Assembly (NCBI GenBank): GCA_023251725.1
Contig: JAHEYG010000008.1
Coordinates: 1-59,146, forward strand
Origin: Sphingobacteriaceae bacterium
GTDB lineage: Bacteria > Bacteroidota > Bacteroidia > B-17B0 > Aurantibacillaceae
Direction: 5' to 3'
Length of the DNA: 59,146 nucleotides
In this document: positions 1 through 59,146 of the stretch, in pieces
Numbering within the stretch: the stretch's first letter is position 1
Layout of the letters: each line of letters begins with the position of its first letter
Notes under the pieces: model-generated
Told to the model about the DNA's origin: nothing
Seen by the model: the letters and a program-made list of their open reading frames with translations, nothing else
Database searches by the model: none
Program-made: the position numbers and the translations under genes

Positions 1-1264
1 ATGGCGGACAAAAACGAAATCCATTAGAAACAGCAATGTCGGTTTTAAATTTCCACATCACCGCATCGGTAATTAAATTATCCATTGGCGTTTCAATAAT
101 GTAATAACGCAGTAAAGGAGTTTTACTTTGCCCGAGAACTTCATTTAATATTTTCTTAAATGGTTTTTTGGCTTTTTCAACACTTCGCTTCATATCTTCA
201 TCTTCACCATATTTTTCGGGATCAACGTCCAGCAGTTCATACACTTCATCTTTTATTTTTCCGTTTTCAATAACAATATCCAGTTTACCTACAAAAGAAG
301 CAAACGCTCCCGGTTCGGTAACTTTACTGAATTTTCCTACTAACGGTTCCCTAACACGTTCATGAGTATCGGCGCCTAAAATATAATCCACCCCCTCTGC
401 ATTTTTTTGATTGGATAAATGCACTTGCTGCGATAATCCCATGTGCGATAACACAAACACCATATCGCATCCTCTTTCTTCGCGAAGAATTTTTACATAT
501 TTCTGAATATTCACTTCGGGTTTTGTAAATTTTATTCCTTTAGAATAAGCGGGCGACTGCCGAATAGGTGTTAGCGGATCGTTATATCCTATAAAACCAA
601 TTTTTGTGCCTCCTAAATTAAATATTTGATAGGGCGGAAATAATAAATCGTGATCCAAATCGTCATTATCAAACATGTTTGCACAAACTTTTGCCGCTGT
701 GTAAGTGTTCATGTCGTGAATGAGCATTTGTTTTCCGTAGGCCACTTCCCAATTACCGGGCAACACCAAATCGTAATTTAATTTATTTGCCAATGGAACA
801 ATCGCCGTCCCCATTGTTAAAGAAGCAAGGGCGCTTCCCTGAAAACAATCTCCACCATCGACGATTAATGTATTCATCGGATTTTGTTTTCGTAATTCAG
901 TCAGCATTGTTTTTAGAGTAGCAAATCCTCCGCGCTTTTTAAAGACAGGTTTACCATTCTCCCAAAAAAATTCGTCGTGAATGTCTAGTTGTCCGTGTAT
1001 GTCGGACGTATGTAAGATAGTAAATCGTTGTGCTTTGCCTTTTAGGATAGCGGGATTTTTAATAATCTCTTTTATTTTTCCCTGATCTTGTAACCAATAA
1101 GTAACGGCCGGGCCCAATCCTAAACCAATGGCGCCTAAGCCAACATATTTTAAAAAATCGCGGCGTTGCGAATCGTGTCCTTTCATTTTCTCGCTCGCAT
1201 TCTCAAGCGGCTCGTGGTGACAAGAGCAATCGCAATTTGGTTTATTACATTTTTGGTTGATCAT
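1..1264 (-). CDS. SoxB-like thiosulfohydrolase / 5'-nucleotidase-family metallophosphatase (C-terminus cut off)
   Basis: Partial gene: about 421 codons are visible and the 3' end lies beyond base 1. The N-terminus is Cys-rich (C6, C11, C13, C15), followed by a Tat-like signal QRRDFLK (Arg 34-35) and a hydrophobic stretch. The mature part starts with the metallophosphatase motif HTSDIHGQ. It carries LPGNWEVAYG where ordinary 5'-nucleotidases have GNHE; Trp in this position is a feature I associate with SoxB, the di-manganese enzyme that removes sulfate from the SoxYZ-bound thiosulfate carrier in the periplasm. LSHMGLSQQ and a late NGFRF motif also fit the family. Its ATG overlaps the stop of the upstream Bro-N gene (ATGA), so translation is probably coupled. 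TsdA and YeeE/YedE neighbours support a sulfur role. It could instead be a 5'-nucleotidase-like paralogue; SoxYZ is not visible here. Confidence 0.75.
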   Translation of the reverse strand, partial: MINQKCNKPNCDCSCHHEPLENASEKMKGHDSQRRDFLKYVGLGAIGLGLGPAVTYWLQDQGKIKEIIKNPAILKGKAQRFTILHTSDIHGQLDIHDEFFWENGKPVFKKRGGFATLKTMLTELRKQNPMNTLIVDGGDCFQGSALASLTMGTAIVPLANKLNYDLVLPGNWEVAYGKQMLIHDMNTYTAAKVCANMFDNDDLDHDLLFPPYQIFNLGGTKIGFIGYNDPLTPIRQSPAYSKGIKFTKPEVNIQKYVKILREERGCDMVFVLSHMGLSQQVHLSNQKNAEGVDYILGADTHERVREPLVGKFSKVTEPGAFASFVGKLDIVIENGKIKDEVYELLDVDPEKYGEDEDMKRSVEKAKKPFKKILNEVLGQSKTPLLRYYIIETPMDNLITDAVMWKFKTDIAVSNGFRFCPP

Positions 1265-2103
1265 TTCTTTTTCCCATTTCCTTTATTTAATTGTTTGGTC
1301 TTTTTTCCTTCGTGTAAATAATTGTTTTTTGAAATTACCTTTTCGCCGGTTTTTATTTCTAATGCTTTTCTTGCATTACCGGCAATTGTTCCGCCTTGTC
1401 TGGCTACAACTTTATTTTGAATAAATCCTTTTGGATTTTTTGTCTTTACAATTGCGGTTGTGGAAGCTTCTCCAAGCATTGAAAAAATCAATTCGAGGTC
1501 AGTCATATGATCTCTGAGGTTTTGATTTTTTAACTCTTTTACTTTTTTATATTCCGAAGGCGTCAAACCGAAAGTTGCTTTTGAAATCTCCGCAGTAAGG
1601 ATTGAATATTCTTTTTGTTCTCTAACACCTCTGTTTTTCCATTCTTCGGTCAACTCCTCACGTATAGCAATACTGCGCATACGCTTTTCTATCCATTCGT
1701 CAGGATAACCTTTAAGTTTATATAATTCCCTTGTTCGTTGTGTTGCTAATTCAGGGTTTTCAATTTCATCTAATCTGTCGGAGCCCACTTGCGCTAACCA
1801 AAGTTTAAAAGGTTCTGCTTTCGGTGATGGAATAGATTGTATAATACGCAGAAGCCCTTTTGCATGGGCACAATTCAGTTTCTGTTTTCCACCGGCAGTG
1901 TCAACCGAAAGGGGGTGGACAAATTGTCCCCACCCTTTGGAAAGTTCCACGTCACGCTTGCGCATTTTATTAATGTAATCGTTTGGGTTGGGAGTTTCGG
2001 TCAGCACGTGAATAACATCTGATACAACAAAATACCATTTTTCGTCCGCCTCATTCCAAACAGTCCTTATTTGTTTGCTTTCAAATAATTTTATATTACT
2101 CAT
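1261..2103 (-). CDS. Bro-N domain protein (phage antirepressor-like)
   Basis: A 280-aa protein. Residues 1-110 look like a Bro-N domain (KQIRTVWNEADEKWYFVVSDV, then a YINKMRKRD stretch), the DNA-binding domain of phage antirepressors and baculovirus Bro proteins. The middle part (residues 115-230) resembles chromosomal Bro-N proteins of Bacteroidota, with NPELATQRTRELYK and a helical segment. The C-terminus is very Lys-rich. The stop overlaps the start of the SoxB-like gene by 4 bases, and a decayed fragment lies just upstream. A regulator-like gene of phage type inside a sulfur operon is out of place and suggests an insertion that kept the operon readable. The target is unknown. Confidence 0.8.
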   Translation of the reverse strand: MSNIKLFESKQIRTVWNEADEKWYFVVSDVIHVLTETPNPNDYINKMRKRDVELSKGWGQFVHPLSVDTAGGKQKLNCAHAKGLLRIIQSIPSPKAEPFKLWLAQVGSDRLDEIENPELATQRTRELYKLKGYPDEWIEKRMRSIAIREELTEEWKNRGVREQKEYSILTAEISKATFGLTPSEYKKVKELKNQNLRDHMTDLELIFSMLGEASTTAIVKTKNPKGFIQNKVVARQGGTIAGNARKALEIKTGEKVISKNNYLHEGKKTKQLNKGNGKKK

Positions 2104-2104
2104 T

Positions 2105-2287
2105 TTATTTTTTCAGTAATTTATTTAAATTTCTATCAATATATTTTTCACTTGTAATTAAAGTGGTTTGTATTCTTTTTGCATAACGAATACTGTCTAA
2201 AATTTCTTTTTGTTTTTCTTCTACCAGTTCTTTTTGTTTTTCAACAATTTCTTTTTGTTCGACCCCTTCGGGGTCGTATGTTTGTAA
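2105..2287 (-). pseudogene. Decayed C-terminal fragment of a coiled-coil sensor/phosphatase-type protein
   Basis: An open frame of 60 codons with no plausible start reads EKQKELVEEKQKEILDSIRY, then AKRIQ, and ends LNKLLKK-stop two bases before the Bro-N start. The EEKQKEI-DSIRYAKRIQ signature is the linker that precedes the SpoIIE-type phosphatase domain in many Bacteroidota TPR or histidine-kinase-like proteins. Nothing upstream of the coiled coil remains, and the frame begins inside a palindrome at 2260-2276. I read it as a remnant, although a very short coiled-coil peptide is possible. Confidence 0.5.
2260..2276. repeat. Perfect hairpin (7-bp stem, 3-base loop)
   Basis: CGACCCC-TTC-GGGGTCG is a perfect inverted repeat. 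It lies between the YeeE/YedE gene and the Bro-N gene and has no T-run after it on either strand, so a classical terminator is unlikely. A second palindrome with related TCGAC/GTCGA arms lies 33 bases away. The pair resembles REP-type repeats. Confidence 0.7.
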
Positions 2288-2309
2288 TTATTCGTTATTT
2301 CTATTAACG

Positions 2310-2330
2310 TTCGACTCCGAAGCGGTCGAA
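2310..2330. repeat. Imperfect palindrome directly 3' of the YeeE/YedE gene
   Basis: TTCGAC and GTCGAA arms enclose nine bases. The palindrome ends two bases from the YeeE/YedE stop codon. With the hairpin at 2260-2276 it forms a REP-like pair that may protect or end the upstream mRNA segment. Confidence 0.55.
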
Positions 2331-2332
2331 GA

Positions 2333-2743
2333 TTAGTGCGGCAATTTATTTCTCATTACTCCATAAATATAAGTTCCCAAAACAGCGCTTAATAAAACTA
2401 CTGCAATCACTAAATAACCGCTGCCTATTAAAGCGTATAACGGTCCGGGGCATGCTCCTGTCATGGCCCAGCCTAAGCCAAACATTAAACCGCCAATGAC
2501 ATTTCCCTTTGTAAATTCTTTATCGGCAATTTTAATTTCTTCGCCTGAAATAGTTTTTATATTGAATTTTTTAATGAGTTGAATGGAAATTAATCCCACC
2601 ACAATAGCCGAACAAATAATACCGTACATGTGGAAAGATTGAAAACGAAACATTTCCTGAATGCGAAACCAGGAAATGACTTCAGCCTTAATTAAAATTA
2701 TTCCGAAGATGGTGCCGAGTAATAAAAATTTTATGTTTTTCAT
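2333..2743 (-). CDS. YeeE/YedE family half-transporter (DUF6691-like), C-terminal half
   Basis: A 136-aa membrane protein with about four hydrophobic segments (near residues 3-20, 38-57, 82-95 and 108-130). It carries the family signature GWAMTGACPGP with Cys98. In full-length YeeE/TsuA-type proteins conserved cysteines line the thiosulfate path, and in Bacteroidota the protein is commonly split into two half-genes. Its partner is the next upstream gene. The likely role is import of thiosulfate or another sulfur compound across the inner membrane. The transport direction and substrate are inferred from family and context. Confidence 0.85.
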   Translation of the reverse strand: MKNIKFLLLGTIFGIILIKAEVISWFRIQEMFRFQSFHMYGIICSAIVVGLISIQLIKKFNIKTISGEEIKIADKEFTKGNVIGGLMFGLGWAMTGACPGPLYALIGSGYLVIAVVLLSAVLGTYIYGVMRNKLPH

Positions 2744-2892
2744 AATTTAAAAATTTGATTGTTAGATAAAAAATATTTTATGTTTTCGTTTAAAAAAATT
2801 TGTGTCATTAAAAATAATTGAATAACATAAAACATATAATGAAAAACGCTCAAGTGTTTTTTCTCTTTGTATTCTCCTTTATTATTTTTCAT
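2740..2892 (-). CDS. Possible 50-aa small ORF between the two YeeE/YedE genes
   Basis: The frame starts MKNNKGEYKEKKHL and continues with a hydrophobic middle (FHYMFYVIQLFLM). Its TGA overlaps the ATG of the downstream half-transporter (ATGA), which is the arrangement of translationally coupled genes. I recognise no family, and AT-rich DNA yields such frames easily. The region also carries two copies of ATGAAAAACATA-like sequence, so it may simply be duplicated gene-start DNA. Confidence 0.25.
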   Translation of the reverse strand: MKNNKGEYKEKKHLSVFHYMFYVIQLFLMTQIFLNENIKYFLSNNQIFKL

Positions 2893-2933
2893 TTAATGTT
2901 ATATGTTTTTCATTTTTTAATTGAATAATGCAA

Positions 2934-3494
2934 TTATAAATTCATTATGTAAGGAAGAATGCACCAGGTCATTAATAAACCGCCGGCAAAAAAACAGCAG
3001 GTGGCAATTAAAGAAGGTAACTGTAAATTAGATAAACCCATAATGGCATGACCGGATGTGCAGCCACCGGCGTAACGCGTACCGAAGCCAACAAAAAATC
3101 CACCGATTACCATTAAAATAAATCCTTTCAACGTAAGCAGAGAGGAAAAATTAAAAATATCTTCGGGAATCATTCCTGAATAATTTTTAATACCTAATTG
3201 ATTCATGCTTTCAATGGCGGCATCAGATAACTGAATGGGATTCGGGTTTTTAAAAAAATATCCGGCAATTAGTCCACCGAGCGCAACGCCAAATGCAAAA
3301 ACTAAATTCCACGATTCGGCTTTCCAATCGTATTTAAAAAATTTTGCATTTGTAGGAATACAAGCTGCGCTCATGTGCCGAAGCGTAGAGGAAATTCCAA
3401 AAGTTTTGTTTCCTAAAATTAATAATGCAGGTACCATTAATCCGATTAACGGACCCGAAATGTACCATGGCCAGGGGTGGAAGAGTATATTCAT
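2934..3494 (-). CDS. YeeE/YedE family half-transporter, N-terminal half
   Basis: A 186-aa membrane protein with predicted segments around residues 10-28, 62-80, 122-140 and 160-180. The hallmark GGCTSGH is at residues 143-149, and further cysteines occur at 45, 166, 167 and 178. This motif marks the YeeE/YedE sulfur-compound transporter family (E. coli TsuA type). It pairs with the 136-aa half-gene downstream. It starts 31 bases after the TsdA stop, so one operon is likely: oxidation enzyme, then transporter halves, then the SoxB-like enzyme. Confidence 0.87.
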   Translation of the reverse strand: MNILFHPWPWYISGPLIGLMVPALLILGNKTFGISSTLRHMSAACIPTNAKFFKYDWKAESWNLVFAFGVALGGLIAGYFFKNPNPIQLSDAAIESMNQLGIKNYSGMIPEDIFNFSSLLTLKGFILMVIGGFFVGFGTRYAGGCTSGHAIMGLSNLQLPSLIATCCFFAGGLLMTWCILPYIMNL

Positions 3495-3525
3495 GAGATT
3501 ATTGTTTTATGATATAAATTTAGTT

Positions 3526-4596
3526 TTATTTTTTGGTTGCCGAGCTTGTCGAGGCATTCTTTTTTAACTCCGCAATTTCCTTAAACGGTCCGTACTTATG
3601 TTGTTGCTCGTTAAATTTATCGGCATACGGACCAAAGGGATGATCAACCGGTTTGCCAGCAATTTTTGGCCAGTCGTTACTCAGATCTTTTTTTGGACGC
3701 GGCTGCGAATTTACGAAGGCTGCAACATCCCAGGCTTGTTCGTCGGTTAAATTCGGAGATTCGCCATTAGTACCATACGGCATATTTGATTTTACGTATC
3801 CTGCGAATCGCGAGAGCCGATACAAACCGGCGCCGTTATTGTAGCTACGGTCTCCCCACAAGGGCGGATACTGATACCCCAAACCATCGGCATTTAATTT
3901 TCCTTCGCCGTTTATTCCGTGACAACTTTTGCATTTAAACGAATACACTTCTTTTCCTTTTTGGGGATCGGCAGCACGGTCGAGATAAGCTAATTCGGTT
4001 AAGCCTGCGCCTTTTGGTTTTTCGCCTTTTGGAACATCTTTTCCAAGCCATTTTATGTAGGCGGTGATGGCTTGCATTTCTTTGCTGCTTGTATGGAGCG
4101 CATTGCCGTTTAAACTTCTTTCGAAACAATCGTTAACGCGTTTATAAATACTTTCGATACTGCCCGAACGTTCGCGGAATTTCGGATAAGTAGAAGCCAC
4201 ACCGCTGTAATTATTTCCGAATGGTTTGGTGCCGGCTTCTAAATGGCAATTCTGACAATTCATCCCATTGCTTAAATTTTTTATTTTTCCTTTCACACCC
4301 AAATACACCGAAGTGTGAGCAATTAATTCCCGGCCATAAATAATAAGTTCTGAATTAGATTCTTTTTTTATAAGCGAAGTATCAGGAGCCATCCATAAAT
4401 CGCTCGCTGCGTTTTCAGTAACAGTTTCTGGTGTTTTTGTTTTGGGAATGAATTTTATTTCTGCATTCTCTTTTGAAGAGGGCAATCCGGTAATATTAAT
4501 TACAATAAGAATCACCACTACAATTAATAAAATAATAATTACATTAATTAATTTAGCGATGACCTTTATATAATTTTCTTCGTTGTTGTGTTCCAT
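3526..4596 (-). CDS. tsdA: TsdA-like thiosulfate dehydrogenase, dihaem cytochrome c
   Basis: A 356-aa protein with an uncleaved-looking N-terminal anchor (residues 12-35) and two class-I cytochrome c domains. The haem motifs are CQNCH (114-118) and CKSCH (222-226). NCHLEAGT and the block RVNDCFERSLNG are TsdA signatures; Cys157 sits about 39 residues after the first haem His, matching the unusual Cys axial ligand of TsdA. A Met in NMPYG (272) is a candidate ligand for the second haem. TsdA joins two thiosulfates to tetrathionate, or runs in reverse, in the periplasm. The last residues NASTSSAT are encoded by a REP-like repeat, so the C-terminus may have been altered by insertion. It is the first gene of the sulfur operon seen here. 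Confidence 0.85.
   Translation of the reverse strand: MEHNNEENYIKVIAKLINVIIILLIVVVILIVINITGLPSSKENAEIKFIPKTKTPETVTENAASDLWMAPDTSLIKKESNSELIIYGRELIAHTSVYLGVKGKIKNLSNGMNCQNCHLEAGTKPFGNNYSGVASTYPKFRERSGSIESIYKRVNDCFERSLNGNALHTSSKEMQAITAYIKWLGKDVPKGEKPKGAGLTELAYLDRAADPQKGKEVYSFKCKSCHGINGEGKLNADGLGYQYPPLWGDRSYNNGAGLYRLSRFAGYVKSNMPYGTNGESPNLTDEQAWDVAAFVNSQPRPKKDLSNDWPKIAGKPVDHPFGPYADKFNEQQHKYGPFKEIAELKKNASTSSATKK
3539..3555. repeat. REP-like imperfect palindrome read in frame at the tsdA 3' end
   Basis: On the minus strand the sequence is GCCTCGACAAGCTCGGC, a member of the CTTCGACAAGCTCAG-like palindromes scattered in many bacterial genomes. It encodes most of NASTSSAT at the end of the TsdA-like protein. 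A related sequence lies inside a methyltransferase gene at 20681-20697. Confidence 0.6.
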
Positions 4597-4641
4597 TCCT
4601 AAATAAAGAAATATTTTTTATTAATTAGTTTTAATTTTTCT

Positions 4642-4677
4642 ACCACTTAGGCACTAAGACCACTTAGTTGCACTAAG
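4642..4677. repeat. Left terminal inverted repeat of the GxxExxY cassette
   Basis: This is a 36-bp sequence that matches the reverse complement of 5096-5131 at 28 of 36 positions without gaps. It contains CACTAAG units. The stop codon of the GxxExxY gene begins one base after it. Confidence 0.8.
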
Positions 4678-4678
4678 A

Positions 4679-5089
4679 TTATTCTTTTGGCAATTTCGCA
4701 AATTCTACTGTAACTAGTGGTATTAGTTGTGCTGTAATATTTTCGCAATGAAAATTTATAAGAAGCCCTTTGGGTTTTCCTGTTAATTTCAAATATGACA
4801 ATAATTGTGCTTTAAACAAAGGAATCATTGCCTCCACCGCTTTTAATTCTACAATCACTAAATCATTCACCAGCAAATCTAACTTGAGAGCTCCTCCTAA
4901 ATCTTTCCCTTTATAATTCAATGGAACTTTCATTTGAGATTTTACTTTCAAACCGGAAGTTATCATTTCATCAATTAAACAGGTTTCATAAACCGATTCG
5001 AGTAAACCCGGACCTAATTGTTTATGAACTTCAATTGCGCTTCCAACAATTTTATATGCAACATCATTAATATATTTTTGCGTAATCAT
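4679..5089 (-). CDS. GxxExxY family protein (PD-(D/E)XK nuclease-like fold)
   Basis: A 136-aa protein, typical family length. The signature GLLESVY is at residues 28-34, preceded by the family's VGSAIEVHKQLGPG. A later DLLV...LVIVELKA segment has the D-(x)n-ExK pattern of PD-(D/E)XK nucleases. The biochemical role of the family is not established. The gene is alone on the minus strand, closely enclosed by inverted repeats (4642-4677 and 5096-5131), and is unrelated to the sulfur and sugar genes beside it, so it looks like a mobile or horizontally spread cassette. Confidence 0.88.
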   Translation of the reverse strand: MITQKYINDVAYKIVGSAIEVHKQLGPGLLESVYETCLIDEMITSGLKVKSQMKVPLNYKGKDLGGALKLDLLVNDLVIVELKAVEAMIPLFKAQLLSYLKLTGKPKGLLINFHCENITAQLIPLVTVEFAKLPKE

Positions 5090-5095
5090 ATTTTT

Positions 5096-5131
5096 CTTAG
5101 TGTTTCTTTGTGTTCTTAGTGTCTTAGTGGT
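5096..5131. repeat. Right terminal inverted repeat of the GxxExxY cassette
   Basis: Reverse-complement partner of 4642-4677: 28 of 36 positions identical, equal length, no gaps. It lies 6 bases upstream of the GxxExxY start codon, so it may also hold the gene's promoter or leader. The whole unit, repeat to repeat, is 490 bp. Confidence 0.8.
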
Positions 5132-5155
5132 TTAAATTTAGAAGGAATTTTTTTA

Positions 5156-6583
5156 TTAATGATTTGTTTCATTTGTAGAATCGTAATCGATGCCTTGCGA
5201 TTTTAAAATTGCGGCTGCTTTCCATCCGTAAAATGCCAAATAGGCAAAACAACAAACTCCTACGAAATAACTGAATTGAATTCCCAATAAATTATTTCCC
5301 GCTAACCAACCTTGCAGTAAACTAATAAATCCTCCTCCCATAATCATCATAATTAAAAAACTAGAACCCTGATTGGTAAATTTTCCTAAGCCTGCAATAG
5401 CCAATGTAAAAATACATGGCCACAAAGTTGAACAAAATAATCCCACACTAATAAATGCATAAACACTTACCATCCCATCGGCAAAAATACCAATGAGCAA
5501 TGCTAAAATTCCCATCACCGAAAATAAAAGTAATTGACGCGCCGGATTTCCTTTGCTTAACATATCGCCAATTACCATTGCCACAATTACAAAAACATAT
5601 AAATAAAACGGCGTTAAATCGTGGTTTGCAATTTTATTGACCAATAAAAAAACACCAAAAGCTAAATACGGCATAAAGAATTGCAGAATTTTTTGCGCGC
5701 CCGCTTTTAAATTAAATGCGCCTACAGAACCTGTCCAACGCCCAATCATTAAACTGGCCCAAAATAAAGAAACATAAGGCGCCACATGATTGGTGCCTAA
5801 ATTTAAATGTTGTTTCATAAATTCGGGAAGATTGGAAGCGGTAGAAACTTCAACTCCAACATATAAAAAAATAGCAATCATTCCTAAAACCAACTGTGGA
5901 TATTTTAATGCACTTTTTCGTTCTGTATTTGCAGTGGAAGCAATTTCTTCTGCGTGTTCAATCTTATTGGGCAAACTCGACATCTTAAAAATAATGGCCG
6001 CCAAAATAAACGCGGCTCCTAAAATTAAATACGGAATTTTTACTGCTTCGATACTTTCTAATTTTACGCCTTCGCCTAAGGAACCAAAAATAGCGTAGCT
6101 CACTAAAAGCGGACCAATAGTTGTTCCAAAATTATTTACACCGCCTGCTAAACTTAAACGTTGCGCGCCTTTTTTAGAATCGCCGATGGTTATTACCAAT
6201 GGATTTGCCGCAGTTTGTTGTAAAGAAAATCCTAATCCCACAATAAATAATCCGCTTATCATTAATGGAAATGAAGTTAACTGAGCAGCCGGATAAAATA
6301 ATAAAGTGCCGCAAGCCGAAATAACTAATCCTAATGCAATTCCGTTCTTATAACCAATTTTATTTAAAATATCGCCGCCATTTGCTTTCGATAATAAAAC
6401 ATAAATTAAAGAACCTATAGTATAAGCAACATAAAAAGCAAATGAAATCATTTGTGACTGCCACTGTTCTAAATTTAATTTTTCTTTAAATACCGGAATT
6501 AAAATATCATTGCTCGCTGCCACAAAACCCCAGAAAAAGAAAACCGAAATAAGAATAATTAAATTGGAGGTGGATTTCTGCAT
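5156..6583 (-). CDS. FucP-like sugar MFS transporter
   Basis: A 475-aa protein with about twelve hydrophobic segments. The N-terminus (FFFWGFVAASNDILIPVFK) matches the FHS family of the major facilitator superfamily, represented by E. coli FucP and Bacteroidota glucose/galactose transporters; QQTAANPLVITIG in the fourth segment region is also typical. It should import a hexose or deoxyhexose by proton symport at the inner membrane. The C-terminal tail after the last segment is hydrophilic. It is monocistronic: on one side is the GxxExxY cassette, on the other a folded repeat element in the divergent promoter region. The substrate cannot be read from sequence. Confidence 0.88.
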   Translation of the reverse strand: MQKSTSNLIILISVFFFWGFVAASNDILIPVFKEKLNLEQWQSQMISFAFYVAYTIGSLIYVLLSKANGGDILNKIGYKNGIALGLVISACGTLLFYPAAQLTSFPLMISGLFIVGLGFSLQQTAANPLVITIGDSKKGAQRLSLAGGVNNFGTTIGPLLVSYAIFGSLGEGVKLESIEAVKIPYLILGAAFILAAIIFKMSSLPNKIEHAEEIASTANTERKSALKYPQLVLGMIAIFLYVGVEVSTASNLPEFMKQHLNLGTNHVAPYVSLFWASLMIGRWTGSVGAFNLKAGAQKILQFFMPYLAFGVFLLVNKIANHDLTPFYLYVFVIVAMVIGDMLSKGNPARQLLLFSVMGILALLIGIFADGMVSVYAFISVGLFCSTLWPCIFTLAIAGLGKFTNQGSSFLIMMIMGGGFISLLQGWLAGNNLLGIQFSYFVGVCCFAYLAFYGWKAAAILKSQGIDYDSTNETNH

Positions 6584-6606
6584 AAATAAAAATTTATTCT
6601 AATTAA

Positions 6607-6766
6607 GGGCAGTCCTAAAAATCCACCTTAACAACACACAAGCCGGCTCAAAGGTACACTGTACCTTTGCCCTGTTGAATCACAAAATTTAAATCCTCAT
6701 TTACATAGGTAAACTCCGGTTTAAATTTTGCAATTCGCCTTGATATCTGAATTTTTAGAACCGCCC
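6607..6766. repeat. 160-bp folded intergenic element with nested inverted repeats (MITE-like)
   Basis: The outer arms GGGCAGTCCTAAAAATCCA (6607-6625) and 6748-6766 pair as inverted repeats at 16 of 19 positions. Inside are three further hairpins or stems: AAAGGTAC/GTACCTTT with a 3-base loop (6650-6668); an 11-bp perfect stem CAAAATTTAAA/TTTAAATTTTG (6683-6693 with 6720-6730); and nested in it TTTAC/GTAAA with a 4-base loop (6700-6713). The element fills most of the gap between two divergent genes. It may be a non-autonomous mobile element, a structured RNA or a regulatory site. Confidence 0.7.
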
Positions 6767-6871
6767 TAAAAATAGACATTAAGTTTTTCAAAACCGATAA
6801 AAAATATTATTATTTAATAAACCCAAAACTATTGATAATAAACTCTAATTTTAGAGAATAAATATAAATAA

Positions 6872-7783
6872 ATGGAATTACTGAGTCCTGATAGGTGGAA
6901 AGATTACGAATTAATTGATTGTGGTGCTTTCGAAAAACTCGAACGTTTTGGAAGATTTATTACTATTCGACCGGAACCGCAGGCGCTGTGGCCTAAAGTG
7001 TACCAGGAGCGAGAGTGGGAAAAACTGGCGCATGTAAAATTTATTCCTAAATCGAGCTCAAACGGCGAGTGGAAAAAATTAAAGGAAATGCCCGACCAGT
7101 GGGAAATTAATTATGAATTAAGAATTAAAAATGAAGAATTAAAAACAAGGAACAAGGAACAAGGAACGAGAGATATAACGTTAAGATTGGGTTTAACGGG
7201 ATTTAAACACGTTGGTGTTTTTCCGGAGCAAGCGGTTAACTGGGATTATATTTATTCTTATTTAAATAAATTACACCAGCCAAAATTTTTAAATTTATTT
7301 GCGTACACCGGTGGCGCTTCATTGGCCGCGCGCGCAGCAGGAGCGGAGGTAACGCACATCGATAGTATTAAACAAGTAGTGAATTGGGCCAACGAAAATA
7401 TGCAAAAATCAAATCTGGATAATATTCGATGGATAATTGACGACGCCTTAAAATTTGTGAAGAAAGAAACCCGAAGAGGAAATAAATATCAGGGCATTAT
7501 TTTAGATCCGCCTTCGTATGGGCACGGTCCGGCCGGCGAAAAATGGAAGTTGGAAGAAAACATTTCGGAAATGATGCAGGCAGTACTGCAACTTTTAGAC
7601 CCTGATAAACATTTACTTATATTAAATGCGTATTCATTGGGGTTTTCGGCTTTGGTGCCCGAAAATTTATTACGACCTTATGCTAACAGAAATAAATCGC
7701 AATTAAGCATTGGCGAATTATATTTAAATGCGAAGAGTGGTGTTAAGTTGCCATTGGGAGTATGGGGAAAGCTGGAAAAATAA
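6872..7783 (+). CDS. Class I SAM-dependent methyltransferase (RlmI/RlmK-like rRNA methyltransferase type)
   Basis: A 303-aa protein. After a 110-residue N-terminal part come LGLTGFKHVGVFPEQ, the SAM-binding motif FLNLFAYTGGASLAA, an acidic motif THIDS, and the catalytic-type motif ILDPPSYGHGP. This is the arrangement of the Methyltrans_SAM group that includes 23S rRNA methyltransferases such as RlmI. The N-terminal part is divergent and lacks an obvious PUA domain. Residues around 79-100 (NYELRIKNEELKTRNKEQGT) are encoded by a low-complexity repeat typical of Bacteroidota intergenic DNA, an in-frame insertion. The next gene starts five bases downstream. The RNA substrate is not known. Confidence 0.85.
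   Translation: MELLSPDRWKDYELIDCGAFEKLERFGRFITIRPEPQALWPKVYQEREWEKLAHVKFIPKSSSNGEWKKLKEMPDQWEINYELRIKNEELKTRNKEQGTRDITLRLGLTGFKHVGVFPEQAVNWDYIYSYLNKLHQPKFLNLFAYTGGASLAARAAGAEVTHIDSIKQVVNWANENMQKSNLDNIRWIIDDALKFVKKETRRGNKYQGIILDPPSYGHGPAGEKWKLEENISEMMQAVLQLLDPDKHLLILNAYSLGFSALVPENLLRPYANRNKSQLSIGELYLNAKSGVKLPLGVWGKLEK
7105..7172. repeat. Low-complexity GAATTAAGAAT/ACAAGGA repeat inside a methyltransferase gene
   Basis: The stretch begins with AATTATGAATTAAGAATT-like sequence and ends with ACAAGGA repeated three times in tandem plus a decayed fourth copy. Related sequence occurs in a non-coding gap at 24004-24037 in the other orientation. Here it is translated without breaking the frame. Confidence 0.7.
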
Positions 7784-7787
7784 TTTT

Positions 7788-8297
7788 ATGAAATATATTT
7801 TTACGTTTATAATTTCGATTTGTTTTTTTTCGCTGAGCGCTCAATTAACCTGCGATTCACTAAAAATATTGGGAGTTTCTTACAATTGTCATTCGATAAA
7901 ATACGGCCAAAAAAAATTATTTAATGCAGATACAGCATTTGTTAATAGAATGCAATACAAAACTTTTAATTTAAAAAAAGCGAGTGAGTTAAGCGCCGAC
8001 GAAAAAAAAGAATTGAGTTTGTATAAAATAAAATTAAATGCCGATGATACCGTTTTGGTTTACGATTGGGACGTGATGCATCAGGGACAAATTGCTTATT
8101 TCGGGAAGGTGATTGCTAAGGTGAGAATAAATTGTATCGACAGCATCATTACCTTTTATAAATATTTTTTGAAAAAAGAAACGGTTGATTATGTGCCCAC
8201 TCGCTTTAAAATTTTCAGATTGCATGCGAACGATTTTATAATTTACGACAAAGATCATCCGTACCTAAACATCAATTATTATTTCAAAAAGAATTAG
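7788..8297 (+). CDS. Small exported protein of unknown function
   Basis: I chose the ATG at 7788 because it gives a clean signal peptide (MKYIFTFIISICFFSLSAQ) and avoids overlap with the upstream gene; a longer frame opens at 7728. The mature protein is about 150 residues with two early cysteines (LTCDSLKILGVSYNC) and a later single Cys. It contains TVLVYDWDVMHQGQIAYFGK and looks globular. I recognise no family. It is probably co-transcribed with the methyltransferase, five bases upstream. Confidence 0.75.
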   Translation: MKYIFTFIISICFFSLSAQLTCDSLKILGVSYNCHSIKYGQKKLFNADTAFVNRMQYKTFNLKKASELSADEKKELSLYKIKLNADDTVLVYDWDVMHQGQIAYFGKVIAKVRINCIDSIITFYKYFLKKETVDYVPTRFKIFRLHANDFIIYDKDHPYLNINYYFKKN

Positions 8298-8335
8298 TGA
8301 CGAGTTTGTTCCTTAATAATATTTAAACCGATGGA

Positions 8336-10267
8336 ATGCTGTTTATAATTTTATATTGGATTTACATCAGTTTATTTTTATTTGTATCGGGGACTTTTTT
8401 CGAGAGAATAATTATAAGAATTTCGTTGGGAAAACAAGCCGCAATTGAAACGCCTGCGGTTTTAAAATTACTAATAGGAATAGCCGGGCTTTTAATAATA
8501 TTAAGCCTCGTTCATTTTTTTTATCCCATTAACGAGTTTATTCACTGTTTACTTTTATTTCTTTTATCAATTGAAATAGTTGTAAATCGTAAATATTATT
8601 TAGTTCAGACAAAAAACTTTTTTATTTGGCAGAAACAAATTTCTTTAATTCTTAAACTGATAATTGGTTTTGTTATATTATTATTTTCTTACATCGCATC
8701 GGATTTACCTCTTTATAATTTGGATGAAGGAAGATACCATTTGCAAAATTTATTATGGTCGAAGAGTTTTAGTATCGTTCCCGGCATTGCCAATTTGCAC
8801 GACCGCTTTGCCAGTAATTCATCTTGGTATTTATTAAATGCTTTATTTGATGTTTTTTATTTCAGCAAAAAAGTGTATCATATTATAAATAGTTTGTGCC
8901 TATTGTATTTATTTTTGTTTTGTATTTTAATGCTTAAAAATTTTAATAAAACTTCTAATGTGCTTTCTGTTTTTTCATTGGCGCTTTTAGCTTATTTAAT
9001 TTGTTCGTTTTCTTTTTTTAAATATTGGTTTATGATTGGTGTTACTCCCGATTTAGGAGTGCATTTTTTTATTATTTCTTTTTTTATTTATATGGTTTGG
9101 TTGGTGTGTAATGAAAACGAAATACGAATGAATTTGAAATTTCATTCGATACTGGCTTTGATAATTTGCATTTCGGCTTTTTTAATTCGCTCTACAGGAG
9201 TAATGTTGTTGATGGGATATTTGCCAATATTAATTTTATTGGTTCAGCGAAAACAATTGAGCGCTGTTTTTTTTAAACTTTTTTTAATTGGAATTTTTTT
9301 ATTTTGCATCCCGGTAATACGAAACTTCATAATGAGCGGTTATCCGCTATATCCTTCAACAGCCTTCGATTTTTTTAATGTCGATTGGAAATTCCCAAAA
9401 CTATTTGCCGATAAATTATCGGCCTTTGTGGTGAACCATCAATTGTATGAATATTTAAATCTTATTAAAGAGAGAAAAGAATATTCGGGTCTTTTTGATT
9501 TTACACGGCTACACGATTTAGCAAATATGTTTTATGGGTATTATATAAAATCGTTGGGCGGACACACTCCGGCTTTTATTTGTTTGTTGGTGTCTCCGAT
9601 TTTATTTTTTAATTCTCAAATAAGCCCGTCTGAACCGGCACGGGCGGGAAAACAAAAATCATTAATAATTTATTTTGTAATTATAATTGCTGTTTATTTA
9701 TTTGCGGCAATTGTATGCGGATTAGTTTACCGTTATGGGGCAGGATACATTTGTGTGTTTGTGGTTTTCGTAAGTGGAATAATAATTTACGGAGCCATTA
9801 AAAAGATGAAGGAGGTAGGATTTAAAATTTTCAAATATTTTATTTTAATCATTCTTGTAATTTGTTTTCTAAAATTTATTTTATTGGAGAGCACTCCTGT
9901 ATCTTTAGCGAAGCAAAAATTTAATTACCCGATTGCTTTGTTGAAAGAAGTGGGACAGAATTTATTTGTATTGGAGGAAGTACCGGTTTCTCCTAATAAA
10001 AAAATAATGGTAAACAATTTGCCAATTAACGTTTCGGAATATATTCCCATTAAAAATTCGAGGTTTGTAAAATGGTATTCTTCGCCGGATACAACTTGTA
10101 AAACAAACGCATTTATCCAATACAGCACTTACAGTTCTTGTGAAGAATTAAACGCCACAGTGGCCACTATGAACTGGATGAACGATTTACCGAGCGTAGG
10201 CGGCATTTATACTTTTATGGAACCGCGGACAGGAAAAATTGAGGATGGGTTTAGAGTAAAAAAATAA
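8336..10267 (+). CDS. Multi-pass membrane protein, GT-C/LIC_10190-like
   Basis: A 643-aa protein with more than ten hydrophobic segments. The first large loop contains YNLDEGRYHLQNLLWSKSF and IANLHDRFASNSSWYLLNAL. This DxGxYHL...NLHxRxxxNSSW pattern resembles the LIC_10190 family of membrane proteins, which look like GT-C glycosyltransferases acting on lipid-linked sugars. A soluble C-terminal part of about 110 residues follows the last segment. A hairpin-forming repeat (9624-9645) is read in frame as SPSEPARAG around residue 430. The last codons (DGFRVKK) reappear 880 bases downstream, beyond a toxin-antitoxin module. Function is inferred from topology and family resemblance only. Confidence 0.7.
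   Translation: MLFIILYWIYISLFLFVSGTFFERIIIRISLGKQAAIETPAVLKLLIGIAGLLIILSLVHFFYPINEFIHCLLLFLLSIEIVVNRKYYLVQTKNFFIWQKQISLILKLIIGFVILLFSYIASDLPLYNLDEGRYHLQNLLWSKSFSIVPGIANLHDRFASNSSWYLLNALFDVFYFSKKVYHIINSLCLLYLFLFCILMLKNFNKTSNVLSVFSLALLAYLICSFSFFKYWFMIGVTPDLGVHFFIISFFIYMVWLVCNENEIRMNLKFHSILALIICISAFLIRSTGVMLLMGYLPILILLVQRKQLSAVFFKLFLIGIFLFCIPVIRNFIMSGYPLYPSTAFDFFNVDWKFPKLFADKLSAFVVNHQLYEYLNLIKERKEYSGLFDFTRLHDLANMFYGYYIKSLGGHTPAFICLLVSPILFFNSQISPSEPARAGKQKSLIIYFVIIIAVYLFAAIVCGLVYRYGAGYICVFVVFVSGIIIYGAIKKMKEVGFKIFKYFILIILVICFLKFILLESTPVSLAKQKFNYPIALLKEVGQNLFVLEEVPVSPNKKIMVNNLPINVSEYIPIKNSRFVKWYSSPDTTCKTNAFIQYSTYSSCEELNATVATMNWMNDLPSVGGIYTFMEPRTGKIEDGFRVKK
9624..9645. repeat. Palindrome read in frame inside the membrane-protein gene
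   Basis: GCCCGT and ACGGGC form a 6-bp stem around ten bases (CTGAACCGGC). The surrounding gene is AT-rich and this patch is clearly GC-rich. It encodes SPSEPARAG in a loop between membrane segments. Confidence 0.6.
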
Positions 10268-10289
10268 ATGATAATTAAAAATCGGATAA
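10247..10289. repeat. Direct repeat copy A flanking the toxin-antitoxin islet
   Basis: A 43-bp sequence starting GGGTTTAGAGT and ending AAAATCGGATAA. It matches 11125-11167 at 39 of 43 positions without gaps. The first 21 bases are the end of the membrane-protein gene; the stop codon of the antitoxin gene lies immediately after the repeat. Confidence 0.8.
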
Positions 10290-10595
10290 TTACCCGATAA
10301 GTAAGTTAATTGGTCGACCGAGCCCGAATTCAAAAATGCGATACAAAGTTGAAAGTTGAATGTCGCATTTACCATTTTCAAGTCTGGAAATATAACTTTT
10401 TTTTGTACCAACCTTTTCTGCCAGTTGATCTTGCGTCATGTGAGCTTCTTTTCGGGCTTCTTTCAACATTTCACTGATTACAAAATATTGCGCTTTTTCT
10501 TCAAACTTGTCACGTTTCGAAGCCCCTATTTTGCCATACTTAATATCGAGCAATTCGTCAAACGTTCTTGCGTTTTTAATTTTTTTATTTTTCAT
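10290..10595 (-). CDS. higA: XRE-family antitoxin, HigA-like
   Basis: A 101-aa protein. The C-terminal half is a helix-turn-helix (MTQDQLAEKVGTKKSYISRLENGKCDIQLSTLYRIFEFG), typical of HigA antitoxins. The N-terminal part (FDELLDIKYGKIGASKRDKFEEKAQ) is the toxin-binding type extension often seen with this class. It overlaps the toxin gene by 4 bases (ATGA). It would neutralise the toxin and repress the module's promoter. Confidence 0.85.
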   Translation of the reverse strand: MKNKKIKNARTFDELLDIKYGKIGASKRDKFEEKAQYFVISEMLKEARKEAHMTQDQLAEKVGTKKSYISRLENGKCDIQLSTLYRIFEFGLGRPINLLIG

Positions 10596-10939
10596 ATCTT
10601 CTTTTTTTGTTCGAAATATTCTTTTTTTAATCTTTCAGCTAACGCGATTTCTTGTCTTGGAGTTTTCTGCGATTTCTTTTGAAAACCGTTAAAAAGAATT
10701 ACCAAATTCCCTTTGTCGAAGCAACAAAAAATTCTAAAAATATTGCTTCCAACTTCAACGCGAATTTCATATAGGTCGTTAGTGCCTGTGATGTGGTCCA
10801 AAAACTTTTTTGGAACCTTGTCCACAGTTCGTAATATTTTAAACACATACTCTATTTTCTCTTGAACTTTTCTCGACTGAGCAATATAGAACTCAGTAAA
10901 ATAATGTTTGTGGAAAACGAGTAGTCTTTCTGCCTTCAC
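10592..10939 (-). CDS. higB: RelE/HigB-like toxin (phage-derived Gp49-like family)
   Basis: A 115-aa protein with the fold signature of this toxin class: KVQEKIEYVFKIL, then DLYEIRVEVGSNIFRIFCCF, and NGFQKKSQKTPRQEIALAERL near the end. Toxins of this type cleave mRNA at the ribosome. The order toxin-antitoxin with a 4-base overlap is the Hig arrangement. The start is a GTG at 10939; no other Met or good start exists downstream before the conserved core. A promoter lies so close (10944-10975) that the transcript may be leaderless. Confidence 0.85.
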   Translation of the reverse strand: MKAERLLVFHKHYFTEFYIAQSRKVQEKIEYVFKILRTVDKVPKKFLDHITGTNDLYEIRVEVGSNIFRIFCCFDKGNLVILFNGFQKKSQKTPRQEIALAERLKKEYFEQKKKI

Positions 10940-10943
10940 AAAA

Positions 10944-10975
10944 CAAAGTTAACTATAAAGTTAACACCATCCCAA
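10944..10975 (-). promoter_or_regulatory. Promoter of the toxin-antitoxin module with overlapping operator
   Basis: On the minus strand TTGG (10975-10972) is followed after 20 bases by TAACTTTG (10951-10944), an exact match to the Bacteroidota -7 consensus TAnnTTTG. Two GTTAAC palindromes (10948-10953 and 10960-10965), 12 bp apart and inside repeated AAGTTAAC, overlap the -7 element and spacer. This is a good candidate for autorepression by the HigA-like protein. Confidence 0.65.
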
Positions 10976-11124
10976 TTCATTAATAAAATAGTGTTAAAAA
11001 TCAATGCCGGAAGAGAATTTTTATCCGAATTACCAATAACGTTCCCTAGTGAATTGGTGTTTTTAATTTTAGTGGCAATGTTTCGGTTTAGTTTCACAAG
11101 GTATTCAGTCTGAATAATAATGAC

Positions 11125-11167
11125 GGGTTTAGAGTGAAAAGATAAAAGAAAATTAAAAATCGGATAA
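11125..11167. repeat. Direct repeat copy B flanking the toxin-antitoxin islet
   Basis: Partner of 10247-10289 (39 of 43 identical). It also reads DGFRVKR-stop on the plus strand, like the DGFRVKK-stop end of the membrane-protein gene. Its other end overlaps the 3' end of the broken XRE gene. Confidence 0.8.
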
Positions 11168-11377
11168 ATCTTTAAGTGGTACATTTAAAGCGTTGGCAAT
11201 GACGGCCACAACGCTTACGCTGGTATTAATTTCACCACGTTCTATTCGACCAATTTGATTGATACGAACGTTAGATTCAAATGATAGCTGACTTTGTGAA
11301 ATACTTTGTTACTTTCTTAGCCGTTTAATTTTTTGACCAAGTTTTTTTATAGCCTTATCTTTTCTAATGTATTTCAC
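11153..11377 (-). pseudogene. XRE-family transcriptional regulator with an in-frame stop
   Basis: Reading from a GTG at 11377 gives IKKLGQKIKRLRK, then TAA at codon 23 (11311-11309), then SISQSQLSFESNVRINQIGR and IERGEINTSVSVVAVIANAL, ending LKDLSDF. The part after the stop is a complete helix-turn-helix. The TAA sits where homologues commonly have GAA (RKEQ-like), so one base change explains it. No ATG is available upstream. The gene is probably dead, unless the sequence has an error there. Confidence 0.75.
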
Positions 11378-11574
11378 TTATTAAAAATGCTTCATCGACA
11401 AAAAACACCGATTGGTAGAAACATAGTTTCAAAAAATTATCATTTTTGTACGTAAAAACACTTAAATCTGTAGGTGTTTTAACCTATTCTCATTTTTTTA
11501 GTCGAAATTAAATTTTTTCAAAGAACAATCGATTATTTTTTAAATACATTTAGAGTCCGCACTTATTATTAATT

Positions 11575-11601
11575 TTTGCTTTCTGCACTCTGAATAATTT
11601 G
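11575..11601 (+). promoter_or_regulatory. Possible promoter upstream of the small ORF and secreted protease gene
   Basis: TTTG at 11575-11578 is followed after 16 bases by TAATTTG at 11595-11601, close to the Bacteroidota TTTG/TAnnTTTG pattern but one base short in the -7 element. The 250 bases before it, 11378 to about 11574, hold nothing else I can support. Confidence 0.3.
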
Positions 11602-11628
11602 CCTCTCTGATTTTTAAAAACAAATAAA

Positions 11629-11763
11629 ATGAAAAAAGTAAAAAAATCATTTTTAACTATTGCGCTAGTTACAAGTGATATCAATTATTTTTTTATTAGC
11701 GGAAGTACTATTAAAAACGCAGAAAGTGGAATTTCTATTGAAAAAAGTATACTTAATAAATAA
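11629..11763 (+). CDS. Possible 44-aa small ORF before the secreted protease-like gene
   Basis: The frame begins MKKVKKSFLTIALV and ends EKSILNK-stop, 33 bases before the start of the 1916-aa gene. The Lys-rich start and hydrophobic stretch look like the beginning of a signal peptide, but the hydrophobic run is short and interrupted. It could be a leader peptide, a decayed exported-protein start, or chance. I recognise no family. Confidence 0.35.
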   Translation: MKKVKKSFLTIALVTSDINYFFISGSTIKNAESGISIEKSILNK

Positions 11764-11796
11764 TTTTATTTTTTAATTAATTATAAAACTCCTCTC

Positions 11797-14700
11797 ATGA
11801 AAAAATTATTTTTATTTTGCCTCGCAATTGTTTTAGAAACATCTCTGATTTTTAGTCAAAATACAGTATTAAGTATAGATTCCAATCCTAAAGGACATTG
11901 CGGTTTTCGTCCCGAATTTATCCAACCGGGTTTAAGGCTTTCTAACGGCACTTTTTCAGCGACCACAAAAAGTTCATATACTGCGGTTCCACAGTCTATT
12001 GAGAATTGTGGTAAGTTTCGATTATATTATGAAGATATATTATTAGGTAACAATAAAGGTTTTGATGTAGGGGGTGCATTTGGGACTGGTCCTCAAGCGG
12101 TAGCCAGACGAGCAACTGTTTGCGCTGTTTACCAATATATTCAGAGTGTATATAATTTTAACGCAGTTCCTCTTAGCGATCCTATCACTATTGAAATTCA
12201 AGCATCTGATGAATTTCTCTGTCCTACTGGGGCTTCTTCAGTTATCATTGGGTACGGAACTCCTATTATGTGGAATTTTGCAAGTCCGGGAATTAAAAAT
12301 GGTAATATTTTTGACCATTTAGTTACCTTCGGCGGAGCTTCCCCTAATCCCGCAATATTCGATGCCAGCTTAAAAGTAAATTTTTGTGCAGCGGGGGGTA
12401 CTTACTATGACTTTGCTACCGGAACAGTACCAAACTGTTTTTACGATCTTTTTTCCGTTGTATTGCACGAATCACAACACCAAATGGGTTTCGCCTCTTT
12501 ATTAACCCAAGATCAAATTACATTTTTACCAAAAGCCCAATTCCCTAATGTCTTTACTAATTTTGATTGGAAATATTTGTATCACGGCAATATTTCAGGG
12601 CCATTTCAAAAATTCATTCTTCCTCCAATGGCAAATCCTATAATTAACCCCGTTTTAAACGCGCCAAATACTTTAAGTGATATGAGGGTTTGGTTAAAAA
12701 ACAATTCTCCCCCAAATTATGATAATCTACCTATTTATTCCGGAATTTTTTATCCGGCATTTCCTACGCTCTATTATGCCAATAACACATTTACTGCATC
12801 ACTTGCATCACATATTGATGGAGATTTATTGAGTTTCACGCAACGTTTTTCTAATTCTCCAGGTTTTAGAAAACCTTTTGTTATGCAACCCTTTATAAGT
12901 CTTGGTGAAGCAAGACGCGTATTAACAGAACAAGAAATAAGAATTATGGTAGGACTCGGATACCCTTTAAGTCCTACCTATACCGCAAGTACAATAATAA
13001 ACACGAATCTTCCTCCGTACACCACAAAAAAAATAACAAATCGTACATTGTTTACTAATGCTGACATTACATATCCCGATATAACTCAAGTAGCAGATTT
13101 TACTATTACTAATAATATCGGTACTTCATTAACAATCAATTTGAATACTGACCCGAAAATAAAAGACCCAAATCCGGGAGATATAGTAAGAGTTGAAAGC
13201 GGTACTTTATATAACATTCGTGGTTGCGGTATTGGTGGCAATAATCATAATTGCTTAAGTGTAAACGGCGCTAGCACTTCAATAACTTTTACTCCGAGAG
13301 CCAATTTTGTTGGCTTAGCTCAATTTGGTTTTTTTCTGCACGATGGAAAAGAGAGAGGTTCGTATATGATTTACACTATTAGAGTTAATACGGGTACGAA
13401 TTTTGTAAATACGCCAAATGTTAATACACCGATTGGTAAACCTGAATTAGTTCTTAACGGAGATTTTGAAGAAGGCATTGAATTAAAAAGAACGGTAAGC
13501 CTAGCAGAGGAAGCCATTAACGGGGATGAATTAAGATATTACAGAGATGAAGGATATTATTTTCAAGGGGTACATTTTGCCGATGAACATCCGTTACAAT
13601 ATATTAGTACAAATGGTTATTCCAATAATTTCGGTATGATAATTGGAAATAATTTCAAATATTGCTCTGCGCCAACATTACCTTTTGCGTATGGTAGCCT
13701 TCCTTTTAGTTTCCCCGGAATTGTTCTTAATCCTACGCCGGTGAGCGGAGGATATAGGTACTCACAAGTAGTAGGAGGTTATAATTATAATACTCTTACC
13801 AAATCTTTACAACATTGTAAACGATATATTTTAAAAATGGATGTAAATAGTCCTTCATTTACTACTGCGACTACATACACTTTTAGTTTTCAGCTTGAAG
13901 CGAATTATTCATATCCAACCACAACCGCACTTCAAACTGTTACTGCGGCTATAGTAACCCCTACTACAACAGGTACTGGATGGCAAACAATTACTGTTCC
14001 GTTTTTCTATTGTCCAACACTTCCTTCAAATTATATAAATTTTATTCAGGGTTTTCCGAACGTAACATTTTTTTACGATAATGTGTCGTTGACTGAGGAT
14101 TTATCTCCCCCACCTTTAACCCTCACTGCCACCGCCTCCAGCAACACAGTTTGTATTGGTAGTAATACTGTAACTCTGAATGCTACAAGCACAAATAGCG
14201 CCTGTAGTGCTTCTTATACTTGGAACCCCGGAAACATTATCACAACAGCGCCAACCATAACAGTAAGTCCAACGACTACCACCACGTACACTGTTGTAAT
14301 GAACGATGGTTGCAGAACAGCAACAGCAACAGTTAAAATAAATGTAGGAACTTCTACACCGCCGTTAACTCTTGCCGCAAGTTCAAACACAATTTGCAAA
14401 GGAGGAAGTGTTACACTCACTGCTTCCGGAGCTACAACATATACTTGGAATCCCTTTGGTATAACAGCAAATCCGGTAACATATACGCCATCGACCTCTA
14501 CAACATTTACGGCAACTGGATTATTGACAGGTTGCATAATTCCATCTACTGCTACAATTAATATTGGCGTAATTTCACCGACTATAACGGTCTCTTCAAA
14601 CCCCCCATCGGGTTTGTGCCCCGGTTATACCACTGCTACATTAACGGCAAGCGGAGCCAACACTTATACTTTTACCGATGGCACAAATACTTTAACAACA

Positions 14701-17547
14701 AACCCAATTGTTGTTTCGCCGCTCGTAACAACAATTTATACAATTACCGGAACTGATTTAACAGGATGTGTTGGTAGCGGAACGTTTGCGTTGAATGTTA
14801 GTACGGTCTGTCTTTGCGCAACTACAACAAATAGTTTTCTTCCGGCCTCATTGAGCAATACATTAATTAATGGCGGTTCATACGCCGTAAACCAAAACGT
14901 TACCATTACGGGCACCGTGACTTTAGCAAATCTTGAATTATTAATTGCACCTGGGGTAAGCATAACCGTTGCCGGTTCTTCGCTATTGCAAATCGGCAAC
15001 AGTCACCTTTATTCTTGTTTCGACATGTGGTGGGGTATTGTGATTGATCCTACATCAAGAGTTATAATTAATAATGGTGCGCTGATTGAAGACGCAACGA
15101 TAGCAATAGAAACCGATGGTTCAACTCTAACAAGTTTGCCATATATAATCGACGTTGAAGATTGCGTATTTAATCACAACGTTACTTCTATTTCAATTAT
15201 AAATTATTCACCAACTGTTACTCCTAATTATCCTTTTAGTATTAAACACAGTGTATTTACAAGCAGACAATTTACATTTACACCTACGTCCTGGCCAACT
15301 GCAGGAACTTTAAAATCAGCCTGCACTGTAACCAACACTTTAATGAGTCCGTATTGCCTTTTAAATACACCGTTTTCTAATTGTAAACCACCTTTCAGTA
15401 CAATAGGAGCCGCGGTCGGTGTTCGAATTACTAATTCCGGTCAAATTGTAAATCCAACAAACTCTATAACTATAAATTATTATGATGTTTTTGTGGGTGA
15501 CAGTCTTAAGAAATCTGATTTTAATCTGTTCGATAACTTAGGAATCGGCATTGATGTGCGCGGTTCAAGCATTAGAGCCACAAATAATGTATTCCAAAAT
15601 GGCCGCGTAATCGGTCGTCTTGTTGGTACCGGTATTTCATCAGATGGTGGTCTTACTAGTTTGAGTCACTTAAAATCTTATAGTGTAACTGCGGCTGTGG
15701 GTGGCAATGTTCGAAACACATTTTATGATATGTATTTTTCCATTCGTGCACTCAACACTTTCGTAATTGATGTTTATGGTAATCTTTTCCATAGCCAGCA
15801 ACAACAAACTGGTTACAATCCGATTGCACCATACCCTGGTAAATTCGGAGTTTTTATTATTACAAATCGTTTTGCCTTCCTAAACGTAAGCCTTAATAGA
15901 ATGTTCAATATTACCGATCCTATTGCTTTTCTTGCAACTTACAATACTTTAGCTCTACCAACTTTTACGGGAACCGGGCAATACGTTGGCAAAGTTGACA
16001 TCAATCGAAATTTTATTAAAGCCACGAATGCCGGTGCAATAACCACTGAATATTTAAGTAATGCGATTGTATTACAACAATCCATTGTCACTCCGGGTTC
16101 TACAACATTTACAACTACTACTCAATTAAGTATCGACGCCAATACAATAAAAGATGCTTACCGAGGAATTTTTGTAACGGATTGGAACAACGGTCAACAT
16201 CCGAACGTTACAAATAACATAATTACTTTGGTAGACGACATAATTACGAGTCCCGCTTCGCAATATGGAATTAGCGGTGTAAATAGCAGTACACTTAGTA
16301 TTTTTGCTAATGATGTTAAGGGAAGCAATAACCTACTTAATACAATTGCAACCGGAATTTATTCCAGTATAAATAATAATTTAAGTGTTACTTGTAATAC
16401 TGTGCGTGCCATTTATCAAGGTTTTGAATTTGCAGGAAGCCAGCCACTGACACAATGGGAAGGAAATGTGATGAAAAATCATAAGCGGGGTTTTGTATTA
16501 AGTAATAACGGTGTAATAGGAGCACAGGGAAATTCGCTTACGCCGATTGACAACCAGTGGATCGGTGGTGGATGGGGAATAAATTTTCAGACTTTTACAT
16601 TTTTAAGTCTTTCTTCTACTTCACCATTGTATACCAGAACTGTGACTCCTTTTTTCCCGTTCAATAATTCTAGTATTCCGGCCGGTAATGATTATTCTAC
16701 TTCTGGATTATTTGCAGCTACCGGTGCTTCTTTCTCTTGTACTCCTCCTCTTCCCGTTCCACCCCCACCAGGTGGTGGCGGAGGTGGAAATGTTTTGAAT
16801 AGAATTGCATTAGATTCTATTCCATTTATAACAGTAATAAACCAGAGTAAATTTATTCATCAAAATCATTTACATCGCACACTTAAACATAATCCGATTA
16901 TAATGACCGGAGATACTGTTTTGCAAAATTTTTATGCTGCTAATTTAAGTACGAGTAAAGAGTTGATTTCCTCAATAGAAACTAACCTTTCTAACGGTAA
17001 CACAACGCTGGCGCAAAGTCAAATTGCTGCATTCACAGCTACAAATAATATAGAAACTAATTACAGAGACTTTTTAGATGCATACCGTAAATATCGTGAC
17101 ACTACATTTACCTCAGTTGATAGTGTAACAATATTAAATCTTGCATATAAATGCCCTTTTACAGATGGCGCCGCTGTTTATCAGGCAAGGGCTTTGTATA
17201 ATACAATTTACAGCACCATCGAATTGTTTAATGATAATTGCCCTGCCGAAGAGGAGAATGTGCGATTAATGAAAATCGAAAACCAAACCGCAGCAGCAAA
17301 CGGATGGGATGTAAATATTCATCCGAACCCTGCAACCAATGATTTGTTTATTACCGGAACTAACGATAAAGAAGATATAAAAGTATTTATTACAGATGTT
17401 AACGGAAGATTAGTATCAAATTATATTGTTAAAACTGATGCTTTTATAGGTAAAATAAAATTAGAGTTAAACAATGGCATATATTTTGTAACTTTAATTA
17501 ATCAAAGCGAAAATAGAGTTGTTAAAAAACTGGTCATATTTAAATAA
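11797..17547 (+). CDS. Large secreted protein with putative metallopeptidase motif, Ig-like repeats and T9SS sorting domain
   Basis: A 1916-aa protein. Signal peptide MKKLFLFCLAIVLETSLIFS. An N-terminal domain carries VVLHESQHQMGFASLL; HESQH at residues 224-228 is an HExxH zinc site followed by the xxGF seen in Bacteroidota secreted peptidases, but no third His is obvious. Residues about 770-1010 contain repeated Ig/PKD-like units with SPTTTTTYTVV-type strands. Residues about 1020-1640 are rich in short N/D-I-x-x-N repeats suggesting a beta-helix. A Pro/Gly linker (VPPPPGGGGGG) precedes a helical segment. The C-terminus (HPNPATNDLFITG to VKKLVIFK) is a type A T9SS sorting domain, so it should be exported and surface-attached or released. 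Protease activity is inferred. Confidence 0.85.
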   Translation: MKKLFLFCLAIVLETSLIFSQNTVLSIDSNPKGHCGFRPEFIQPGLRLSNGTFSATTKSSYTAVPQSIENCGKFRLYYEDILLGNNKGFDVGGAFGTGPQAVARRATVCAVYQYIQSVYNFNAVPLSDPITIEIQASDEFLCPTGASSVIIGYGTPIMWNFASPGIKNGNIFDHLVTFGGASPNPAIFDASLKVNFCAAGGTYYDFATGTVPNCFYDLFSVVLHESQHQMGFASLLTQDQITFLPKAQFPNVFTNFDWKYLYHGNISGPFQKFILPPMANPIINPVLNAPNTLSDMRVWLKNNSPPNYDNLPIYSGIFYPAFPTLYYANNTFTASLASHIDGDLLSFTQRFSNSPGFRKPFVMQPFISLGEARRVLTEQEIRIMVGLGYPLSPTYTASTIINTNLPPYTTKKITNRTLFTNADITYPDITQVADFTITNNIGTSLTINLNTDPKIKDPNPGDIVRVESGTLYNIRGCGIGGNNHNCLSVNGASTSITFTPRANFVGLAQFGFFLHDGKERGSYMIYTIRVNTGTNFVNTPNVNTPIGKPELVLNGDFEEGIELKRTVSLAEEAINGDELRYYRDEGYYFQGVHFADEHPLQYISTNGYSNNFGMIIGNNFKYCSAPTLPFAYGSLPFSFPGIVLNPTPVSGGYRYSQVVGGYNYNTLTKSLQHCKRYILKMDVNSPSFTTATTYTFSFQLEANYSYPTTTALQTVTAAIVTPTTTGTGWQTITVPFFYCPTLPSNYINFIQGFPNVTFFYDNVSLTEDLSPPPLTLTATASSNTVCIGSNTVTLNATSTNSACSASYTWNPGNIITTAPTITVSPTTTTTYTVVMNDGCRTATATVKINVGTSTPPLTLAASSNTICKGGSVTLTASGATTYTWNPFGITANPVTYTPSTSTTFTATGLLTGCIIPSTATINIGVISPTITVSSNPPSGLCPGYTTATLTASGANTYTFTDGTNTLTTNPIVVSPLVTTIYTITGTDLTGCVGSGTFALNVSTVCLCATTTNSFLPASLSNTLINGGSYAVNQNVTITGTVTLANLELLIAPGVSITVAGSSLLQIGNSHLYSCFDMWWGIVIDPTSRVIINNGALIEDATIAIETDGSTLTSLPYIIDVEDCVFNHNVTSISIINYSPTVTPNYPFSIKHSVFTSRQFTFTPTSWPTAGTLKSACTVTNTLMSPYCLLNTPFSNCKPPFSTIGAAVGVRITNSGQIVNPTNSITINYYDVFVGDSLKKSDFNLFDNLGIGIDVRGSSIRATNNVFQNGRVIGRLVGTGISSDGGLTSLSHLKSYSVTAAVGGNVRNTFYDMYFSIRALNTFVIDVYGNLFHSQQQQTGYNPIAPYPGKFGVFIITNRFAFLNVSLNRMFNITDPIAFLATYNTLALPTFTGTGQYVGKVDINRNFIKATNAGAITTEYLSNAIVLQQSIVTPGSTTFTTTTQLSIDANTIKDAYRGIFVTDWNNGQHPNVTNNIITLVDDIITSPASQYGISGVNSSTLSIFANDVKGSNNLLNTIATGIYSSINNNLSVTCNTVRAIYQGFEFAGSQPLTQWEGNVMKNHKRGFVLSNNGVIGAQGNSLTPIDNQWIGGGWGINFQTFTFLSLSSTSPLYTRTVTPFFPFNNSSIPAGNDYSTSGLFAATGASFSCTPPLPVPPPPGGGGGGNVLNRIALDSIPFITVINQSKFIHQNHLHRTLKHNPIIMTGDTVLQNFYAANLSTSKELISSIETNLSNGNTTLAQSQIAAFTATNNIETNYRDFLDAYRKYRDTTFTSVDSVTILNLAYKCPFTDGAAVYQARALYNTIYSTIELFNDNCPAEEENVRLMKIENQTAAANGWDVNIHPNPATNDLFITGTNDKEDIKVFITDVNGRLVSNYIVKTDAFIGKIKLELNNGIYFVTLINQSENRVVKKLVIFK

Positions 17548-17584
17548 AATATGTGTTTTATTCCAAGTCAAACAAATTTTGGTT

Positions 17585-18769
17585 ATGTTTTATCTTTTGA
17601 TACCATCCAAAATTGTGAGCCAAGTAAATGCGGTTGGAAACCCTTCCTTTGAAGATTATTATAGTTGCTCTTTACCAAATTACGTTTCTAGAGCTAAATA
17701 TTGGAACAGTATTGATTCGGCAAAACTTGGATATGCAGGCAAATATTTTAATACCTGTTTATCGAATGTTCCATCAAATGCCAACACTTTTCAATATCCA
17801 AGAACAGGAAATGCGTACATTTTGGGCACCCAGTTTTGTGCTACTGGATGTTCACCCCCTGTACTTAGGCAGTATCCTAAGAATAGACTTATAGTCCCGT
17901 TGATTTCTGGCAAAACTTATTGTGTAAAAATGTACGTGAGTATTGCGAATACTTCCCCTTACGGCAATGACGCATTCGGAATGTATTTTACTAATTCGTC
18001 AATTGACACTACTTCCCAATGTGGTCTACCCTTAACCTATCTTACTCCACAAGTAAAAAATCCAACTGGTAATATAATCATTGATACATTAAATTGGATT
18101 GAGGTAAGTGGTACATATACTGCAACAGGAAATGAAATATATTTAGTATTAGGTAATTTTATTTCTGATGGCTCGGTAAATAAAACTTTTATAAACGGTA
18201 CATTCCCTGGAATTTGGACAGATGTTGCATATGATGATGTAAGTGTAATAGATTTTAATTTGGCCGCTTATGCCGGTCCCGATAAAAATATAAATTTAGG
18301 CGATAGTGCTTTTATTGGTCGCCCCCCTGAAATTGGTTTAGAATGTACTTGGAGTAGCGGTACAGTGAGTATTGGAAGCGGTGGAGGCATTTGGGTTAAA
18401 CCACCTAGCGCCGGTACTTATAGTTACATTGTAACTCAAAACATTTGCGGTTTAATAAAAAAAGATACGGTAAATGTAAATGTAAGTCCGGGTTTTGTCA
18501 GCGAAAACGAATTGTTTTCACAGAGCATTCGTATTTATCCGCAACCCGCAAAAGATTTATTGAATATTAGTTTAAATTATTTTTATGAAAAAAGGATTGA
18601 AATAAAAATAATCGATGTCACCGGAAGAGAAATAGAAAGAAAAGAATTATTAGTTGAAAATAGCAAAGCGCAATTAGGCTTAGGTAATATTTCCGAAGGA
18701 GTTTATACCATCCAAATGGGAAATTTATTAGGGCAAACCGCTCAAAAACGGCTTGTTATTACGAGGTAA
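17585..18769 (+). CDS. Secreted protein with T9SS C-terminal sorting domain
   Basis: I used the ATG at 17585; the frame is open back to a TTG at 17519 inside the previous gene, and a longer start would give a better-charged signal peptide (NKICVLFQVKQILVMFYLL), so the start is uncertain. The mature protein begins VNAVGNPSFEDYYSCS, a NxSFE-type start common in Bacteroidota gliding-associated or T9SS cargo, with several cysteines. A beta-rich jelly-roll-like domain ends with VAYDDVSVID. An Ig-like domain (AGPDKNINLGDSAFIG) follows, then the sorting domain IRIYPQPAKDLLNIS to KRLVITR. The ligand is unknown. It lies 37 bases after the 1916-aa gene and is probably co-transcribed. Confidence 0.78.
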   Translation: MFYLLIPSKIVSQVNAVGNPSFEDYYSCSLPNYVSRAKYWNSIDSAKLGYAGKYFNTCLSNVPSNANTFQYPRTGNAYILGTQFCATGCSPPVLRQYPKNRLIVPLISGKTYCVKMYVSIANTSPYGNDAFGMYFTNSSIDTTSQCGLPLTYLTPQVKNPTGNIIIDTLNWIEVSGTYTATGNEIYLVLGNFISDGSVNKTFINGTFPGIWTDVAYDDVSVIDFNLAAYAGPDKNINLGDSAFIGRPPEIGLECTWSSGTVSIGSGGGIWVKPPSAGTYSYIVTQNICGLIKKDTVNVNVSPGFVSENELFSQSIRIYPQPAKDLLNISLNYFYEKRIEIKIIDVTGREIERKELLVENSKAQLGLGNISEGVYTIQMGNLLGQTAQKRLVITR

Positions 18770-18778
18770 ATATTTTTT

Positions 18779-18794
18779 TGGCACGGTAATTGCA
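18779..18794 (+). promoter_or_regulatory. Sigma-54 (RpoN) promoter match
   Basis: TGGCACGGTAATTGCA fits the sigma-54 consensus TGGCACRNNNNTTGCW at every fixed position, with the GG and GC elements at the required spacing. It lies 29 bases upstream of the ATG of the next secreted protein and 9 bases after the previous stop codon. RpoN needs an enhancer-binding activator; no such gene is in the window. Confidence 0.6.
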
Positions 18795-18823
18795 AATTTC
18801 AATTAATATAAGAACTATTCAAA

Positions 18824-20125
18824 ATGAAAAAATTTATACTTATTTTTTTAATTGGATTTTTACAAAATAATTTAAAATCTCAATGCACCATTTCTTTTAG
18901 TTTAAATACTTCTACTGGTGGCTATACATTACCCTGTAACCCAAGTTCAATGATAGTAAATATTGTAAATACATCGACAGTTTTCCCAGTATCGCTTCTA
19001 ACAGAAGGCCCGCTCATCTCTACAAGTGGGTCAAGTTATACGTGTACTGTGCCAGGTACATATACAGTAACAATGTGGGAAACTGGTGCTCCTACATGTA
19101 TTATTACACAAACTTTTGCTATTCTTCAAAATTCATTAGCACCCAATGTTACTGTAACTCCTTCTTCCACTTCATTAATCTGCAACGGTTCTCCAGTAAC
19201 TTTTTCGGCTATCTGTAATCCAACAGCTAATGTGACAGGTGAATGGTTACAAATAAATTATGTTCCAATTACAGCACCTAGTATTTCTTTATCTTTTACT
19301 ACAACAAGTCCAGGTATATATACTGCTCGATATAAAGATAATAGTAATGGATGTGTTGGAGCTAAAACTGTTTTAGCCTTAAATACAGGGACACCCACTG
19401 CTCCTTCACTAACATTATCTGCTTATCCTTCCGCAACTATTGGTTGCGGTGCTTTTAGTACACCAACATTAAATCCAATGCACAATAACACCGGCGCGCC
19501 ATATTCGTATACATACACTAATCTTACAACAAGCCTAACGGTCAACTATCCATGGGCGGCAACCACTAATGGATATTATTTGATTGAAATGAGAGATGGC
19601 AATTTTTGTTATTGTTCTCTCACAATGTACATAGGAACAAACACAGTCGCTCCAATAATAAATATTACCGGAACAAATACACTGTGTTCAGGTTATAGCA
19701 ATACATTAACAGCAAACGGCGCAGCTTCCTATACATGGAATACAGGCGCAAATACAAACTCTGTGGTAATCAGTCCGAGTATTACAACAAATTACAATGT
19801 TAAAGGAACGGATGCAGTAAATGGTTGTACTAATACCGCCACTTTTACTCAAACGGTTTCGCCTTGTGCAGGGATTGAAGAATTATTTTTAGAAAATAAT
19901 ATTTCCGTTTATCCTAATCCCGTTTCAAATATTTTATTTATTTCATCGGAACAAAATGAATTTAAAAATTTAGAGATAGAAATCACTAATGTTTTGGGAC
20001 AAACCGTTTATAAATTAGCTTTCACAAAAGAGATTGATGTTTCAAAACTGGAAGCGGGATTGTATTATTTAAAAATTTCCGGAAAAAATAAAGAGAACTA
20101 TTATTCTAAATTTATTAAGGAATAA
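18824..20125 (+). CDS. Secreted Ig-like repeat protein with T9SS sorting domain
   Basis: A 433-aa protein. Signal peptide MKKFILIFLIGFLQNNLKSQ. The mature part has Thr/Ser-rich Ig or PKD-like units with paired cysteines (CNGSPVTFSAIC; LCSGYSNTLTANGAASYTWN) and strand repeats of the form SPSITTNYNVKGTD, as in the 1916-aa protein. The C-terminus (ISVYPNPVSNILFIS to YYSKFIKE) is a T9SS type A sorting domain. A sigma-54 promoter match sits just upstream, so it may be controlled apart from the two preceding genes. It ends convergently 8 bases from the methyltransferase on the other strand. Confidence 0.82.
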   Translation: MKKFILIFLIGFLQNNLKSQCTISFSLNTSTGGYTLPCNPSSMIVNIVNTSTVFPVSLLTEGPLISTSGSSYTCTVPGTYTVTMWETGAPTCIITQTFAILQNSLAPNVTVTPSSTSLICNGSPVTFSAICNPTANVTGEWLQINYVPITAPSISLSFTTTSPGIYTARYKDNSNGCVGAKTVLALNTGTPTAPSLTLSAYPSATIGCGAFSTPTLNPMHNNTGAPYSYTYTNLTTSLTVNYPWAATTNGYYLIEMRDGNFCYCSLTMYIGTNTVAPIINITGTNTLCSGYSNTLTANGAASYTWNTGANTNSVVISPSITTNYNVKGTDAVNGCTNTATFTQTVSPCAGIEELFLENNISVYPNPVSNILFISSEQNEFKNLEIEITNVLGQTVYKLAFTKEIDVSKLEAGLYYLKISGKNKENYYSKFIKE

Positions 20126-20133
20126 AATAATTT

Positions 20134-20832
20134 TCACTTCCTCCCCAAAACATAATACTGCGCACCCAAGGGTATTTTAGTAAATAATTTTTCTAAAAAA
20201 CGCAGTACACTTAAATATCTTGGAAAATAAAACAAAAATCGGGTGCTTATAATTGAGAAACCATTTTTGGATAAAAGTTTTCGCGATTCGTTGGGTGTTA
20301 AAGTAATGGCCTCTTTATCAAAATCAATTTTACGCATCACCAATTTAGTTCCGGGATTATTTGGATTGTTTTCGAAGAATGAAAAAAGTCCGCCCCCCTT
20401 TAACGCATTATAAATTAATTTAACAGCAGCGCTTCTATCATCGGGTTTAATGTGATGAAACACCCCGTTCACAAAACACAAATCAAAACTCTCATCCGGC
20501 TTAAATTCATCAATGCAAAAATATTTTATTTTACCGCCATCGCTATTATTTTCATTGGCAAAAGCAATGGCGTTTACCGAAGTATCAATCCCAACAATTT
20601 CTGCTTCTTTAAAATATTCCAATAAAATTTTGGTTGAATCGCCAATACCGCATCCGAAATCCAATATTTTTTTTAAGGTTACCGAGGCCGTCGAGGTAGC
20701 AGGAATATTATTTTTTAAATCTTTAAACCGGCCATGAATAAAATAAAATTTATCCTCCCCGCTAAGGGCTAAACCCTTATTAAGCATTTGATCGTATTCT
20801 AAAGATTTATCAAAAAGCTTATTTGTTCCCAT
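20134..20832 (-). CDS. Class I SAM-dependent methyltransferase
   Basis: A 232-aa protein with motif I KILDFGCGIGDST, an acidic motif IVGIDTS, and the post-core motif FDLCFVNGVFHHI. This is the methyltransferase 11/25 type acting on a small molecule or lipid-linked sugar. Just before motif I, the residues PATSTASVT are encoded by a REP-like palindrome (20681-20697). Its start overlaps the end of the glycosyltransferase gene by 14 bases, so the pair and the isomerase upstream form one operon. The substrate is unknown; a glycan or lipid modification fits the neighbour. Confidence 0.82.
   Translation of the reverse strand: MGTNKLFDKSLEYDQMLNKGLALSGEDKFYFIHGRFKDLKNNIPATSTASVTLKKILDFGCGIGDSTKILLEYFKEAEIVGIDTSVNAIAFANENNSDGGKIKYFCIDEFKPDESFDLCFVNGVFHHIKPDDRSAAVKLIYNALKGGGLFSFFENNPNNPGTKLVMRKIDFDKEAITLTPNESRKLLSKNGFSIISTRFLFYFPRYLSVLRFLEKLFTKIPLGAQYYVLGRK
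20681..20697. repeat. REP-like imperfect palindrome read in frame in the methyltransferase
   Basis: On the minus strand the sequence is ACCTCGACGGCCTCGGT, closely related to the repeat at 3539-3555 (shared CCTCGAC..(G/C)CTCGG). It encodes ATSTASV in a loop before the SAM-binding motif. Confidence 0.55.
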
Positions 20833-22015
20833 AAAAAACCGACTGTAAATAAATAACTCTGTTTTTTATTAAGCTCAGTATTTTATTAGTGAAATACGAC
20901 ACCGCAAAAATGGTTCCGGTAATAAAAAAGAAAAGAAAAGCTAGGTAGCGAGACCAATGCTCGTTAGTTAAACCCGTGGTGAGTCGCGACCAAATACTAT
21001 TAAACACCAAAGCAAAAGCGCACAAATAAAAAGCAGAGGCGATGAAGAGCGAAAGTTTGTGTTCGAATAAATAATAAAATAAAGTTTTATTTCGAACCGC
21101 TTCGGGCTGTATGGTAAAATGCACAATGTTGTGAGCGAGATTAGAAATAAAAAAAAGCAAAATGGCACACACCGAAAAAATACAAGAAACAATAAAGCGA
21201 TAAAACATCCATTCTTCGAGGAAAGAATGATTCAAATAAAAGTAAATTACCGGAAATATTAAAATGGCAGAACACAACAACAATAAAGTGCCAATCAAAG
21301 CAAAAATGCGGTGCGGAATATAAATAAATGTATTTTCAATTATGACCGACAAAAAACGTTTGCCGTCTTTCCACACATTTAATTTCGATTCGCCCTGGCG
21401 CTCGTGATAAGGCATATCTTTTTCAACAATAATTAAATTTTTACTTAAAATGGCCCGCGCGCTCATGGCGGGGGTAAAGTGCAAACCGTTAGGCAAGGGC
21501 ATTAATTTCCAAAGCGATTTTTTGCGCACCACGCGCATGCCGCTGGCGGTATCTTTTATTTTTTGTGAAGAAGCTAACGAAAGTAAAGTCGAAAAAATAA
21601 TATTTCCGGTTTTTCTAACAAAAGGCATTTTGCTTTGTTTGTTTAATCTGTTCCCTAAAGCAACATCAGCATTTTTTTCATTCATCAACTCACATAAATC
21701 GGCAAAAAATTCGGGATTGCAAGTTCCATCAGCATCAATAAATCCGAGCAAATCGGCTTCTTCCTGTTCCCATCCTTCTTTTATGGCCGCGCCGTAACCT
21801 TTGTTTTTTTCAAATACAATTAATTTTATTTTATCAATATGTTTTTGCGCGAGCTCTACAGTTTTATCAGTAGAACCATCGCTCACCACTATAATTTTTA
21901 CTTCAGTAAGATTTCCTCTTTTTTTAATTTCAGGAATAGCCAAATGCGTTCGAAGAATTATACTTTCAATACTGCTTTGTTCGTTAAGTGCGGGAATGAC
22001 AATCAGTAATTTCAT
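20819..22015 (-). CDS. Family 2 glycosyltransferase with C-terminal membrane segments
   Basis: A 398-aa protein. The N-terminal GT-A domain starts MKLLIVIPALNEQSSIESII and has VSDGSTDKTVELA, the DxD-type GFIDADGTCNPEF, and a later MPYHERQGESKLN. This resembles polyprenyl-phosphate mannosyl- or glucosyltransferases (DPM1/GtrB type). Four hydrophobic segments follow after residue 240. It probably makes a lipid-linked sugar at the inner membrane. It overlaps the isomerase gene by 4 bases and the methyltransferase gene by 14. Confidence 0.87.
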   Translation of the reverse strand: MKLLIVIPALNEQSSIESIILRTHLAIPEIKKRGNLTEVKIIVVSDGSTDKTVELAQKHIDKIKLIVFEKNKGYGAAIKEGWEQEEADLLGFIDADGTCNPEFFADLCELMNEKNADVALGNRLNKQSKMPFVRKTGNIIFSTLLSLASSQKIKDTASGMRVVRKKSLWKLMPLPNGLHFTPAMSARAILSKNLIIVEKDMPYHERQGESKLNVWKDGKRFLSVIIENTFIYIPHRIFALIGTLLLLCSAILIFPVIYFYLNHSFLEEWMFYRFIVSCIFSVCAILLFFISNLAHNIVHFTIQPEAVRNKTLFYYLFEHKLSLFIASAFYLCAFALVFNSIWSRLTTGLTNEHWSRYLAFLFFFITGTIFAVSYFTNKILSLIKNRVIYLQSVFYGNK

Positions 22016-22908
22016 TTTTTTCCTGCCTCCCTACGCACCGGCTCTTTAACGGCAGGCAGGTTTTTCGAATTTTCTCCCACAATAGAAATTTTCATTCTAA
22101 TATCCGCCACCGGTCGGTCTTTCGAATTGGTTTTTGCCGCTGCAATTTTATTTATCACCTCCAAACCTTCCATCACTTCTCCAAAAACAGTATAATTATT
22201 ATCTAAATGCGGTGTGCCGCCTATGGTAGCATAAGTTTTCTTTTGTTCATTGCTATAAGTGTAATGCGGCGCTTTATTATAGGCATCAAGCGTAATAGTT
22301 TCTAAACGTTTCGACACAAATTTTAAACTGTCGGTATTATTTTGAGTTCTGAACCGAACCAAATCTTTTTGAAGTTGCAGGCCTTCTGCAGTTTTAGCAG
22401 TTTCGGTATTAATTTCGTTAAACAATTTTTTGTTCACTCTCATTTCCGCTCTTTTTAAAGCGTTACTATCTAAAATCTGTCCCATCACAATGTAAAACTG
22501 ACAACCCGACGATTCTTTTTTTGGATTAATATCATCATTTTCGCGCGCAGCAGCCAACATTCCTTTTTTATGAAAAATTTTGGGATTAAATTCTGCCGGA
22601 ATCCATTTACCGTATTCACCATTACCCAATGTGGTTGTATCGGAAGCGTGTTTGCTGGTAGGATCGCCGCCCTGAATCATAAAATTATTAATAACCCTGT
22701 GAAACAATAAACTATCGTAAAAACCCTGTTTTACCAGTTTTAAAAAATTATCGCGGTGCAATGGAGTTTCGTTAAAAAGCCTCAACTTCATATCCCCGTA
22801 AGGCGTAGAAATTAATATGGTTTCTTTCGAAAAAGTCTGTGATACCAAGGGTTTGAAGCCAAATCCCACAAAAACAATTAACACCATTATTTTAGAATAC
22901 TTTGCCAT
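22012..22908 (-). CDS. Cyclophilin-type peptidyl-prolyl cis-trans isomerase, exported
   Basis: A 298-aa protein with an N-terminal signal or anchor (MAKYSKIMVLIVFVGFGFKPL). The cyclophilin core is clear: GDMKLRLFNETPLHRDNFLKL, LLFHRVINNFMIQGGDP, GMLAAAREN and SSGCQFYIVMG, with FGEVMEGLEVINKI near the end. A helical insertion of about 70 residues (roughly 165-230) splits the core, as in some Bacteroidota homologues. It would assist folding in the periplasm. The C-terminal PAVKEPVRREAG is encoded by a long inverted repeat (22022-22060), so the true end may have been replaced. Confidence 0.88.
   Translation of the reverse strand: MAKYSKIMVLIVFVGFGFKPLVSQTFSKETILISTPYGDMKLRLFNETPLHRDNFLKLVKQGFYDSLLFHRVINNFMIQGGDPTSKHASDTTTLGNGEYGKWIPAEFNPKIFHKKGMLAAARENDDINPKKESSGCQFYIVMGQILDSNALKRAEMRVNKKLFNEINTETAKTAEGLQLQKDLVRFRTQNNTDSLKFVSKRLETITLDAYNKAPHYTYSNEQKKTYATIGGTPHLDNNYTVFGEVMEGLEVINKIAAAKTNSKDRPVADIRMKISIVGENSKNLPAVKEPVRREAGKK
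22022..22060. repeat. Inverted repeat read in frame at the isomerase 3' end
   Basis: CCTGCCT (22022-22028) and AGGCAGG (22054-22060) are perfect inverted repeats 25 bases apart. They lie within the last codons of the isomerase, just upstream of the 4-base overlap with the glycosyltransferase gene. Confidence 0.55.
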
Positions 22909-22932
22909 TTTAATGTTTTTTGATTATATTTG
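22901..22932 (+). promoter_or_regulatory. Bacteroidota-type promoter of the first lipoprotein gene
   Basis: TTTG at 22901-22904 and TATATTTG at 22925-22932 match the -33 (TTTG) and -7 (TAnnTTTG) elements with a 20-base spacer, 41 bases before the ATG at 22974. Confidence 0.6.
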
Positions 22933-22973
22933 CTATACGAATATCGTATGATTTTTTTAAAACTGAACAAAAA

Positions 22974-23348
22974 ATGAAATTAAAAATTGTTATAGTTAGC
23001 ATTGTCCTTTTAGGAGCCTTTTGTTTTACCAATACCTCTTGCGAGAAAAAAACAGATTGTATTGCCAATATTATTTGCCTTGATTCGCTGGGTTTAACCA
23101 TGGGAGGCGCACAGGTTCAACTTTTCGCCAATGTTAAAACCCCTAACAACGGAACCATTACAGCCGATTTAAGAGCTAACGGCCTTTCGGATAATTCGGG
23201 AAGATGTTCATTTACCTTTAAATTACCTGCTATTTATGATGTAAGAGTTTCTAAAAAAGACGCTGCCAGCGGATACCTTATGACCGGCGCCAGCATTATT
23301 AAACTGGAAGAAGGCAAAGGAGTAGATAAAACTTTAACCGTTCGATAA
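22974..23348 (+). CDS. Small lipoprotein, paralogue 1
   Basis: I chose the ATG at 22974 (the frame opens at 22920) because it starts a lipoprotein signal: MKLKIVIVSIVLLGAFCFTN with Cys in TSCEKK. The 124-aa product contains ADLRANGLSDNSGRCSFTF and KLPAIYDVRVSKK, an arrangement like carboxypeptidase-regulatory or Cna-B beta-sandwich domains, and ends IIKLEEGKGVDKTLTVR. It is about 60 percent identical by eye to the next gene, a tandem duplication. It is probably anchored in the outer or inner membrane. No function is known to me. Confidence 0.8.
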   Translation: MKLKIVIVSIVLLGAFCFTNTSCEKKTDCIANIICLDSLGLTMGGAQVQLFANVKTPNNGTITADLRANGLSDNSGRCSFTFKLPAIYDVRVSKKDAASGYLMTGASIIKLEEGKGVDKTLTVR

Positions 23349-23376
23349 ATTTTAACCTCAAAAATATTTGCATTAG

Positions 23377-23402
23377 CCCTCTGAATTTCGGAGGGTTTTT
23401 TG
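23377..23402 (+). terminator. Rho-independent terminator after lipoprotein 1
   Basis: CCCTC(TGAATTTCG)GAGGG followed by seven T's apart from one G. It lies 28 bases after the stop codon. Confidence 0.75.
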
Positions 23403-23508
23403 TTTTTGAGTAAACCGTATAATGAAATGAGTAAGATTGATTGAATACTTATTTACCGGTAAAAAGCATTGGTGGTTTTATCACTACATTAGCGTAAATT
23501 GAATTATT

Positions 23509-23865
23509 ATGAAACTAAAAACTATATTATCAGCGTTTGTACTATTAGGATTTGCGTTAATGACCAATAATTCTTGCGAAAAGAAAACCGATTGTGTGGC
23601 AAGTGTTATTTGTAAAGACGCAGCGGGCGTACCTGTTCGTAAGGCTCAGGTTGAATTATTGGCTCTTTGTAAAGATAAGGATGGCGGTACATTTACTGCT
23701 AATCTTAGAGCTTCGGGTCTAACCGATGATAACGGAAAAGTTACTTTTACTTTTAAATTGCCGGCTATTTATGATATTAAAGTATCAAAAGGTAATTTAA
23801 CAGGTGTGGGAATCATTAAACTGGAAGAAGGTAAAGGGGTTGATAAAGCAGTTACCGTTCAGTAA
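23509..23865 (+). CDS. Small lipoprotein, paralogue 2
   Basis: A 118-aa product with the same plan as its upstream neighbour: signal MKLKTILSAFVLLGFALMTN, lipid-attachment Cys in NSCEKKTDC, then VRKAQVELLALCKDKDGGTF, FTFKLPAIYDIKVSK and IIKLEEGKGVDKAVTVQ. A run such as KLPAIYD and KLEEGKGVDK is identical in both. It has its own leader and terminator, so the two copies are transcribed separately. Function unknown. Confidence 0.82.
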   Translation: MKLKTILSAFVLLGFALMTNNSCEKKTDCVASVICKDAAGVPVRKAQVELLALCKDKDGGTFTANLRASGLTDDNGKVTFTFKLPAIYDIKVSKGNLTGVGIIKLEEGKGVDKAVTVQ

Positions 23866-23891
23866 AATACCAATACAAAATTGATAACAAG

Positions 23892-23930
23892 GCCTCTGCT
23901 TCTATAAAAAGATTCGGAGGCTTTTTCTTT
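23892..23930 (+). terminator. Rho-independent terminator after lipoprotein 2
   Basis: GCCTC and GAGGC arms enclose about 20 bases, followed by CTTTTTCTTTTT. It lies 27 bases after the stop. Confidence 0.65.
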
Positions 23931-24003
23931 TTCAGGTTTTTATGTTTGATAGCTAAACAAACCAATTTCCGACCCTTTATTACCGGCAATTTACCCCTAA
24001 TTT

Positions 24004-24037
24004 CATTCTTCATTCTTCATTCTTAATTCCTAATTCC
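24004..24037. repeat. Short tandem repeat, CATTCTT x3 plus AATTCCT units
   Basis: CATTCTT occurs three times in a row (24004-24024), followed by AATTCCTAATTCC. In reverse complement it resembles the GAATTAAGAAT-type stretch inside the methyltransferase at 7105-7172. The gap 23931-24092 holds nothing else I can support. Confidence 0.65.
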
Positions 24038-24092
24038 AAACTTTGTTTGGTATATGCCTTATATTTTTTTATTTTAGGACTTTATTTTTAAT

Positions 24093-24815
24093 TTGTTAAA
24101 TAAGCCGTTTATACTAAAGACCAACCTAAAGCAGTCGGGAGTGATAAGTTTTTTACTTATTACCGCATTTACTATTTTAGGTTTAGCGTGTAGCACCGGA
24201 TGCAGCGTTAAAAACGAAAAGGTTCTTGATGAAGGAATTATTGAGTTCGATACTAAAGCGGTAGATGATAACCATCCCTTGGCTGGATTAGCGCCAAGTT
24301 CGGCCACATTAAAATTTAAGAAAGATAAATTTATAATGGAAATGAGTACCATGGGAATGTTTAATACCATGTTCATTTGTAACATTACCGCAAAATCACT
24401 TACCCAAATGGTTAAGTTTATGGACGTGAAGCAGGCCTGTATTGAAGGGGAGAAAGATATTGTTTTTGAAAATGCCGACTACCCGTTAAAATTTGAAGAA
24501 ACCAGCGATACAAAAGTTATTGCAGGTTATAAATGCATTCGCGTTAAAGTCACAAATTTAAAAGACCCATCCATTACGTTTGATGCTTATTACACAAAAG
24601 AAATGGGATTTGAGAATGTAAATTCATTAAGTCCGTACGCCCCTTTAAAGGGAATGTTAATGCAATACCGTCTTAAAAAAATGGGATTAGAAATGCAGTT
24701 TACCGCGCACAATATTAAAAAAGCCGAAGTGCCCGATAATACTTTTGAAGTTCCTGCATACTTTAAAATTGTGAGCAAAGAAGAAATGAAGAAGTTTTTT
24801 GACGGTCTTCAATAA
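24093..24815 (+). CDS. DUF4412-like lipoprotein
   Basis: A 240-aa frame starting at a TTG; there is no ATG before the conserved part. A GTG at 24141 is the alternative, but the TTG start gives the positive residues before ISFLLITAFTILGLACSTGC that a lipoprotein signal needs. The body contains FEETSDTKVIAGYKCIRVKV, then DAYYTKEMGFENV, KGMLMQYRLKKMGLEMQFTA and VPDNTFEVPAYFKIV. This AGYxCK...YTxE...GxxLxY...VPDxxF pattern is typical of DUF4412 proteins of the Bacteroidota envelope. It is related in plan to the next gene. The start is uncertain, the family is fairly sure, the function unknown. Confidence 0.75.
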   Translation: MLNKPFILKTNLKQSGVISFLLITAFTILGLACSTGCSVKNEKVLDEGIIEFDTKAVDDNHPLAGLAPSSATLKFKKDKFIMEMSTMGMFNTMFICNITAKSLTQMVKFMDVKQACIEGEKDIVFENADYPLKFEETSDTKVIAGYKCIRVKVTNLKDPSITFDAYYTKEMGFENVNSLSPYAPLKGMLMQYRLKKMGLEMQFTAHNIKKAEVPDNTFEVPAYFKIVSKEEMKKFFDGLQ

Positions 24816-24947
24816 AATAAACCGTTTATCCCATTTGCAAAAATTATAAAGTATAGAAGGTGTAAATTAGTTCAATATTTAAAATTGATAATTTAAAAAA
24901 CAGATGGAATAGGTTTAAAAACCTCGCTTCATCCTAAAACTAAAAAA

Positions 24948-25628
24948 ATGAAAAAAATAATTACAGCTGTCGCTATTTTATTGGTAACGTTTATAAATGC
25001 GCAAACCAAAGAAGGATATGTTTTATACACCACCACTCTTGAAGGAATGCCGCCTGAGCAAGCCGCCATGATGGGCGACATGGAAACCAAAGTTTATTTT
25101 AAAGGCGGTAAATCGTTAACCGAAGTAAATTCGATGATGTACAGCATGAAAAGTTTAAATGATGATAACGGTGTGCTGATGATTCAGGAAACGATGGGAA
25201 ATAAATCGTTCGTAAAAATGAGCAAAGCCGATTTAGAAAAAAAGGCTGCTGCTGAAGCAAAAGAAAAAAAGAAAGATCCTAAAATTGAATATGTAAACGA
25301 AACAAAAACCGTAGCAGGATACGAATGTAAAAAAGCAATTGTTACAATGACCACTAAAGACGGCGAAGTAAAAACCGATGTTTGGTATACCGAAAAAGTG
25401 CCTTACATTTCGGGTGGCGGTGGCCGAAAAGGCGGCGAAATGTTTCCGGGACTAAAAGGTATGCCCTTAGAATACAGCTTTGCTCAAGGCCCGTATAAAA
25501 TGAAAATGACTGCCAAAGAAATTTCTTTAGCCGCAGTGCCCGATTCAAAATTTTTTATTTCAACTGAAGGGTATACCGAAATGAAAGCCGATGACTTAAA
25601 AAAACAACAAGGCGGCGGATCTAAATAA
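24948..25628 (+). CDS. DUF4412-like exported protein
   Basis: A 226-aa protein with signal peptide MKKIITAVAILLVTFINAQ. It has a charged helix (DLEKKAAAEAKEKKKD), then VNETKTVAGYECKKAIVTM, VWYTEKVPYI, GLKGMPLEYSF, MKMTAKEI and VPDSKFFI. The pattern matches the DUF4412 family and the preceding lipoprotein. The N-terminal half is Met-rich (MPPEQAAMMGDME; MMYSMKSL). It is probably periplasmic or surface-exposed. A strong terminator follows. Function not established. Confidence 0.8.
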   Translation: MKKIITAVAILLVTFINAQTKEGYVLYTTTLEGMPPEQAAMMGDMETKVYFKGGKSLTEVNSMMYSMKSLNDDNGVLMIQETMGNKSFVKMSKADLEKKAAAEAKEKKKDPKIEYVNETKTVAGYECKKAIVTMTTKDGEVKTDVWYTEKVPYISGGGGRKGGEMFPGLKGMPLEYSFAQGPYKMKMTAKEISLAAVPDSKFFISTEGYTEMKADDLKKQQGGGSK

Positions 25629-25649
25629 AAATACAATTTGAGTAAAAAA

Positions 25650-25678
25650 GCGTCTCCTAATTTCGAGACGCTTTTTTT
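25650..25678. terminator. Strong bidirectional terminator between convergent genes
   Basis: GCGTCTC (25650-25656) and GAGACGC (25665-25671) form a perfect 7-bp stem with an A-run before and seven T's after, so it works for the plus-strand gene and the convergent methyltransferase. Confidence 0.85.
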
Positions 25679-25697
25679 ATGTCTGATAAATAAAAAA

Positions 25698-26609
25698 TTA
25701 TTTTTTTGTTAACCAAATACTTAATTGCATTCCTTTTTTGGTTCTTACCATATAAGGTATAATAAAAATGTCGAGAAATTTAGGGAGGTAAGTCTGACAT
25801 ACAAAATATTCGTGAAAAGCAATTTCGTAATTATTTTTTTTGGAATGTTCAATAAAAGATTTTAAAGCAAATTCGTGTAAATGAAAAGGATTGTGCATAG
25901 GCGAAAGATTAGCTACATAATCGTTTCCTTTTATACGGTAAGCAAAATTTATTATTTTATTAATTAACCAATCGCTCGATGGAACTTCAATGTGAATTAG
26001 TCCGTTTGGTTTTAACCACTTCATTGCTTTATTAATAGATTGTGATGGATCATACAAATGTTCTAACACCGCTCCGAAAGAAATAAAATCAAAAGTATTT
26101 TGAGGGTAAATTACCTCTTCTATGCTTGCTAATTTTAATTTGTCGGGGTTAATACCCATTTTATCAATGGCGCTTTGGTAAAATGATTGCGAGGGTTCAA
26201 AACCGTATGCGTCAAAACCTGATTTAGCAGCAAGGGTTATTGTTTTTCCCAAACCCGCTCCAATATCTAAAAATTTCATCCCTTCCTTAAAAGCCCTCAA
26301 CTCTTTAAATCTAATAATTTTATGCATTGCATAGGCATCGTCCTCCACGAAAGAATCGGGCCTCCAATAATTTTCGGGTGGAATGCCATAATGATCTTGT
26401 AAATCAAATGGCACCGGTTGCGGGTTCGAATAAATCAATCCGCATGTATTGCATTTACAAATGGTAACAGTAATGCCGATTTTTTTTTTTGGACTTTTTC
26501 CTTGTGTTTGATTAAGACGTTTCCCTATTATTTTGTGATGCTGGTTAGAATCACCGCACATATTACAATTTTCAATGTAATCAAATTTGTATTTTAATTG
26601 TTTGGACAT
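25698..26609 (-). CDS. Class I SAM methyltransferase with N-terminal zinc-binding region
   Basis: A 303-aa protein. The N-terminus has two Cys pairs (CNMCG near residue 15; CKCNTCGLIYSNPQP near 50) likely to bind zinc, as in sugar C- or O-methyltransferases of polysaccharide loci. The SAM fold follows: KFLDIGAGLGKTITLAAK, YGFEPSQ, FDFISFGAVLEHLYDP, and LIHIEVPSSDWL. It is followed by a C-terminal segment with HLHEFALKSF. It lies 44 bases downstream of the oxygenase gene and is probably co-transcribed with it. A glycan or secondary-metabolite substrate is likely but not shown. Confidence 0.82.
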   Translation of the reverse strand: MSKQLKYKFDYIENCNMCGDSNQHHKIIGKRLNQTQGKSPKKKIGITVTICKCNTCGLIYSNPQPVPFDLQDHYGIPPENYWRPDSFVEDDAYAMHKIIRFKELRAFKEGMKFLDIGAGLGKTITLAAKSGFDAYGFEPSQSFYQSAIDKMGINPDKLKLASIEEVIYPQNTFDFISFGAVLEHLYDPSQSINKAMKWLKPNGLIHIEVPSSDWLINKIINFAYRIKGNDYVANLSPMHNPFHLHEFALKSFIEHSKKNNYEIAFHEYFVCQTYLPKFLDIFIIPYMVRTKKGMQLSIWLTKK

Positions 26610-26653
26610 GATTAATTAAAACTATTTTTTAATTATTGCAATTGGTTTCCAAT

Positions 26654-27436
26654 TTATTTTTTATTTATTCTTTCTAAAAATGCTTTTACCCCCGAACTAA
26701 ATCTTTTTACCTGTCCGCCTACACCTTCTGTGTTTACATATAAAGTATTATGATCTTTAACTATTTCGTGTTTAGGCCGCGTTTTTGTATAATAATAAGT
26801 GGCCATTGATTTTCTGTTTACACCCGGCGGCGTTTTTAATGGTTTGGGATGACCGTGAAACGATACTTCATTAGTTTCAAAAATAACACATCGGTTAAAA
26901 GTGGGAGCATAATTTCCCATTAATTTTTTTTTACCGTTTGTTAAATCCCACAATTCTAAACTGCCTTCGTATTCTTTTTTCCAATCCTTGTTCATATAAA
27001 TCAAAACATTTAATCTCCGGTGAAATTTTGTTTTTGGATGAAGGTTGTAATCTACATGAACATTTAAAAATGCACCGTTAATAGATTGGTGCAATCCGCC
27101 ACCAAAAAGTTCGTCATCGGCAATTAATTTATCTTCAATTTGAGTGATGTCTTGTAACCAATTAATAAATTCGGGTGAGTTTAATTCTTTGAAAACTCTG
27201 TACATTACCGAATTTTTTTCAAAGAGTGATTTTGCGAATTTATTTTTTTGGTCAATATAAGTGGTGCCATCCCATTTACCTTCTTTAACGTCGGGATAAT
27301 TTTGATAAATTAATTCGGCCTGATCGGGTAAGAAAAAATTTTCAAACATAGCACAATGGAATGTTGTTTTAGATTGGTAATCGGTTTTAATTTGAAACTG
27401 CCTTTCTAAAAGATTTTTAAAATTTATAAATTCCAT
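26654..27436 (-). CDS. 2-oxoglutarate/Fe(II)-dependent oxygenase (prolyl-4-hydroxylase-like)
   Basis: A 260-aa protein. The iron site is readable: His127 and Asp129 in NVHVDYNLHP, His194 in EVSFHGHP, and Arg208 in GVNRKSMATYYYT as the 2-oxoglutarate anchor. RLNVLIYMNKDW and GSLELWDL complete the jelly-roll pattern. Such enzymes hydroxylate amino acids, sugars or lipids. It stands between a methyltransferase and the AAA+ gene, close to the polysaccharide locus, so a tailoring role is plausible. Confidence 0.83.
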   Translation of the reverse strand: MEFINFKNLLERQFQIKTDYQSKTTFHCAMFENFFLPDQAELIYQNYPDVKEGKWDGTTYIDQKNKFAKSLFEKNSVMYRVFKELNSPEFINWLQDITQIEDKLIADDELFGGGLHQSINGAFLNVHVDYNLHPKTKFHRRLNVLIYMNKDWKKEYEGSLELWDLTNGKKKLMGNYAPTFNRCVIFETNEVSFHGHPKPLKTPPGVNRKSMATYYYTKTRPKHEIVKDHNTLYVNTEGVGGQVKRFSSGVKAFLERINKK

Positions 27437-27477
27437 GATATTATTTTACTCTTGTAAATTTCAAAACCAATAAATCT

Positions 27478-30105
27478 TTAAGCGCCATATCTAAATCCTA
27501 AACCCGATTTATTTTTTCCATCACCTGCATGCAAATGCTTTACATCTTCCAAAGTTAAGCTGGCTAAAGTTTCGGGCGTTCTTTCTGTAGAAGGCATTGA
27601 GGCTAATCGTAAATTTTGCTTCATCACTATTTCACCTACGGCTTGTCTGACAGTACGCGCATTCCCAAAAAATTTATCCCGATTTTCGTGCAGCACAGCA
27701 TAATATTTAGATAAGTGCTCTTTCGCATCCGCCGGAATTGTTAACCCTTCGTTTTTCAAAAGATTTTCTGTTATGAGCAATAATTGCTCGGCATTGTAAT
27801 CGTAAAAATGAAATAATTTATCGAAGCGGGATTTTAGTCCCGGATTACTTTCAATAAACTGCTGCATATTATCGGGGTAACCGGCCACAATCACTCCAAA
27901 TTTTCCACGCTTATCTTCCATGCGTTTTAAAATAATTTCAATTGCTTCTTTCCCAAAATCATTTCCGCTTCCACCTTGTGACAAAGCATAGGCCTCGTCG
28001 ATAAATAAAATTCCTCCCATGGCGGCATCAATTTTTTCCTGTGTTTTTAAAGCGGTTTGTCCAACATAACCTGCCACCAATCCTTCGCGATCTACTTCTA
28101 CAATATGTCCACGCTCTAACAAGCCTAAAGATTTATAAACTTTTGCAATAATGCGTGCTAAGGTTGTTTTTCCTGTTCCCGGATTTCCGGTAAAAACGGA
28201 GTGAAGCGAAAATTTATTCACTACATCTTTCCCAATTTCGTTATAAAAACGAATTAATTTTACGAGTTCGGTTAAGTCGTGTTTAATATTATCCATTCCC
28301 ACCAACTCATTTAATTCGGCCATGGCCAGTTGTAAATCTTTATCGTTTACGTTGAGGTTTAATTTTTTCTTTTCACCGCCACTGAACACTTGTTTTAAAT
28401 CGGCGAGCGTAATCATTGCTAAATCTTCTTTGGTAACCGTTTCTAAATTACCTGCTTTCATAATACGTACGCCCATATTTTGTTTTCCTTCTTCAATAAT
28501 TCCATTCACAAAACGGGCATTACCAAATGATTTATCGCGCTTGCGATAACTTTCGGTGAGTTGTTCTTTTAAATACACATCGGCATCAGGTGCCAAAGTA
28601 ACTTGTTTATTGGTTGAAGTGTAAAGTGCAATGGCGTGCAACTCTTCCGGCAAATAATCTTCGAAACTAAAATATTCTGAGAAGCGCGATTTTAATCCAG
28701 GATTACTTTCTAAAAAACCGTCCATCTCTTTGGGATAACCGGCGGCGATGATGGCAATGTCGCCCGGACCATCACTCATTTCTTTCAATAAAATTTCAAT
28801 TACTTCTTTTCCAAAATCTTTGCTGTCGTCGCCCGCGCGCGATAATGAATACGCTTCATCAATAAATAAAACGCCGCCGCGTGCATCTTCAATGGCTTTT
28901 TTTACTTTGGGTGCAGTTTGTCCGATAAATTCTCCCACCAGTGCAGCGCGATCTACTTCCATTACGTGTCCCTTCGAAAGCAATCCCATTTTATTATAAA
29001 TTTTACCGAGCATTTTTACAATGGTTGTTTTTCCTGTTCCCGGATTACCGGTAAAAACCGAATGCAATGAAATTTTATTGGTATCGTCAAATCCTTTTTC
29101 TTTTCTTAATTGAGTAAATTTTAAATAAGTAATGTTTTCGTTAATACTTTTCTTAACACTTTCGAGCCCGATTAATGCCTGCACATCGCTTAATAATTCA
29201 TCCAGTGTTTTTTCGGCCGGTGTAGTTGTTGAAATTTTATTAACGGAGGAAGAATTAGAAGAAGAGGCAATGGTTTGCTCAACGGTTGTAATTAATTCGG
29301 GAGTGCCTTCTTCTTCAACATCTTTACAATTAAAACTTACTGCGCCAATTAAAGCGTCCATGAAAACAACTTCCAGCGAATATTTATCATCTTTCCAAGA
29401 GCCTGCTGTATCGTGCCCCCATCCTAAATCAATGGTGTAAGTATAATTACTTTTGTTGGCGTCAATAAATCCGATTTTACTTTGATGCGCTTTGGCCAGA
29501 CCGGCATCATCAATGTAATTTAAAAATACCTCGTAATTAAATTCAGAATTAGTGAGTACTTTTATTTTTACTTCGGCCCAAACATATTGTGTAGTAGTTT
29601 TATTAAATGTTTTTAAATATTTGCGGTGTCTTTGTTGCCAGCCTTCAAAATTACCGGCGTACATTTTAATATGTTCAATGGCGAAGTAAGGATTGCTTTG
29701 ATTGGTAACCAATCCTACATCTTCCATGTGAAATTGCTGTTCACCAATTACCACTCCTTCAATTAAAATAATCCATTTGTAAGTTCCCTTTTTCCAAAAA
29801 GTGCCTTGTGTAGCATTTCCCCAGCCATCGCGTATATAGGCAATGTTTTCGTCTTTGCTCACTTTTAATTCGGTTTCGAGTTCACAAATTTTTTCGTTGG
29901 CGGATGGAATTATTTTTTCGCAGCGAATAGTAGCTTTTGTTTGCCAGTCTTCTTCGTCAAATAATTTATTATACAGAGCCAGCTCACAACGAATGTAAGT
30001 GGTTTCGGCTTTATCAAATACGGTGCGGTAGCGTTTGGTAGAATTGGCCATCCATTCGTCGGATGAATACACCGAAAGACTTTTAAATTTAAAACGTTTT
30101 TCCAT
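27478..30105 (-). CDS. AAA+ ATPase with two CbbX/SpoVK-like modules and two N-terminal repeated domains
   Basis: An 875-aa protein. Residues 1-130 and 135-260 look like two copies of one beta-rich domain: each starts with an aromatic/charged strand (KFKSLSVYSSDEW; AIEHIKMYAGNFEGW) and ends with GWGNATQGTFWKK.../GWGHDTAGSWKDD... motifs. A Ser/Thr linker (270-297) follows. Module 1 has Walker A GNPGTGKTT at 353-361, Walker B VLFIDEAYS from 412 and GLKSRF at 470-475; module 2 has the same at 640-648, 699 and 756-761. Module resemblance is to CbbX, SpoVK and EccA, which remodel protein complexes. All catalytic motifs look intact in both. The client is unknown. Confidence 0.85.
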   Translation of the reverse strand: MEKRFKFKSLSVYSSDEWMANSTKRYRTVFDKAETTYIRCELALYNKLFDEEDWQTKATIRCEKIIPSANEKICELETELKVSKDENIAYIRDGWGNATQGTFWKKGTYKWIILIEGVVIGEQQFHMEDVGLVTNQSNPYFAIEHIKMYAGNFEGWQQRHRKYLKTFNKTTTQYVWAEVKIKVLTNSEFNYEVFLNYIDDAGLAKAHQSKIGFIDANKSNYTYTIDLGWGHDTAGSWKDDKYSLEVVFMDALIGAVSFNCKDVEEEGTPELITTVEQTIASSSNSSSVNKISTTTPAEKTLDELLSDVQALIGLESVKKSINENITYLKFTQLRKEKGFDDTNKISLHSVFTGNPGTGKTTIVKMLGKIYNKMGLLSKGHVMEVDRAALVGEFIGQTAPKVKKAIEDARGGVLFIDEAYSLSRAGDDSKDFGKEVIEILLKEMSDGPGDIAIIAAGYPKEMDGFLESNPGLKSRFSEYFSFEDYLPEELHAIALYTSTNKQVTLAPDADVYLKEQLTESYRKRDKSFGNARFVNGIIEEGKQNMGVRIMKAGNLETVTKEDLAMITLADLKQVFSGGEKKKLNLNVNDKDLQLAMAELNELVGMDNIKHDLTELVKLIRFYNEIGKDVVNKFSLHSVFTGNPGTGKTTLARIIAKVYKSLGLLERGHIVEVDREGLVAGYVGQTALKTQEKIDAAMGGILFIDEAYALSQGGSGNDFGKEAIEIILKRMEDKRGKFGVIVAGYPDNMQQFIESNPGLKSRFDKLFHFYDYNAEQLLLITENLLKNEGLTIPADAKEHLSKYYAVLHENRDKFFGNARTVRQAVGEIVMKQNLRLASMPSTERTPETLASLTLEDVKHLHAGDGKNKSGLGFRYGA

Positions 30106-30215
30106 GGCGTTAATTTAAATACTGTTTTTTTATTTTCTATTCTCTTTAAATGTTAATTTTTGCAGAACTTAAACCTTAGCAATATAGCTAAAAAAAATAT
30201 TATTATAAGGATGAA

Positions 30216-31346
30216 TTAAAAATTAAATATTTTTTTGACTACAGAAATAACTTTTTCAATTTCTTCTTTAGTCATTGGATAATATAACGGAAGCACCACA
30301 CTATTGTCGGAATAATATTCTGATTGTGGTAACGAAATTCCTACGCATTCTTCTTTGTAGGCGGGTTCACGGTGAGTGGTCATAACTCCTCTTCGGGTAG
30401 CCACTCCTTCATCCATCATTAGCTGCATAAACTCATTTCGGCTAATTTTACCATTGGGTTTTATCAGAATTATGTAAGACTGATAATTTGTAAAATAGCC
30501 TTCTTTTTCTTGTGGGATTTCAATTTGCGAAACGGTTTTAAAAGCACTGTTGTAATGTTGCGCAATTTTCCTCCGTTCAGAAACAATCATGTCCAGTTTA
30601 GCGAGTTGTTTTATTCCAACCGCTGCTTGAATATCTGTCATTCGATAATTATATCCAACCTCGAGATGTTCTTCAAAAATAATTTTTTCGGAAGTATGGC
30701 GCACTCTGTCGTTAACCGACATGCCATGCTGCCTTAATAATTTTAAACGATTATAATAATCTTCACGGCCGGTGGTTATCATGCCGCCATCGCCGGTGGT
30801 AATAACTTTGCGGGGATGAAAAGAAAAACAAACCAAATCGCTGTGGTATCCGATTTTATTTTCTTTATACGAAGAACCCACCGCGCAAGCAGCGTCTTCG
30901 ATAAGTATTAATTTTTTTTCTTTACATAATTGAGTAAACGCATCAATATCGGCCGGCATTCCTATTTGATGAACAATTAAAATGGCTTTTGTTTTTGAAG
31001 TAATTAATTTTTTTACGTGTTCAATATCTATGTTGTAATTTTTATCTACTTCGGCAAAAACGGGTTTAGCGCCGGTGTATTTTATAGAATTTGCGGTCGC
31101 TATAAAACTCATTGACGGACAAATAACTTCATCTCCTTCTTTTATTGCTGCAACAATCATACAAAGGTGGAGGGCGGTTGTACAATTAGAAACTGCTACA
31201 GCATATTTTGAACCCACGTATTTTGCAAAATTCTCCTCCAATTCCTGCACTCTCGGGCCCTGCGTTACCCAACCGGTTAAAATGGTATCGTAAGCGCTTT
31301 GAGCATCTTCAACAGTTAAATAAGGTTTTGCAATGGGTATTTTCAT
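30216..31346 (-). CDS. DegT/DnrJ/EryC1-family PLP aminotransferase
   Basis: A 376-aa protein, usual length. SNCTTALHL (phosphate binding), IEDAACAVGSSY with Asp151, and FSFHPRK with the PLP Lys180 followed by TTGDGG are all present. These enzymes place an amino group on a nucleotide-linked keto sugar. It is the last gene of the minus-strand polysaccharide operon, 8 bases after an epimerase and downstream of a PglD-like acetyltransferase, which together could make a 4-acetamido sugar. It is distinct from the second aminotransferase at 33909. Confidence 0.87.
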   Translation of the reverse strand: MKIPIAKPYLTVEDAQSAYDTILTGWVTQGPRVQELEENFAKYVGSKYAVAVSNCTTALHLCMIVAAIKEGDEVICPSMSFIATANSIKYTGAKPVFAEVDKNYNIDIEHVKKLITSKTKAILIVHQIGMPADIDAFTQLCKEKKLILIEDAACAVGSSYKENKIGYHSDLVCFSFHPRKVITTGDGGMITTGREDYYNRLKLLRQHGMSVNDRVRHTSEKIIFEEHLEVGYNYRMTDIQAAVGIKQLAKLDMIVSERRKIAQHYNSAFKTVSQIEIPQEKEGYFTNYQSYIILIKPNGKISRNEFMQLMMDEGVATRRGVMTTHREPAYKEECVGISLPQSEYYSDNSVVLPLYYPMTKEEIEKVISVVKKIFNF

Positions 31347-31353
31347 AATCAGA

Positions 31354-32343
31354 TTATTTTTCCCAGTTTTTAATTTTTATTTCAGAAATTAAATCTTTCG
31401 AAGATTTTAAATGTGTGTAATATTTTATAGTTTCAATTAATCCTTGTTCAAATGAATAGACGGCATTGAAATTTGTAATTTTTTTAAACCTAGCCGGATT
31501 TACCCACAAGCGCGGAACATCGGCCGGTCTGTCATCCAAATAATTAATTTTTACATTTAAATTCATTAGCACTATTATTTTCTCTAACAGGTTTTTCATT
31601 GTTATTTCTTCGCCCGTTCCTATATTTATTATTTCGCCGCTAATGTTATTTATTTGTAAGAGTCCGGCTAAAGCACCGGCTGTATCTTTCACATAAAAAA
31701 AATCACGCGTAATGCTTCCGTCACCAAAAATCATTGGTGTTTTTCCATATAATAAATTAACAATGTTTCTCGGAATAATTTCGCCGGCATCACCTTCGTA
31801 ATGGGCGCGCGGACCATAATTGTTAAAAATCCTCAAAATAGTGGTATCCATTCCAAAACATTGGTGATATGAATAAGCATAATTTTCGCCGGCCAGTTTA
31901 CTCGATCCATAAACTGTTTTTGGTAATGGAACAGAATTTTCGGTAATGGGAAATTGTTTTATATCACCATAAATTTCGGAAGTGGAAATATAAAAAAATC
32001 GTTTGACTTTGTTTTTTAAGGAGGCCTCTAACATATTTAAAGATCCTTCTGCATTTACGCGGTGATTTTCGAACGGACTGTGCAGCGAATGCCTTACGCC
32101 TAAACAAGCCAGATGATAAACTACGTCAATATTTTTTGTGGAATTCTCGCACGTTAATTTATCCAGAATATCTCCTTGTATAAAATTTAGTTGCCCGCTA
32201 GTCTTTGCCTCATTTAAATTTTCTTCCTTTCCGTTCGACAGATTATCAAGAACACTTACGCTATTTCCCAACGATAAAAGTTTATCTGTTAAATGCGAAC
32301 CAATAAAACCCGCGCCGCCGGTAACTAAAATATTAAGTTTCAT
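31354..32343 (-). CDS. NAD-dependent sugar epimerase/dehydratase (extended SDR)
   Basis: A 329-aa protein with the Rossmann motif TGGAGFIGSHL near residue 8, and the catalytic YGSSK (Tyr-x-x-x-Lys) preceded by STSEIYGD. Further family motifs are RIFNNYGPR and GDGSITRDFFYV. It acts on a UDP- or GDP-sugar; resemblance is to UDP-glucose 4-epimerase-like and UDP-glucuronate decarboxylase-like enzymes. The start overlaps the end of the GT2 gene by 11 bases. Which sugar it handles cannot be decided from sequence. Confidence 0.83.
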   Translation of the reverse strand: MKLNILVTGGAGFIGSHLTDKLLSLGNSVSVLDNLSNGKEENLNEAKTSGQLNFIQGDILDKLTCENSTKNIDVVYHLACLGVRHSLHSPFENHRVNAEGSLNMLEASLKNKVKRFFYISTSEIYGDIKQFPITENSVPLPKTVYGSSKLAGENYAYSYHQCFGMDTTILRIFNNYGPRAHYEGDAGEIIPRNIVNLLYGKTPMIFGDGSITRDFFYVKDTAGALAGLLQINNISGEIINIGTGEEITMKNLLEKIIVLMNLNVKINYLDDRPADVPRLWVNPARFKKITNFNAVYSFEQGLIETIKYYTHLKSSKDLISEIKIKNWEK

Positions 32344-33274
32344 TATTTTTAATTTCTTTTATTTCATCTATAATAAAAACAGGACGTTTTCTACTGCTAT
32401 CAAGTGTTCGCCATAAATATTCAGCAATAATTCCTAAAGAAATATTAGTTACGCCAAAACCCAAAGTAAGAATAGAAATAAGCATCGGCCATCCCGATAC
32501 CAAATTATTATACATTAATTTTCGAATCACCAGATAACCGGAAAATAGTATTCCGATAAAAAATAAAATAATTCCAACGGCGGTTACAAAACGTATCGGA
32601 GCGTATGAAAAACCAATGAAGGAATCAATCATTAACTTTACTTTTTTACTGAACGTCCATTTTGATTTGCCTTTTTTTCTTTCTTTTTTTTCGTACTCAA
32701 TATTTCCTTGGCGAAACCCCATTAAAAGTATTTGAAGGAAAACAGATGAATTAGTCTCGATGTTTTCGTTAAGTGCATTTTTAATTTTAGAATTAAAAAG
32801 AACAATATCAAATCCTTTTACCGGATAATTCCGGGAAACGAATTTTTTCATTAGAGAGGCGTACATATTTGAGAAACGTTGTTCAAAAAAAGCATTCTTG
32901 GTAGTTTTTCTATTGGCCCAAACAATGTCGAGGTTTTCAGTATTTCTTTTTTCAATAAGCTGATGGGTGAGCTCTGGTGGATCTTGCAGATCGGCATACA
33001 TAAAAGTAACATAATCGCCTGTGGCATGTTTTATACCCGCCCGAAGTGCAGAGTGGGATCCGAAATTTTTTGAGAGCGAAATAATTTTTGCGTTGTAACC
33101 TTTGTGTGTTGCCGCTTTTAATTTTTGAAGAGAATGGTCAGTTGAACCATCATTTACAAAAATAACTTCAGTATCATGGCGCGATTGAGAAGAAAAATAT
33201 TGACTCAGTTCGGCAACCAGCTCATCAATGTTTTCCTGCTCATTTAAAAATGGAATTATAACAGATAGTTTCAT
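32333..33274 (-). CDS. Family 2 glycosyltransferase, GtrB/DPM1-like, with two membrane segments
   Basis: A 313-aa protein. MKLSVIIPFLNEQENIDELV, FVNDGSTDHSLQKL, ISLSKNFGSHSALRAGI, YADLQDPPEL and KKERKKGKSKWTFSKKVKL are the ordered motifs of the undecaprenyl-phosphate glucosyl- or aminoarabinosyl-transferase group. Two hydrophobic segments lie near residues 225-250 and 262-285. It should charge a polyprenyl phosphate with a sugar on the inner face of the membrane. It overlaps the acetyltransferase gene by one base. Confidence 0.87.
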   Translation of the reverse strand: MKLSVIIPFLNEQENIDELVAELSQYFSSQSRHDTEVIFVNDGSTDHSLQKLKAATHKGYNAKIISLSKNFGSHSALRAGIKHATGDYVTFMYADLQDPPELTHQLIEKRNTENLDIVWANRKTTKNAFFEQRFSNMYASLMKKFVSRNYPVKGFDIVLFNSKIKNALNENIETNSSVFLQILLMGFRQGNIEYEKKERKKGKSKWTFSKKVKLMIDSFIGFSYAPIRFVTAVGIILFFIGILFSGYLVIRKLMYNNLVSGWPMLISILTLGFGVTNISLGIIAEYLWRTLDSSRKRPVFIIDEIKEIKNNET

Positions 33275-33903
33275 TAATTTTTAGTTTGAATTTTTTTAGC
33301 GGGATTACCGGCTACCTTGCCTTCGGCTTCAACAGTTTTAATAACATTACTTCCAATACCAATAAGCGAATTATCGCCAATGCTGATACCGTTAATGATA
33401 CTTGTGCCGCTTCCAATATAACAGTGTGGACCTATGCTTGTATTTCCTGCAATTGTAACATTTGAACCAATTAAAGTATAATCGCCAATAGAACAATCGT
33501 GATGAACAACCGTATTCGGTAAAATACAAATGTGATTTCCAATTATAGCATTGGATGTAATTACAACGCCCGCCATTATTAAAGTGTTATGCCCGATTTT
33601 AGCCAATGGAGAAACATTCGCGCTGGGATGTATGAGCGTTGCGAATCTTTCATTTGGAATATTGAGTTCTGAAATTAGTGTATCCCTAATTTTATAACTC
33701 GCCGGACTTCCGGGCACTGCTAAAATTTTAGCATCCTGATGTTTAATTATTATTTCTCTTCCAAACACCTCAAACCCTTCGGGATGTTTGCCTTGTTTTT
33801 CTTTTGTATCATCAACAAATCCAATTAACTCAAATTGGCCACGAATACAATCTAATGCTTCTAAGCCATTGCCGTTAAAAGGAAATATTAAAAGCTTTTG
33901 CAT
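33274..33903 (-). CDS. PglD/NeuD-type sugar O- or N-acyltransferase (left-handed beta-helix)
   Basis: A 209-aa protein. An N-terminal Rossmann-like domain (LLIFPFNGNGLEALDCIR, FVDDTKE) is followed by hexapeptide repeats (HNTLIMAGVVITSNAIIGNH; IGDYTLIGSNVTIAGNTSIG). The His in NTVVHHDCSIGD fits the catalytic base position of PglD. The family acetylates 4-amino sugars on UDP or acts on sialic acids. In this operon it could use the product of an aminotransferase encoded next to it. Confidence 0.83.
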   Translation of the reverse strand: MQKLLIFPFNGNGLEALDCIRGQFELIGFVDDTKEKQGKHPEGFEVFGREIIIKHQDAKILAVPGSPASYKIRDTLISELNIPNERFATLIHPSANVSPLAKIGHNTLIMAGVVITSNAIIGNHICILPNTVVHHDCSIGDYTLIGSNVTIAGNTSIGPHCYIGSGTSIINGISIGDNSLIGIGSNVIKTVEAEGKVAGNPAKKIQTKN

Positions 33904-33908
33904 TTGAA

Positions 33909-35006
33909 TTAAAATTTATTGATAGTTTCTATTACGTAATTAACCTGTTCGTTGCTTAACTCTGCATACATTGGTAAGGACATACAATGCGCGGCTAAGT
34001 ATTCCGAGTTCGGAAAATCGCCTTGCTTGTATCCTAAATGAGAATAAGCCTTCTGCAAATGACAGGGAACAGGATAATGAAATGCAGGATTCACATTATT
34101 ATCCTGCAAATATTTTACAAATTTATCTTTTTCGTCGCAGGTAACCACAAATAAATGAAAAACTGAGTCGGCCCACGCGGGTTGCTGCTGCATTTTTATT
34201 TTCGAATTTTTAATGCCATTGTAATATTGTTTTGCAATTTCTCTTCTTCTATTATTCCAACCTTCAAGATAATTTAATTTTACGTTTAACGAAGCGCCTT
34301 CCAACCCGCCCATACGCATATTAAATCCGATTTCGTCGTGATAATATCTCACGTTACAACCGTGATTGCGCAGACTTTGCAAATGTTTAAAATAGTTTTC
34401 GTTATTGGTACTAAGGGCTCCTGCTTCGCCGCACGCGCCTAAATTTTTACCGGGATAAAAACTAAAACAAGCCATTTCTCCAAAGCCGCCAACAGTTACA
34501 CCTTTATATCTTGCTCCTTGCGCTTGTGCTGCATCTTCTACCAAAAATAATTTATGTTTTACACAAATATTTTTAATTGCATCAATATCAAACGGCATAC
34601 CGTATAAGTGAACACCAATTATGGCTTTTGTTTTGGAAGTTATTTTTGCTTCTATTTTTGCCGGATCAATTTCCCAATGGTCTTTATCACAATCTACAAA
34701 AACCGGTGTAGCACCGGCATGAGAAACTCCCCAAGCGGTAGCAATAAAAGTATTGGCAGGAACGATGACTTCATCACCGGACCCGATTCCTAACGCTAAC
34801 ATAGCCAGATGAAGCGAAGAAGTTCCGTTATTTACACCGATAACATATTTTGTTCCGGTATAAGTTGCAAATGCTTTTTCAAACTCCTCTACAAATGGGC
34901 CGCCAGAAAAAGCAGTGTTCTCATATACTTTTTCAAAAGCTTCGAATAGTTCTTTTTTAATGCTGCGGTGTTGCTCTTTAAGATCCAAACAATTTATTTT
35001 TTCCAT
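33909..35006 (-). CDS. DegT-family aminotransferase, WlbC/WbpE-like
   Basis: A 365-aa protein. VNNGTSSLHLAML, VEDAAQAQGARYKG with Asp158, and FSFYPGKNLGACGEAG with Lys187 as PLP site are typical of the enzymes that aminate C3 of 3-keto UDP-GlcNAcA. The next two genes upstream encode the matching acetyltransferase and dehydrogenase in close packing (3 and 1 bases apart), which supports the WbpE/WlbC assignment. FdtB-type 3-amino deoxysugar synthesis is an alternative. Confidence 0.83.
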   Translation of the reverse strand: MEKINCLDLKEQHRSIKKELFEAFEKVYENTAFSGGPFVEEFEKAFATYTGTKYVIGVNNGTSSLHLAMLALGIGSGDEVIVPANTFIATAWGVSHAGATPVFVDCDKDHWEIDPAKIEAKITSKTKAIIGVHLYGMPFDIDAIKNICVKHKLFLVEDAAQAQGARYKGVTVGGFGEMACFSFYPGKNLGACGEAGALSTNNENYFKHLQSLRNHGCNVRYYHDEIGFNMRMGGLEGASLNVKLNYLEGWNNRRREIAKQYYNGIKNSKIKMQQQPAWADSVFHLFVVTCDEKDKFVKYLQDNNVNPAFHYPVPCHLQKAYSHLGYKQGDFPNSEYLAAHCMSLPMYAELSNEQVNYVIETINKF

Positions 35007-35009
35007 ACC

Positions 35010-35501
35010 TTATTTTATATGTTTAATAATTTTCGCCGGACTGCCCGCAACAACTGTATTTGCCTCAACGTTTTTTGTAACTACGGCTCCCGCACCAATT
35101 AAAGCATTTTCACCAATGGTAATTCCGCATAATATAGTGGCATTACTGCCTATTGAAGCTCCTTTTTTTACAAAGGTTTCTATTAATTTCCAATCGGCTT
35201 CGGTTTGTGCTGAGCCATCGGGGTTGGTGGCACGCGGAAAAAGATCGTTGGTAAACATCACGCCGTGCCCTATAAAACAATTATCTTCAATATGAACGCC
35301 TTCACAAATAAAAGTGTGTGAAGATATCTTGCAGTTTTTTCCGATGCTCGCCCCTTTTTGTATTTCAACAAATGCCCCAATCTTAGAATTATCATCAATA
35401 GAACAACCGTAAGCATTCACAAAATTGAAAATACGTACACCTTTTCCAACGCTAACGTTCACCAAACACTTCCGCGGCTCATCAATGTTTAAAATTTCCA
35501 T
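35010..35501 (-). CDS. Hexapeptide-repeat N-acetyltransferase, WlbB/WbpD-like
   Basis: A 163-aa left-handed beta-helix protein. The family marker FTNDLFPRA is present, then TFVKKGASIGSNATILCG and IGAGAVVTKNVEANTVVAGS. WlbB/WbpD acetylates the 3-amino group of UDP-2-acetamido-3-amino-2,3-dideoxy-glucuronate. It is shorter than the approximately 190 residues usual for WlbB. It sits between dehydrogenase and aminotransferase, the three-gene order expected for this pathway. Confidence 0.83.
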   Translation of the reverse strand: MEILNIDEPRKCLVNVSVGKGVRIFNFVNAYGCSIDDNSKIGAFVEIQKGASIGKNCKISSHTFICEGVHIEDNCFIGHGVMFTNDLFPRATNPDGSAQTEADWKLIETFVKKGASIGSNATILCGITIGENALIGAGAVVTKNVEANTVVAGSPAKIIKHIK

Positions 35502-35502
35502 T

Positions 35503-36504
35503 TTATAAAATAATTTCTTGCCCTTTATTTTTTATTGACTTTTGGGAAGCTTCCAAAATTTTAATCACTTCTAAACCCGCTTGCGCTGTCGACAATGGTT
35601 CTTTCCTGTTAAGCGCTGAGTTTACAAAATCTTCTGCCATTCCTAAAAGTGCTTCTTTCGATTCAACTTTAGGAATAAAAATATCACCGGTACGGTAATC
35701 TACCAACAAACGATTTTTTTCTTCGTCGGTTTTATAACTGTAACTTGTGTCGTAAATTTTAATTTTTTCGGAAGGCTCCAGGTCATTGAAGACCATCATT
35801 TTTTTATCGCCGCCTACCAGCATGGTGCGTAATTTTACGGGCGAGGTCCACGAACAACTAAAATGGGCAATAAAATCTTTTTGATAATTAATAGTAAGAT
35901 AAGCAATATTTTCAATTCCATTTTGCGTGTGAGAAATTCCTGTAGCATTAACACTGTATGGTTTTGCATTAACAAGGTTGAACAAAATGGAAATGTCGTG
36001 TGGTGCCAAATCCCACAATACATTTATATCGGGCTGAAACAATCCCAGATTAATTCGGGAAGAATCAAAATAGCGTATATCGCCAATGGTACCATCGTTA
36101 ATAAGTGTTTTCATTTTTTTGACTGCGCCGGTATATAGGAAAGTATGATCTACCATTAACAATAAATTTTTTTGCTTTGCCAGATTCATTAATTCTTCTG
36201 CTTCTTTAACGGTAGAGGTCATTGGTTTTTCAAGCAAAACATGTTTGCCATTTTCAAGGGCTTTTTTGGCGAGAGCAAAATGCGTAAACACAGGAGTGGC
36301 AATCACAACGGCATTTATTTCTTTCGATAACAAAATCTCATCCGAATTTGTGGTGAGGCTAATGGCCGGATAAGATTTAGAAACAATTGCTAAACGTTCC
36401 TGACGAAAATCAGAAACCATACTTACCTTACAATTGTTCACTAACGAAAAATTGCGAACCAAATTTGGTCCCCAATAACCATAACCTATAATTCCTATAT
36501 TCAT
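35503..36504 (-). CDS. Gfo/Idh/MocA sugar dehydrogenase, WlbA/WbpB-like
   Basis: A 333-aa protein. NAD-binding GYGYWGPN at residues 7-14, catalytic EKP at 92-94 in LLEKPMTS, and WDLAPHDISIL as the substrate His region. WlbA oxidises C3 of UDP-GlcNAcA, opening the path to a 2,3-diacetamido uronic acid. It is the first gene of the trio 36504-33909. The acid-forming UDP-GlcNAc 6-dehydrogenase (WbpA type) is not in the window and must lie elsewhere if the pathway is complete. Confidence 0.83.
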   Translation of the reverse strand: MNIGIIGYGYWGPNLVRNFSLVNNCKVSMVSDFRQERLAIVSKSYPAISLTTNSDEILLSKEINAVVIATPVFTHFALAKKALENGKHVLLEKPMTSTVKEAEELMNLAKQKNLLLMVDHTFLYTGAVKKMKTLINDGTIGDIRYFDSSRINLGLFQPDINVLWDLAPHDISILFNLVNAKPYSVNATGISHTQNGIENIAYLTINYQKDFIAHFSCSWTSPVKLRTMLVGGDKKMMVFNDLEPSEKIKIYDTSYSYKTDEEKNRLLVDYRTGDIFIPKVESKEALLGMAEDFVNSALNRKEPLSTAQAGLEVIKILEASQKSIKNKGQEIIL

Positions 36505-36595
36505 CTGCTAAAAGGGGCTTGTTTATTGGGCTTTAATGTACAAAATATTTGTTGTTTTATTATGATTTTATGAAAGAATTAATGATTGGCTGTGC

Positions 36596-38140
36596 CTATG
36601 AAGAGCGCCATTTAGAAAAGAAATAATTTAATGGAAAAGCGAGGCCTAAAACCATTATTGGAAGCACAGGCAGCATATACCGTTGTTCTATCAATCGAAA
36701 AATAAAACAGAAAAAAACGACAAAAACAAGGGGTGTTATTGCAAATACTGTTTTTAATACAACGTTTTTTATAAGAAAAAGGTTAAAGAAAAGCGTCAGA
36801 TAAAGTAAAATGTGCAACAAAAATAAAAGGCTTTTGTAAGCAAAAAGTAATTTATGACCAAGTACTTCTTTTTGAAAAATAAACAATTGCGAAGTATTAG
36901 AATGAACCACCATATTCTTAAAATAAAGAAGTGGGGATTGCAGGCAGTAACTAAAAAAATGTTTTTTAAAATATTCATTTTCCAGTTTATGGTATTCCTT
37001 CTGAACTTGTAGTTGCTCAGGAAAATAATCAGGAGGCATAGCTATTTGTTTATCGTAATATGGTTTTTGCTCGTAAAGCGCTCGTTGATGCAATTTAAGA
37101 ATTGCAGTTAAACGTTCTTTCCCGAATTCGTTTACTATTTGAACCGGCCATGCTTTTAAAATATTTTCGATGTAAGCAATACCGGTATCGCCATATACCA
37201 AAACAGATGCCTGAAAAGGAACATAGTACTCATTAAAATAAGTGGGCTCAGAAGCTTTTCCTCCCCAGCAGGTGATAAAGCTTATTATACCATCATATTC
37301 CGGTTTCATCCTATCGAGCGATTGGGGATGATAAGATTTTTCGAGCGGCACAAATTCTTTTGTAAGGAGGTAGTTTCTAATGGTCCATGTTCCAATCAAT
37401 AATAATGGTAATATGGCTATAAGAATAGATTTTTTAGTAAAATAAAATATATTTTTCTCTTTAAAATAATCCTTGAAAAAACATACCGGAAACGAAAGTG
37501 CCAGTAACCCCATTGGTGGCCTTGTAAGAATGAAAATGCCAATAAGCAACGATGCAATTAAATAAGAGTTCCATTTTATTTTTGCATCCTCTGTACAATA
37601 TGCCCTCATCAAAAAATACAAATAAAACACGGCTAAATAAGGCGTAATACTTTCGGTACAGGTATAGTAGGCGAAACCGCTGAAAAAAGGGGTGAATCCA
37701 TAGCTGATTGTAACTACAGCAGCAATCGTATTATTAAATTGAAGCCGTTTAAGTGTTTTATAAATGCAAATTACCGATAATCCGAAAAGCAACATTTGCG
37801 CGAATTTCAATAATTTTAAAGCGAGAGGAGTGTCAAATAAAGTTCTAAAAAAAAGATAAAATATCGAATAACCCGGTACCCTTCTGAAATAAGAACCGTT
37901 TCCCAATGGCGGATCTCTTCGCCATTCTTTACCGGCCAGAAAATTTTCGGGCGGACTTAAATAAAATTCATTATCCACACTCCAAATAGTTTCATCATGA
38001 AAAGTAGATTTTGCATTAATTATTTTATTATCGGGATTTACTTGTCTTAAAAGATGTAAATTGTATTCATTTATAGAAAAGCCAATGGCCAATGAAATAA
38101 AAACAATGGCGTATATTATTTTTTTGGAATCAAATATCAT
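36596..38140 (-). CDS. GT-C-like multi-pass membrane glycosyltransferase (GT39/ArnT-like)
   Basis: A 514-aa protein with about eleven hydrophobic segments. The first periplasmic loop contains HDETIWSVDNEFYLSPP and RRDPPLGNGSYFRRVPGYS; an acidic residue in this loop is catalytic in GT-C enzymes. TRPPMGLLALSFP and TWTIRNYLLTKEFVPL are typical of Bacteroidota PMT/ArnT-like proteins. It likely uses a polyprenyl-phosphate sugar, possibly the product of the GtrB-like gene at 32333. It is 7 bases downstream of galE. Acceptor unknown. Confidence 0.75.
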   Translation of the reverse strand: MIFDSKKIIYAIVFISLAIGFSINEYNLHLLRQVNPDNKIINAKSTFHDETIWSVDNEFYLSPPENFLAGKEWRRDPPLGNGSYFRRVPGYSIFYLFFRTLFDTPLALKLLKFAQMLLFGLSVICIYKTLKRLQFNNTIAAVVTISYGFTPFFSGFAYYTCTESITPYLAVFYLYFLMRAYCTEDAKIKWNSYLIASLLIGIFILTRPPMGLLALSFPVCFFKDYFKEKNIFYFTKKSILIAILPLLLIGTWTIRNYLLTKEFVPLEKSYHPQSLDRMKPEYDGIISFITCWGGKASEPTYFNEYYVPFQASVLVYGDTGIAYIENILKAWPVQIVNEFGKERLTAILKLHQRALYEQKPYYDKQIAMPPDYFPEQLQVQKEYHKLENEYFKKHFFSYCLQSPLLYFKNMVVHSNTSQLFIFQKEVLGHKLLFAYKSLLFLLHILLYLTLFFNLFLIKNVVLKTVFAITPLVFVVFFCFIFRLIEQRYMLPVLPIMVLGLAFPLNYFFSKWRSS

Positions 38141-38147
38141 AAAAGCC

Positions 38148-39188
38148 TTATTTATTTTCTTCTTGTAAATGTAATTGCCATTTCCAGGCGGTGAGCATCA
38201 TTTCGTTGATATTAAATTTTGGTTCCCATTTTAATTCTTGTTTTGCTAAATGGTTGTCTGAGTATATAGCGGCCACATCACCGCTACGGCGTGCACCAAT
38301 TTTATAATTTAATTTTACACCCGAAATTTTTTCGAACGAATGAATAGCTTCGAGTACAGTAATTCCTTTTCCGGTTCCCAAATTAAAAAGTGAAACATTT
38401 GTTTTATTTTTTTTATCGAGAATATAATTGAGTGCGTTAATATGTGCAGAGGCAATATCACTTACGTGGATATAATCGCGAATGCATGAACCGTCGCGCG
38501 TATTGTAATCGCTCCCGTGCACCTGCATTTGCTCAATAATTCCAACCGCGGTTCGTGTTATAATTGGAACCAAACTGGATGGAGGGCCCAGAGGTAATTC
38601 ACCAATAAGTGCACTTTGATCGGCGCCTACCGGATTAAAATAACGAAGCAATACCGAGTTAAAATTTGAATTTGATTTGCTGAATGCGCGAACCATATCT
38701 TCACCAATTTGTTTGGTATGTGCGTACGGCGATTCGGCCTTAGGTAAAACTGTTTTTTCGGTAACCGGAAGTTCATCGCTGTTTCCGTACACAGAACAAG
38801 AAGAAGAAAAAATAAAATTCGGAATATTTTTTTCCTTACAAAACTTAAGAATGTTAACCAGGCTGGCAATGTTATTGTGATAATATAAAAGTGAATCGGC
38901 CACACTTTCGGGAACGGATTTAAAGGCGGCGAAATGAATAACGCCGATAATTTCGGTTAAACCGGATAATTGATGATTGATTTCCTCCTTATTACACAAA
39001 TCAATTTCATAATTTTTTATTTTTTTGCCGGTAATGGATTCAATTCGATCAAATGTTTTTTCAGAAGAATTCGAATAATTATCAACCGAAATAACAGAAT
39101 AGGAGGTTTGCTTAATAAGTTCAATGATTGTTTGTGAACCAATGTAACCGGCTCCTCCGGTAACAAGTATAGTGGCTGGCTTAGTCAT
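38148..39188 (-). CDS. galE: UDP-glucose 4-epimerase
   Basis: A 346-aa protein, usual length. TGGAGYIGSQT binds NAD; FSSSCSVYGN and YAHTKQIGEDM give the Ser and the Tyr-x-x-x-Lys. RYFNPVGAD, GDYNTRDGSCIRDYIHV-type motifs and LFNLGTGKG are typical of GalE. It interconverts UDP-glucose/UDP-galactose, possibly also the N-acetyl forms. It is the first gene of the minus-strand operon 39188-30216; the divergent 161-base gap should hold promoters for both directions. Confidence 0.9.
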   Translation of the reverse strand: MTKPATILVTGGAGYIGSQTIIELIKQTSYSVISVDNYSNSSEKTFDRIESITGKKIKNYEIDLCNKEEINHQLSGLTEIIGVIHFAAFKSVPESVADSLLYYHNNIASLVNILKFCKEKNIPNFIFSSSCSVYGNSDELPVTEKTVLPKAESPYAHTKQIGEDMVRAFSKSNSNFNSVLLRYFNPVGADQSALIGELPLGPPSSLVPIITRTAVGIIEQMQVHGSDYNTRDGSCIRDYIHVSDIASAHINALNYILDKKNKTNVSLFNLGTGKGITVLEAIHSFEKISGVKLNYKIGARRSGDVAAIYSDNHLAKQELKWEPKFNINEMMLTAWKWQLHLQEENK

Positions 39189-39349
39189 AATTTATTTTCT
39201 GTTTTCCGAACTTTAAATGTAATAATTTAATGAACATAGCACGGCAATAATTTTATTAAACACCCATTATATAAAATTGTTTTCTTTCATTAATAGCCCT
39301 ATTTTTATGTGCTTAACAATCTATTCTAATAGCTCGGTAAACGTAAAGT

Positions 39350-40732
39350 ATGTTTAACAACGAATCTTTCGGCAATTGGTCAATTGAATTTTGGGAATGG
39401 CTTTTGGCTCCGGTTTATGTTGTAATCATTATTCTTTATGCCGACTACGTTCGCAAAAAAAACTCTCAAAATCCGCTTTATAAATATTATATGTCGGCCA
39501 TATTGGCTAAAGTGGGGGCCGGAATTTTATTTGCCTGCATTTACATATATTATTACAAAGGAGGCGATACCATTATGTATTATGAGTCGGGTTGGGCGCT
39601 GGTAAACTTATTTTTTAAGAAACCTATTGAGTTTTTCTATGTTTTATTTGGTGATTATTCTGATGAGAAAGTGTATTATTTTGATTCGAGCACAGGGTAT
39701 ATTCTGGGATATATTTATCACGATAGTCAGACTTTTGGTGTGGTTCGGGTATTAGGGCCAATTCTTTTTTTAAGTTTCAAAAGTTATGTGATTGGCACTA
39801 TTTTATTTTCGTGGTTTTCTTTTTTTGGAATATGGAAATTATTTTTGATGTATTGTGAAAAGTATCCGTTTTTAAGTGACAAATTTGCTTTAGTAATATT
39901 ATTTATACCCTCGGTTTTGTTTTGGGGTTCGGGCATTTTAAAAGATACCATTACATTAAGTGCGGCTTGCTGGTATGTTTATGCCATGAATAAACTTTTT
40001 CTCAAGAGAATGGATTTATGGCGAAGTGTGTTCATTATTTTCTGCAGTTCTTTTGCGCTGGTACTTATTAAACCTTATATTTTTATAACCTTACTTCCGG
40101 GATCCTTATTATGGATTTTACTGGAACGTGTTTTACACAATAAAAAACGCGGTTTCATAATGATTATATTACCTGTTATTGTGGTTTTAAGTTTATTAAT
40201 AGGAGCGGCAATCTTATCCTTGTTTAGCGATAAGATGTCGAAATTTTCGCCGGATAAGATTTTTCAAACCGCTATTAGTACTCAAAAAGATTTAAAACAG
40301 GATTATTACAGCAAAAACTCATTCGATATTGGCGAATATGACGAATCGGCCAGCAGTATTATTAAATTGGCGCCCCTTGCAATTATTTCAGGTTTATTCA
40401 GGCCATTTATTTGGGAATGCACTAATATTGTAATGATTTTTTCGGGATTGGAAAACCTGATTATTTTATTTTTTACAGTTTTGGTATTTATTAAAATTAA
40501 ACCCCGGCGACTCGCCAATATTATTATTGATAATCCGGTACTTTTATTTGGCTTGGTGTTTTCGATAATATTTTCGTTTGCTTTGGGATTGACGACAGCA
40601 AATTTCGGCGCATTGGTACGATTTAAAATTCCCGCCCTTCCGTTTTTTCTTTGCAGCTTAGTAATTTTAAATTATTTTATTAAGTATGATGCGAAAACTA
40701 AAGTGGAGGAAAAAGCGAAAGTTGAAAAATAA
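39350..40732 (+). CDS. Multi-pass membrane protein, candidate O-antigen/capsule polymerase (Wzy-like)
   Basis: A 460-aa protein with about ten hydrophobic segments and a large loop (YYKGGDTIMYYESGWALV... to SSTGYILGYIYHDSQTFG). A second hydrophilic loop lies near residues 295-335 (FSDKMSKFSPDKIFQTAIST). I recognise no firm family. It is the only plus-strand gene within the polysaccharide locus, which has a flippase but no other polymerase, so Wzy is a reasonable guess. Its stop codon directly abuts that of the convergent glycosyltransferase, with no room for a terminator. A lipid-linked glycosyltransferase is the alternative. Confidence 0.6.
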   Translation: MFNNESFGNWSIEFWEWLLAPVYVVIIILYADYVRKKNSQNPLYKYYMSAILAKVGAGILFACIYIYYYKGGDTIMYYESGWALVNLFFKKPIEFFYVLFGDYSDEKVYYFDSSTGYILGYIYHDSQTFGVVRVLGPILFLSFKSYVIGTILFSWFSFFGIWKLFLMYCEKYPFLSDKFALVILFIPSVLFWGSGILKDTITLSAACWYVYAMNKLFLKRMDLWRSVFIIFCSSFALVLIKPYIFITLLPGSLLWILLERVLHNKKRGFIMIILPVIVVLSLLIGAAILSLFSDKMSKFSPDKIFQTAISTQKDLKQDYYSKNSFDIGEYDESASSIIKLAPLAIISGLFRPFIWECTNIVMIFSGLENLIILFFTVLVFIKIKPRRLANIIIDNPVLLFGLVFSIIFSFALGLTTANFGALVRFKIPALPFFLCSLVILNYFIKYDAKTKVEEKAKVEK

Positions 40733-41944
40733 TTATTTATAAATCGATTCGTAAATCGAATAGACATTATTGATGTTTCTTTTTTCAGCCGCTATTTTTT
40801 TTATTCGTATTTGAATAGCTTCTTTTTTTTCTGTTTCAAATAACCATTTTATTTTTTTAGCGGCTTCGGTATAATCTTCAACGGTTAAATTTTTTAATAC
40901 AGCGCCGGCATTATTTTCTTCAATGATATCGGAATCGTCAGAAATATTTTTGGTGATAATTACCGGAAGCCCCGATGCCCAATATTCGCCATCTTTAATA
41001 GAAGTGCAATAACGTTTAGAAGGAACGGGCTTTACCGGATTAAGTGCAAAATCGGCAATGGCCAAATAGTTTTTAACTTCAAATGGCAAGGCGAAATAAT
41101 GAGAAAAAGTACCCGGATTCAAATTCTCATTGTTAGCAAGTACATTTATTTCTGAATTTGAATTGGAGGAAATAATTAAGAAGTGAAGATCGTTATTGAA
41201 TTCTTTTTGTAAAACATTTACAAGTCCAAACACTTCGTGGCTTAAATAAATTCCACCGAATTTACCGGCATATACACAAATGTATTTTTGTGTAATGTTT
41301 AATTTCTTTTTAAAAAGTTCAATAGCATCGGAATCTAAAATTTTATATTCAGAGAGATCCAAACAAGATGGTTTTACAAAATATTTTTTAGGAACAACAT
41401 TGTATTTTTCTTTTATGTATTCGGGTGTTTTTACAGTAAGACCGATTATATGGCTTGCTTTTTTGACCTGAAGTTTTTCGAACCAAAATAAAATTTTAAA
41501 AGCGAAACTGGTTCTTTGCCAGGCTCCGTTTTCTACCATCGATTCGGAGTGCGGTTCAAAGCTATCTACCACCAATGGCCTTCGGGTTAAAACTGATAAA
41601 AAATATCCGAGTGAGCCGGCAGGGGTGCACCAACAATGAATGTTTGAAATATTTTTCCTAAAAATAAAAAAAAGCAAATAAAACATCGAGAAGGTGTAAT
41701 ACAAGAACGCCCAGATGCCGAATTTTTGGTAATTAAACATTAACAGGTGAATATTATTTTTTATAAGTTCAGCTTTTAATTTGCTTTTTTCTTCCGGCGT
41801 TTTTTTTATTTTTTCGAAAGTTACAAAATACAAATTGGCTTTATTATTTAATGCTTTACCAATTAATTTTACGTAAGGTAATGTGTACGTTTGAATTAAA
41901 GCTTCATCATAATTCCAGGTGGTTATTATTAAAACATTTTTCAT
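40733..41944 (-). CDS. Glycosyltransferase, GT-B fold (GT4-like)
   Basis: A 403-aa protein. MKNVLIITTWNYDEALIQTY starts the first Rossmann half; the linker region has RPLVVDSFEPHSESM; the second half has KYICVYAGKFGGIYLSHEVF and KRYCTSIKDGEYWASGLPVI, with EENNAGAVL at the end. This is a retaining GT4-like plan, with K...GEYWASGLP replacing the usual E-x7-E. It overlaps the upstream GT2 gene by 4 bases. Sugar specificity unknown. Confidence 0.8.
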   Translation of the reverse strand: MKNVLIITTWNYDEALIQTYTLPYVKLIGKALNNKANLYFVTFEKIKKTPEEKSKLKAELIKNNIHLLMFNYQKFGIWAFLYYTFSMFYLLFFIFRKNISNIHCWCTPAGSLGYFLSVLTRRPLVVDSFEPHSESMVENGAWQRTSFAFKILFWFEKLQVKKASHIIGLTVKTPEYIKEKYNVVPKKYFVKPSCLDLSEYKILDSDAIELFKKKLNITQKYICVYAGKFGGIYLSHEVFGLVNVLQKEFNNDLHFLIISSNSNSEINVLANNENLNPGTFSHYFALPFEVKNYLAIADFALNPVKPVPSKRYCTSIKDGEYWASGLPVIITKNISDDSDIIEENNAGAVLKNLTVEDYTEAAKKIKWLFETEKKEAIQIRIKKIAAEKRNINNVYSIYESIYK

Positions 41945-42810
41945 CCCCTAATTTTTTTAATTAGCTTTATGATAATTGGAGGAAAAACAATAAGGGCTTT
42001 TAAAATGTAAAAAAAACCCTTCCATTTATTTTTACCGTTTACCCACCAGCTTCCCGCTAAAATTAAATATAAATTAGCAAAACATTTTTTTTGAAACCAA
42101 AAAGATTTAAATAAACCAAATGTTTTCGCTTTGTTATAAACTAAAATATGGTCGTTTTCCATTAGTAAAATATTTCTACTCATACTGTTTGATAAAACCC
42201 TGTACTTTACAAGTGATTGGTTAATGCAAAAACCGTTGTAACGATGGGCTATTAAAAAAGCAAACATTTGATCGGCCGCCGTTGAAAGTTCATTGTCAAA
42301 TAATAAACCATTGGTATAACATTGCTTTTTAATTACAATATTTGATGGCAGAGAAGGTATAACCGTACCATCCCACAACAACATTCGTTCTAATAAGTTT
42401 TCACCCCCATAAGATTTTGCAAAAGAAATGATGTTGAAATTTTCATTGCACATGCTTACATCACTGTAACAAAAAAAACAATTCGAATGTTGTTCGAGCG
42501 CATTTACTTTATATAGAAGATTGTCGGGTTCAAAATAATCATCGGCGTCGAGAAACGAAAAATAATCTCCTTTTGCATTTTGCATTCCGGTATTTCTTGA
42601 ATTACTTACGCCGCTATTTTTTTGTAAAATGTAATTAATTTTAGCATTTGGTAAAAATGATCTGATAAGTTGATCTGTTTTATCGGTAGATCCGTCATTA
42701 ATAATAATAAGTTCGAAATTAGAATAGGTTTGGGAAAGAACAGATGTTATGGCGTCAGAAATATATTTTTCGGCATTATAGGCGGGAATTATCACACTTA
42801 CCAGTTTCAT
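41941..42810 (-). CDS. Family 2 glycosyltransferase
   Basis: A 289-aa protein with MKLVSVIIPAYNAEKYISDA, INDGSTDKTDQLI, NSRNTGMQNAKGDYFSFLDADD. DADD is the metal-binding motif. It inverts configuration and transfers a sugar to the growing lipid-linked repeat unit in the cytoplasm. No membrane segment is obvious apart from a hydrophobic C-terminus (LIVFPPIIIKLIKK). Two bases separate it from the GT4 gene upstream. Confidence 0.87.
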   Translation of the reverse strand: MKLVSVIIPAYNAEKYISDAITSVLSQTYSNFELIIINDGSTDKTDQLIRSFLPNAKINYILQKNSGVSNSRNTGMQNAKGDYFSFLDADDYFEPDNLLYKVNALEQHSNCFFCYSDVSMCNENFNIISFAKSYGGENLLERMLLWDGTVIPSLPSNIVIKKQCYTNGLLFDNELSTAADQMFAFLIAHRYNGFCINQSLVKYRVLSNSMSRNILLMENDHILVYNKAKTFGLFKSFWFQKKCFANLYLILAGSWWVNGKNKWKGFFYILKALIVFPPIIIKLIKKIRG

Positions 42811-42812
42811 AC

Positions 42813-43949
42813 CTAAATACCTAACGATTTTTTAAACAAATTGGTGTGAGCTTGCCAATAAGTTTCGAAATTTAATTTTTCACAAGAAATTTTTCTGGCT
42901 TCTTCTCCGAAGTTTAAATTTTTATTTTGTAAAATAAATTCTATGCCATTTGCAAAACACAATGCAGTTCTTTCTCCAACAATATAACCGTTTACTTTGT
43001 GACTCATAATATCTGTGGCACATCCGGTATTGGTACTTACAATCGGAACGGCATTCATCATGGCTTCCGCCATTACGTAACCAAAAGGCTCCATCGAATA
43101 AGCCGAATGAAAATAAATATCCATAACGCCATAAAAGGAAGGAATATCATTTCTATCCATCCATCCGGTTAAAATAAAATTTTCCGCCACATTATATTCT
43201 TTAGCCAATTGTAAAAGCTCATCCTTAAGTTCGCCTTCACCTGCAATTACAAAACGTATTTGAGGATATTTTTTTACCAGCAAGCGGGCTGTTTCAATAA
43301 TTATTTTATGACCTTTCCAATGAATTAAGCGGCCTACCGAACCAATTACTATTTTATCATGAAGCTGGTATTTATCTTTTAAAAATTGTTTTCTCGCTTC
43401 TGATTGTGCGGTGGTACTTTCAACAGGTAATCCGCTGGGAATAAGAAAAACTTTTTTGGGATTCGCTTTTTCGCAATCAATAATAAAATTTTTGGCTTGT
43501 GTTGATACAGCAATTAATTCGGTGGCAAAACGGTTAATGAGCCGGTCGTACTTAATTCCCTTAGGTGCGTAATTCCAATGGAATCCGGTATCCTGTTTAA
43601 TAACGTGGCGCACCTTTATACCCGCGAGTTTTGCTGCAATTAAACTGGGCAAAGTATCGTCAAATAAATTCGGAAAAACAATATCAGGTTTTATTTTTTT
43701 AAAAAGCCAAAATAATTTAAATACAGCCTTTATCATACTTAACTGGCGTTTTGCCGGATCGAAATAAATCCAATAACATTTCAGTCCGCGCTTCTCCATC
43801 TCCTCAATCATTCGTGGTTTTTCATTATGCAAAGCCACAAAAGAAAAAATATATTCATTCGATAACAACGAACGCTCCGCAAACCAATTAAAGTACGGTA
43901 CCGACGAATTGTTGGCCATTAGCATCACAATATGTTTCTTATTACTCAT
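42813..43949 (-). CDS. Family 4 glycosyltransferase
   Basis: A 378-aa protein. The C-terminal half is a clear GT4 domain: IGSVGRLIHWKGHKIIIE, RFVIAGEGELKDEL, FILTGWMDRNDI, and EPFGYVMAEAMMNAVPIVST with the E-x7-E pair. The N-terminal half carries NLFDDTLPSLIAAKLAGIK. It retains the anomeric configuration. Its start overlaps the preceding gene by 8 bases. Confidence 0.9.
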   Translation of the reverse strand: MSNKKHIVMLMANNSSVPYFNWFAERSLLSNEYIFSFVALHNEKPRMIEEMEKRGLKCYWIYFDPAKRQLSMIKAVFKLFWLFKKIKPDIVFPNLFDDTLPSLIAAKLAGIKVRHVIKQDTGFHWNYAPKGIKYDRLINRFATELIAVSTQAKNFIIDCEKANPKKVFLIPSGLPVESTTAQSEARKQFLKDKYQLHDKIVIGSVGRLIHWKGHKIIIETARLLVKKYPQIRFVIAGEGELKDELLQLAKEYNVAENFILTGWMDRNDIPSFYGVMDIYFHSAYSMEPFGYVMAEAMMNAVPIVSTNTGCATDIMSHKVNGYIVGERTALCFANGIEFILQNKNLNFGEEARKISCEKLNFETYWQAHTNLFKKSLGI

Positions 43950-45033
43950 TTATTTTTTCGTAAATTTGATTTAGTAAAATCTCAAATTTATTTTTTTCGG
44001 ATAAGGCGATACGTTTATTTTTTAAACTTCCGTCTTCACCTTTTTTTAAAATATCTTCTGCCATTGCAATTATTTTATCGGCATCATTGCTCATGTAAAG
44101 CAAACTATTAAAATTAACATAATCGCTAAACTCATTTCCCAATATGGGTTTCCCCATGGCAAGATACTGGTATATTTTGTGATGTGCTATGGCATTGCCA
44201 TTAAATTTCTGATCCATGGGAGCCAAACATATTCGCGCTTTATAAATGTAATTTTTTAATTCTTTAAAAGGTAAAGCGTCAATATGAATCACGTTGGAAT
44301 GTTTTTTAGAATTAAAAAGTTCTTTTTCGTGGCTTGGCAATGCCTCCTTTATTTTCCCAATAAATAAGAATTGCTCTTGATGGAATTTGATAATTAACTT
44401 TTTAATTAAAGCATAATCCAACCGATGATCAATATTACCCACGTATAAAAAATAATTATTGTAAGCGATCGACTTTACTTTTTCTTCATTCGGTTTAAAT
44501 TCTTCTTCAGAAATACCGTGAGGAATTGTAAATACATTTTTATTATAAGATTGGTAAATATCCGATATCAAATCAGAAACGCCAATAATAAAATCACTTT
44601 TAATCGCCAGTTCTTTTTCGCCATAAGGCACAAAATTGTATTTATCAACGCTATGGAATAATGTTTTTTTAGGATGAAATGATGGCGGGTTCGATAAACG
44701 ATAAGGATCAAAACTCCAAAAGATATCTACCGATCCAAAATTTTTAATCAGGAATTTGTTTAATAAACGCGAAACTAATTTGTTATTTAATTTGTAAAGA
44801 AATTTATTTCTTATAGGCAGAATGTTGGTGTAAGATAAAACTGTGAGGCCATTATGAATTGTTGTTAAAAACGGTTTGAATTTAAAAAAATCAATGAAAT
44901 GCCATCTAATAACCGGATTTACAAATACTACTTTGTTATGTTTAGATAATTCGTTAGCGTAATTATGTTTCGAATACCAAATATCACCCCAAGGCTCGTT
45001 TGAAACCAAAACAATATTTTTATTCTTTATCAT
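43942..45033 (-). CDS. Glycosyltransferase, GT-B fold (GT4/GT1-like)
   Basis: A 363-aa protein. SNEPWGDIWYSKHNYANELS at the start, then FHSVDKYNFVPYGEKELAI, TIPHGISEEEF, FLYVGNIDHRLDYALI, FLFIGKI, and APMDQKFNGNAIAHHKIYQY LAMGKP near the end. It resembles Bacteroidota glycosyltransferases related to teichuronic-acid TuaH-like enzymes. One base separates it from the amidotransferase gene. Confidence 0.82.
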   Translation of the reverse strand: MIKNKNIVLVSNEPWGDIWYSKHNYANELSKHNKVVFVNPVIRWHFIDFFKFKPFLTTIHNGLTVLSYTNILPIRNKFLYKLNNKLVSRLLNKFLIKNFGSVDIFWSFDPYRLSNPPSFHPKKTLFHSVDKYNFVPYGEKELAIKSDFIIGVSDLISDIYQSYNKNVFTIPHGISEEEFKPNEEKVKSIAYNNYFLYVGNIDHRLDYALIKKLIIKFHQEQFLFIGKIKEALPSHEKELFNSKKHSNVIHIDALPFKELKNYIYKARICLAPMDQKFNGNAIAHHKIYQYLAMGKPILGNEFSDYVNFNSLLYMSNDADKIIAMAEDILKKGEDGSLKNKRIALSEKNKFEILLNQIYEKINE

Positions 45034-45034
45034 T

Positions 45035-46171
45035 TTATTTTTTTGGCAAAAATTTTCTTACAAATTCCGAAATTCTTTTTTGATATTTGTAATGTTGGGT
45101 GATATATGAAGGATAAAAAGTATGAGGCACAATGGGAAGTTTCATAATATCTTCAAATTCTTTCTCAGTTAAACCCAGCTTTTTAATGACATATTCCTTA
45201 TCCTCAGTTAATTTTTCACGAGTATAAATATCTTTTTTAATTTCCTCTAAAGCTTCGTCACGGGTAATTTGCCCGGATAAAATTAGCGACGATAAATGCG
45301 CCTTTCGTTTATCGACTCCAAATTTTTGTGGTAAAATGTACGATTGATAAAAGCGTGTAAAAACCGATTCGTAATGTTTTCCTCCATAATCGCGCCAGCC
45401 TAATTCTTTTATAATAGTTTGTTTGGCCTCCTCTTTATTATAATTTAAATAATCCAACAAATTATGGTGTTCGAAATTTCTGAATTTAACGGTATGCCAC
45501 ATTTTCCAAAACCCATAACGAGGATAAGTTTTTAATTTTACTTTTCCGAACCGGGCATGAATCGCTTCAATATTTAGTACATCCAGTTTCCAATGGTACC
45601 AGCTTTTTGGTAAAATAAATTCAGTCGCCACATTATTTCCCATCAACAAATATCTTATTTTGTACTTAACCGCTAGTTTAAAAAGTAAAGCCACAATGGC
45701 CTGGTCGGTTATTAATTCAATATCAATAACAGATGCTTTAAAAAAAGATAATTGAATATCTTTAAATTCTTCCCAGTTGTTTACATAAGTATGCAAATCC
45801 AAATTTAATTTAGTTACCAGATTTTCAATATTTTTTACGGCAATTTCAGAATCCCATCCGTTATCATAATGAACTACCAAGGGTCGTAAGCCAAGCATTT
45901 TTGCTTTGTAAACTAAATAAGTGCTGTCAACACCACCACTTACACCAACTAAACAATCGTATTTTTTTCTCGCGCCGGCCTCTTTAATATTTTTAATAAG
46001 TAAATTTAGGCGGACTTGTTTTTCATTAGAATTTTCAAAAGATCTAAGCTTCATCAGGTTTTCATATTCTGCACAATACGAACAAACACCCTCGGCGTTG
46101 AATTTTATTTCGGCGTCGTCTTTAGTGCTAATAATGCATTTACTGCATATATTAATTTCAGGTTCTGTCAT
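45035..46171 (-). CDS. N-acetyl sugar amidotransferase (WbpG/PseA type)
   Basis: A 378-aa protein. The N-terminus has a zinc ribbon with Cys 9, 12, 30 and 33, and the PP-loop ATPase motif VGVSGGVDSTY (SGGVDS at 78-83) follows. VVHYDNGWDSE and LLMGNNVATEF are typical of the family. WbpG converts the 3-acetamido group of ManNAc3NAcA to an acetamidino group, using ammonia from a HisH/HisF-like pair. The upstream WlbA/B/C-like trio would supply that sugar. No HisH/HisF homologue is in the window. It overlaps the glycosyltransferase gene by 14 bases. Confidence 0.87.
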   Translation of the reverse strand: MTEPEINICSKCIISTKDDAEIKFNAEGVCSYCAEYENLMKLRSFENSNEKQVRLNLLIKNIKEAGARKKYDCLVGVSGGVDSTYLVYKAKMLGLRPLVVHYDNGWDSEIAVKNIENLVTKLNLDLHTYVNNWEEFKDIQLSFFKASVIDIELITDQAIVALLFKLAVKYKIRYLLMGNNVATEFILPKSWYHWKLDVLNIEAIHARFGKVKLKTYPRYGFWKMWHTVKFRNFEHHNLLDYLNYNKEEAKQTIIKELGWRDYGGKHYESVFTRFYQSYILPQKFGVDKRKAHLSSLILSGQITRDEALEEIKKDIYTREKLTEDKEYVIKKLGLTEKEFEDIMKLPIVPHTFYPSYITQHYKYQKRISEFVRKFLPKK

Positions 46172-47294
46172 TCACCAGGTGATAGAGGTTTTTCAGCTTA
46201 AGTATTTCTTTTTCAAAGTCGGCATTTTCAACAGCACATTTAAACGCTTTTTCTGTTTTCAAGAGTATCTCGTGTTTTGGTAAATTTAGTAAATCGGTAA
46301 TGCCTTTTGCAATAGTGTAAGGATTGAAATCGGGTAACTGCCAAACTGTTTCAGAATTATAAAGATCTTTATCATAATCGATCGGACCAATAATAAGAGG
46401 TTTTTTCATAAGCATGGCTTCAGCTCCCGATACCGCTGAGCCATCAGAAGAGGGAATCATTATCACCACATCCGCCTTAAAATAATAATTTACTAATTCA
46501 GCAACGGTAGCCGATTTTAATATTTCAACTTCATTCTTAAGTTTTAAATCCGAAATTTCTCTTTTAATCTTATTTAAATAAGTTTCTACTCCGTAGTAAT
46601 TAATAGTTTTAAGTTTTATTTTTAATTCAGGGTGTTTATCTTTTATGATTTTAATGGCGGCAATAATTTTATGTATATTATATAACGCCGTCATTGACCG
46701 GTTTGAAAAAATAACTATTTCGTTTTTTTTACTTTCGGTTAAATTGTGATTAGTAAAAGAATTAATATTTACTCCCATTCTTATAACCGTTCCTTTTCCT
46801 TTGTCTTTTAAAAACGATTCAATTTTTGTTTTTTGCGTGTAGGAGTCGAAGGCAATGTAACGCGCTTTATTAAAAGAATTTTCGAATAATTTTTTTAGGA
46901 GGAATTGCGGGATTGATTTTTTTGAATCTGTAGTAAAGGTTTTATAATCAACAAAAACATCCGAACCCCTGGTGGTAATGATATGATTTTTTGCGCTTGA
47001 TAAATGTCCGTAAAATGAATAAGGAACCGCGTACATACTATGAACAATCGCAGAATTGTTTTCCTTTAAAATAGTTTTCATTACTCTGGCAATAGCATTT
47101 TTTTTCAAAATATTTTTTAGCGGAAAAACATCTGGTAAAATAGGAAATACTTTAACCCGCGGATGATTGGTATAAAGGTTATTTTCTTTTTGACTCGCCA
47201 AACAAATAATAATCACATTATTTTCCTTCGAAAAATAATCCACCCACCGATAACCGTGGTTACAATTTGCATCTGCTATGTAAGCAATTTTCAT
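46158..47294 (-). CDS. Family 4 glycosyltransferase, paralogue of the gene at 49186
   Basis: A 378-aa protein starting MKIAYIADANCNHGYRWVDY. VHSMYAVPYSFYGHL and TTRGSDVFVDY in the first half; FSNRSMTALYNIHKIIAAI, then ADVVIMIPSSDGSAVSGAEA in the second. DGSAVSGAEAM stands where GT4 enzymes have E-x7-E. It shares the N-terminal plan (CNHGY.WV, HPILP or FPILP, VH.MYAVP, ITTRGSD) with the gene beyond asnB, so the two are duplicates flanking asnB. It lacks the zinc ribbon of that copy. Confidence 0.83.
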   Translation of the reverse strand: MKIAYIADANCNHGYRWVDYFSKENNVIIICLASQKENNLYTNHPRVKVFPILPDVFPLKNILKKNAIARVMKTILKENNSAIVHSMYAVPYSFYGHLSSAKNHIITTRGSDVFVDYKTFTTDSKKSIPQFLLKKLFENSFNKARYIAFDSYTQKTKIESFLKDKGKGTVIRMGVNINSFTNHNLTESKKNEIVIFSNRSMTALYNIHKIIAAIKIIKDKHPELKIKLKTINYYGVETYLNKIKREISDLKLKNEVEILKSATVAELVNYYFKADVVIMIPSSDGSAVSGAEAMLMKKPLIIGPIDYDKDLYNSETVWQLPDFNPYTIAKGITDLLNLPKHEILLKTEKAFKCAVENADFEKEILKLKNLYHLVNDRT

Positions 47295-49172
47295 TTAGGC
47301 TGTATTTTTTTTAAGCCAATGCTCCAGTATAACTAAGCTCCAGATTTTATCGGCATTATTTTTTTTACCGGAACGGTGCTCCAACAAAAGTTCCGAAACA
47401 AAAGTAAAATTAAAAATCCCCCTCTTATTAATATTAATTTCTGATAAAGTATGGTCTACAAAGGTTTTTAATTCATTATTTATCCAATGCATGAGCGGGA
47501 TGGAAAATCCCATTTTTTTACGTTGAGAAAAATCTTTAGCGATATATTTTTCGGCCAATTGTTTTAATAAATATTTTGGTTGACCATCTTTCAGTTTAAT
47601 TTGGGCCGGCATGGAAAAAGCGAATTCACATAATTGCTTATCCAAAAACGGACATCTTATTTCTAATGAATTCATCATGGAAGTGCGGTCTACTTTTACC
47701 AGATAATCGTTAAGCAATCTTGTATTTACGAAAGATTTAAATACTTTTTCGGTCAATGTATTTCCCGTAGAAGTTTCCCAGGCTTCCAATAAAAAATTTT
47801 GCGTGAATTTATTTAGATCAGAATTAACTCCGGTGGAGTATAAGTTGTTTTTTTCGGTTATAGGATTAAATCCCATTTGCCTGAACATTTTTAATTCAGG
47901 AATTAATTTGTAGTAATAATCATAAAGCCCGAAATTTTTATCGGTCAATTCAAATTTAGAAACCAATTGATTAATAGATTGAATAATTTTTCGTGTTAAG
48001 GGATGCGGATATTTTTGGTAAAAGCAATCGGTATTGTAAGCCCATTGGTATTCGTAATTGCCTCCAAAAATTTCATCACCGCCATCGCCCGACAAAGCCA
48101 CTTTGCAATGCTTATTCATTTCTTTTGAAACGTAATAAGAAGCAATGGCGCTCGAATCGGCAAAGGGTTCACCCAAATTATCTAAAATAAAATCAAAGTC
48201 GTTAAGTATGTTGGCTTCTAAAATTAATTCGTGATGATTGGTGTTATATTTTTGTGCCAGCTGCTTGGCAAATGGTAATTCATTGTAGTCTTCAAAATTA
48301 AATCCAACGGTAAACGAATCAATTTTTTTGCCCGACAGTTGAGCATAAATAGCCGTAATTAAACCCGAATCGGCACCACCACTTAAAAAAGTGCAAACAG
48401 GCACGTCGCCCACCAATCGTTTTTGAATTGATTTTGAAAGTAGTTCTTCGGTTTTGTCAATGGCCCGGTTTAAATTAATTTCTTTATTTTCGGAAATAGA
48501 ATTTACATTCCAAAATTTGGTTGAAGTACTTTCAAAGTTTTTTAAATCTAATTCTAAACAAGTACATGGATTTACCTGCAACACCTCGTTGTAAATAGTG
48601 TAGGGTTGCGGCGAAGATAATTCGCTCAGGTAATAATCAATGCAATTTTTATTAATACTTAAATTTAGTTTACTGAATTTAAAAGAACGAATGTCGGATG
48701 AAAAGACAAACTGATTTTCATTTAAACTATAATAGAGCGGTTTTTTCCCAAATATATCGCGACAAGCAAACGCTTTATTTTTATTTTTATCGATAAGAAC
48801 AAAAGCGAACATGCCGTCAATTTTTTTAAGCAATTCATTCATTCCCCATTTTTCGTAACCCTTTAACAACACTTCGGTATCTGAATTTGAATAAAAAGAA
48901 TAATTAACTGAAAGTTCTTTTTGCAATTCTTTGTAATTGTAAATTTCGCCATTGTAGGTAATCATCACCGACGCATCCTTATTTTTCATTGGCTGATTGG
49001 CTTTATCCGACAAATCAATAATGCTTAAGCGGTAATGGCCAAGTCCTATATTTTTATCAAAATAAAATCCGTGGCTATCCGGACCTCTTTTATTTAAAAC
49101 GGTTCCCATTTTCTCTAAAACAGTTTTATCTACCTCACTATTTTTATTTATCGTTCCAACTATTCCGCACAT
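47295..49172 (-). CDS. asnB: Asparagine synthase (glutamine-hydrolysing)-family amidotransferase
   Basis: A 625-aa protein. MCGIVG gives the catalytic Cys2 of the class II glutaminase, with RGPDSHGFY and NGEIYNYKEL. The synthetase half has FLSGGADSGLITA (ATP loop), SGDGGDEIFGG and VDRTSMMNSLEIRCPFLD. In polysaccharide loci such genes often amidate uronic acids or other glycan carboxylates rather than aspartate. Its position between two paralogous glycosyltransferases, 0 and 13 bases apart, supports a glycan role. Confidence 0.88.
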   Translation of the reverse strand: MCGIVGTINKNSEVDKTVLEKMGTVLNKRGPDSHGFYFDKNIGLGHYRLSIIDLSDKANQPMKNKDASVMITYNGEIYNYKELQKELSVNYSFYSNSDTEVLLKGYEKWGMNELLKKIDGMFAFVLIDKNKNKAFACRDIFGKKPLYYSLNENQFVFSSDIRSFKFSKLNLSINKNCIDYYLSELSSPQPYTIYNEVLQVNPCTCLELDLKNFESTSTKFWNVNSISENKEINLNRAIDKTEELLSKSIQKRLVGDVPVCTFLSGGADSGLITAIYAQLSGKKIDSFTVGFNFEDYNELPFAKQLAQKYNTNHHELILEANILNDFDFILDNLGEPFADSSAIASYYVSKEMNKHCKVALSGDGGDEIFGGNYEYQWAYNTDCFYQKYPHPLTRKIIQSINQLVSKFELTDKNFGLYDYYYKLIPELKMFRQMGFNPITEKNNLYSTGVNSDLNKFTQNFLLEAWETSTGNTLTEKVFKSFVNTRLLNDYLVKVDRTSMMNSLEIRCPFLDKQLCEFAFSMPAQIKLKDGQPKYLLKQLAEKYIAKDFSQRKKMGFSIPLMHWINNELKTFVDHTLSEININKRGIFNFTFVSELLLEHRSGKKNNADKIWSLVILEHWLKKNTA

Positions 49173-49185
49173 AAAAATTTATAAT

Positions 49186-50442
49186 TTAATTTAAATGTTC
49201 GCAATTAAAACAAAGTTCGTGGTCGTTAACAAACAAATCGGGATTATCGATAGTTGTTTGCCCGCAATTTTTGCAGAATTTAAATTCTACTTCAATGGCA
49301 TTGGTTTGCATTAGCTCCGAATACATACTTTCAATTTTTACCAGCGAATGTAACAAATTAGCTTTTTCAAACGCCATTTCGTAGGCCGAATTTGTTTTCG
49401 CGTGAAGTAAAACTTTATCGCAATTATATATTTCCAGTAATTTTTTGGAAATTTCTTCGGCGCTTTTGTTTTTTAATTTCCAAACGGTATTTTCGTTAAA
49501 TAAATCATTATCGTAATGAACATCACCCAGTAGTAAAGGGGTATTCGAAAACATAGTTTCGATACCGCTCACTGGTGTACCGTCGCTTTCGGGGAGCATG
49601 ATGACCACATCGGCGTCAAAATAGTTTTGTATTAGTTCTTTTTTGGTGAGAGAAGGAAGAAATTCAACTTTGCTAGTTAATTTAAGATCGCTAATTATTT
49701 TTTTAACAGAACCTAAATAATCCGGAAAAGAAAAGAAATCAATGAGTTTTAGCCGGGCATTGATGTGCGGATTTTTTTCAACGAAAAGATGGAAACCTTT
49801 TACAATTAAATCCTGATTGTATAAAGGCCGCATTATTCGGGGAGAAAAAATAACAAATTCTTTTTTCTCTTTTTTGGTTTGCTGGTTTACAAAAGTAAAG
49901 CTCGAACTATTAACACCCGTTCTTATAACAAATAATTTTCTTTTGTCTTTAATAATAGTGCCGGCAATATTAGCCTGGCTGTAGGAAGTAGAAGTTATGG
50001 CGGACGCTTTTTTTAAACTTTTTTCAAATAATTTGCGCAACGTACCGTAGTTTATTTTTTGAAAAGACGAATCGGGATGTAAATACACTTTATTGTATTC
50101 AATTAAAATGTCGGAACCTCGGGTGGTGATAATGAGTTTGCCGTAATTGCATCTATAAGCCCAAAAGGCAAAAGGAACAGCATACATGGCATGAACAATC
50201 TCAATTTTATTTTCTTCAAGAATATTTGTAATCTTTTTTAAACTTCGTTTTAATTTTATAGGATTATTTATTGGAAAACGATTGGGCAGAATTGGATGTA
50301 CGCTAATATTTGAATTTTCGTAAAGGCCTTTTGAATTGGAAGATTCTGTTGTAAAAATAATCACCTTATTTTTTTTCGCGATTGGTTCTACCCACGAATA
50401 ACCGTGGTTACAATTAATATCTAAAAAAAAAGCGATGTTCAT
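49186..50442 (-). CDS. Family 4 glycosyltransferase with C-terminal zinc ribbon
   Basis: A 418-aa protein. Glycosyltransferase part: INCNHGYSWVEPI, VHAMYAVPFAFWAY, TTRGSDILIEY, FSPRIMRPLYNQDLIVKG, VVIMLPESDGTPVSGIETM. The last 29 residues hold four cysteines (390, 393, 411, 414) spaced C-x2-C-x17-C-x2-C. This is the spacing of the N-terminal ribbon of the WbpG-type amidotransferase three genes away (Cys 9, 12, 30, 33), also with a similar T..(N/D)xx(D/E) run inside. A domain exchange within the locus is likely. Otherwise it is a close paralogue of the gene at 46158, which lacks the ribbon. Confidence 0.83.
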   Translation of the reverse strand: MNIAFFLDINCNHGYSWVEPIAKKNKVIIFTTESSNSKGLYENSNISVHPILPNRFPINNPIKLKRSLKKITNILEENKIEIVHAMYAVPFAFWAYRCNYGKLIITTRGSDILIEYNKVYLHPDSSFQKINYGTLRKLFEKSLKKASAITSTSYSQANIAGTIIKDKRKLFVIRTGVNSSSFTFVNQQTKKEKKEFVIFSPRIMRPLYNQDLIVKGFHLFVEKNPHINARLKLIDFFSFPDYLGSVKKIISDLKLTSKVEFLPSLTKKELIQNYFDADVVIMLPESDGTPVSGIETMFSNTPLLLGDVHYDNDLFNENTVWKLKNKSAEEISKKLLEIYNCDKVLLHAKTNSAYEMAFEKANLLHSLVKIESMYSELMQTNAIEVEFKFCKNCGQTTIDNPDLFVNDHELCFNCEHLN

Positions 50443-51156
50443 CTAAAAAAAACTTTTTAATTTATGAAACACTTTTTGAAAGAGACTTAATTTTTTTGGA
50501 GTGATACGAGTAAACACATAATCTTTCTTTTTTTCTAATACAATAAACTGATATTCTTCTTTTTGCCACATGTCGAAAGTTTCTAATTGTTTTATTTCGA
50601 GATTTAACTTTTCGGTTAACAATACTAAATAAGGCAGTTCAACGGGCTCATCAATAATTTGAAGCACTTCTTTATTATTATTTTTTTCGTGTTGAAGCGC
50701 CGCGTAGTAAGGAATGTTAATTATTAATTTAGTATTAACATTTAAAATACTTTCTATTTTCTTAAATAAAAACTCGTGTTCATTAGGGGGGATATGTTCC
50801 AATACATCAATTAAAAGAACGAAATCAATTTCGTATTTGGCTGCAAAATTATGGCTGGTAATATCCGTAGCAATAAAAGCAACGTTTCTTAATTTACTGT
50901 AATGCTTGGAGGCAAATTCAATTGATTTATCACTTAAATCGTATCCTTTAATAATACCATGTTTACAATACCGGGCTACTAAAGCTGTAAACGCACCAAT
51001 ACCGCAACCCAAATCCACCACTTTCGAGTTTTTTTTCAGTCCGTTTTTTTTCAGCAACTCTAAAACATAATAATGCCGCTCATTATTTAGTTGCAAAGAT
51101 TGATAATCAACATAATCATTATAAAATTCACGTATTTGCTGTTTACTTACCTGCAT
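50443..51156 (-). CDS. Class I SAM-dependent methyltransferase
   Basis: About 237 aa from the ATG at 51156; a TTG at 51168 would add four residues. SKVVDLGCGIGAFTALVARY is motif I, IKGYDLS the acidic motif, and IDFVLLIDVLEHIPPNE the catalytic-domain motif of the Methyltransf_11/23 group. LIINIPYYAAL follows. It is separated by one base from the GT4 gene downstream. It probably methylates a sugar or a lipid-linked intermediate of the polysaccharide. Confidence 0.83.
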   Translation of the reverse strand: MQVSKQQIREFYNDYVDYQSLQLNNERHYYVLELLKKNGLKKNSKVVDLGCGIGAFTALVARYCKHGIIKGYDLSDKSIEFASKHYSKLRNVAFIATDITSHNFAAKYEIDFVLLIDVLEHIPPNEHEFLFKKIESILNVNTKLIINIPYYAALQHEKNNNKEVLQIIDEPVELPYLVLLTEKLNLEIKQLETFDMWQKEEYQFIVLEKKKDYVFTRITPKKLSLFQKVFHKLKSFF

Positions 51157-51208
51157 TACATTTCCCAATTTTTTTTATTCGATCGTAAAATTTCTTTTTT
51201 TAAAAAAC

Positions 51209-51370
51209 TTAATCAAAACCTTTTGGGTTCGATTTAGCAATGTGCAATTTACTAAAAAAATCGCCACCTTTATAATAAGAAAGCAAATAACTCTTTTTAT
51301 TTTTGGAAGATAATTTTGGTTTCTTTTCAGAATTTAATTCTTTCTGCGAAATATTAATTATTTTTTTTGG
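51209..51370 (-). pseudogene. Probable 3' extension of the flippase gene, out of frame after an A8 tract
   Basis: This 53-codon open frame has no ATG. It overlaps the flippase 3' end in another frame and reads ISQKELNSEKKPKLSSK, then SYLLSYYKGGDFFSKLHIAK and SNPKGFD-stop. Removing one A from the eight-A tract at 51361-51368 joins it to the flippase as a Lys-rich C-terminal tail. A true frameshift, a homopolymer error or slippage are all possible. The remaining gap down to the methyltransferase holds nothing else I can support. Confidence 0.45.
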
Positions 51371-52682
51371 TCAGGAGTCTCATTATTTCTTTACAATCGC
51401 TAAGGGTTAAGAAAAAATAGTTTTTAATTTCGAGTTTAAGAAAAATAAACAATCCTATTAACAAAGTTATAAGTGTAAACACATAAGAGCAACAAGAGGC
51501 TATAGCGGCCCCTTTAATACCCATTTGTGGTATAAGTGTAAAATCAAGAATTATGGTAAACGCTAAACCTACCAAAGTAGCAATTATGTTATAGTGAATT
51601 TTATTACGTGAGCTGGCGTAAACTCCAAAAATTTTAGTTGCTGCGCAGGCCAAAATACCCGGTAATAAAAGTTTAAAGGCTAAAACCGATGAGCTAAACG
51701 CTTCTCCAAAAAGAAACGGAAAAAAATAGGGAGCAATAAAAAATAAAAAAACAATTCCCGCAAATACGGCCGTAAAATTAACGCGTGAGAAAAAAGTAAA
51801 TGTTTTGGTATGGTCGGGCCGGTCAGGATCATTTAAATAAGGAAACAACACATTTGAGATAGGATTTGAAATGAGCCATAACATTTGCGCTACATTAACG
51901 GCTTTTGCATAAAAACCCAGTTGCGCCTGCCCACAATAATAGTCTACCACGTAAACATCTAAACGGTAATTAAAAAAATTAATCACATGTGCCAAATGGG
52001 CAAATATAACAATGTAAAAAAGCGGCTTCACATCAATGGCCCAAATAAAATTAAATTTTGGTTTCACTCCAATGAGTTTAAAATAAAAATAGAGCCACAC
52101 TGCTAAATTTAGCGTGGTAATGAAACCCGAAATAATTAATACCTCGTTTACATACACTATTTTATGTAGAGTTGATTTTAATAATAAGGCTAGAGAAAAA
52201 AGTAAAAAATTTAAAACGGCATTAAATATGCTGACTTTATTTACAATATTAAAGTGCGATTTGCCCTGGAAAATGGCCGATAAAAAACCGGTACCGGTTG
52301 AATTAATGAATAATAAAAGCAAATACAGTAAATGCATCGGACTTGCATAATTTTTAGGAAATAAAAAATTTAAAGTATTAAAGTACTTAGCGCCCGTAAG
52401 CGTAATTAAAAGAATGAGGGTTCCCATACCGATAAATACAAGTCCCAATCCAATTAGTTTTTCAGTTGCGATTTTTTTGTTTGAAATAAAAAAAATAATG
52501 CCGGCGTTAAAACTAAAACTTAATAACAGAGTAAATAATTCCGTGTCGGATAAAAAAACGGTATAAATGCCGGATCCTTCCGGACCTAAAATCCTGGTCG
52601 AAAAAACGCCTGTAAAAAAACTAAGAATGATGGTAGGAATTTGGGTAAGAAAAGAATAATATATGTTTTTATTAATCGACAT
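51354..52682 (-). CDS. Polysaccharide flippase (Wzx-like, MOP superfamily)
   Basis: A 442-aa protein with 12-14 hydrophobic segments. FLTQIPTIILSFFTGVFSTR and ILGPEGSGIYTVF at the start are the RfbX/Wzx signature. YCGQAQLGFYAKAVNVAQML and NPISNVLFPYL also fit. It should flip undecaprenyl-linked repeat units to the periplasm. It ends MRLLTKKNN just after an A8 tract, where a frame change would add about 50 residues. It stands near the promoter-proximal end of the locus, after the FkbM-type gene. Confidence 0.87.
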   Translation of the reverse strand: MSINKNIYYSFLTQIPTIILSFFTGVFSTRILGPEGSGIYTVFLSDTELFTLLLSFSFNAGIIFFISNKKIATEKLIGLGLVFIGMGTLILLITLTGAKYFNTLNFLFPKNYASPMHLLYLLLLFINSTGTGFLSAIFQGKSHFNIVNKVSIFNAVLNFLLFSLALLLKSTLHKIVYVNEVLIISGFITTLNLAVWLYFYFKLIGVKPKFNFIWAIDVKPLFYIVIFAHLAHVINFFNYRLDVYVVDYYCGQAQLGFYAKAVNVAQMLWLISNPISNVLFPYLNDPDRPDHTKTFTFFSRVNFTAVFAGIVFLFFIAPYFFPFLFGEAFSSSVLAFKLLLPGILACAATKIFGVYASSRNKIHYNIIATLVGLAFTIILDFTLIPQMGIKGAAIASCCSYVFTLITLLIGLFIFLKLEIKNYFFLTLSDCKEIMRLLTKKNN

Positions 52683-52708
52683 AAAAAATTGCTGTGCAAT
52701 TTAGGCTT

Positions 52709-52730
52709 AGGCCCGATCGCTTTCGGGGCT
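52709..52730. repeat. REP-like imperfect palindrome between flippase and FkbM genes
   Basis: GCCCGA and TTCGGGGC arms enclose TCGCT, with one bulged base. GC-rich against an AT-rich 144-base gap. No T-run follows, so I do not call it a terminator. Confidence 0.5.
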
Positions 52731-52826
52731 AAAAACAAAAATAAGCTAATGAAGATTAATACCCTAGAGCTTTGTCTTATTATTTAAGGCATTTATCGCC
52801 ATTAAGTAAACAAATTTGATTATGGT

Positions 52827-53699
52827 TTAAATCAACTGAAGTAATTTTGCCGTGTTTTGGTCGCAGAGTAAATAATTAAAATAATCGCTTTTGGTAATAT
52901 TTTGTACTCGGGTGATGCCTTTGTTTTCATCAATATTAAAAAATAAATAACCCATTTCCTCAATAATTTTCTGAATTCGCGCTCCGGTTTCATCCGATAA
53001 TACTTCGATAAGCATGGTAGGCTTAAACTTTTTTAAATGAACTAAAAAACCTTCCAGTAATTCGGGCTCGTGAGTTTCTACATCAATTTTCATTAATTGA
53101 ATAGAATTGATATTTTCTTTTTCAATTAGTGTATCCAGAGTAATAGTGTTTATTTCAATGGCCGACATTTTACGATTGGGGGACAAATTTTTATTTACCG
53201 TTACCGAATAAATATGCGGAGTATCTGCATCGTAAATGGTGGCTTTACCTGTATAATTGGAAGCTGCCAGCTCAAAACATTTAATTTTATAATTATTTAA
53301 TTGATTATTCTCAATTAATTTTTTGTAAACACGCGCAACGGGTTCCATGGCGTAAACTTCAGCTTTTGGATTAATGCATTCGGCAATTAACGCGTACACA
53401 CCGGTATTAGAGCCAATATCAAAAATCACATCCGCATTGGCGCATAACTTTATCCATAAACCAATCGATTGTTTTTCCCAGCCTCCTTCTAATCCCTTCC
53501 AGAAAATTTCATTTTCGATCTGAAACCCGTAATGTTTCATTTTAAATTTTTTGTTTCCGCCTAATGAAACTGCAATTATTCCGGTAAAATGAAGATGTTG
53601 ATAAACCGATTCAGGAGGACTCCATACTTTTTTTAAAAACAAAAATATCTGTTTTTTAAATGGGATAATCGTATAAATTATTTTAAACAGTTTCTTCAT
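52827..53699 (-). CDS. FkbM-family methyltransferase
   Basis: A 290-aa protein. VIFDIGSNTGVYALIAE is the SAM motif, EVYAMEPVARVYKKL the acidic one, and LMKIDVETHEPELLEGF the FkbM marker. The family methylates sugar hydroxyls. It is the first gene of the polysaccharide block on this strand. The promoter lies in the 73-base gap shared with the divergent rdgB. Substrate unknown. Confidence 0.87.
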   Translation of the reverse strand: MKKLFKIIYTIIPFKKQIFLFLKKVWSPPESVYQHLHFTGIIAVSLGGNKKFKMKHYGFQIENEIFWKGLEGGWEKQSIGLWIKLCANADVIFDIGSNTGVYALIAECINPKAEVYAMEPVARVYKKLIENNQLNNYKIKCFELAASNYTGKATIYDADTPHIYSVTVNKNLSPNRKMSAIEINTITLDTLIEKENINSIQLMKIDVETHEPELLEGFLVHLKKFKPTMLIEVLSDETGARIQKIIEEMGYLFFNIDENKGITRVQNITKSDYFNYLLCDQNTAKLLQLI

Positions 53700-53772
53700 T
53701 AATTTTTATAAGATTTTTCGAATACTAATTAATTTTTTTTGACTTTTGATTTCTAAACTTTTGCCTTTAAAA

Positions 53773-54348
53773 ATGAACATCATATTTGCTACACATAACA
53801 AAAATAAGATAAAAGAAATTAGTGAACTAATTCCATTGTCTTATAATTTGAAGAGTTTGTCGGACATTGGATGTTTGAATGAAATTGCTGAAACCGGACA
53901 AACAATGAACGAAAATGCCGGTATTAAAGCGCAATTTGTTTACGATAATTATAAGATGAATTGTTTTTCAGACGATAGCGGCTTAGAAGTAGAAGCTCTA
54001 AACGGGGCACCCGGGGTTTTTTCGGCGCGTTATGCCGGTGAGCCCAAAAACGATGACAATAATATTAAAAAAGTATTAGAAGAATTAAAAAACAGTACTA
54101 ATAGAAAGGCTCAATTTAAAACTGTGATTGCTTTAATTTTGAAGGGAGAAAAATATTTTTTCGAAGGAATTATTACAGGAAAAATTAGTAATGATATTTT
54201 GGGAACCAATGGCTTTGGTTACGACCCGGTTTTTATTCCGGAAGGATATAACCAAACTTTCGCACAAATGAATTTTGAAACCAAAAATAAAATTTCTCAT
54301 AGGGCAATTGCGGTGAAGAAGTTGGTTAATTTCCTCAAAAATCAATAA
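53773..54348 (+). CDS. rdgB: RdgB/HAM1-type non-canonical purine NTP diphosphatase
   Basis: I chose the ATG at 53773 because homologues start MNIIFATHNKNKIKE; the frame opens nine codons earlier with a TTG. The 191-aa product has SDDSGLEVEALNGAPGVFSA RYAG and TNGFGYDPVF, followed by KNKISHRAIA. It hydrolyses ITP, dITP and XTP to keep them out of nucleic acids, in the cytoplasm. It is outside the polysaccharide block and transcribed away from it. Confidence 0.93.
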   Translation: MNIIFATHNKNKIKEISELIPLSYNLKSLSDIGCLNEIAETGQTMNENAGIKAQFVYDNYKMNCFSDDSGLEVEALNGAPGVFSARYAGEPKNDDNNIKKVLEELKNSTNRKAQFKTVIALILKGEKYFFEGIITGKISNDILGTNGFGYDPVFIPEGYNQTFAQMNFETKNKISHRAIAVKKLVNFLKNQ

Positions 54349-54442
54349 CTGGTAGTCATTAAATTATAACGAATAACTTTTTCACCATAAATTCTGTTAA
54401 ATAATTCACATCACAACGTTCATAGATTAAAATTTGCGAACC

Positions 54443-54471
54443 TTTGCATTATCAAATCCATCTTAACTTTA
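54443..54471 (+). promoter_or_regulatory. Possible promoter of the tandem ligase gene
   Basis: TTTG at 54443-54446 and TAACTTTA at 54464-54471 (one mismatch to TAnnTTTG) with a 17-base spacer, 16 bases upstream of the ATG at 54488. Confidence 0.35.
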
Positions 54472-54487
54472 AGCGTTCAACTAATTT

Positions 54488-57175
54488 ATGTCGAAACTGC
54501 GTATAGGAATTATTTTTGGTGGCCGTTCTAAAGAACGCGAAATTTCTTTTGCGGGCGGACGAACGGTTTACGATAATTTAAATAAATCCATTTTCGAAGC
54601 GGTTCCATTATTTGTTGATTCGTTTGGCAATTTTGTTTTGCTCGACTGGCAATTTGTTTATAAAGGTACCATCCGCGATTTTTATCCGCCGGTTGAATTT
54701 TTACCTGCAAACAATAAACATTTTCAGTATTACGCCGAAAATTTGGGCGATTTAAGTGTAAAAGAACAAGATAAACTTATTCACAAAATCGGAAAAAAAA
54801 TTGAGCCCAATCAATTACATAATTTAATTGATTTTGCCTTTTTGTGTCTTCATGGCCCTTACGGGGAAGACGGACGTGTGCAGGGTTTTTTCGAATATTT
54901 AAATATTCCTTACTCGGGTTCAGGGATTTTACCTTCGGCCATTGGCATTGATAAAAGCGTGCAGAAAAAATTAATGGTGCAGTCGGGATTTAATTCGCCG
55001 CCGTTTTTTAGTGTAGATCGCAACGAGTGGATGAATAAACGCTCGAAAGATGCTTGGCAAAATGCGAAAGAAAAAATAGGTTTTCCTATTGTAATAAAAC
55101 CGGCCAATCAGGGCTCATCAATAGGTGTTACTATTTTGCATGACAACGATGAACAAAAGTTTAATGCAGCCATTGAAAAGGCATTTTTCATTGGTAAAAT
55201 TAAAGCAAACGAATGGAATATTTTAAATGAAGAGGATAAAATAAAATTGATTCATACCATTACAGATATCCGTGAAGGCATTGGAATGCCGATTAAAATC
55301 GGAGAAAAAATAATTTATGATCCAAATAATTTGCTGGCATTTTTTAATAGGGAATTAAAAACAAAATCAGATTTAACGCTCGAAAGTTTAGATGGAGAAA
55401 GCACAGTTTTAATAGAAGGATTTATTGAAGGGAAAGAATTCAGTTGCATCGTAATTGAAGATGAAAGTGGAAAGGCAATTGCATTACCTCCCACCGAAAT
55501 ACGCAAAGGCAAAGAATTATTTGATTACCGAAGCAAATACATGCCTGGCCTGGCACGAAAAATTACGCCCATTGATTTACCCGATTCTCAAATAAATGCA
55601 ATTAGAAAAGATTGCGAAAAATTATTTTACACTCTAAATTTTGATGTATACGCGCGCATAGATGGTTTTTTGGGAATAGATGGAAAAATATTTTTGAATG
55701 ATCCCAATACAACTTCAGGCATGATGCCTTCCTCTTTCTTTTTTCATCAGGCCGCCGAAATTGGTTTAAATCCCTCTCAATTTTTAACTTTCATTATCCG
55801 CACTTCATTGGCAAAACGCATCAAAAATGCCAAAGGTGCCAATACCTACAATCATCTTTTACAACAATTAGATACCAATATTCATAACGAAAAACACGCT
55901 TCCCGCAAAAAAATAAAAGTGGCCGTTATTTTAGGAGGTTATTCTTCCGAACGACACATTTCTGTTGAAAGTGGAAGAAATATTTACGAGAAATTGGCCT
56001 CATCCGAAAAATATTTACCCGTTCCGGTTTTTCTTACGGGAAATAATGAAAAACATTTAATGTATAAAATCCCAATTAATCTTTTATTAAAAGATAATGC
56101 CGACGATATAAAAGAAAAAATCTTGTCTTACAAAATTCATCTCATAATCCATCAAATCATAAAAGAATGTCACACTGTAACAGATAAATATGCTTCTACA
56201 CAAAATTTAGAAGCGCCTCAATTATTTACTTATGCCGATTTGGGAAAAAACTTTGATGCCGTTTTCATTGCGCTGCATGGTCGCCCGGGCGAAGACGGGT
56301 CGGTACAGGAACAATTAGAAAAAGTGAATTTGTATTATAACGGTTCAGATAAAGCCACCTCCGAAATTACCATTGATAAATTCCGTACCAACGAAATTTT
56401 AAAACAAAATGGCTTTTTAGTCGCCGAACACCGCTTGGTAACCCAAAACGATTGGCAAAATAATAAACCGGAAATTTTAAATTATTTACTGCAAAAAGTA
56501 AAATATCCGTTCATCGCAAAACCGGTGGATGATGGCTGCAGCAGCGCTGTAAAAAAAATAAAAACGCCGCAAGAGTTTGAAGCTTTCGCTACTTTAATGT
56601 TTCGCAGCAATGAAGAATTAGACTCTAAAGCTGCCGAAATTTTGCACATTAAATTAAAAGAAGAATTTCCTCAAAAGTCGGTAATACTTGTTGAAGAATT
56701 AATTTCTAAAAATAAGGCTAAACATTTTTTAGAAATTACCGGCGGAATGCTAACCAAATTCAAAAATAAAAAATTAGAATACGAAGTGTTTGAAGCCTCC
56801 GAGGCTTTGGCAGAAGGAGATATATTAAGTTTAGAAGAAAAATTTTTGGCGGGTCAAGGCCAAAACATTACTCCGGCTCGTTACGCAAAGGATAAAAAAG
56901 TGCGACAGAAAATTTCGAATCAGGTAAAACAAATTTTGGGCAAGGCAGCAAAAGTGCTCAACATTTTGGGCTATTGTCGCATCGATGCTTTTGTAAGAAT
57001 TTTTGCAAACGGTAAAATTGAGGTGATTTTTATCGAAGTTAATTCCCTTCCTGGGATGACTCCGGCTACCTGCATTTATCATCAGGCCGCCATAAATCAC
57101 TATCATCCTTACGAGTTTATCGATAAAATACTTGAATTCGGCGATAGAAGAAAATTCAATATGAAACGGAAATAA
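54488..57175 (+). CDS. ddl: Tandem D-alanine-D-alanine ligase fusion (two ATP-grasp ligase units)
   Basis: An 895-aa protein, more than twice the normal Ddl length. Unit 1 (1 to about 455) has IIFGGRSKEREIS, LHGPYGEDGRVQG (122-133), KPANQGSSIGVTI, ARIDGF and FLNDPNTTSGMMPSS. Unit 2 (from about 475) has VILGGYSSERHIS, LHGRPGEDGSVQ, KPVDDGCSS, GQGQNITPARYAKD, CRIDAF and IEVNSLPGMTP. Unit 2 keeps the canonical E-x-N metal ligands; unit 1 has D-x-N and lacks the LPGMT turn, so it may be altered in activity or serve another role. Ddl makes the D-Ala-D-Ala end of peptidoglycan. Fused forms may be a lineage trait. Confidence 0.85.
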   Translation: MSKLRIGIIFGGRSKEREISFAGGRTVYDNLNKSIFEAVPLFVDSFGNFVLLDWQFVYKGTIRDFYPPVEFLPANNKHFQYYAENLGDLSVKEQDKLIHKIGKKIEPNQLHNLIDFAFLCLHGPYGEDGRVQGFFEYLNIPYSGSGILPSAIGIDKSVQKKLMVQSGFNSPPFFSVDRNEWMNKRSKDAWQNAKEKIGFPIVIKPANQGSSIGVTILHDNDEQKFNAAIEKAFFIGKIKANEWNILNEEDKIKLIHTITDIREGIGMPIKIGEKIIYDPNNLLAFFNRELKTKSDLTLESLDGESTVLIEGFIEGKEFSCIVIEDESGKAIALPPTEIRKGKELFDYRSKYMPGLARKITPIDLPDSQINAIRKDCEKLFYTLNFDVYARIDGFLGIDGKIFLNDPNTTSGMMPSSFFFHQAAEIGLNPSQFLTFIIRTSLAKRIKNAKGANTYNHLLQQLDTNIHNEKHASRKKIKVAVILGGYSSERHISVESGRNIYEKLASSEKYLPVPVFLTGNNEKHLMYKIPINLLLKDNADDIKEKILSYKIHLIIHQIIKECHTVTDKYASTQNLEAPQLFTYADLGKNFDAVFIALHGRPGEDGSVQEQLEKVNLYYNGSDKATSEITIDKFRTNEILKQNGFLVAEHRLVTQNDWQNNKPEILNYLLQKVKYPFIAKPVDDGCSSAVKKIKTPQEFEAFATLMFRSNEELDSKAAEILHIKLKEEFPQKSVILVEELISKNKAKHFLEITGGMLTKFKNKKLEYEVFEASEALAEGDILSLEEKFLAGQGQNITPARYAKDKKVRQKISNQVKQILGKAAKVLNILGYCRIDAFVRIFANGKIEVIFIEVNSLPGMTPATCIYHQAAINHYHPYEFIDKILEFGDRRKFNMKRK

Positions 57176-57313
57176 GGTTTTATTTAATTATTTAAATAAT
57201 TATTAATCAATGTCTTATGCCTAAAATGGACACAGGCTTGTTTGTAATTAACAGTTTAGCAACAACTTTACAACCGTTTCATTCGTCTTAATTTTTATCC
57301 TTCGTCTAATAAG

Positions 57314-57345
57314 TTCGTTTACTAATGGTTTACGTAGTAACTTTG
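57314..57345 (+). promoter_or_regulatory. Bacteroidota-type promoter of the 145-aa gene
   Basis: TAACTTTG at 57338-57345 is an exact TAnnTTTG match, with TTCG at 57314-57317 as a weak -33 element (20-base spacer), 22 bases before the ATG at 57368. Confidence 0.5.
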
Positions 57346-57367
57346 TTGATAACTAATCCAATCCTAT

Positions 57368-57805
57368 ATGTTCGAAATATTAAAAAACTTTGAAACCAAG
57401 TTCAACAACCTCAAAAAAAAGGGATTGAGAATAGAAGGTTTGTCAATGATTGATCCTAAACGTAAGAAACATGTTATCATGATTTCGAAGCCGTTTTTAT
57501 TTGACAATCGTCAGCTTCCAAAAATTTACGAGGGTCTTGCCATTAAATCAAAAATTGAAGGCGGTTTACCTGAAGAATTTAAATTTGACAAGGAAGCTAT
57601 TAAAAAAGAATATGTTTGGGCTCCAATTAAGTTCGAAAAATATGTGGATCGTTGTTCCGAAGAAATTCGTAAACAATTTGGTAATCCTGCCATGAGCCGC
57701 AAAGAAATGCTAGACGCATTGGCTTTCGGTAATTTCGAGGAGCATAAAAAGAAAAGTATACAGTTAATGACCGAAGGAAAAATTCCTCCGTTTAAACTGA
57801 ACTAA
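57368..57805 (+). CDS. Small cytoplasmic protein of unknown function
   Basis: A 145-aa protein without signal or membrane segments. It begins MFEILKNFETKFNNLKKKGL and contains DPKRKKHVIMISKPFLFDN, VWAPIKFEKYVDRC and AMSRKEMLDALAFG. It is basic and alpha-helical in character. I recognise no family. It has its own promoter and a terminator, so it is a monocistronic gene, and the clean structure suggests it is real and well expressed. Confidence 0.8.
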   Translation: MFEILKNFETKFNNLKKKGLRIEGLSMIDPKRKKHVIMISKPFLFDNRQLPKIYEGLAIKSKIEGGLPEEFKFDKEAIKKEYVWAPIKFEKYVDRCSEEIRKQFGNPAMSRKEMLDALAFGNFEEHKKKSIQLMTEGKIPPFKLN

Positions 57806-57845
57806 GAAAAATGCCCGGATTATTTCTGGTTTATTTAGGTTTAAG

Positions 57846-57876
57846 AAGTCCTTCCCCAATCGGGAGGGACTTTTTG
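57846..57876 (+). terminator. Rho-independent terminator after the 145-aa gene
   Basis: AGTCCTTCCC pairs with GGGAGGGACT around CAATC, with a bulge, followed by TTTTTG. It lies about 40 bases after the stop codon. From here to 58032 I see nothing more I can support. Confidence 0.75.
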
Positions 57877-58032
57877 TTTATAATCAATTAACGGTTAATA
57901 TTAATGATACAAGGAATGCAATTATTTAAGAAAGAGTTATATTTTTGATAAAGCCAAAATAGAATTTAATTTGTAAATTAGCCTTTGCCGATTTTGCTCT
58001 AATTCCCCAAGAGCTTCAGGCGGTTTTTTAAA

Positions 58033-59146
58033 ATGAAAATTAACATGAAACATTATTTTTATTGCATAATCTTTTTTTGTTTGTTTTCAGCAAATGCTTT
58101 TTCTCAAATGGGGAAAGATGGTATAGGAAATATTGTTGTTGCCAATAGTATCGTTAACGCGTACACTCCTCTTACCGGAAGCGCAGCTGCCGGAGCAACA
58201 ACAATAAGTGTTGGAAGTACTTCGAGTTACGGAGTGGGCGATTTAATTTTAATTATTCAAATGCAAGGTACCAGCGTTAATTGTGGTAAGGATACACTAT
58301 TTCCTGATCCCAATAGTTCAATTCCCACTAATACAACTTATGGCGCCATTACCAATTATAATACTTGCGGAAATTATGAATATGCACAAATAAATTCTGT
58401 TTTAAGTTTAACTTCTTTTAGTTTAGAATGCGCGCTTTTAAAAAGCTATAATTTTTTGGGAAAAGTGCAGGTTATTCGGGTTCCAAGATATATTTCTCTT
58501 ACGGTTAGTGGCGCTGGATTTATTACTTCACCTAACTGGGACGGAACAACCGGCGGTATAGCTGTTGTTGAAGTTCAGAATAATGCCGTGCTAAGTTCAG
58601 TTCCGTCTTTTAGTGTTACCGGAAAAGGTTTCAGAGGCGGAGGATTTGAAAATTTATCAACGGTTGGCGGCGCCAATAAATTCGGACATGTTTCAGGAGT
58701 AGAAGGCGCTTATAAAGGAGAAAGCATTGCCGGTGATACCAATCGGTATAAAATATATTCGGGCGTATTTTGCAGGGGAGCCATTGCTAACGGTGGAGGA
58801 GGAGGGACAGCGCACAATGCCGGCGGCGGCGGTGGAAGTAATGGCGGATCTTTAGCGCCTTACGACGGTTACGGAAACCCGGTAGCAGGATTTAATGCCG
58901 CCTGGAATTTGGAATCACCTTTATTTTCTGCGCATGTTTCTTCAGGAGGCGGAAGAGGCGGCTATTCATTTTCTTCTAATAACCAAAATCCAAATTTAAC
59001 TGCACCCGGATCCGGTACGTGGGGCGGAGATGCAAGGCGCGTGATGGGTGGGTTTGGTGGCCGACCGTTAGATTACTCTACCGGAAAAATATTTATGGGT
59101 GGTGGCGGTGGTTCAGGCGATTCTAATGATGGTTATGGAACCGGTG
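58033..59146 (+). CDS. Secreted Gly-rich surface protein (C-terminus beyond the window)
   Basis: 371 codons are visible and the frame is still open at the window end. Start MKINMKHYFYCIIFFCLF with cleavage after ANAFSQ; an internal ATG at 58045 is equally possible. The first domain (TPLTGSAAAGATTISVGSTS; VGDLILIIQMQGTSV) is beta-rich and typical of large Bacteroidota T9SS cargo. Glycine-rich runs follow (GGGGGTAHNAGGGGGSNGG; GGGRGG; GGGGGSGDSNDG) and continue to the edge. The C-terminal sorting domain, if present, is off the window. It is probably a surface or gliding-associated protein. Confidence 0.78.
   Translation, partial: MKINMKHYFYCIIFFCLFSANAFSQMGKDGIGNIVVANSIVNAYTPLTGSAAAGATTISVGSTSSYGVGDLILIIQMQGTSVNCGKDTLFPDPNSSIPTNTTYGAITNYNTCGNYEYAQINSVLSLTSFSLECALLKSYNFLGKVQVIRVPRYISLTVSGAGFITSPNWDGTTGGIAVVEVQNNAVLSSVPSFSVTGKGFRGGGFENLSTVGGANKFGHVSGVEGAYKGESIAGDTNRYKIYSGVFCRGAIANGGGGGTAHNAGGGGGSNGGSLAPYDGYGNPVAGFNAAWNLESPLFSAHVSSGGGRGGYSFSSNNQNPNLTAPGSGTWGGDARRVMGGFGGRPLDYSTGKIFMGGGGGSGDSNDGYGTG

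Follow-up and report, generated by a model that had tools for sequence, protein, structure and literature searches.

GxxExxY genes, which encode small predicted nucleases of the PD-(D/E)XK superfamily, are usually enclosed by inverted arms made of short tandem units, and this arrangement is confirmed as a family-wide pattern, not a local oddity. It was followed up from a single cassette in a 59,146-nucleotide stretch of DNA from a Sphingobacteriaceae bacterium (contig JAHEYG010000008.1), hereafter called the window; the genome is designated G000. The type of arm follows the clade of the protein, and arms of the same type are dispersed as palindromes without a gene, together with a matching gene in most of the genomes tested. 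This has the look of a previously undescribed system in which a nuclease is paired with dispersed repeats of its own. On balance, we think it probable that the system behaves like RAYT/REPIN but differs from it in enzyme and in mode of recognition.

Read from the outside inward, each arm of the window cassette follows the pattern ACCAC-NN-AG-N-CAC-NN-AG-NN-CAC-NN-AG-NNN-CAC-NN-AG, in which 22 of 36 positions are fixed (Table 1). A recount on the sequence agrees with the original prediction that the arms, aligned without gaps as reverse complements, match at 28 of 36 positions, and confirms that they lie 1 base from the stop codon (left arm) and 6 bases from the start codon (right arm). All eight mismatches between the two arms fall at N positions. 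A repeat search extends the pair to 42 nt (76%) and lists no longer inverted pair in the 3 kb searched. The next best place in the window matches 14 of the 22 fixed positions, and the peak score in five mononucleotide shuffles of the window was 16. Scored as an inverted repeat, the pair reaches 20 (28 matches minus 8 mismatches). In an earlier run, a score of at least 13 occurred next to the gene in 109 of 140 sibling loci and in 0 of 128 windows 600-800 bp away; the window inverted repeat is therefore far beyond chance.

Table 1. The GxxExxY cassette and its neighboring genes, in window coordinates.
Feature	Position	Strand	Description
Left arm	4642..4677	+	4 CACNNAG units (TT,TA,TT,TA), spacers 1, 2, 3 bp; outer end ACCAC; 22/22 fixed positions
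GxxExxY PD-(D/E)XK nuclease (predicted), 136 aa	4679..5089	-	PF13366, TIGR04256, alignment, AlphaFold2, Foldseek
Right arm	5096..5131	-	4 CACNNAG units (TA,TA,AA,TA), spacers 1, 2, 3 bp; 22/22 fixed positions
Cytochrome c protein gene, left neighbor	3526..4596	-	one side of compared site
MFS transporter gene, right neighbor	5156..6583	-	other side of compared site

The window protein is a full member of both PF13366 (PDDEXK_3; 129 bits against a cut-off of 22 bits) and TIGR04256 (GxxExxY; 135 bits against a cut-off of 35 bits). An alignment of the window protein with 37 of its 80 relatives (38 sequences) shows no variation at E31, D71, E81, or K83, and the PD-(D/E)XK active site appears intact in what is a predicted nuclease. 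For the AlphaFold2 model (pLDDT 95.3), the closest folds found by Foldseek are Cas4 SSO0001 (4ic1) and lambda-type exonucleases; these matches are weak (best E-value 0.007, none at 0.001, TM score about 0.5), with Foldseek probabilities of 0.94-1.00 for nine of the first ten. The fold and the D...ExK active site by which the PD-(D/E)XK superfamily is recognized are both present. No sequence relative of the window protein was found in PDB at E <= 1, PHROGs gave no match, and PADLOC returned just Cas4, at an E-value of 0.018. PDDEXK_3/GxxExxY alone was found in the cassette, with no known transposase. Carriage by phages or plasmids was rejected: none of 50,697 phage records matched, and the seven plasmid records that did were all below 60% identity. 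The family itself is common: in a phylum sample of 296 genomes, 152 have a match at E <= 0.001, and 149 have one above the family cut-off. One paper places a GxxExxY gene next to a CRISPR-type reverse transcriptase (PMC8934634). Literature searches of open-access papers listed none that links GxxExxY genes to flanking repeats, and the names of the PF13366 and TIGR04256 models carry no mention of them.

Linkage between arms and genes was measured in two sets of loci. Close homologs were 80 relatives from one scan of genome contigs. The family survey combined own-genome paralogs, loci returned by two gene searches, and 100 further stretches from the lists of those searches, these being the better-scoring matches and not the complete lists. 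The total is 244 loci, with four duplicate proteins and five short flanks excluded. Arms, defined as at least 18 of the 22 fixed positions on either strand, could be sought on both sides of the gene in 75 of the 80 relatives; within 400 bp they were present on both sides in 43, upstream only in 5, downstream only in 5, and on neither side in 22. The 60.9 kb near the genes hold 146 such arms, and the remaining 580 kb of these loci hold 21. A motif-free test, which scored the best ungapped inverted match between the 200 bp upstream and the 200 bp downstream of the gene, found inverted repeats (score at least 13) at 62 of 77 close homologs (0 of 66 in control windows 600-800 bp away) and at 121 of 158 survey loci (3 of 157 in the controls); repeats thus do flank GxxExxY genes elsewhere. 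The 15 close homologs and 37 survey loci that fall below the threshold count against a pairing of nuclease and repeat. Runs of at least three CRCNNAD units within 150 bp of the gene, sought for proteins of 100-220 amino acids without stops, occur at 58 of 74 close homologs (0 of 63 in controls 600-750 bp away) and at 96 of 155 survey loci (4 of 153).

Two arrangements seen among these loci deserve mention in their own right. L018 has twelve arms within 400 bp on the two sides of its gene, in an alternating, BIME-like array that repeats a palindrome and its flank in tandem. In Ignavibacteria MAGs (L025, L039, L048, L052, L064, and L078), the cassette lies directly upstream of a gene starting like MSKTRIKYICSNCGYE, which we take to be radA; L025, L039, L048, and L052 all have upstream DNA in common as well.

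The arms vary with the nuclease lineage. A protein search detects four additional GxxExxY genes in the window genome, and the family model matches that genome six times. Near these paralogs, inspection by eye found tandem units of CGCAGAG (L002), CGCAAAG in two arrangements (L003 and L004), and CACTAAT/CACGAAT (L005); L003 and L004 score below the inverted-repeat threshold, the start codon of L003 having been taken upstream of the repeats and the spacings of L004 differing between its two sides. Units in the family include CACNNAG, CGCNNAG, CACNNAT, CGCNNAT, CATATAAG, and CACATAG, and spacings include 1-2-3, 3-4-3, 2-4-2, 2-3, 1-2, and 1-1. Arm similarity rises with protein identity (Mantel test, Spearman rho 0.28 over 176 loci with inverted repeats; maximum of 500 permutations 0.085), and does so in the 117 survey loci alone (rho 0.28 versus a permutation maximum of 0.14). 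For control flanks rho is -0.01, and the signal in flanking DNA is confined to the closest proteins: of the pairs that are more than 80% identical, 27% score at least 14. Mapped onto protein trees of 96 survey loci, unit type requires 21 changes (200 shuffles: mean 47.6, minimum 40) and spacing 45 (mean 64.4, minimum 58). Because protein clade and arm type are both inherited, this co-variation is partly shared descent. The original prediction tied CACTAAG-type repeats to GxxExxY genes: the linkage stands, and CACTAAG as the general unit does not. The general rule in the sequences compared is an arm specific to each nuclease lineage, CACTAAG being one dialect among several.

Two dialects occur among arms of the window type: T, whose units are mostly CACTAAG, and G/A, with CACGGAG and CACAGAG. 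Dialect agreement between units is 0.80 when they belong to one arm, 0.80 across the two arms of an element, and 0.51 across elements. The comparison of proteins covered 53 distinct full-length ones out of the 58 loci that have arms close to the gene. Position 15 is V in 33 of the 34 with T-dialect arms, and all 19 with G/A-dialect arms have I there; positions 11 and 124 track dialect less strictly. Arms far from the gene match the dialect of the gene's own arms in 13 of 14 loci, the exception being L054, where they belong to the other dialect. Dialect changes twice on the protein tree versus 15.8 times when shuffled (0 of 500 shuffles as low). It is largely a single split in the tree, and the V15/I15 difference alone is therefore no proof of contact. 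Read by eye, L290 has CAC units and L291 has CGC units, although these two paralogs in G043 are 91% identical and only 10 substitutions and a deletion apart; the automatic unit label of L290 was wrong, apparently because a neighboring CGC array was picked up. A family-wide single-residue code was sought in the survey and not found; columns 11 and 68, the best for the second unit letter, are confounded by phylogeny. L290 and L291 both have an outer repeat, TTGTTACTGTTCRGGTTG, outside their upstream arms, and on the opposite side of L290 an imperfect reverse complement of it follows the arm; these cassettes may be nested in another repeat.

Solo repeats, a check proposed with the original prediction, were found in G000 and in relatives. 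We use solo for a gene-less palindrome of two arms with ACCAC at both outer ends. G000 has six arms besides those of the cassette; they belong to palindromes in which the partner arm is often shortened or changed. A reversed control pattern gave 0. Arms occur in 9 of 60 relatives, and the reversed pattern in none. A gene at 70% identity or more is present in four of the 60, as a single copy in each, and the arm counts there, cassette's own included, are 8 (G000), 25 (G001), 20 (G011), and 35 (G014). Among the other 56 relatives, 19 arms are present in G025, which is 66% complete, and 6 in G039; another three each yield a single match with 2 mismatches, and 51 yield none. G025 and G039 thus have arms without a gene at that identity; gene and arms are out of step in these two, which counts against the pairing. 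In the phylum sample, searched for the arm motif with at most one mismatch, 4 of 296 genomes have the gene at 67% or more: G000 with 8 arms, G292 with 10 arms and a gene interrupted by 4 stops, and G089 (70%) and G137 (67%), which have the gene, yet 0 arms of the window grammar within 1 mismatch. The last two also count against the pairing. The arms of G089, read by eye at L306, have three units and spacers 2-2. No genome among the remaining 292 has more than three arms.

Arms built of CATATAAG units, allowing up to 3 mismatches, occur in 12 of the 60 relatives at 1-50 copies, with one match to the reversed pattern in all. The 12 include all seven genomes in which a gene was seen flanked by CATATAAG-type arms; in G032 and G020 the matches lie at that gene only. 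G013, G022, G026, G035, and G036 have such matches (1-12) with no gene so flanked seen, which again counts against the pairing. The inner gap of window-type elements is bimodal, at 1-103 bp in 38 solos versus 409-618 bp in 38 cassette rows, in which one cassette is listed twice (as L053 and L196). Solos differ between species of the genus. In G292, well-preserved arms enclose the GxxExxY gene with 4 stops (G292:C1:2567993-2568446). In three elements, L096 (G000:C12), L098 (G000:C64), and L018 (at about 5470-5520), short palindromes, TCCGATAGCYATCGGA and CCTGCCCGCCGG...GGCGGG, lie between arm units 1 and 2, as if nested there with a preference for the unit 1/unit 2 junction.

Conservation within arms was examined in four non-overlapping pairs of orthologs at one site (L046/L084, L031/L043, L025/L052, and L039/L048), the two arms compared for L046/L084 being those of a solo pair upstream of the gene. 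Fixed positions agree at 173 of 176, and N positions at 88 of 112, close to the identity of the upstream DNA (0.74-0.86). The alternative pairing L025/L039 and L048/L052 gives 173 of 176 and 92 of 112. The requirement that arms match at least 18 of 22 positions limits this contrast but does not create it. Complementarity between the two arms of an element, observed versus expected, is 0.562 versus 0.557 at NN positions and 0.224 versus 0.376 in spacers for solos, and 0.655 versus 0.641 and 0.421 versus 0.387 for cassettes. The N positions of the two arms are thus complementary no more than composition predicts in solos, and barely more in cassettes; base pairing is therefore not what is kept, and hairpin maintenance was rejected. 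Since the fixed positions are kept and N pairing is not, the conserved feature is most simply a sequence that something reads, not a hairpin.

Several other explanations must be set against a nuclease with its own dispersed arms. Solos are palindromic and, from their sequence, foldable in principle, and they might be hairpin or terminator elements acting in RNA or single-stranded DNA, with the nuclease gene carried along by chance; the complementarity values and the agreement of arm type with nuclease clade make this scarcely credible. Arms that abut the gene, and fixed positions conserved in place, would also suit operator arrays, in which autoregulation or a regulon would work through binding to the arms, and solos would be regulated promoters. 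We regard operators as very improbable: arms lie on both sides of the gene, they form long alternating arrays as at L018, the protein keeps its nuclease active site, and the C38 and C84 solos of G000 have no counterpart at the matching locus in any of the 6 genus-mates compared for each (12 of 12 loci). C38 and C84 were rejected as exact empty sites, the intergenic stretches differing in length and content with no exact junction readable. At the window site, between the cytochrome c and MFS genes, G001 holds a 73-bp solo palindrome, and G002, G004, and G006 have neither arms nor gene; the two neighbors were not found side by side in G003, G005, and G007. The expectation of empty sites in relatives is therefore borne out as far as corresponding sites without arms are concerned, and a sequence-exact empty site was found at none of the sites compared. 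That one site holds a cassette in G000 and a solo in G001 would fit a homing element, as would the position of the gene in the middle of a palindrome and the bimodal inner gaps. Homing endonuclease genes lie inside a palindromic site that also exists uninterrupted; here the solos would be intact cleavage sites, the gene would split its own site, and repair would copy it into solos. The arms at the shared site, however, differ in dialect (TA in G000, GG/AG in G001), several solos have one shortened arm, and many arms stay unoccupied in genomes that carry the gene, most solos being empty. We consider homing, with its putative cleavage of solos, improbable.

The strongest competitor is an autonomous insertion element, in which the nuclease would serve as transposase, with the arms as its terminal inverted repeats and the solos as MITE-like deletion derivatives. 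Insertion sequences have terminal inverted repeats edging one gene, and MITEs are short gene-less derivatives. The arms do mark the edge of homology in GxxExxY cassettes. Among 190 two-arm cassette pairs of at least 72% identity, from 629 pairs at 36 loci, homology stops within 15 bp of the outer edge of the arm, or earlier, in 169 on the left side and 179 on the right. It ends before the arm in 57 pairs on the left and 96 on the right, in the arm or within 15 bp outside it in 112 and 83, and more than 15 bp outside in 21 and 11, passing 60 bp in 10 and 8. Homology between unlinked cassettes thus seldom runs beyond the arms, in line with the insertion boundary that had been anticipated. L220 and L286, at two places in one genome, are 89.7% identical over 484 bp with unrelated DNA beyond. 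L013 and L024, in MAGs labelled as different phyla, are 87% identical over a stretch that starts 26 bp before the arms and ends 11 bp after them, with unrelated flanks, although one of these MAGs may have been wrongly binned. L079/L081 was rejected as a recent duplication, the two contigs being identical over 9.3 kb. Against an insertion element stand the lack of a known transposase, the single gene copy (at 70% identity or more) beside 8-35 arms in 4 of 4 genomes, with usually one gene copy per type, and the holding of some cassettes at one site across species. No consistent target-site duplication of 2-10 bp was found in the 38 solo and 38 cassette rows (one element twice). Direct matches of length 6 occur in 2 of 38 solos (expected 0.35) and of length 7 in one (expected 0.03), and one of length 8 occurs in a cassette (expected 0.03); all five direct matches of 5-8 bp are A/T runs. 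The edges are A/T-rich, and in 64 of the 76 rows the second base beyond the right arm is A. Some insertion sequence families make no target duplication, and its absence alone therefore does not exclude all of them. We rate the insertion element as unlikely, though still deserving of consideration; with no consistent duplication, a single gene beside 8-35 arms, and stable sites, the original proposal of a minimal transposable unit finds no support in the sense of a conventional transposon. Autonomous transposition and homing may both contribute to rare moves of the gene.

Under the reading we prefer, a nuclease with its own dispersed arms, the GxxExxY protein would be a minimal PD-(D/E)XK nuclease that recognizes arms of tandem short units, with unit and spacing specific to its lineage. 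Such arms flank the nuclease's own gene, and arms of identical type are scattered as gene-less palindromes, which are probably copied or moved in trans; the gene itself would move rarely. We infer that the protein binds the arms, cuts DNA there, and thereby spreads the repeats. A protein of 136 amino acids must multimerize or have a partner to read 36 bp, and we count this against the pairing, as we do the failure to find a consistent target duplication or a sequence-exact empty site. More speculatively, and with less confidence than we place in the pairing itself, GxxExxY proteins might be programmable-looking, array-reading nucleases with lineage-specific letters and spacing, perhaps read through the N-terminal helix, that copy their arms by a mechanism of no described transposase, homing, or REP system. 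The N-terminal helix comprises residues 4-25 in the model, and columns 11, 15, and 19, among those that differ with arm letters, lie on it. If the array-reading view is true, the unit switch between L290 and L291 would be a natural change of specificity made by at most 10 substitutions and one deletion.

The nearest described parallel is RAYT/REPIN. Published accounts (PMC3116915, PMC8266576, PMC3733652) describe an enzyme gene, mostly in single copy, that lies between repeats of its own kind. These repeats spread as inverted pairs and as tandem arrays; enzymes that share a genome pair with different flavors, and enzyme and repeat co-evolve. Single gene, cognate repeats, several flavors per genome, and co-evolution are likewise found in the GxxExxY system; the combination of a single gene with dispersed cognate inverted pairs was found in 4 of 60 relatives and is not universal (G089, G137). 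The enzyme of RAYT/REPIN (TnpAREP/REP, REPtrons) is an HUH tyrosine enzyme of the IS200/IS605 type, whereas GxxExxY is PD-(D/E)XK, and the repeat is a GTAG-tagged stem-loop, whereas GxxExxY arms are tandem short units with fixed spacers. Unlike the systems so described, the arms show no sign of selection for hairpin pairing, and cassettes appear copied within a genome (L220/L286) or common to distant ones (L013/L024). Because enzyme fold and repeat structure both depart from what defines RAYT/REPIN, the GxxExxY system is not a member. TIRtrons/TIRYTs (PMC3733652) similarly have a lone gene inside terminal inverted repeats and, in some genomes, dispersed copies of those repeats; they encode IS200-type tyrosine transposases, whereas the fold here is that of an unrelated nuclease and the arms have multiple units.

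Through the pairing, a very common family of unknown function acquires DNA arms of its own as a testable partner. Many dispersed CACTAAG-, CACGGAG-, and CATATAAG-type repeats in these genomes would be accounted for, and the REPtron-like way of life would extend to a second enzyme superfamily. The natural series of nuclease/target pairs offers a route to learning how a 136-residue protein could read spaced short units.

Two further observations concern other genes. At the site of a G000 solo, G001:C280 has a 23S rRNA intervening-sequence protein gene (L345, 163-543, minus strand; PF05635, 122 bits). By eye, imperfect AAATTGCAGATT/AAATTACAGATT repeats appear to lie on either side of it, a repeat search at length 15 having found none, and L345 possibly represents a parallel cassette family. 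In the window, the ORF list includes two small overlapping genes on the minus strand, at 10290-10595 and 10592-10939, which presumably encode an HTH antitoxin and a RelE/HigB-type toxin, judging by their resemblance to such proteins.
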